Shown: positions 1-15,027 of the stretch, in pieces
Layout of the letters: each line of letters starts with the position of its first letter
Numbering within the stretch: position 1 is the stretch's first letter
From: Campylobacter sp.
GTDB lineage: Bacteria > Campylobacterota > Campylobacteria > Campylobacterales > Campylobacteraceae
Assembly (NCBI GenBank): GCA_024680445.1
Contig: JAILCJ010000089.1
Coordinates: 1 to 15,027 of the forward strand
DNA: 15,027 bases
Reading direction: 5' to 3'
Position numbers and translations under genes: made by a program
Notes under the pieces: generated by a model
The model's input: only the letters and a program-made list of their open reading frames with translations
Told to the model about the DNA's origin: nothing
The model's database searches: none

Positions 1-305
1 TGATAATTCAAATTTGATGAATTTGCAAAATCAAATTTGATAATTTAAACAATCAAATTTGATAACTTAAACAATCAAATTTGATAAAAATATAAATCCA
101 CAGAGTAGCCAAAAACGAATCAAATTTGATGAATTTTCAAAGCAAATTTGATAATTTAAACAATCAAATTTGATAATACAAAAAATCCATAGAGTAGCCA
201 AAAACGAATCAAATTTGATAATTTAGCAAATCAAATTTGATAATTTAAACAATCAAATTTGATAAAAACAAAAATCCACAGGGTGGCGGAAATATCAAAT
301 TTGAT
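1..305. repeat. 89-bp tandem repeat array built of ATCAAATTTGAT palindromes
   Basis: Exact copies of the self-complementary 12-mer ATCAAATTTGAT start at 30, 52, 74, 119, 163, 208, 230, 252 and 294, with one-base variants near 7 and 141. Within a unit the palindromes are spaced 22 bp apart. Units are separated by a non-palindromic module (AAATCCACAGAGTAGCC then AAAAACGA) starting at 94, 183 and 272, so the full period is exactly 89 bp; the third copy of the module has diverged. The array runs off the left edge (base 1 starts inside a copy). No ORF explains it. It sits downstream of the polymerase gene. Function is unknown; possibilities are a protein-binding array, a nucleoid-organising site or simple repeat expansion. 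Confidence 0.9.
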
Positions 306-345
306 AAGCAAAAACTTCGTGTAGGGGGGGATTTGAAGCTAAAAT

Positions 346-1602
346 TTAGCTATTTTCACCGCTTTTGTGTCCGCCGATTTTTTCGTTTCTATCTTTTGCG
401 GTTGCTTCTGGCAATAAGTCTATGGCTCGAAGTATGGCGTTTTTGCCAAATTTTTCTTTTATGGAATTTATGGCTGTTTGCAGGCTTTTTTCTTTGCTGT
501 CAAACTCGTCAAATAGACTTTCTTGTTTAAAATTCTCTTTTGTAACATTGTTAGCACTTACAAAAATTTGGCGAATCGTGCCTAGGTTTTTGACCTTGCT
601 AAGATAAAGTTTTTCAACGCTTTGTATGATGAAATTTGCGATATTTGTGGGGTTTTTGAAGCTTAAACTTGCTCTTTGTTTTGGCAAATTTTTATCGGCA
701 AAAATTATATTTATCGTTATGCCGTTGGCTTTGTAATTTTTGTTAAATAGCCTTAGCGAGAGGTTTTCGCACATTTCTTTTAAAACCGTTAAAGCCTCGT
801 GATATTCGTAATCCCGTGGCAAAATTTCGGAATTGCAAAATGATTTTGTAGACGGCTTGTATGCCTTGATGTCGGCTATGCTTGTCGGTTCGATGCCGTT
901 TGCGTGATCAAGGGCGATGTCGGCGTCTATGCCAAAAATTTTTTCGAGCAGGGCAAAGGGTGCGATACTTAGATCTTTCATGCAGTAAATGCCGTAATGT
1001 TCGAGCTTTTTTTGAGTTTGCTTGCCGATTCGCCAAAAATCGCTAAGCGGTCTGTGCGTCCAAAGTTGTTGTTTGTAAAGATTTTCGTCCAGATAGGCTA
1101 TGTTGTCTGGGTTGTGTTTGGCTAGGATATCAAGGGCGATTTTGGCTAGATAAAGGTTGGTGCCTATCCCGCAAGTGGCTGTTATGCCGGTGCTTTTAAA
1201 GATATCGTCCATTATCATTTTTGCCATGCTTTTTGCGTCAAGATTGTAAAAATTCATGTAATCGCTTATATCTATAAAGGCCTCATCTATCGAATAAACA
1301 TAGATATCTTCTTTGGCGATATATTTTAGATAAATGCCGTAAATTTGGGCAGCGCAGTTAATATAATACTGCATGCGAGGCGGCACGGCGATGTAGTTTA
1401 TATCTTTTGGAATCTCGTAAAGTCGGCATCTGTTGCGAACGCCTTTGGCTTTTAGATGAGGGCTAACGGCTAGGCAAACCGTGCCTTGTCCTCGGCTAGT
1501 ATCGGCAACGACTAGATCGCTTTTAAACGGGTCAAGCCCCAAGGCAACGCACTCGGCGGAGGCGTAAAAAGATTTTAAGTCTATGATGATATAGGTTTTC
1601 AT
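346..1602 (-). CDS. Y-family DNA polymerase, UmuC/UvrX-like (lesion bypass)
   Basis: The 418-residue product is an error-prone translesion polymerase of the ImpB/MucB/SamB family. The N-terminus has the family's first catalytic Asp (D8 in IIIDLKSFYAS) with Tyr13 at the steric-gate position; the palm motif YSIDEAFID (residues 103-111) supplies D106 and E107. A thumb/HhH region follows around 185-225, and the little-finger domain spans about 245-350. QESLF (360-364) resembles the beta-clamp binding pentapeptide, and the C-terminal RNEKIGGH is typical of the UvrX/YqjW branch rather than DinB. K10 stands where DinB has a second Asp, as in UvrX-like enzymes. The start codon overlaps the crcB stop (ATGA), implying translational coupling. 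No umuD-like gene is adjacent. The stop codon lies inside a small palindrome (337-351). Family call is secure; the exact subfamily is less so. Confidence 0.93.
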   Translation of the reverse strand: MKTYIIIDLKSFYASAECVALGLDPFKSDLVVADTSRGQGTVCLAVSPHLKAKGVRNRCRLYEIPKDINYIAVPPRMQYYINCAAQIYGIYLKYIAKEDIYVYSIDEAFIDISDYMNFYNLDAKSMAKMIMDDIFKSTGITATCGIGTNLYLAKIALDILAKHNPDNIAYLDENLYKQQLWTHRPLSDFWRIGKQTQKKLEHYGIYCMKDLSIAPFALLEKIFGIDADIALDHANGIEPTSIADIKAYKPSTKSFCNSEILPRDYEYHEALTVLKEMCENLSLRLFNKNYKANGITINIIFADKNLPKQRASLSFKNPTNIANFIIQSVEKLYLSKVKNLGTIRQIFVSANNVTKENFKQESLFDEFDSKEKSLQTAINSIKEKFGKNAILRAIDLLPEATAKDRNEKIGGHKSGENS

Positions 1603-1985
1603 GCGAAATTTTTAGCCAAAATCACACCAAAATAGCAAAACAAAAGGCAGAAAATAACGCTTAAAAATATGTTTAAGATAGCCAAAAATGCGTTGCTTGA
1701 AAATAGCGAAACATTTTCATAACTAAAAGTCGAAAAAGTCGTGAAAGCACCGAGCATACCGCTTACGAAAAATAGTTTCAAATTTGAACTTAAATTTAAA
1801 CTTAAAAGCACACCTATGGCAAAGCTACCTATGGCATTTACGCAAAAAGTCCCCAGCGGAAAATCCCCAAAACTCGTGTTTGCTATCGCATAATTGCTAA
1901 AAATTTTATTTATCAAATTTGATAAAAAATATCTTAAAACAGCCCCTACAAATCCACCAAAACCTAGTAATAAAATTTTTGTCAT
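1599..1985 (-). CDS. crcB: CrcB/Fluc fluoride ion channel
   Basis: The 128-residue protein is a small four-helix membrane protein that forms dual-topology dimers exporting fluoride across the inner membrane. Family motifs are clear: GxxGAVLRY (residues 11-19), FPLGTFCVNAIGSF (42-55) with the conserved Asn50, and GMLGAFTTFSTFS (76-88), which carries the pore Phe/Thr/Ser residues and the Na+ site. Length matches the family. It is the first gene of a two-gene unit with the polymerase; its TGA stop shares bases with the polymerase ATG. No crcB-type fluoride riboswitch is visible in the very AT-rich upstream region, and the ribosome site is poor. A copy of ATCAAATTTGAT lies inside the gene (1912-1923), where it is read as Ser-Asn-Leu-Ile. 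Confidence 0.95.
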   Translation of the reverse strand: MTKILLLGFGGFVGAVLRYFLSNLINKIFSNYAIANTSFGDFPLGTFCVNAIGSFAIGVLLSLNLSSNLKLFFVSGMLGAFTTFSTFSYENVSLFSSNAFLAILNIFLSVIFCLLFCYFGVILAKNFA

Positions 1986-2195
1986 TTATTCACTTTTTTA
2001 ATTTTAAATTTTTGAAAAATAATTTTTGATTTTCAAAAACTTGATTTTACTAAAAAATGATTTAAAATTTAAATTTTAATTTTTTTGTAAAATTTTTATG
2101 TCGTAATTATTAGTGTTTTTAAAGTGGAAAATTTATAAAAATGTGAAAGCATAGCAAAAAAATTGTAAATTTTTTGAAAATTTTGTTTAATTTTC

Positions 2196-2224
2196 TTGAC
2201 AAAATTATAAAAAATCACTATAAT
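2196..2224 (+). promoter_or_regulatory. Sigma-70 promoter for the tRNA pair
   Basis: TTGACA (2196-2201) and TATAAT (2219-2224) are both perfect consensus boxes separated by 17 bp, with the -10 ending 21 bases before the mature tRNA-Gln 5' end. A strong stable-RNA promoter is expected here. The 1986-2195 stretch upstream is very AT-rich and I see nothing else in it. Confidence 0.88.
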
Positions 2225-2245
2225 TACGACTTCACTTCAAAAGAT

Positions 2246-2320
2246 TGGGGTATCGCCAAGCGGTAAGGCAACTGGTTTTGGTCCAGTCATTCAGAGGTTC
2301 GAATCCTCTTACCCCATCCA
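2246..2320 (+). tRNA. tRNA-Gln (anticodon TTG)
   Basis: This folds as a full cloverleaf of 75 nt with encoded CCA. The acceptor stem is TGGGGTA paired to TACCCCA, the anticodon stem is ACTGG/CCAGT with loop TTTTGGT and anticodon TTG at 2278-2280, and the T arm is AGAGG-TTCGAAT-CCTCT. It is the first gene of a two-tRNA transcript; the next tRNA begins 25 nt later. Confidence 0.96.
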
Positions 2321-2345
2321 CTTACTAAAATCTCATACAACATGA

Positions 2346-2420
<75 letters not shown>

Positions 2421-2796
2421 CGATTTTATCGTTATCACCATAATCTATACATTGCTTTAAGTTTTCTATTAGAGTGAATTTAAGAGTAAGTTTAGAGTAA
2501 GTCCCTTTAAAATAAAAAGCAACATTTTTATATATTTTTTCTGTTTGAATTAGTGGTTTTTACTACCATTTGTTAGTGGTTGTTAAAGATATTCATAATG
2601 ATTTTTAGGGTAAAAGTCACTCTTTTTATGTCAGTTATAAGAATAAAGGGGGGGGCTTTGAGAACGCTTAAAAAATTATAAAGCTAAAAAGATATTTTAA
2701 ATAGTTAGGACAAAATGTGTTTTGTTTTAAATTTGAAAAACGCTTTTTATAAAGAGTGTTTATGTTTTATGATTTTAAAATAGACTATATCAAATT
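2421..2796. other. Non-coding 376-bp stretch with a G8 tract
   Basis: I find no supportable gene here. It lies between the 3' end of tRNA-Met and the modD stop. Contents are a run of eight G (2648-2655), a direct repeat TTAGTGGTT (2550-2558 and 2573-2581), a near-repeat AGAGTAAGT at about 2480-2500, and an AT-rich imperfect palindrome at 2739-2760. A tRNA 3' end followed by gene-free debris is a common remnant of past integration, but no integrase fragment or second att copy is recognisable. Confidence 0.6.
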
Positions 2797-3636
2797 TTAT
2801 AAAATTTCGATTTTTGCACTTATATCGGCAAGGCCTTGCGTGTAAGGTGCCGAGGTCGTTATGGCGTCTATGCCTGTGGCGGCATACTCTTTTGCATTTT
2901 TTGCATTAATTCCACCGCTTGCGATAATTTTGCATCGGCTATTTATCCTATCGCGTAAATTTACCGCCTCGCTTAAAAGTTCTAAACTAAATTTATCGCA
3001 CTGAATCATATCTACATCGGCTTTTAAAAGTTTTTTGAATTCGTCTAAATTTTCGCACTCTACGCCGATTTTTCGCTCTGGTGCTTTTGCTTTAAAAGTT
3101 GGAATTTGTGCTAAAAATTCATCATAATTTTCATAGGCTTTTATATGATTTTTAAAAAACAAAACGCTATCGCTTAAATTTAGCCTATGCACTCCGCCTC
3201 CGCCGTGCAAAACCGCATTTAGGCAAATTTTTTTAGCAAAAGGGAAACTTTTTCTGGTGCTTAGGATTTCGCATTTTTGATTTACGGATTTTGCTAAACT
3301 TTGCATTTTATGTGTATAAGTTGCGATTTGACAAGTGTATTCAAGCAGAATTTGACAAAGTTTCCAAGCCTTGTGTACATCATTGTAAGCTCCGTAAATT
3401 TTGACGATAGTATCATTTGCTTTGGCAAAATTTCTATCTTTTATCAAAATTTCTGCTTTGCAATTTAAAATTTTTGCTATTTTTGCAACTATATCTGCTC
3501 CGCTAACGCAAATTTCATCTCTTGAAAATATGCTTAAAACAGCGTTTTTATCGATATCTTGCAAAGAAGTCGTAAGGTCAAAATAAGGCAAATCTTCATT
3601 TATATAATTTAAAATTTCTGCTTCACTTATAAACAT
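2797..3636 (-). CDS. modD: ModD-like pyrophosphorylase (NadC/quinolinate phosphoribosyltransferase homologue)
   Basis: The 279-residue protein belongs to the type II phosphoribosyltransferase fold. The N-terminal domain starts DLPYFDLTT (about 15-23). The barrel core has STRKSFPFAKK (126-136), AVLHGGGGVHRLNLSDSVLFF (141-161) and FKNH (161-164), which match the ModD variant better than NadC: NadC has TRKTTPG, and here the Pro-Gly is replaced by PF. IASGGINAKN (238-247) forms the phosphate-binding end. ModD is named for its position in some molybdate transport operons; its reaction is not established. Here no mod genes are adjacent. Its ATG directly follows the TAA of the upstream symporter gene, with AAGGGA inside that gene's end as ribosome site, so the two are co-translated. 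An unusual NadC cannot be excluded. Confidence 0.82.
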   Translation of the reverse strand: MFISEAEILNYINEDLPYFDLTTSLQDIDKNAVLSIFSRDEICVSGADIVAKIAKILNCKAEILIKDRNFAKANDTIVKIYGAYNDVHKAWKLCQILLEYTCQIATYTHKMQSLAKSVNQKCEILSTRKSFPFAKKICLNAVLHGGGGVHRLNLSDSVLFFKNHIKAYENYDEFLAQIPTFKAKAPERKIGVECENLDEFKKLLKADVDMIQCDKFSLELLSEAVNLRDRINSRCKIIASGGINAKNAKEYAATGIDAITTSAPYTQGLADISAKIEIL

Positions 3637-5094
3637 TTAGTCCCTTTTCCAGCAGCTTGTATTTTTGATCTCTAATTTTTCTGGGTTAAATTCCGGATTT
3701 AGCCCAAATTTTCGCTGATTTTCATAGTCTTTTATGGCTTTTGATAAAACTTTTGAAAGCGAAACTATGGCAAAGATATTTATAGTAGCCATTGCTCCCA
3801 TTAGCACATCAGCCAAGTTCCAAGCCAACTGCAAATTCATCTGTGCACCCATAAAAACCATTAAAACAGCTAGAATTTTAAAACTTAGATTTATTATAGA
3901 ATTTTGGCTTAAAAATTTGATATTTGCTTGTGCATAGTAAAAATTTCCTATAAGAGAAGTTATCGCAAAAAGCACGACAGCAACGGTTGTAAAGTGCATG
4001 CCTATCTCTCCGTAATACTCCATCATCGCCGCTTGAACAAGTGGTAATGCAGTCAAAACTTCGCCATTTACCCCTAAGGTTTTTGTGGCATAAACTTGTG
4101 AGAAAAGCACCAAAAGTCCGGTTGCTATACAAATGCAAACATCTATAAAAACCGCCAAGGCTTGAACCAAACCCTGTTTGACTGGGTGGCTAGTGTGTGC
4201 GGCGGCGGCGGCATTTGGAGCCGAACCCATACCAGCTTCATTTGAAAAAAGCCCCCGTTTTATGCCAATAGCTATAACACTGCCTGCAAAACCCCCAAAA
4301 ATCGCCTTAAAATCAAAGGCACTTTCAAAAATCAACGACAAAACAGCTGGAATTTTTGAAAAATTTATGCTTATGGCTATGATAGCCAAACCAACATAAG
4401 TCAAAGCCATGAAAGGCACGACATAAGAGCTAACTTTACCGATGATTTGGCTCTTTGAGAAAAAAAGTATGCTAGCAAAAGCCATTAAAATAAGCCCTAT
4501 CGCAAATGGCATAGAGCTTTGAGCGAAGCTAACATCGGCAGAGTGCTGGTTATAATACACTTCAAACGCCGAAGTCATCGTATAACTTTGCAAACCATTA
4601 AAGCCAAAAGCATAGGTCAAAATAAGAATAAAAGCAAAAATTTTACCAAGACGAGGCATATTTAAACCATTTTTGATGTAATACGCTGGCCCGCCCTTAA
4701 AGCCGTTTTTGTCGTGGCTTTTGTATATTTGTGCCAAGGTGCTTTCTGCAAATGCCGATGCAGCGCCCAAAAACGCCATGGTCATCATCCAAAACAAAGC
4801 ACCCGGTCCACCAGCAACGATAGCCGTTGCTATGCCCGCGATATTGCCAATGCCGACCCTTGAAGCAGTTGAAATCATCAAAGCTTGAAAAGGCGTTAGT
4901 CTGTTTCTGTGATATCTATCGGCTTTTTCTAAAAGCACTTTTATGGCGTCAAATGCCAAGCGAAACTGCACAAATTTGGTTAAAAAGCTAAAATAAATTC
5001 CAGCGATTATAAGGATAGCAACCAAAAATGAGCCGTATAAAAAGTCGTTTGTAGAATTAAGAAGGCTGTTGAAAGTGTTTAAAAATTTATCCAT
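3637..5094 (-). CDS. alsT: AGCS-family amino acid (alanine/glycine):cation symporter
   Basis: The 485-residue inner-membrane protein has about ten or eleven hydrophobic helices and takes up small neutral amino acids with Na+ or H+. Signature segments are SRVGIGNIAGIATAI (78-92), the GGPGALFWM motif (95-103) and FKGGPAYYIKNGL (132-144). A second cluster, GIKRGLFSNEAGMGSAPNAAAAAHTSHP at about 278-305, is the other AGCS hallmark. Length is normal. An AAAGG ribosome site lies just before the ATG, and a perfect TATAAT is 26 bases upstream. It is the promoter-proximal gene of a two-gene unit with modD. The substrate cannot be fixed from sequence. Confidence 0.94.
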   Translation of the reverse strand: MDKFLNTFNSLLNSTNDFLYGSFLVAILIIAGIYFSFLTKFVQFRLAFDAIKVLLEKADRYHRNRLTPFQALMISTASRVGIGNIAGIATAIVAGGPGALFWMMTMAFLGAASAFAESTLAQIYKSHDKNGFKGGPAYYIKNGLNMPRLGKIFAFILILTYAFGFNGLQSYTMTSAFEVYYNQHSADVSFAQSSMPFAIGLILMAFASILFFSKSQIIGKVSSYVVPFMALTYVGLAIIAISINFSKIPAVLSLIFESAFDFKAIFGGFAGSVIAIGIKRGLFSNEAGMGSAPNAAAAAHTSHPVKQGLVQALAVFIDVCICIATGLLVLFSQVYATKTLGVNGEVLTALPLVQAAMMEYYGEIGMHFTTVAVVLFAITSLIGNFYYAQANIKFLSQNSIINLSFKILAVLMVFMGAQMNLQLAWNLADVLMGAMATINIFAIVSLSKVLSKAIKDYENQRKFGLNPEFNPEKLEIKNTSCWKRD

Positions 5095-5119
5095 TTTTAA
5101 CCTTTTTTTGTTTTTTGAA

Positions 5120-5125
5120 ATTATA
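5120..5125 (-). promoter_or_regulatory. -10 box upstream of alsT-modD
   Basis: The minus strand reads TATAAT here, 26 bases before the alsT ATG, embedded in an AT-rich tract without a recognisable -35. This is the usual look of a Campylobacter vegetative promoter. The rest of the 5095-5228 gap is AT-rich and featureless. Confidence 0.45.
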
Positions 5126-5228
5126 AATTTATTTAAATTAGATTTGGCTTTTAAAATGCTATTTTAAGCGATTTTATGATTTATCAAAGATGATTTTGCT
5201 TTTTTTGTTGGGATTTTTGTCTATTAAA

Positions 5229-6755
5229 CTAATCAAATTTGATGTCAAATTCTAACCTGATTCTCTTTTTTTTATTTGGAGAAATGGGCTGTTTTAAATT
5301 TTTAACATACTCTATCAAGGCATCAAATACCGAAATTTTCGTATTTTTTGCACTTAAAACACCGCTAAATTTATAGCCATCGCCACCTTTAAATGTAAAA
5401 TCATTTGTCCCAAAGGTGTAAACACGTTGTTTTTCTAGCAAAACATCGTTTATCTTGATATCGCTTATAAGGCCGTTTTTACCGTATTTATCGTAATGCA
5501 AGGTGTAGCTAATGCCATCTGAAACTTGCAAAAAGCCTCCGCTGCCAAGGTTATGGACTTGCGATAAAAGTTTAAGCAAATCATCTCCACGCATTTTAAC
5601 TATCATTACTTGATTTTTAAAGGGCAAAACTTTCATAATGTCGGCTTTTTTCACTTCGCCTTTATCGAAATTTTCTCTTACTCCGCCGCCGTTTGTTATG
5701 GCAAAATCCGTGTCTTTATCTATTTTTTTTGCCGCAAATTTAATAGCGTCAGCCACCAAATCGCCGTTTGGACTTTGCCCTTTTCTAGCCGCTTTTATAT
5801 CATCGCCAAAATCCGATGCCGCCGTAAAAATCACTTGATTTAAATCTTTTTGAAAATCTTGTTTTAATGGCTCGATGATGCCTTGTATCTGGCTATCTTT
5901 TGGATAAAGCTTATCATCTACCAAAATGCTCTCCCACTTAAAATCATGCACTTTTTTATCTTTTATTTGCATACGCGCTACGCCAAGATAAGCACCAAAG
6001 CATTTTGCGGTAACTATGGGCGTGTTATTTATGATTTTAGGGCTTGAAAAATATGAGTGTGAGTGTCCGTCTATGATCAAATCCACTCCATTTAGCGAAT
6101 TTGCTAAATCTATGCTAGTAAATTGATTTGCCTTGTCTTTTACATCGCCAAGGTGAGTTAAAGCGATGATTATATCCACGCCTTTTGCTTTTAGCTCGGC
6201 TATGGCGGTTTTGGCTGCGTCTAGTTCGTTTTGTATAAATATATCTTTTTCTAGCATGGCACTTTCTTTGCTCGTGCATGTTGTTAAGCCAAAAATGCCG
6301 ACCTTGAATTCGCCAAAATCCTTGATAATATAAGGCTTTGCTATAAATTTACCATTTTGCGTAACATTTGCACTAAGCCAAGAAAATTTTGAAAGTTTTA
6401 TTTGATCTTTTAAAAGGCTTGTGTTGTTATCAAATTCGTGATTGCCGATGGTTACGGCGTCATAACCCATGGCGTTATATGCCAAGATATCAGGTTTTGC
6501 GTGAAGGGCGTTTGAGAGTGCGCCGCCGGTATTTATATCCCCAGCGTCCAAGATCAATACATTTTTATGCCCTTGTCGTATTTGTTTTATCAAGCTAGCT
6601 CGTGTGCTAAGTCCGCCTATCATTAGGCTTGTGTTTGCATCGATTTTTTGTTTATTTGAAAGAACATGACCGTGTGAATCATTAGTATGTAGCACCAAAA
6701 GTTCGGCACCAAAACTTTGTAAACATAAAGCAATGGCAAAAATTATTTTTTTCAT
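5229..6755 (-). CDS. Secreted 5'-nucleotidase / 2',3'-cyclic nucleotide phosphodiesterase (UshA/CpdB-like)
   Basis: From the chosen start the protein has 508 residues. Residues 1-17 form a signal peptide (MKKIIFAIALCLQSFGA), so it should act in the periplasm. The metallophosphatase domain (about 18-235) carries the dimetal ligands: LHTNDSHGH (D26, H28), DAGD (70-73), GNHEFD (104-109), THLG (200-203) and DGHSH (229-233). The 5'-nucleotidase C-terminal domain (about 305-490) has NGGGVREN (355-362) and FGTNDFTFKGGDGYKF (448-463). The reading frame is open 30 codons further upstream (to 6845), but the start at 6755 has AAAGGA six bases ahead and places the signal peptide at the N-terminus. ATCAAATTTGAT forms its last codons (5232-5243). 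Substrate preference is not decidable. A possible operator lies upstream at 6872-6888. Confidence 0.9.
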   Translation of the reverse strand: MKKIIFAIALCLQSFGAELLVLHTNDSHGHVLSNKQKIDANTSLMIGGLSTRASLIKQIRQGHKNVLILDAGDINTGGALSNALHAKPDILAYNAMGYDAVTIGNHEFDNNTSLLKDQIKLSKFSWLSANVTQNGKFIAKPYIIKDFGEFKVGIFGLTTCTSKESAMLEKDIFIQNELDAAKTAIAELKAKGVDIIIALTHLGDVKDKANQFTSIDLANSLNGVDLIIDGHSHSYFSSPKIINNTPIVTAKCFGAYLGVARMQIKDKKVHDFKWESILVDDKLYPKDSQIQGIIEPLKQDFQKDLNQVIFTAASDFGDDIKAARKGQSPNGDLVADAIKFAAKKIDKDTDFAITNGGGVRENFDKGEVKKADIMKVLPFKNQVMIVKMRGDDLLKLLSQVHNLGSGGFLQVSDGISYTLHYDKYGKNGLISDIKINDVLLEKQRVYTFGTNDFTFKGGDGYKFSGVLSAKNTKISVFDALIEYVKNLKQPISPNKKKRIRLEFDIKFD

Positions 6756-6801
6756 TTTTATCCTTTTTTGCGTAAAAGATTTTTCATGTTTTGCGTCAGA
6801 A

Positions 6802-6810
6802 ATCATAGCA
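6802..6810 (-). promoter_or_regulatory. Extended -10 promoter candidate for the nucleotidase gene
   Basis: The minus strand reads TGC-TATGAT, an extended -10 element ending 47 bases before the 6755 start. No good -35 is visible. If used, the mRNA would begin inside the longer open frame and so supports the 6755 start. Confidence 0.35.
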
Positions 6811-6871
6811 TAAATTTGATTATTAAACTTTTGTAAATAAATCAAATTTGATAAAAATAAAAAAAATTATT

Positions 6872-6888
6872 TTGACAAAATATGTCAA
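6872..6888. promoter_or_regulatory. 17-bp inverted repeat, candidate WYL-regulator operator (copy 1)
   Basis: TTGACAAAATATGTCAA is a TTGACA-N5-TGTCAA dyad, identical in all 17 bases (spacer included) to the copy at 8053-8069. It lies 117 bases upstream of the nucleotidase start and 160 bases past the WYL gene stop. The remainder of the 6756-7047 gap has a copy of ATCAAATTTGAT (6841-6852) and a terminator-like hairpin. Confidence 0.6.
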
Positions 6889-7004
6889 ATTTTAAGGCAA
6901 AAATGTTATGAAAAAATGAATTCAAACACCAAAATACCATTAAAAATATATCCCTAAAAGGCTAAAATTTTATAAAATTTACTCTTTTAAATTACGCAAA
7001 AAGC

Positions 7005-7042
7005 CCAAAAAAATGTAGGCAAATTTGATGAGATTTTTTTGG
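7005..7042 (-). terminator. Possible terminator after the WYL regulator gene
   Basis: Ten-base perfect arms, CCAAAAAAAT and ATTTTTTTGG, flank an 18-base loop five bases past the stop codon at 7048. On the minus strand the stem is followed by GCTTTTTGCG. The stem is AT-rich, so strength is doubtful. Confidence 0.4.
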
Positions 7043-7047
7043 ATTTG

Positions 7048-8022
7048 CTATGATAATTTTTGCTGATTTTTTCTAGAAATGCCATGAGTTTTATCATAAA
7101 ATCTCTCGCTGATTTTTCTCATGATATCTACCAAATTTTGCGGTGCTATCACGTTTACATAAGGTATCCAAGACTTTATGATGGGTATGATTTCGTTTTG
7201 ACTTGTTACTTTAAAGCCAACCCTAACAAAGCCCGCTTCATCTTCGCTTATGATGTATTGGCTGGGGTGAAATTTTTTGAGTTTAAAATACTTTGCTTGG
7301 GCTTTTGGAAGTTCGATTATGACATCGATTAATTTGTTTTTATAATCAGGCAAAAATCTTGCCCACGGCGAAGTAAGTTTTTCGCAAAAGTCCAAAAATG
7401 TGTAGTTTTTATCAAATTTCTTACCGCTAAATTTGATATCGCTCATCATGGCTATTCGGCTAAGTATCATATTTTCGTTTTTACTCAAACTGGCTAGGTA
7501 AAAATTTTCGTTTATAAAGACGATTTTATGCGGATTTAGACAAAACGAAGTTATCCTATCTAAATTTTTATAAGTAAAAATGATTTGTTTTTGGGATTTT
7601 ATGGCTTGTTCTAGGAATTTAAATTTGTCTTTATTTGTAAAAATTTCTTCATAGGGTTTATGCACAAATACATAAGGACTATGCATTTGTGGGCTTAGCA
7701 AGGTGTTTTTTAGCCTTTCGTCTATGTCTTTATCCAAAGATAAATTATACTTTTTGCCAAAAGTTAAAATGTCTTTTAGCATGTAAATTTCGCTACTTTC
7801 TAGCACATTTTCAAGCACGGCTTTTTGGATCATGGCAAACTCGCCCTTTTTTGGACTTATCAAAATATCGCCAAAAATTTCAGCTATCAGCTCAAAGTCC
7901 CTTCTTATGCTACGTTCGCTGGTTTCATAATAACTAGCCAAATTTTTTATGCTTAGCACCCTGCCATTTTGCAAATCCCGAAGTATCTCTATCACTCTAT
8001 ATGTAGATGAAATTTTACTCAT
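7048..8022 (-). CDS. HTH/WYL-domain transcriptional regulator
   Basis: The 324-residue protein begins with a DeoR/HTH_11-type winged helix (about 5-62: TYRVIEILRDLQNGRVLSIKNLA, then ETSERSIRRDFELI as the recognition helix). The WYL domain is about 135-210, with FYLAS (174-178) at the position of the W-Y-L motif and several basic residues suited to ligand or nucleic-acid binding. A WCX-like C-terminal extension covers roughly 230-310. WYL proteins are ligand- or nucleic-acid-sensing regulators, often tied to DNA/RNA damage or phage defence. It is divergent from rtcB across an 84-bp gap that contains a dyad over the rtcB -35, so control of rtcB and autoregulation are likely. Its ribosome site is a modest AAGAG. 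The target is inferred. Confidence 0.87.
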   Translation of the reverse strand: MSKISSTYRVIEILRDLQNGRVLSIKNLASYYETSERSIRRDFELIAEIFGDILISPKKGEFAMIQKAVLENVLESSEIYMLKDILTFGKKYNLSLDKDIDERLKNTLLSPQMHSPYVFVHKPYEEIFTNKDKFKFLEQAIKSQKQIIFTYKNLDRITSFCLNPHKIVFINENFYLASLSKNENMILSRIAMMSDIKFSGKKFDKNYTFLDFCEKLTSPWARFLPDYKNKLIDVIIELPKAQAKYFKLKKFHPSQYIISEDEAGFVRVGFKVTSQNEIIPIIKSWIPYVNVIAPQNLVDIMRKISERFYDKTHGISRKNQQKLS

Positions 8023-8052
8023 TTTTTCTCTTTTTTGCTTAATTTTTTAAAA

Positions 8053-8069
8053 TTGACAAAATATGTCAA
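8053..8069. promoter_or_regulatory. 17-bp inverted repeat, candidate WYL-regulator operator (copy 2)
   Basis: TTGACAAAATATGTCAA again, in the divergent WYL/rtcB gap. Its left arm is itself a consensus -35 (TTGACA) for rtcB, so a bound protein would block or remodel the promoter. The right arm gives TTGACA on the minus strand, facing the WYL gene. Confidence 0.65.
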
Positions 8070-8080
8070 AAATTTATTTT
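8053..8080 (+). promoter_or_regulatory. Candidate rtcB promoter overlapping the operator
   Basis: TTGACA (8053-8058) is followed after 16 bp by TATTTT (8075-8080), 26 bases before the rtcB ATG at 8107. AAAGGA at 8095-8100 is the ribosome site. The -10 is imperfect. Confidence 0.45.
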
Positions 8081-8106
8081 AGTATTTTAGCACGAAAGGA
8101 TAAAAA

Positions 8107-9303
8107 ATGAAACATATTAAAATTTACGCTGAAATTTTAGAGCAAGAGGCTTTGGAGCAATTTCAAAAAGCCATGGAGCTAAAATGCAATGTAGCTGGGG
8201 CTTTGATGAGCGATGCTCACACAGGATATACCTTGCCAATAGGTGCTGTGGTGAAATCATACCGCACTATATTTCCTGCTTATGTGGGCTATGATATAGG
8301 TTGTGGTATGTGTGCTATCAAATTTGATATTACGGCAAATGGGCTTGATCTAGAAAAAATCAAAAACGATATTTTAGCAAGCATACCAGTTGGCATAAAA
8401 AAGCAAGAAAAAGCACAAATTTTTGCCGATATGCCTGCTTGCACCGACATGGCAAAAGAGATTTTTGATAAGCTTGGAAAATATCAGCTAGGCACATTAG
8501 GTGGCGGAAATCATTTCTTAGAACTTGGTGTTGGAAGTGATAAAAAAGTCTGGGCGGTGGTACACTCTGGTTCACGTGGTTTTGGGAAAAAAATAGCCGA
8601 ACATTATATGAAAGAGGCATTTTTACAAAGCATAAATTTAGATGAGTTAAAAAGCGAATTTGAGGCTAAAAATGTGGAATTTAAAAAGCACAATCCAGAA
8701 AAATTTGCCCTTGCTTTACAAAAATTTATGCAAAAATCGCAAGAAAAACTAGCAAAAACTAGCATTGAAGGGCATTTTGGACTAGATATCGCTTCGCCTT
8801 TGGGTAAAAATTATATCATGGATATGAATTGTGCCTTGGAATTTGCCTTGCAAAACCGAAAAAATATGATAGCTAAAATCAAAACCGCCCTTGGCGTGGC
8901 TGATGAGTTAATGTTTATAAACAAAAATCACAATCACGCCATAATAAATGGAGATTTTATTATCCACCGCAAGGGTGCAACCAGTGCCGAACTTGGCGAA
9001 TACGGCGTGATACCGGGCAATATGCGTGATGGTAGCTTTATAGTGCGTGGGTTGGGTAATGCTAATTCGCTTCAAAGTTCATCGCATGGAGCTGGTAGAG
9101 TAATGTCAAGAAATGTGGCTAAAAAAAGCATAAGTTTAGATGAGTTAAACGCCGATATGGTGGGTATCATCACCAATCACACAGAGCAAATGTGTGACGA
9201 GGCACCAAGGGCGTATAAAAATATTTTTGAAGTCATGAAAGCCCAAAGCGAACTTGTCGAAATAATCGAACACATCAAGCCTATTTTAAATATCAAAGGT
9301 TAG
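8107..9303 (+). CDS. rtcB: RtcB RNA-splicing/repair ligase
   Basis: The 398-residue enzyme joins RNA 2',3'-cyclic phosphate (or 3'-phosphate) ends to 5'-OH ends using GTP and Mn2+. All landmarks are present: DAHTGYTLPIGAV (36-48), YDIGCGM (62-68) with the metal ligands D63 and C66, GTLGGGNHFLEL (129-140), HSGSRGFG (153-160), NCALEFALQNR (241-251), NHNHA (274-278), HRKGATSA (287-294), IPGNMRDGSFIVRG (302-315) and SSSHGAGR (324-331), whose H327 matches the guanylylated histidine. Length fits the shorter bacterial RtcB type. No rtcA or archease gene is adjacent. The ribosome site AAAGGA is six bases before the ATG. Pairing with a divergent WYL regulator, rather than the sigma-54 activator RtcR, suggests induction through the dyad at 8053-8069. 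Confidence 0.96.
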   Translation: MKHIKIYAEILEQEALEQFQKAMELKCNVAGALMSDAHTGYTLPIGAVVKSYRTIFPAYVGYDIGCGMCAIKFDITANGLDLEKIKNDILASIPVGIKKQEKAQIFADMPACTDMAKEIFDKLGKYQLGTLGGGNHFLELGVGSDKKVWAVVHSGSRGFGKKIAEHYMKEAFLQSINLDELKSEFEAKNVEFKKHNPEKFALALQKFMQKSQEKLAKTSIEGHFGLDIASPLGKNYIMDMNCALEFALQNRKNMIAKIKTALGVADELMFINKNHNHAIINGDFIIHRKGATSAELGEYGVIPGNMRDGSFIVRGLGNANSLQSSSHGAGRVMSRNVAKKSISLDELNADMVGIITNHTEQMCDEAPRAYKNIFEVMKAQSELVEIIEHIKPILNIKG

Positions 9304-9375
9304 TCATGGCTGATTAAATTTGATTTGTGCTTTTTAAAAAAAATTGTTAGGTAAAAAATCTAAAAAATTTAATAA

Positions 9376-9407
9376 AAGACAAGTCAAAAACAACTTTGAC
9401 TTGTCTT
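9376..9407 (-). terminator. Intrinsic terminator closing the right-hand minus-strand operon
   Basis: A perfect 13-bp stem (AAGACAAGTCAAA / TTTGACTTGTCTT) with a 6-base loop lies 20 bases past the last minus-strand stop (9427). Read on the minus strand it is followed by TTTTATTAAATTTTTT; on the plus strand no T-run follows, so it mainly serves the minus operon, though it may also stop rtcB transcripts that arrive from the other side. Confidence 0.75.
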
Positions 9408-9426
9408 CGACGCTTGAAAATATAAA

Positions 9427-9705
9427 CTAAAATTTCTCATCAGTTTTTTGCACTTTTAGTCTTTTGGCTTTTCGGGCGTTGTTGATGTATCTTTGGATAA
9501 AGCCGTTGTTATACAGCCCATAATGATAAATCCCAAAGCCCACAAGTGCGATGCCAGAAAGCGTATGCAAGCGTCTAAAAGTGCGGTCTTTGAGATTTAA
9601 CGCTGTAACAGCAGCCAAGCCCAAACTAACTCCCACGCCGACTTTCGCAAACTCTCTGTGTGCGTTAAGATCTAAGAGTTTGCCTTGTATTTGTGTAGTT
9701 TTCAC
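9427..9705 (-). CDS. Small membrane protein, last gene of the ferrosome-like operon
   Basis: The 92-residue protein starts at GTG with AAAGGA seven bases ahead. It has two predicted membrane helices (about 20-37, FAKVGVGVSLGLAAVTAL, and 48-65) joined by a short basic loop KDRTFRR, and a Lys/Arg-rich C-terminal tail (76-87). His47 and His61 lie 14 residues apart along the second helix, a spacing seen in heme-binding helices of b-type cytochromes, but no second ligand-bearing helix is obvious. I do not recognise the family. It is 136 bp downstream of the ATPase gene on the same strand and just before the terminator, so it is placed in the same operon by position. Confidence 0.8.
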   Translation of the reverse strand: MKTTQIQGKLLDLNAHREFAKVGVGVSLGLAAVTALNLKDRTFRRLHTLSGIALVGFGIYHYGLYNNGFIQRYINNARKAKRLKVQKTDEKF

Positions 9706-9725
9706 GCTTTTTCCTTTGTGTTAAT

Positions 9726-9836
9726 AACGCAAAATGCGTTCAAAAGCTTTAATCAAATTTGCTATAAATTTTCATCAAATTTAGTTCAAATTTGTATCAA
9801 ATTTAGAGCAAATTCTTATAAATTCAAGCCAAATTT
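9726..9836. repeat. Short hairpin and TCAAATTT words at 11-bp spacing
   Basis: The gap between the ATPase gene and the 92-residue gene has a hairpin AACGCA-AAA-TGCGTT (9726-9740), then TCAAATTT or near copies starting at 9753, 9775, 9786, 9797, 9808 and about 9829, that is at 11- or 22-bp steps (one DNA turn). No ORF is present. Confidence 0.7.
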
Positions 9837-9841
9837 GAACA

Positions 9842-11932
9842 TTATTTGTCTTCAAATTTGACACCTTTCATCGAATTTAACAAAAGCCAAATGGTCGTGC
9901 CATTGTGCAAAACAGCCGTTGCTATCGGATTTAGCAGCCCAAAAGTAGCCGCACCAAGTATGGCTGAATTTACGCCGACCGTGATTTTGAAATTCGAATC
10001 TATCAAACGCATGGTTTTTACGCTTAGTCCCTTTATCATTGCGATGCCCATGATATCGTCTTTTAGCAGACTTACATCCGCACTAGCCTTGGCTATATCG
10101 GCGCCTTTGTGCATGCTTATGCCAACATTTGCCTTGCTAAGGCTTGGAGCGTCGTTTATGCCGTCCCCCACAAAAGCGACATTTTTGCCACTTTTTTTAA
10201 GCTCGGCGATAATGTTTGCCTTATCCGTCGGCAAGCAGTTTGCATAAACCTTATCTATGCCCAGCTCTTTGGCGGTTTCGTCCGCTTTGCTTTGGATATC
10301 GCCGGTGAGCATAACCAGCTCTTTTACGCCGGATTTTCGCAAGGATTCTAGCATGGCCTTGGCGTTTGGACGCATTTCGTCTTTCATGGCGATGATACCG
10401 GCTAGTTTTTTGTCATAGGCGATATAAAGCAAGGTAAGCCCACGTTTTAGGGCGTCAGCGATGATTTTTTCCTTGCCTTTGAAGTCGATTTTTTCATCTT
10501 CTTCGATAAAGTGTCGTGAGCCTATGATAAGGACTTTTTTATCCACCGTGGTTTTTACGCCGTGAGCCACGATAAATTCGACCTCGTCGTGGTGAATATG
10601 CTTAAATCCTTGCTCTTTTGCCGCATCGACTATCGCTTCGGCGACCGGGTGAAAATAATGCTCTTCGGCACTGGCGGTGAGATTTAAAAGGTCGTTTTTG
10701 CTGAAATTTTCATCAAAAGAATAAATTTCTTCGACTTTTAAATGCCCATTTGTTAGCGTGCCGGTTTTGTCAAAAACAAAGGTATCGGCGTTTGCGAGAG
10801 CCTCGATAGCCTTGGCACCTTTTATCAAAATTCCGTTTCTGCCGGCTTTTGAAATGCTTGATTTAAAAGCGACAGGGGTGGCAAGTTTGAGAGCACACGA
10901 ATAATCGGCTTGAAGCACGCTGGCTACGCTGTTTGCGTCTCGTTTAAACACATACGAAGCCGCCGCTAGTCCGAGAGTAACTGGCACGAGTTTATCGGCA
11001 AGTTTTGCGGCTTTTAGTCCGATGTTTGATTTTTCGTTCAAAGAGCTTTGGATGTATTCTTTGATACGTGCTGTTGCGGTGTCGTCGCCAACATTTTCAG
11101 CCCAAATTTTGATCTGACCTTCTTCGACTATGGTTCCGCTAATGACGCGATCGCCTCTGCTTTTTCGCACCGGCTCTGCTTCGCCTGTCATGGAGACTTG
11201 ATTTACACTAGCTTCACCAGCGACTATGTAGCCGTCTATGCCTATGTTTTCGCCAGCACTCACGACGACTATATCGCCTTTTTTGAGATCGGCGGTTTTG
11301 GTTTTTATAAGCTCTTTTTTGCCGTTTTTGATATGCTCGACCCAGACTTCTTCTATGCTTGGTTTGGCGAGTTCTTTGATGAGATCGTCACTGCGATAGG
11401 CGGTGCTTTCTTCCATGTATTCGCCCAAACTTAGCATAAAATTCGTGCCATTTGCCGCTAGATAATCTCCCCTTGCAAGGCTCACGCCAAGGGCTAGGGA
11501 TTCGAGCACTTTTGAAGTCAGCCCGTCGTTTTTTAGCTCTTTTACGCCTTGAATTAGAGGTTTGGCAGCGGCTGCAACGCTTATGGCAGCTTTTATCCTC
11601 GTATCGCTCACAAAAGGCGTGATAGCAAGGGCAGCGGTGGCTTTATAAATTTCAGCCTTGCTCGCTGTCGTGGCGTTTTTGGCTTTTTTAGGGATTTCAA
11701 GCCCACTTACGAAGTCCAAAATGCCTTGCAAATCATCGTTATACTCGATGATAACGCTTTTTGCGTAGATATTTACACGTGCGTTTTTGACATTGCTTAG
11801 TTCAGAAATACTCGCTTCGACAAAGCTTATATCGCTTTCGTCGCAAAGTTGTGCGACCCTAAGGCGGACGCGATTTTTGCTTTGGCTGACGATTTTAACT
11901 TTATTTGTTTGCATCGATCTCGGCTTTAACAT
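9842..11932 (-). CDS. fezB: P1B-type metal ATPase, FezB-like (ferrosome iron transporter)
   Basis: The 696-residue protein has the P-type ATPase core: actuator TGEAEP (249-254), phosphorylation site DKTGTLTNG (388-396), nucleotide-domain HP (428-429), TGD (543-545) and GDGINDAP (589-596). Membrane helices occur near 96-125, 140-170, 312-328, 336-358 and 647-687. The transport helix has SCA (345-347) where classical metal pumps have CPx, which as I recall is the P1B-6 class; that class includes FezB, the iron pump of ferrosomes. The N-terminus (1-85) looks like an HMA2 fold with an Arg-rich strand KNRVRLRV (19-26) and no CxxC. The first ATG overlaps the previous gene by 32 bases; Met7 (11914) is an equally plausible start. 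ATPase identity is certain; iron/ferrosome specificity is inferred from motif and neighbours. Confidence 0.88.
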   Translation of the reverse strand: MLKPRSMQTNKVKIVSQSKNRVRLRVAQLCDESDISFVEASISELSNVKNARVNIYAKSVIIEYNDDLQGILDFVSGLEIPKKAKNATTASKAEIYKATAALAITPFVSDTRIKAAISVAAAAKPLIQGVKELKNDGLTSKVLESLALGVSLARGDYLAANGTNFMLSLGEYMEESTAYRSDDLIKELAKPSIEEVWVEHIKNGKKELIKTKTADLKKGDIVVVSAGENIGIDGYIVAGEASVNQVSMTGEAEPVRKSRGDRVISGTIVEEGQIKIWAENVGDDTATARIKEYIQSSLNEKSNIGLKAAKLADKLVPVTLGLAAASYVFKRDANSVASVLQADYSCALKLATPVAFKSSISKAGRNGILIKGAKAIEALANADTFVFDKTGTLTNGHLKVEEIYSFDENFSKNDLLNLTASAEEHYFHPVAEAIVDAAKEQGFKHIHHDEVEFIVAHGVKTTVDKKVLIIGSRHFIEEDEKIDFKGKEKIIADALKRGLTLLYIAYDKKLAGIIAMKDEMRPNAKAMLESLRKSGVKELVMLTGDIQSKADETAKELGIDKVYANCLPTDKANIIAELKKSGKNVAFVGDGINDAPSLSKANVGISMHKGADIAKASADVSLLKDDIMGIAMIKGLSVKTMRLIDSNFKITVGVNSAILGAATFGLLNPIATAVLHNGTTIWLLLNSMKGVKFEDK

Positions 11933-12509
11933 CTTCGAAACGTTCTTTTAGCTCTTCGATGCCGGCGTTGATGAGCGAACCACCTTTTATGATAGCTTTA
12001 AAAAGGTATTCTTGGGTTTTTGGATTGCTAAGGATATAGGCTGCGATACCGCCTATAACGAGCCCTCTTAGCAAGCCGGCCGTGTTAAATCCTTCTGGTA
12101 AAAACGGCAAATGCAATCCATCGTTCGTGCCGTATGGAGCGTTTGCTTGATTCATGCCATACTGGGCGTTTGCTGGATTTGTGCCGTATGGAGCGTTTGC
12201 TTGATTTGTGCCGTATGGAGCGTTTGCTTGGTTCATGCCATACTGGGCGTTTGCGAAATTTGGCGTGCCATTAGACGCAAATGGGGCATTTGGAGCAAAA
12301 AACGGAGCGTTTTGGACGCCAAAAGGATTTGCGTGTTGGGGATCGACACCCATGCCAAAAGGATTTAAGTGTTGTGGATCGACGCCGTTTTGGACTTGAT
12401 TCACATTTGTGATGTATGGATTTTGCGTATGATTTTGCGCGTCTTTTGATACGCCCGTATCCACCGGACAATAATAGTTTTTATCTATGTTTATGTATGG
12501 ATTTTCCAT
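11901..12509 (-). CDS. Asn/Ala/Pro-Tyr-Gly repeat protein with C-terminal membrane helix
   Basis: The 202-residue protein has a long low-complexity, probably disordered N-terminus. Two copies of GVDPQHxNPFG (about 42-64) are followed by Pro/Phe-rich sequence, then five 9-residue units of the type NQANAPYGT (84-128). Next come a glycine-zipper membrane helix (about 144-160, GLLRGLVIGGIAAYIL) and an amphipathic charged helix IEELKERFEDVKAEI (184-198). AAGGAAA precedes the ATG. It overlaps the start of the ATPase gene, so the two are tightly linked. I do not recognise a family by name; the C-terminal TM plus charged helix resembles small membrane proteins of ferrosome operons and YtxH-like proteins. 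A scaffold role on the organelle membrane is a guess. Confidence 0.82.
   Translation of the reverse strand: MENPYINIDKNYYCPVDTGVSKDAQNHTQNPYITNVNQVQNGVDPQHLNPFGMGVDPQHANPFGVQNAPFFAPNAPFASNGTPNFANAQYGMNQANAPYGTNQANAPYGTNPANAQYGMNQANAPYGTNDGLHLPFLPEGFNTAGLLRGLVIGGIAAYILSNPKTQEYLFKAIIKGGSLINAGIEELKERFEDVKAEIDANK
12126..12260 (-). repeat. Five tandem 27-bp repeats within a CDS
   Basis: Five consecutive 27-bp units (135 bp) encode NFANAQYGM, NQANAPYGT, NQANAPYGT, NPANAQYGM and NQANAPYGT. The middle copies are nearly identical at DNA level, so copy number could change by slippage without breaking the frame. Confidence 0.9.
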
Positions 12510-12608
12510 GTTTTTTCCTTTAATGTAAATTTGCTTTTAAATCGCCTTTAAAAAATAGCGAATAAAACACAAACAAAACCGCTAAATGCGAGTTTTGCAA
12601 ACTTTGGC

Positions 12609-12645
12609 AAGGCAAATTTTTAATCAAATTTGCAAATTTTGCCTT
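12609..12645. other. Inverted repeat between the 93- and 202-residue genes
   Basis: AAGGCAAA (12609-12616) and TTTGCCTT (12638-12645) can form an 8-bp stem around an AT-rich loop containing TCAAATTTG. No T-run follows on the minus strand, so it is more likely an mRNA processing or stability hairpin inside the operon than a terminator. The rest of the 157-bp gap is plain AT-rich sequence. Confidence 0.35.
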
Positions 12646-12666
12646 AATTAACGCAAATTTATGCGA

Positions 12667-12948
12667 CTAGGCTTTGAATTTATCGACTAACAAAACTCCG
12701 CCCACGCCCAAAGCTATGGTGGTCGAAGCGTCCAAATAATGTCCGTTTGCTATGCAATTTGATGCGTGTATGGCTGTGTATGCAGTGATACCGCCCAAAA
12801 CACTGGCTTTTAAGGCCTTTTTACCAAGTTTTGGCAAGTCGTCCTTGCAGTCTTTTGCATTTAGCAAAACAGAACCGATACCAGCGATGATAGCACCGCT
12901 TAAAAAGTGGTCAGCCGGTCTTCTTGTGATAGATAATAAGTTTGTCAT
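12667..12948 (-). CDS. Small two-helix membrane protein of the ferrosome-like operon
   Basis: The 93-residue product has hydrophobic helices at about 15-29 (FLSGAIIAGIGSVLL) and 48-60 and a third short one at 76-88 (IALGVGGVLLV), with Gly-x-x-x-Gly style spacing. A polar loop DCKDDLPKLGKKALK (32-46) separates the first two. Cys33 and Cys64 are the only cysteines. The ribosome site AAAGGAT is well placed. The family is not recognised by name. Its position inside the cluster and its Gly-rich helices, shared with its neighbours, suggest a structural part of the compartment membrane. Confidence 0.82.
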   Translation of the reverse strand: MTNLLSITRRPADHFLSGAIIAGIGSVLLNAKDCKDDLPKLGKKALKASVLGGITAYTAIHASNCIANGHYLDASTTIALGVGGVLLVDKFKA

Positions 12949-12959
12949 TTTTCATCCTT

Positions 12960-13472
12960 TTAATAAATTGTAACTACTTTGAGTTTTTGGCTAAAAAAGC
13001 GTGAATTTTCAAAGCCAAAAAAAATCTTAGAAATTTCAGCCCAAAAATGCGAAAAATTTTCTGTAAAAATTCTAAAATTTGCAAAAAATTTACTCACCAA
13101 ATTTGAAAAATCTCCAAATTTGATGAGAGTAAATTTATAAGCTAAATTTGAAAGAATTCCAAATTTGATAAGAATAAATTTATATTCCAAATTTGAAAGA
13201 AATTTATTTATCAAATTTGCAAAATTCCTAAATTTAACCAGCATAAATTTACACATCAAATTTGCAAAATCTCCAAATTTGATGAGAGCAAATTTACATG
13301 CCAAATTTGCAAGAAATTTTCTTATCAAATTTGAAAAATCTCTAAATTTGATGAGCGAAAATTTACATGCCAAAAACCTTAGATTTTGCAACTTTGTTTT
13401 TTGCAAAATATCTAAGCATTTGCCTTGCAAATCGGCACATAAAATGTCACAAAATTCACAAAAACTTTTCAT
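12960..13472 (-). CDS. Doubtful ORF made of AAATTT repeats (170 residues)
   Basis: The frame is open for 170 codons and reads as repeats of the form LxxKFxLIKFGDFxN (15 residues) alternating with a 23-residue version ending LIxKFLxN, in the order 23-15-23-15-23 (about 34-132). The composition (Phe, Lys, Leu, Asn, Ile) is exactly what the DNA word AAATTTG gives, and the same stretch is also largely open on the other strand. There is no good ribosome site before the ATG. It may be a by-product of the repeat array or a real low-complexity protein; its position in line with the operon keeps it in the list. No function can be assigned. Confidence 0.3.
   Translation of the reverse strand: MKSFCEFCDILCADLQGKCLDILQKTKLQNLRFLACKFSLIKFRDFSNLIRKFLANLACKFALIKFGDFANLMCKFMLVKFRNFANLINKFLSNLEYKFILIKFGILSNLAYKFTLIKFGDFSNLVSKFFANFRIFTENFSHFWAEISKIFFGFENSRFFSQKLKVVTIY
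13098..13364. repeat. Higher-order AAATTT array (45 + 69 = 114-bp unit)
   Basis: AAATTT begins at 13099, 13116, 13131, 13144, 13161, 13176, 13189, 13200, 13213, 13230, 13245, 13258, 13275, 13290, 13303, 13314, 13327, 13344 and 13359. The steps follow 17-15-13 (45 bp) alternating with 17-15-13-11-13 (69 bp), so the full unit is 114 bp and appears about two and a half times. The flanks of each AAATTT differ in a fixed order (TCTCC before, TTGATGAGAG after, and so on), showing true duplication of a compound unit. It fills most of the 544-bp space between the 131- and 93-residue genes. Confidence 0.88.
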
Positions 13473-13492
13473 TTTTTAGCCCTAAATTCCAA

Positions 13493-13888
13493 CTAATTAG
13501 CCCCTTGATCGCCCGAAACTTCGCTTTTTACTTGTGCTTGCGTAGTCGTGCGTGGCTTTCTTGTGCTTGTCTTGCTTTGAGCACTTTTAGTTCTTGTTGT
13601 GCTTTTTTTGGCAGTGCTTTTCGCACTTGTGCTGGTTTTGGCAGCCTTGGTAGTGTCTGCTTTTTTACCTCGCGTTTTTGTGCTTGACTTTTTATCGCCG
13701 CCTAGAAGTTCTTTGCCTTTTTTTATCCCCTCATCGGCGATTTTTTTGCCTTTTTTTAGACCTTCATCGGCAATTTTTTTGCCCTTTTGCAAGCCGTCTT
13801 TTGCGATTTCTACGATTTCGCCCCTGTTTTTGTAGGCAACAACGCCCAAAGCACCTAGTGCTACACCTGCTAAAAATGGTAATGCCAT
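13493..13888 (-). CDS. Membrane-anchored protein with 11-residue repeats and histone-like basic tail
   Basis: From the second ATG the protein has 131 residues. A glycine-zipper membrane helix (MALPFLAGVALGALGVVAY, 1-19) is followed by three 11-residue repeats of the type ADEGLKKGKKI (29-61), a period typical of amphipathic 11/3 helices that lie on membranes. The tail (65-131) is rich in Lys, Thr, Ser and Ala, like histone H1. An ATG at 13903 overlaps the upstream TGA, but AAAGGA sits six bases before the 13888 ATG and the product then starts at the membrane helix, so I prefer it. It is YtxH-like in layout. The tail could bind polyanions such as phosphate mineral, polyphosphate or nucleic acid; this is inference. 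Confidence 0.83.
   Translation of the reverse strand: MALPFLAGVALGALGVVAYKNRGEIVEIAKDGLQKGKKIADEGLKKGKKIADEGIKKGKELLGGDKKSSTKTRGKKADTTKAAKTSTSAKSTAKKSTTRTKSAQSKTSTRKPRTTTQAQVKSEVSGDQGAN
13706..13804 (-). repeat. Three tandem 33-bp repeats within a CDS
   Basis: Three consecutive 33-bp units encode AKDGLQKGKKI, ADEGLKKGKKI and ADEGIKKGKEL. They are in frame, so unit gain or loss would only lengthen or shorten the amphipathic helix. Confidence 0.88.
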
Positions 13889-13899
13889 CTTAGATCCTT

Positions 13900-14574
13900 T
13901 CATTTGGAATTTTCTTTGTTGTTAGCTTCGTCATCTTCGCTGTCTTGTAAATTTTTACCAAGCACCGAGGACGCCAAAGCACCTATAGCTAAACCACCAA
14001 AAAACGGAAAATTCGGATTTGCGAGCAGAGTATTTAACTCAGCTGGATTTGATTTTCCGCTTAAAATATCACTTAGTTTTTGGCTCATTTCATTGAAATT
14101 TTGCTGATAATTGTTTAGCAAATTTTCATAATTCATAAAATTTTGCGTAGAATTTTTATCATTATTTTGCGAATTATTTTGCGTAAATTCTAAACGCAAA
14201 AGCTCCTTCAAGCTCACGATGTATTCGTTATTTGAAGTCGCCCAAAGTCTAAAAAAAACATCTTTTAGCTCCTCATCATCGCAGTTTTGACAAAACAAAT
14301 CATAGTTTTTGTTTAGAGCGATTTCATAATTTAATGCAACTATGATGGCCTCAAAAACATTGTCGGCGTTTTGTGTAGGCGGGATATTTGCTAGCAAATT
14401 CTCATCAAATTTGATCTTTTTTGCGGTGGCAAAATTTTCTAACAAACTCAAAGCTTTGTTGCGAATCTGTGCGATTTGCTCAAAAACCACGCCAAATTTT
14501 TTTAGCTCATCATAAAGCTTTTCGCCACTTTTTTCATTTATATATGCTAGGCTTAAAAGTTCTTGTGTTTTCAT
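13900..14574 (-). CDS. Degenerate ferritin-like (DUF2202-type) protein with C-terminal membrane helix
   Basis: The 224-residue protein reads like a four-helix ferritin-like domain: LLSLAYINEKSGEKLYDELKK (6-26), VFEQIAQIRNKALSLLENF (30-48), YEIALNKNYDLF (83-94) and LWATSNNEYIVSLKELL (110-126). I align these with DUF2202 patterns, in which helix 2 normally ends EQxH and helix 4 has RNH. Here those iron-ligand positions are IRNK and NNE, so the diiron site seems lost. An Asn/Gln-rich linker (131-165) leads to a glycine-zipper helix FPFFGGLAIGALASSVLG (189-206) and an acidic tail. The ATG overlaps the upstream TGA by four bases. The fold is inferred by eye; an unrelated helical protein is possible. 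Confidence 0.8.
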   Translation of the reverse strand: MKTQELLSLAYINEKSGEKLYDELKKFGVVFEQIAQIRNKALSLLENFATAKKIKFDENLLANIPPTQNADNVFEAIIVALNYEIALNKNYDLFCQNCDDEELKDVFFRLWATSNNEYIVSLKELLRLEFTQNNSQNNDKNSTQNFMNYENLLNNYQQNFNEMSQKLSDILSGKSNPAELNTLLANPNFPFFGGLAIGALASSVLGKNLQDSEDDEANNKENSK

Positions 14575-14885
14575 GCTATCTGCTCTGCTATATCGTTTAT
14601 TTTGTCACTTATGGCTTGTAAATTTCTGCCATTTAGCAAATCCTCCCAAAGCTCTTGTGCGAAGACTTGCGGATCATAAAAAACTGTGAGCGAACCTATG
14701 ATTTTGTTGAATTTGACTTCTTTTATGCCGTTAATTTTGGCGATAATAGAATCAATTTTGCTAAGCTCATTTGCGTCAAAATCTTGGGTTATTTTTGCGC
14801 TCACCCTGACTCTCAATCTACCCGGCGTATGTGAAATAGGGGTGAAAAAACTCGCGATTTTTGCTAATTTCTCAACACTAATCAT
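14571..14885 (-). CDS. Stand-alone HMA2-like domain protein, first gene of the ferrosome-like operon
   Basis: The 104-residue protein has the pattern of an HMA2-type ferredoxin-like fold: an Arg-rich first strand TPGRLRVRV (20-28), helix 40-52, strands IKEVKFNKIIGSLTVFYDP (54-72), then helices 73-84 and 88-103. It lacks the CxxC of copper/zinc HMA domains. The same layout occurs in the N-terminus of the ATPase (KNRVRLRV, then VKNARVNIYAKSVIIEYND), so the two domains are homologous. Proteins with a Gly-Arg-x-Arg type strand accompany FezB in described ferrosome clusters, as I recall. AAAGGAG lies just ahead of the ATG. It leads the operon and is followed by a four-base overlap with the next gene. 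Confidence 0.85.
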   Translation of the reverse strand: MISVEKLAKIASFFTPISHTPGRLRVRVSAKITQDFDANELSKIDSIIAKINGIKEVKFNKIIGSLTVFYDPQVFAQELWEDLLNGRNLQAISDKINDIAEQIA

Positions 14886-14914
14886 AACTTCTCCTTTCGT
14901 TTTGGCGTATTATC

Positions 14915-14920
14915 TGACTA
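14915..14920 (-). promoter_or_regulatory. Possible -10 box of the ferrosome-like operon
   Basis: The minus strand reads GATAAT about 30 bases before the first ATG, with TTACGA 16 bp upstream as a poor -35. The 142 bases from 14886 to the window end are non-coding and should hold the operon promoter. Confidence 0.3.
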
Positions 14921-14948
14921 AGTAGCTTAATCGTAACTTAATACTTTT

Positions 14949-14963
14949 TGCGTATCGTTATCA
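14949..14963 (-). promoter_or_regulatory. Weak Fur-box-like sequence upstream of the ferrosome-like operon
   Basis: The minus strand reads TGATAACGATACGCA, which agrees with the 7-1-7 Fur pattern TGATAAT-N-ATTATCA at 10 of the 14 arm positions; the left half is strong and the right half weak. It lies 64 bases before the first ATG. Iron control of such operons by Fur is reported in other bacteria. Confidence 0.3.
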
Positions 14964-15027
14964 GATATATTTTGAAAAAACTTACTGGTTTTAAAACTAA
15001 TTATCAAAAAATAGCAAAATTTAGCTG

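Follow-up and report, generated by a model that had tools for sequence, protein, structure and literature searches.

Organization of the Operon

The window, a stretch of 15,027 nucleotides of Campylobacter sp. DNA, carries an operon with seven conserved genes on its minus strand (9427-14885). Besides a P1B ATPase of the FezB type, they encode an HMA2 protein, a tail-anchored protein with a ferritin-like domain, three Gly-rich membrane proteins and a protein resembling FezC (DUF4405). The features of the locus are:

14944..14962, minus strand: upstream element GATAACGATACGCAAAAAG, with similar elements in six relatives; scored as a Fur-like site, it reaches no more than 12/19
14571..14885, minus strand: small protein of 104 aa with an HMA2 domain, encoded by the operon's first gene (Pfam HMA_2)
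13900..14574, minus strand: c3, ferritin-like tail-anchored protein, 224 aa
14167..14574, minus strand: c3 residues 1-136, ferritin-like four-helix bundle (predicted fold)
13915..14088, minus strand: c3 residues 163-220, C-terminal helix and Gly-rich membrane anchor (common to the slot protein of other phyla)
13493..13903, minus strand: c2, membrane protein, 136 aa, a single Gly-rich membrane helix, then a Lys/Thr/Ser-rich tail (conservation, alignment)
13075..13367, no strand: AT-rich repeat array within the operon, spanning most of the doubtful ORF 12960-13472
12667..12948, minus strand: c1a, Gly-rich membrane protein, 93 aa (conservation)
11901..12509, minus strand: c1b, YtxH-like, 202 aa, Gly-rich membrane helix and ELKERFEDVKAE tail (conservation)
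9842..11932, minus strand: FezB-type P1B ATPase, 696 aa, YSCALKL in TM4, HMA2-like N-terminal domain (TIGR01525, tree, motif count)
9427..9705, minus strand: FezC-like two-helix membrane protein, 92 aa, invariant His47 and His61 (DUF4405, 39-row alignment)
9375..9408, minus strand: terminator-like hairpin, 15 pairs, then a T-rich tail

A preliminary description of this DNA had listed seven credible genes and one doubtful ORF, all on the minus strand. The positions hold, and ORF 12960-13472, lying over the repeat array and having no relative in the cluster analysis, is rejected as a gene. The overlaps, given there as 4 to about 30 bases, amount to 4 bases at 14571/14574 and 13900/13903 and to up to 32 bases between c1b and the ATPase (11901/11932) if the latter starts at its first ATG. 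The terminator that had been noted as 13 bp is recovered as the 15-pair hairpin at 9408-9375. The four further small proteins with membrane helices are the three Gly-rich membrane proteins and the FezC-like protein; beyond HMA_2 and DUF4405, a Pfam scan of the small window proteins returned no credible family name.

The FezB-Type ATPase

The ATPase matches TIGR01525 with an E-value of 9e-146, and TIGR01512 as well. Its TM4 bears YSCALKL at the place of the CPx motif of CPx pumps, and its N-terminus combines an Arg-rich start with a weak HMA_2 match (E 9e-4, below the curated cut-off), in agreement with the earlier account of a P1B ATPase with SCA instead of CPx and an Arg-rich HMA2-like N-terminus. 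We take the FezB type to be the P1B-6 ATPase. In a tree of 84 rows, built with a quick method on groups labelled beforehand by profile and leaving out the fragment L073, 58 FezB rows are separated by a branch with an SH-aLRT of 100 from 16 second ATPases and 10 CPx pumps. On the FezB side, congeners and plasmid clusters stand in for the validated FezB proteins of D. magneticus RS-1, R. palustris, S. putrefaciens and C. difficile. Rather than with the CPx pumps, the window FezB groups with FezB-like pumps from Solidesulfovibrio, Azospirillum, Vibrio and Cereibacter; the preliminary description had named a grouping with copper, zinc or cobalt pumps in a tree among the outcomes that would refute it. 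That the Cereibacter FezB has YACPV counts against the ferrosome reading proposed below. A candidate FezB of Clostridium beijerinckii turned out to be a CPx pump.

The general P1B profile matches, and the fact that the best solved-structure relatives by sequence are Cu and Cd pumps, would also suit an ordinary Cu/Zn/Co resistance operon with a CPx-type P1B ATPase and a chaperone. This explanation is nevertheless highly improbable: TM4 contains no CPx, the protein belongs to a separate clade rather than to the Cu, Zn/Cd or Co pumps, and two CPC-bearing P1B pumps are encoded elsewhere in the same genome.

Conservation of the Small Proteins and Related Clusters

In the neighborhood survey that the preliminary description had called for, the gene order recurs, with some losses, fusions and insertions, in 40 fetched loci, 28 from the window's family and 12 from other Campylobacterota families, and so exceeds a chance arrangement. 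The locus counts below refer to 29 family loci (window included) and 12 others, 41 in total, chosen to spread over genera, while alignments A4, A5 and A6 (the last of c2) are chosen subsets. FezB itself occurs in all 48 genomes of the window's genus and in 135 of 397 genomes across the phylum.

The separate HMA2 protein, correctly predicted on the same strand (14571-14885), just passes the Pfam HMA_2 threshold (E 3.2e-7, 30.8 bits versus a cut-off of 30) and has relatives in 29/29 family loci and 12/12 others. Relatives of c2 are found in 29/29 and 10/12, of c1a in 27/29 and 9/12, and of c1b in 26/29 and 12/12 loci, respectively. Outside the phylum, c1b is conserved in Azospirillum, Vibrio, Cereibacter and Solidesulfovibrio; the relatives of c1a are weaker, with E-values of 1e-6 in Azospirillum, 1e-4 in Vibrio and 3e-3 and 1e-2 in Solidesulfovibrio, and a c1a-like protein of the Cereibacter cluster was recognized by eye.

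Judged from its sequence, the FezC-like protein encoded by the last gene is related to DUF4405 and is a putative b-type cytochrome. Its own DUF4405 match (E 0.0039) is below the cut-off, and 19 of the 39 aligned members reach E up to 0.01. Across this alignment, which includes Solidesulfovibrio and leaves out L052, L058, L074, L179, L191, L194 and L195, K21, H47, G51 and H61 are invariant, the two histidines being 14 residues apart in 39/39 rows. Heme b binding has been reported for the FezC of Desulfurispirillum indicum, and a DUF4405-like nature for that of D. magneticus (PMC10979944, PMC11334425); D. magneticus is set beside the window here via its Solidesulfovibrio congeners.

The small fez genes share one operon with FezB, as seen by synteny with two Solidesulfovibrio genomes and with plasmid clusters as stand-ins. 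The type ferrosome maker belongs to Solidesulfovibrio. Within this genus, S. alcoholivorans and S. aerotolerans encode HMA2, an anchored slot protein, c1a (weak), c1b, FezC-like and FezB in a single run, as the window does. Their order is atp2-HMA2-slot-c1a-c1b-FezC-FezB, and in the genome tested for it FezB is followed by a FeoA-domain gene. The second ATPase and the FeoA-domain gene are thus additional to the window's set, the FezC-like gene precedes FezB instead of following it, and the slot protein has a P/G-rich N-terminus where the window has a ferritin-like bundle. The Vibrio and Cereibacter plasmid clusters share HMA2, the slot protein, c1a-like, c1b and FezB with the window, but no FezC-like ORF was called in them. 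A six-gene fez operon is known from Shewanella putrefaciens, and the two plasmid clusters may, as a guess, be of the six-gene type of that species and R. palustris. For R. palustris CGA009, six fez genes are reported, RPA2333-2338 (PMC12016538). Clostridioides difficile fezXAB, with three genes named in the literature consulted, is comparable by description only.

A Ferritin-Like Domain on a Membrane Anchor

The ferritin-like protein with a membrane tail that had been proposed at 13900-14574 is c3. Fold prediction gives its N-terminal domain a ferritin-like four-helix bundle, placing it in the superfamily on fold, and a Gly-rich anchor follows. The structure alignment covers 33 of the 36 c3 rows (L071, L045 and L052 left out). 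The ligand positions in the window c3 read E14, R38, A41, E84 and Y118, hence three of the five dimetal ligands are lost. The E,E,H,E,H set is present in 13 of 36 aligned rows; in the window's genus it is lost in 9/9 rows. All 10 sampled c3 proteins of other Campylobacterota families keep a five-residue metal site.

The fold is common to c3 and the DUF2202/ferritin-like superfamily, from which c3 differs by its fusion to the Fez anchor module and, in the window, by the missing ligands. DUF2202 is matched at E up to 0.01 by 11/36 c3 rows; the window c3 has no match of its own, and for an Arcobacter plasmid copy annotated as DUF2202, Pfam gives no match at E up to 0.001. A search for DUF2202 in the open literature covered here found nothing. 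An assignment of c3 as EncB-family cargo (E 0.008, far below the cut-off) was superseded by the fold result. The N-half of the anchor module is too weak as stand-alone proof of orthology: 6/36 c3 proteins score at E < 1, and one HMA2-labelled ORF scored better.

The fold, the retained five-ligand sets and the mutual exclusion of operon and ferritin in two families (see below) would fit a membrane-docked protein store in place of a ferrosome, in which c3 stores the iron and FezB only feeds it. We regard this as quite improbable: the window's genus has lost the ligand set although ferritin is absent there too, c3 is missing in 6 of the 41 Campylobacterota loci with FezB retained, and no ferritin-like domain was found among the 2232 ORFs of 13 fez-like loci from two other phyla. 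Among the loci examined, sequence comparison indicates that this domain is the only operon part confined to Campylobacterota. The suggestion that several accessory proteins are lineage-specific therefore stands for the ferritin-like domain and falls for HMA2, c1a, c1b and the FezC-like protein, which occur in fez-like clusters of other phyla.

FezB in Place of Ferritin

No PF00210 member was detected in the window's genome. In the window's family, 73 genomes have FezB only, 46 ferritin only, none both and one neither. Within five mixed genera (90 genomes), no co-occurrence was counted where 6.8 were expected, and 0 of 100,000 permutations gave a count that low. FezB and ferritin occur together in no genome of two families, f1 and f2, within the 397-genome draw; we read these families as Campylobacteraceae and Helicobacteraceae. 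The exclusion is not universal, since ferritin is present as well in 11 of the 135 FezB genomes, none of them from these two families, and 121 of the 397 have neither. Outside the draw, one genome (G072) carries FezB and a non-heme-ferritin-like ORF.

Ferritin was counted with a ferritin-only profile (A7). Counting by PF00210 E-value alone was dropped because a strong match in one genome (G076) is a Dps and the scores of some ferritins resemble those of Dps. FezB and ferritin genomes are listed completely and, as read from kinship order, the 12 unlisted genomes include no additional member of f1; the f2 count covers 100 listed genomes, so that f2 genomes without ferritin and Dps among those 12 would be missing from it.

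This exclusion points to storage rather than export, and bears on another explanation, that of an efflux platform without an organelle. The small Gly-rich proteins would then gather the pump into plasma-membrane clusters, as PacL proteins do with CtpC in mycobacteria, and the pump would export Fe(II) or a different metal from the cell. Membrane platforms of P-ATPase and PacL have been described, and DUF6110 proteins go with P1B6 pumps, according to PMC9374683. The HN motif named there for P1B6 is present in the window FezB; we rejected it as a P1B-6 mark, as it does not discriminate (4/10 CPx pumps shown also have it) and the search pattern missed some forms. Neither DUF1490 nor DUF6110 was matched by any of the eight window ORFs at E up to 1, in a search that could miss distant relatives. 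Together with the separation of FezB from the CPx pumps and a gene set that includes FezC-like and ferritin-like parts, this makes an efflux platform unlikely.

Upstream Element and Fur

A scan with a Fur-box consensus gave a weak signal: 6 of 35 upstream regions reach 14/19, versus 3.7% of mononucleotide shuffles, and the window reaches only 12/19. The fetched stretch contains a FUR-family gene in 12/29 family loci and 7/12 others (19/41). A search of the window's genome for the neighboring Fur-family regulator of its relatives gave no close relative (best 32% identity).

A Model for Iron Storage

In this study, we propose, with a probability of roughly 0.8, that the operon is a fez (ferrosome) gene cluster, in which a FezB iron pump and a vesicle provide storage in ferritin's stead. 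The basis was computed and consists of the order of the genes, their homology and motifs, a predicted fold and the exclusion seen across genomes, and the fez-type reading of the preliminary description is supported by the FezB clade, the FezC-like protein, the Solidesulfovibrio synteny and the ferritin exclusion in two families. From this basis we infer the metal, the transport direction, the vesicle, the role of each protein and the formation of granules by the operon. The FezB-type ATPase would pump iron, probably Fe(II), across the membrane of a vesicle derived from the inner membrane. The small HMA2 protein may bind or hand over metal, or contact FezB, while the FezC-like protein, as a two-helix b-type cytochrome, would set the redox state of the iron by passing electrons across the vesicle membrane. 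The Gly-rich membrane proteins c1a, c1b and c2 and the c3 anchor would pack in the membrane and shape it, and c2 may in addition bind phosphate polymers through its Lys-rich tail. Through c3, a ferritin-like bundle would be placed on the membrane. In the sampled c3 proteins of other Campylobacterota families, where the site is kept, the bundle may oxidize or nucleate iron; given the degenerate site in the window's genus, it is there more likely a structural or docking part. Iron storage by the operon would stand in for ferritin in these genomes.

Ferrosomes, membrane-bound granules that store iron, are known experimentally in few bacteria. A 2025 review raises the question of their presence in further pathogens or commensals (PMC12574912). 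In the open literature that we searched, no ferrosome report for Campylobacter or Helicobacter was recognized; Grant 2022 may list Campylobacterota. The ferritin-shaped domain on one building part, which the compared gene sets from other phyla lack, brings two iron-storage strategies together in one protein. Campylobacteraceae and Helicobacteraceae, as we read the two families, are home to many human and animal colonists, and FezB is found there in ferritin's place, which turns the question of organelle versus ferritin into a testable pair of lineages. Tentatively, and at slightly less than even odds, ferrosome and ferritin may be interchangeable, mutually exclusive stores that were swapped several times in these families; the ferrosome machinery of the phylum would have absorbed a ferritin-like domain onto its membrane anchor, and in the lineage of the window this domain would have lost its metal site and now serve as a scaffold, leaving iron storage to the organelle only.

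Operon Organization and Upstream DNA

Seven minus-strand ORFs lie within 9427-14885 of the window, with overlaps of 4 to 32 bases between some of them, and a terminator-like hairpin of 15 pairs closes the operon. From first to last they encode:

first gene, minus strand: small HMA2 protein, barely above the Pfam HMA_2 cut-off
second gene, minus strand: c3, 224 aa, ferritin-like and tail-anchored
third gene, minus strand: c2, Gly-rich membrane protein with a Lys-rich tail
fourth and fifth genes, minus strand: c1a and c1b, Gly-rich membrane proteins
sixth gene, minus strand: P1B ATPase, 696 aa
last gene, minus strand: FezC-like two-helix protein, 92 aa, weak DUF4405 match

An eighth ORF was rejected as a gene, as it overlies an AT-rich repeat array and has zero relatives in cluster analysis. 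The palindrome CAAATTTG occurs 33 times in the window against 1.75 copies expected, a count reached in 0 of 200 shuffles, and forms mostly intergenic arrays:

9-303, 9754-9860 and 13075-13367: CAAATTTG stretches

The operon itself is interrupted by one array, which falls between c2 and c1a. Only 142 bases of contig lie 5' of the HMA2 gene, so that the visible upstream DNA is limited to that stretch. A GATAACGATAYGCAAAAA-like element, at 14944-14962 in the window, is also present in six relatives (L033, L034, L035, L037, L055, L056); across these seven it stands 52 to 86 bases 5' of the HMA2 gene, and it is a possible operator.

The ATPase Groups With FezB-Like Pumps

Among 58 rows labelled FezB, the P1B ATPase of fez (ferrosome) operons, the TM4 motif reads YSCAL in 47, YSCAI in five, SCAVK in three, FACAV in one and YACPV in one (the Cereibacter FezB), with one row unreadable by pattern. 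All 16 second ATPases, additional pumps encoded at some of these loci, carry CPC instead. In an 84-row tree, built by a quick method with some long branches and groups pre-labelled by profile, FezB, second ATPases and CPx pumps form three clean groups (SH-aLRT 100, 100, 99), the second ATPases being a separate clade. The FezB group includes two named Solidesulfovibrio species, Azospirillum, one Vibrio and one Cereibacter, while the two further P1B pumps of the window's genome have the CPC motif and fall among the CPx pumps. The best solved relatives by sequence are Cu and Cd pumps, as expected for any P1B ATPase. The second ATPase gene lies 5' of HMA2 in some Campylobacterota loci (L037, L042, L043, L044, L050, L059, L194, L195) and likewise in eight of Desulfovibrionaceae (L167, L168, L178-L183). 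A divergent extra FezB-like gene adjoins the first in two Desulfovibrionaceae loci (L181:9877-11967, L182:4089-6182).

Conservation Across Campylobacterota

The FezB-type ATPase is present in 48/48 genomes of the window's genus, in 91/153 of its family (E up to 1e-90) and in 135/397 of the phylum (E up to 1e-100). Gene profiles were derived from 29 family loci (the window and 28 others, chosen for spread over genera), so only the 12 loci of other Campylobacterota families are an independent test. Matches in the two sets were 29 and 12 for HMA2, 25 and 10 for c3, 29 and 10 for c2, 27 and 9 for c1a, 26 and 12 for c1b, and 26 and 8 for FezC-like; c1a and c1b are merged into one ORF in a few loci. 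A FUR-family gene lies within the examined stretch in 12/29 and 7/12 loci, respectively; one example exceeds the Pfam FUR cut-off, and NCBIfam Fur subfamily cut-offs are not attained.

Plasmids of two Arcobacter strains (L071, L074; CP129951, CP134847) carry the whole operon; on that of L074, FezB is split over two ORFs, and TonB-dependent receptors and a Tn3 transposase follow downstream. In L036, L037, L039 and L055 a sodium:alanine symporter gene separates FezB from FezC-like; L035 has it behind FezC-like. It is often trailed by a quinolinate-phosphoribosyltransferase-like gene. The window's homologues are adjacent (3637-5094 and 2797-3636), apart from the operon.

Likeness to Solidesulfovibrio

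The ferrosome organism of the literature is Solidesulfovibrio magneticus RS-1, a congener of the species compared here. S. alcoholivorans DSM 5433 and S. aerotolerans encode in a single run the second ATPase, HMA2, a P/G-rich anchored protein, c1a, c1b, FezC-like and FezB. Their c1a matches are weak (E 3e-3 and 1e-2, respectively), and their FezC-like matches have E 8e-20 and 3e-18; in S. alcoholivorans DSM 5433 a FeoA-domain gene follows FezB. Across 39 FezC-like rows, Solidesulfovibrio and Azospirillum among them, K21, H47, G51 and H61 are invariant, and 19 match DUF4405 (E up to 0.01). The two invariant His are 14 residues apart, as in cytochrome b helices. In one Azospirillum protein (L068:4707-5186) an HMA_2 domain is fused with helices of the FezC-like kind (own profile, E 2e-3). 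D. magneticus FezC is described as DUF4405-like and Desulfurispirillum indicum FezC as binding heme b (PMC10979944, PMC11334425).

A Common Anchor With Different N-Terminal Parts

In fez-like loci outside Campylobacterota, another anchored protein, here the slot protein, takes the operon position of c3. The foreign loci were 13, ten of Desulfovibrionaceae and three Pseudomonadota plasmid loci, hence two other phyla. A profile of ten slot proteins, run against 3301 ORFs of Campylobacterota loci at E < 0.01, matched only c3 (20 sequences), c1b (31) and c1a (2). All 22 c3 domain matches begin at module positions 3-13 and 20 extend to at least position 50; those of c1b begin at 29-42. Five column-shuffled profiles gave no match better than E 0.04, and the upstream half of the module by itself matches weakly. 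The reverse profile recovered 8/10 slot proteins with E no worse than 1.3e-5; the remaining two scored 0.017 (Vibrio) and 0.71 (L183). The ferritin-like half, in contrast, found no match among 2232 ORFs of the foreign loci (best E 8.8), although its profile from family rows alone recovered 10/12 loci of other Campylobacterota families with E no worse than 4.2e-22. Judged by sequence, the C-terminal part of c3 is therefore common to c3 and the slot protein of two other phyla; in those phyla the anchor follows an N-terminus that looks disordered, and in Campylobacterota it carries a ferritin-like bundle.

FezB and Ferritin Exclude Each Other in Two Families

The window's genome (98.98% complete) yielded no member of PF00210, the ferritin/Dps family, in a search whose control was positive in 14/14 genomes. 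A ferritin-only profile, made from eight sequences without Dps, was run on the 397-genome phylum draw already used for FezB; the counts cover ferritin as matched by this profile. For ten PF00210 members sampled, the NCBIfam names (non-heme ferritin, Dps, bacterioferritin) agree with the prior sorting, although only one of the ten reaches its curated cut-off.

Genomes by FezB and ferritin content

Phylum, 397 genomes: both 11, FezB only 124, ferritin only 141, neither 121
Family f1 (the window's; read as Campylobacteraceae), 120 genomes: both 0, FezB only 73, ferritin only 46, neither 1
Family f2 (read as Helicobacteraceae), 100 listed genomes: both 0, FezB only 19, ferritin only 76, neither 5

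All 11 genomes with both belong to other families. Five mixed genera hold FezB/ferritin at 10/2 (g2, plus one with neither), 10/1 (g3), 1/43 (g4), 11/4 (g13, plus two with neither) and 4/1 (g34). When ferritin was permuted within their 90 genomes, 6.8 co-occurrences were expected and 0/100,000 runs reached zero, a test short of a fully phylogenetic one since species of one genus are still related. Of the 135 FezB genomes, 128 (counted by eye) do have a PF00210 protein, in most cases Dps by score; the exclusion thus concerns ferritin, not the whole superfamily. Besides these 11 there are two further exceptions: G072, outside the draw, combines FezB with a ferritin almost the same as the one in G073, perhaps through a mixed assembly, and G151 has FezB and a bacterioferritin-like protein.

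Proposed Mechanism

Comparison shows the gene set, motifs, predicted fold, synteny and ferritin exclusion. In relatives, published work has fez genes building iron stores bounded by a membrane, with FezC as a cytochrome. In the window, FezB would move Fe(II) into a vesicle, FezC-like may pass electrons and the HMA2 protein may aid iron loading; the Gly-rich helices would shape the membrane, and the c2 tail could bind phosphate polymers. Within the open literature searched, a set without the founding ferrosome papers, no paper connected Campylobacter or Helicobacter with ferrosomes. As a type, the system is already known; what looks new is a slot protein with a ferritin-like domain, together with the ferritin exclusion. 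In Campylobacterota, c3 would dock its bundle to oxidize or nucleate iron where the site is intact, and in the window the bundle would be structural.
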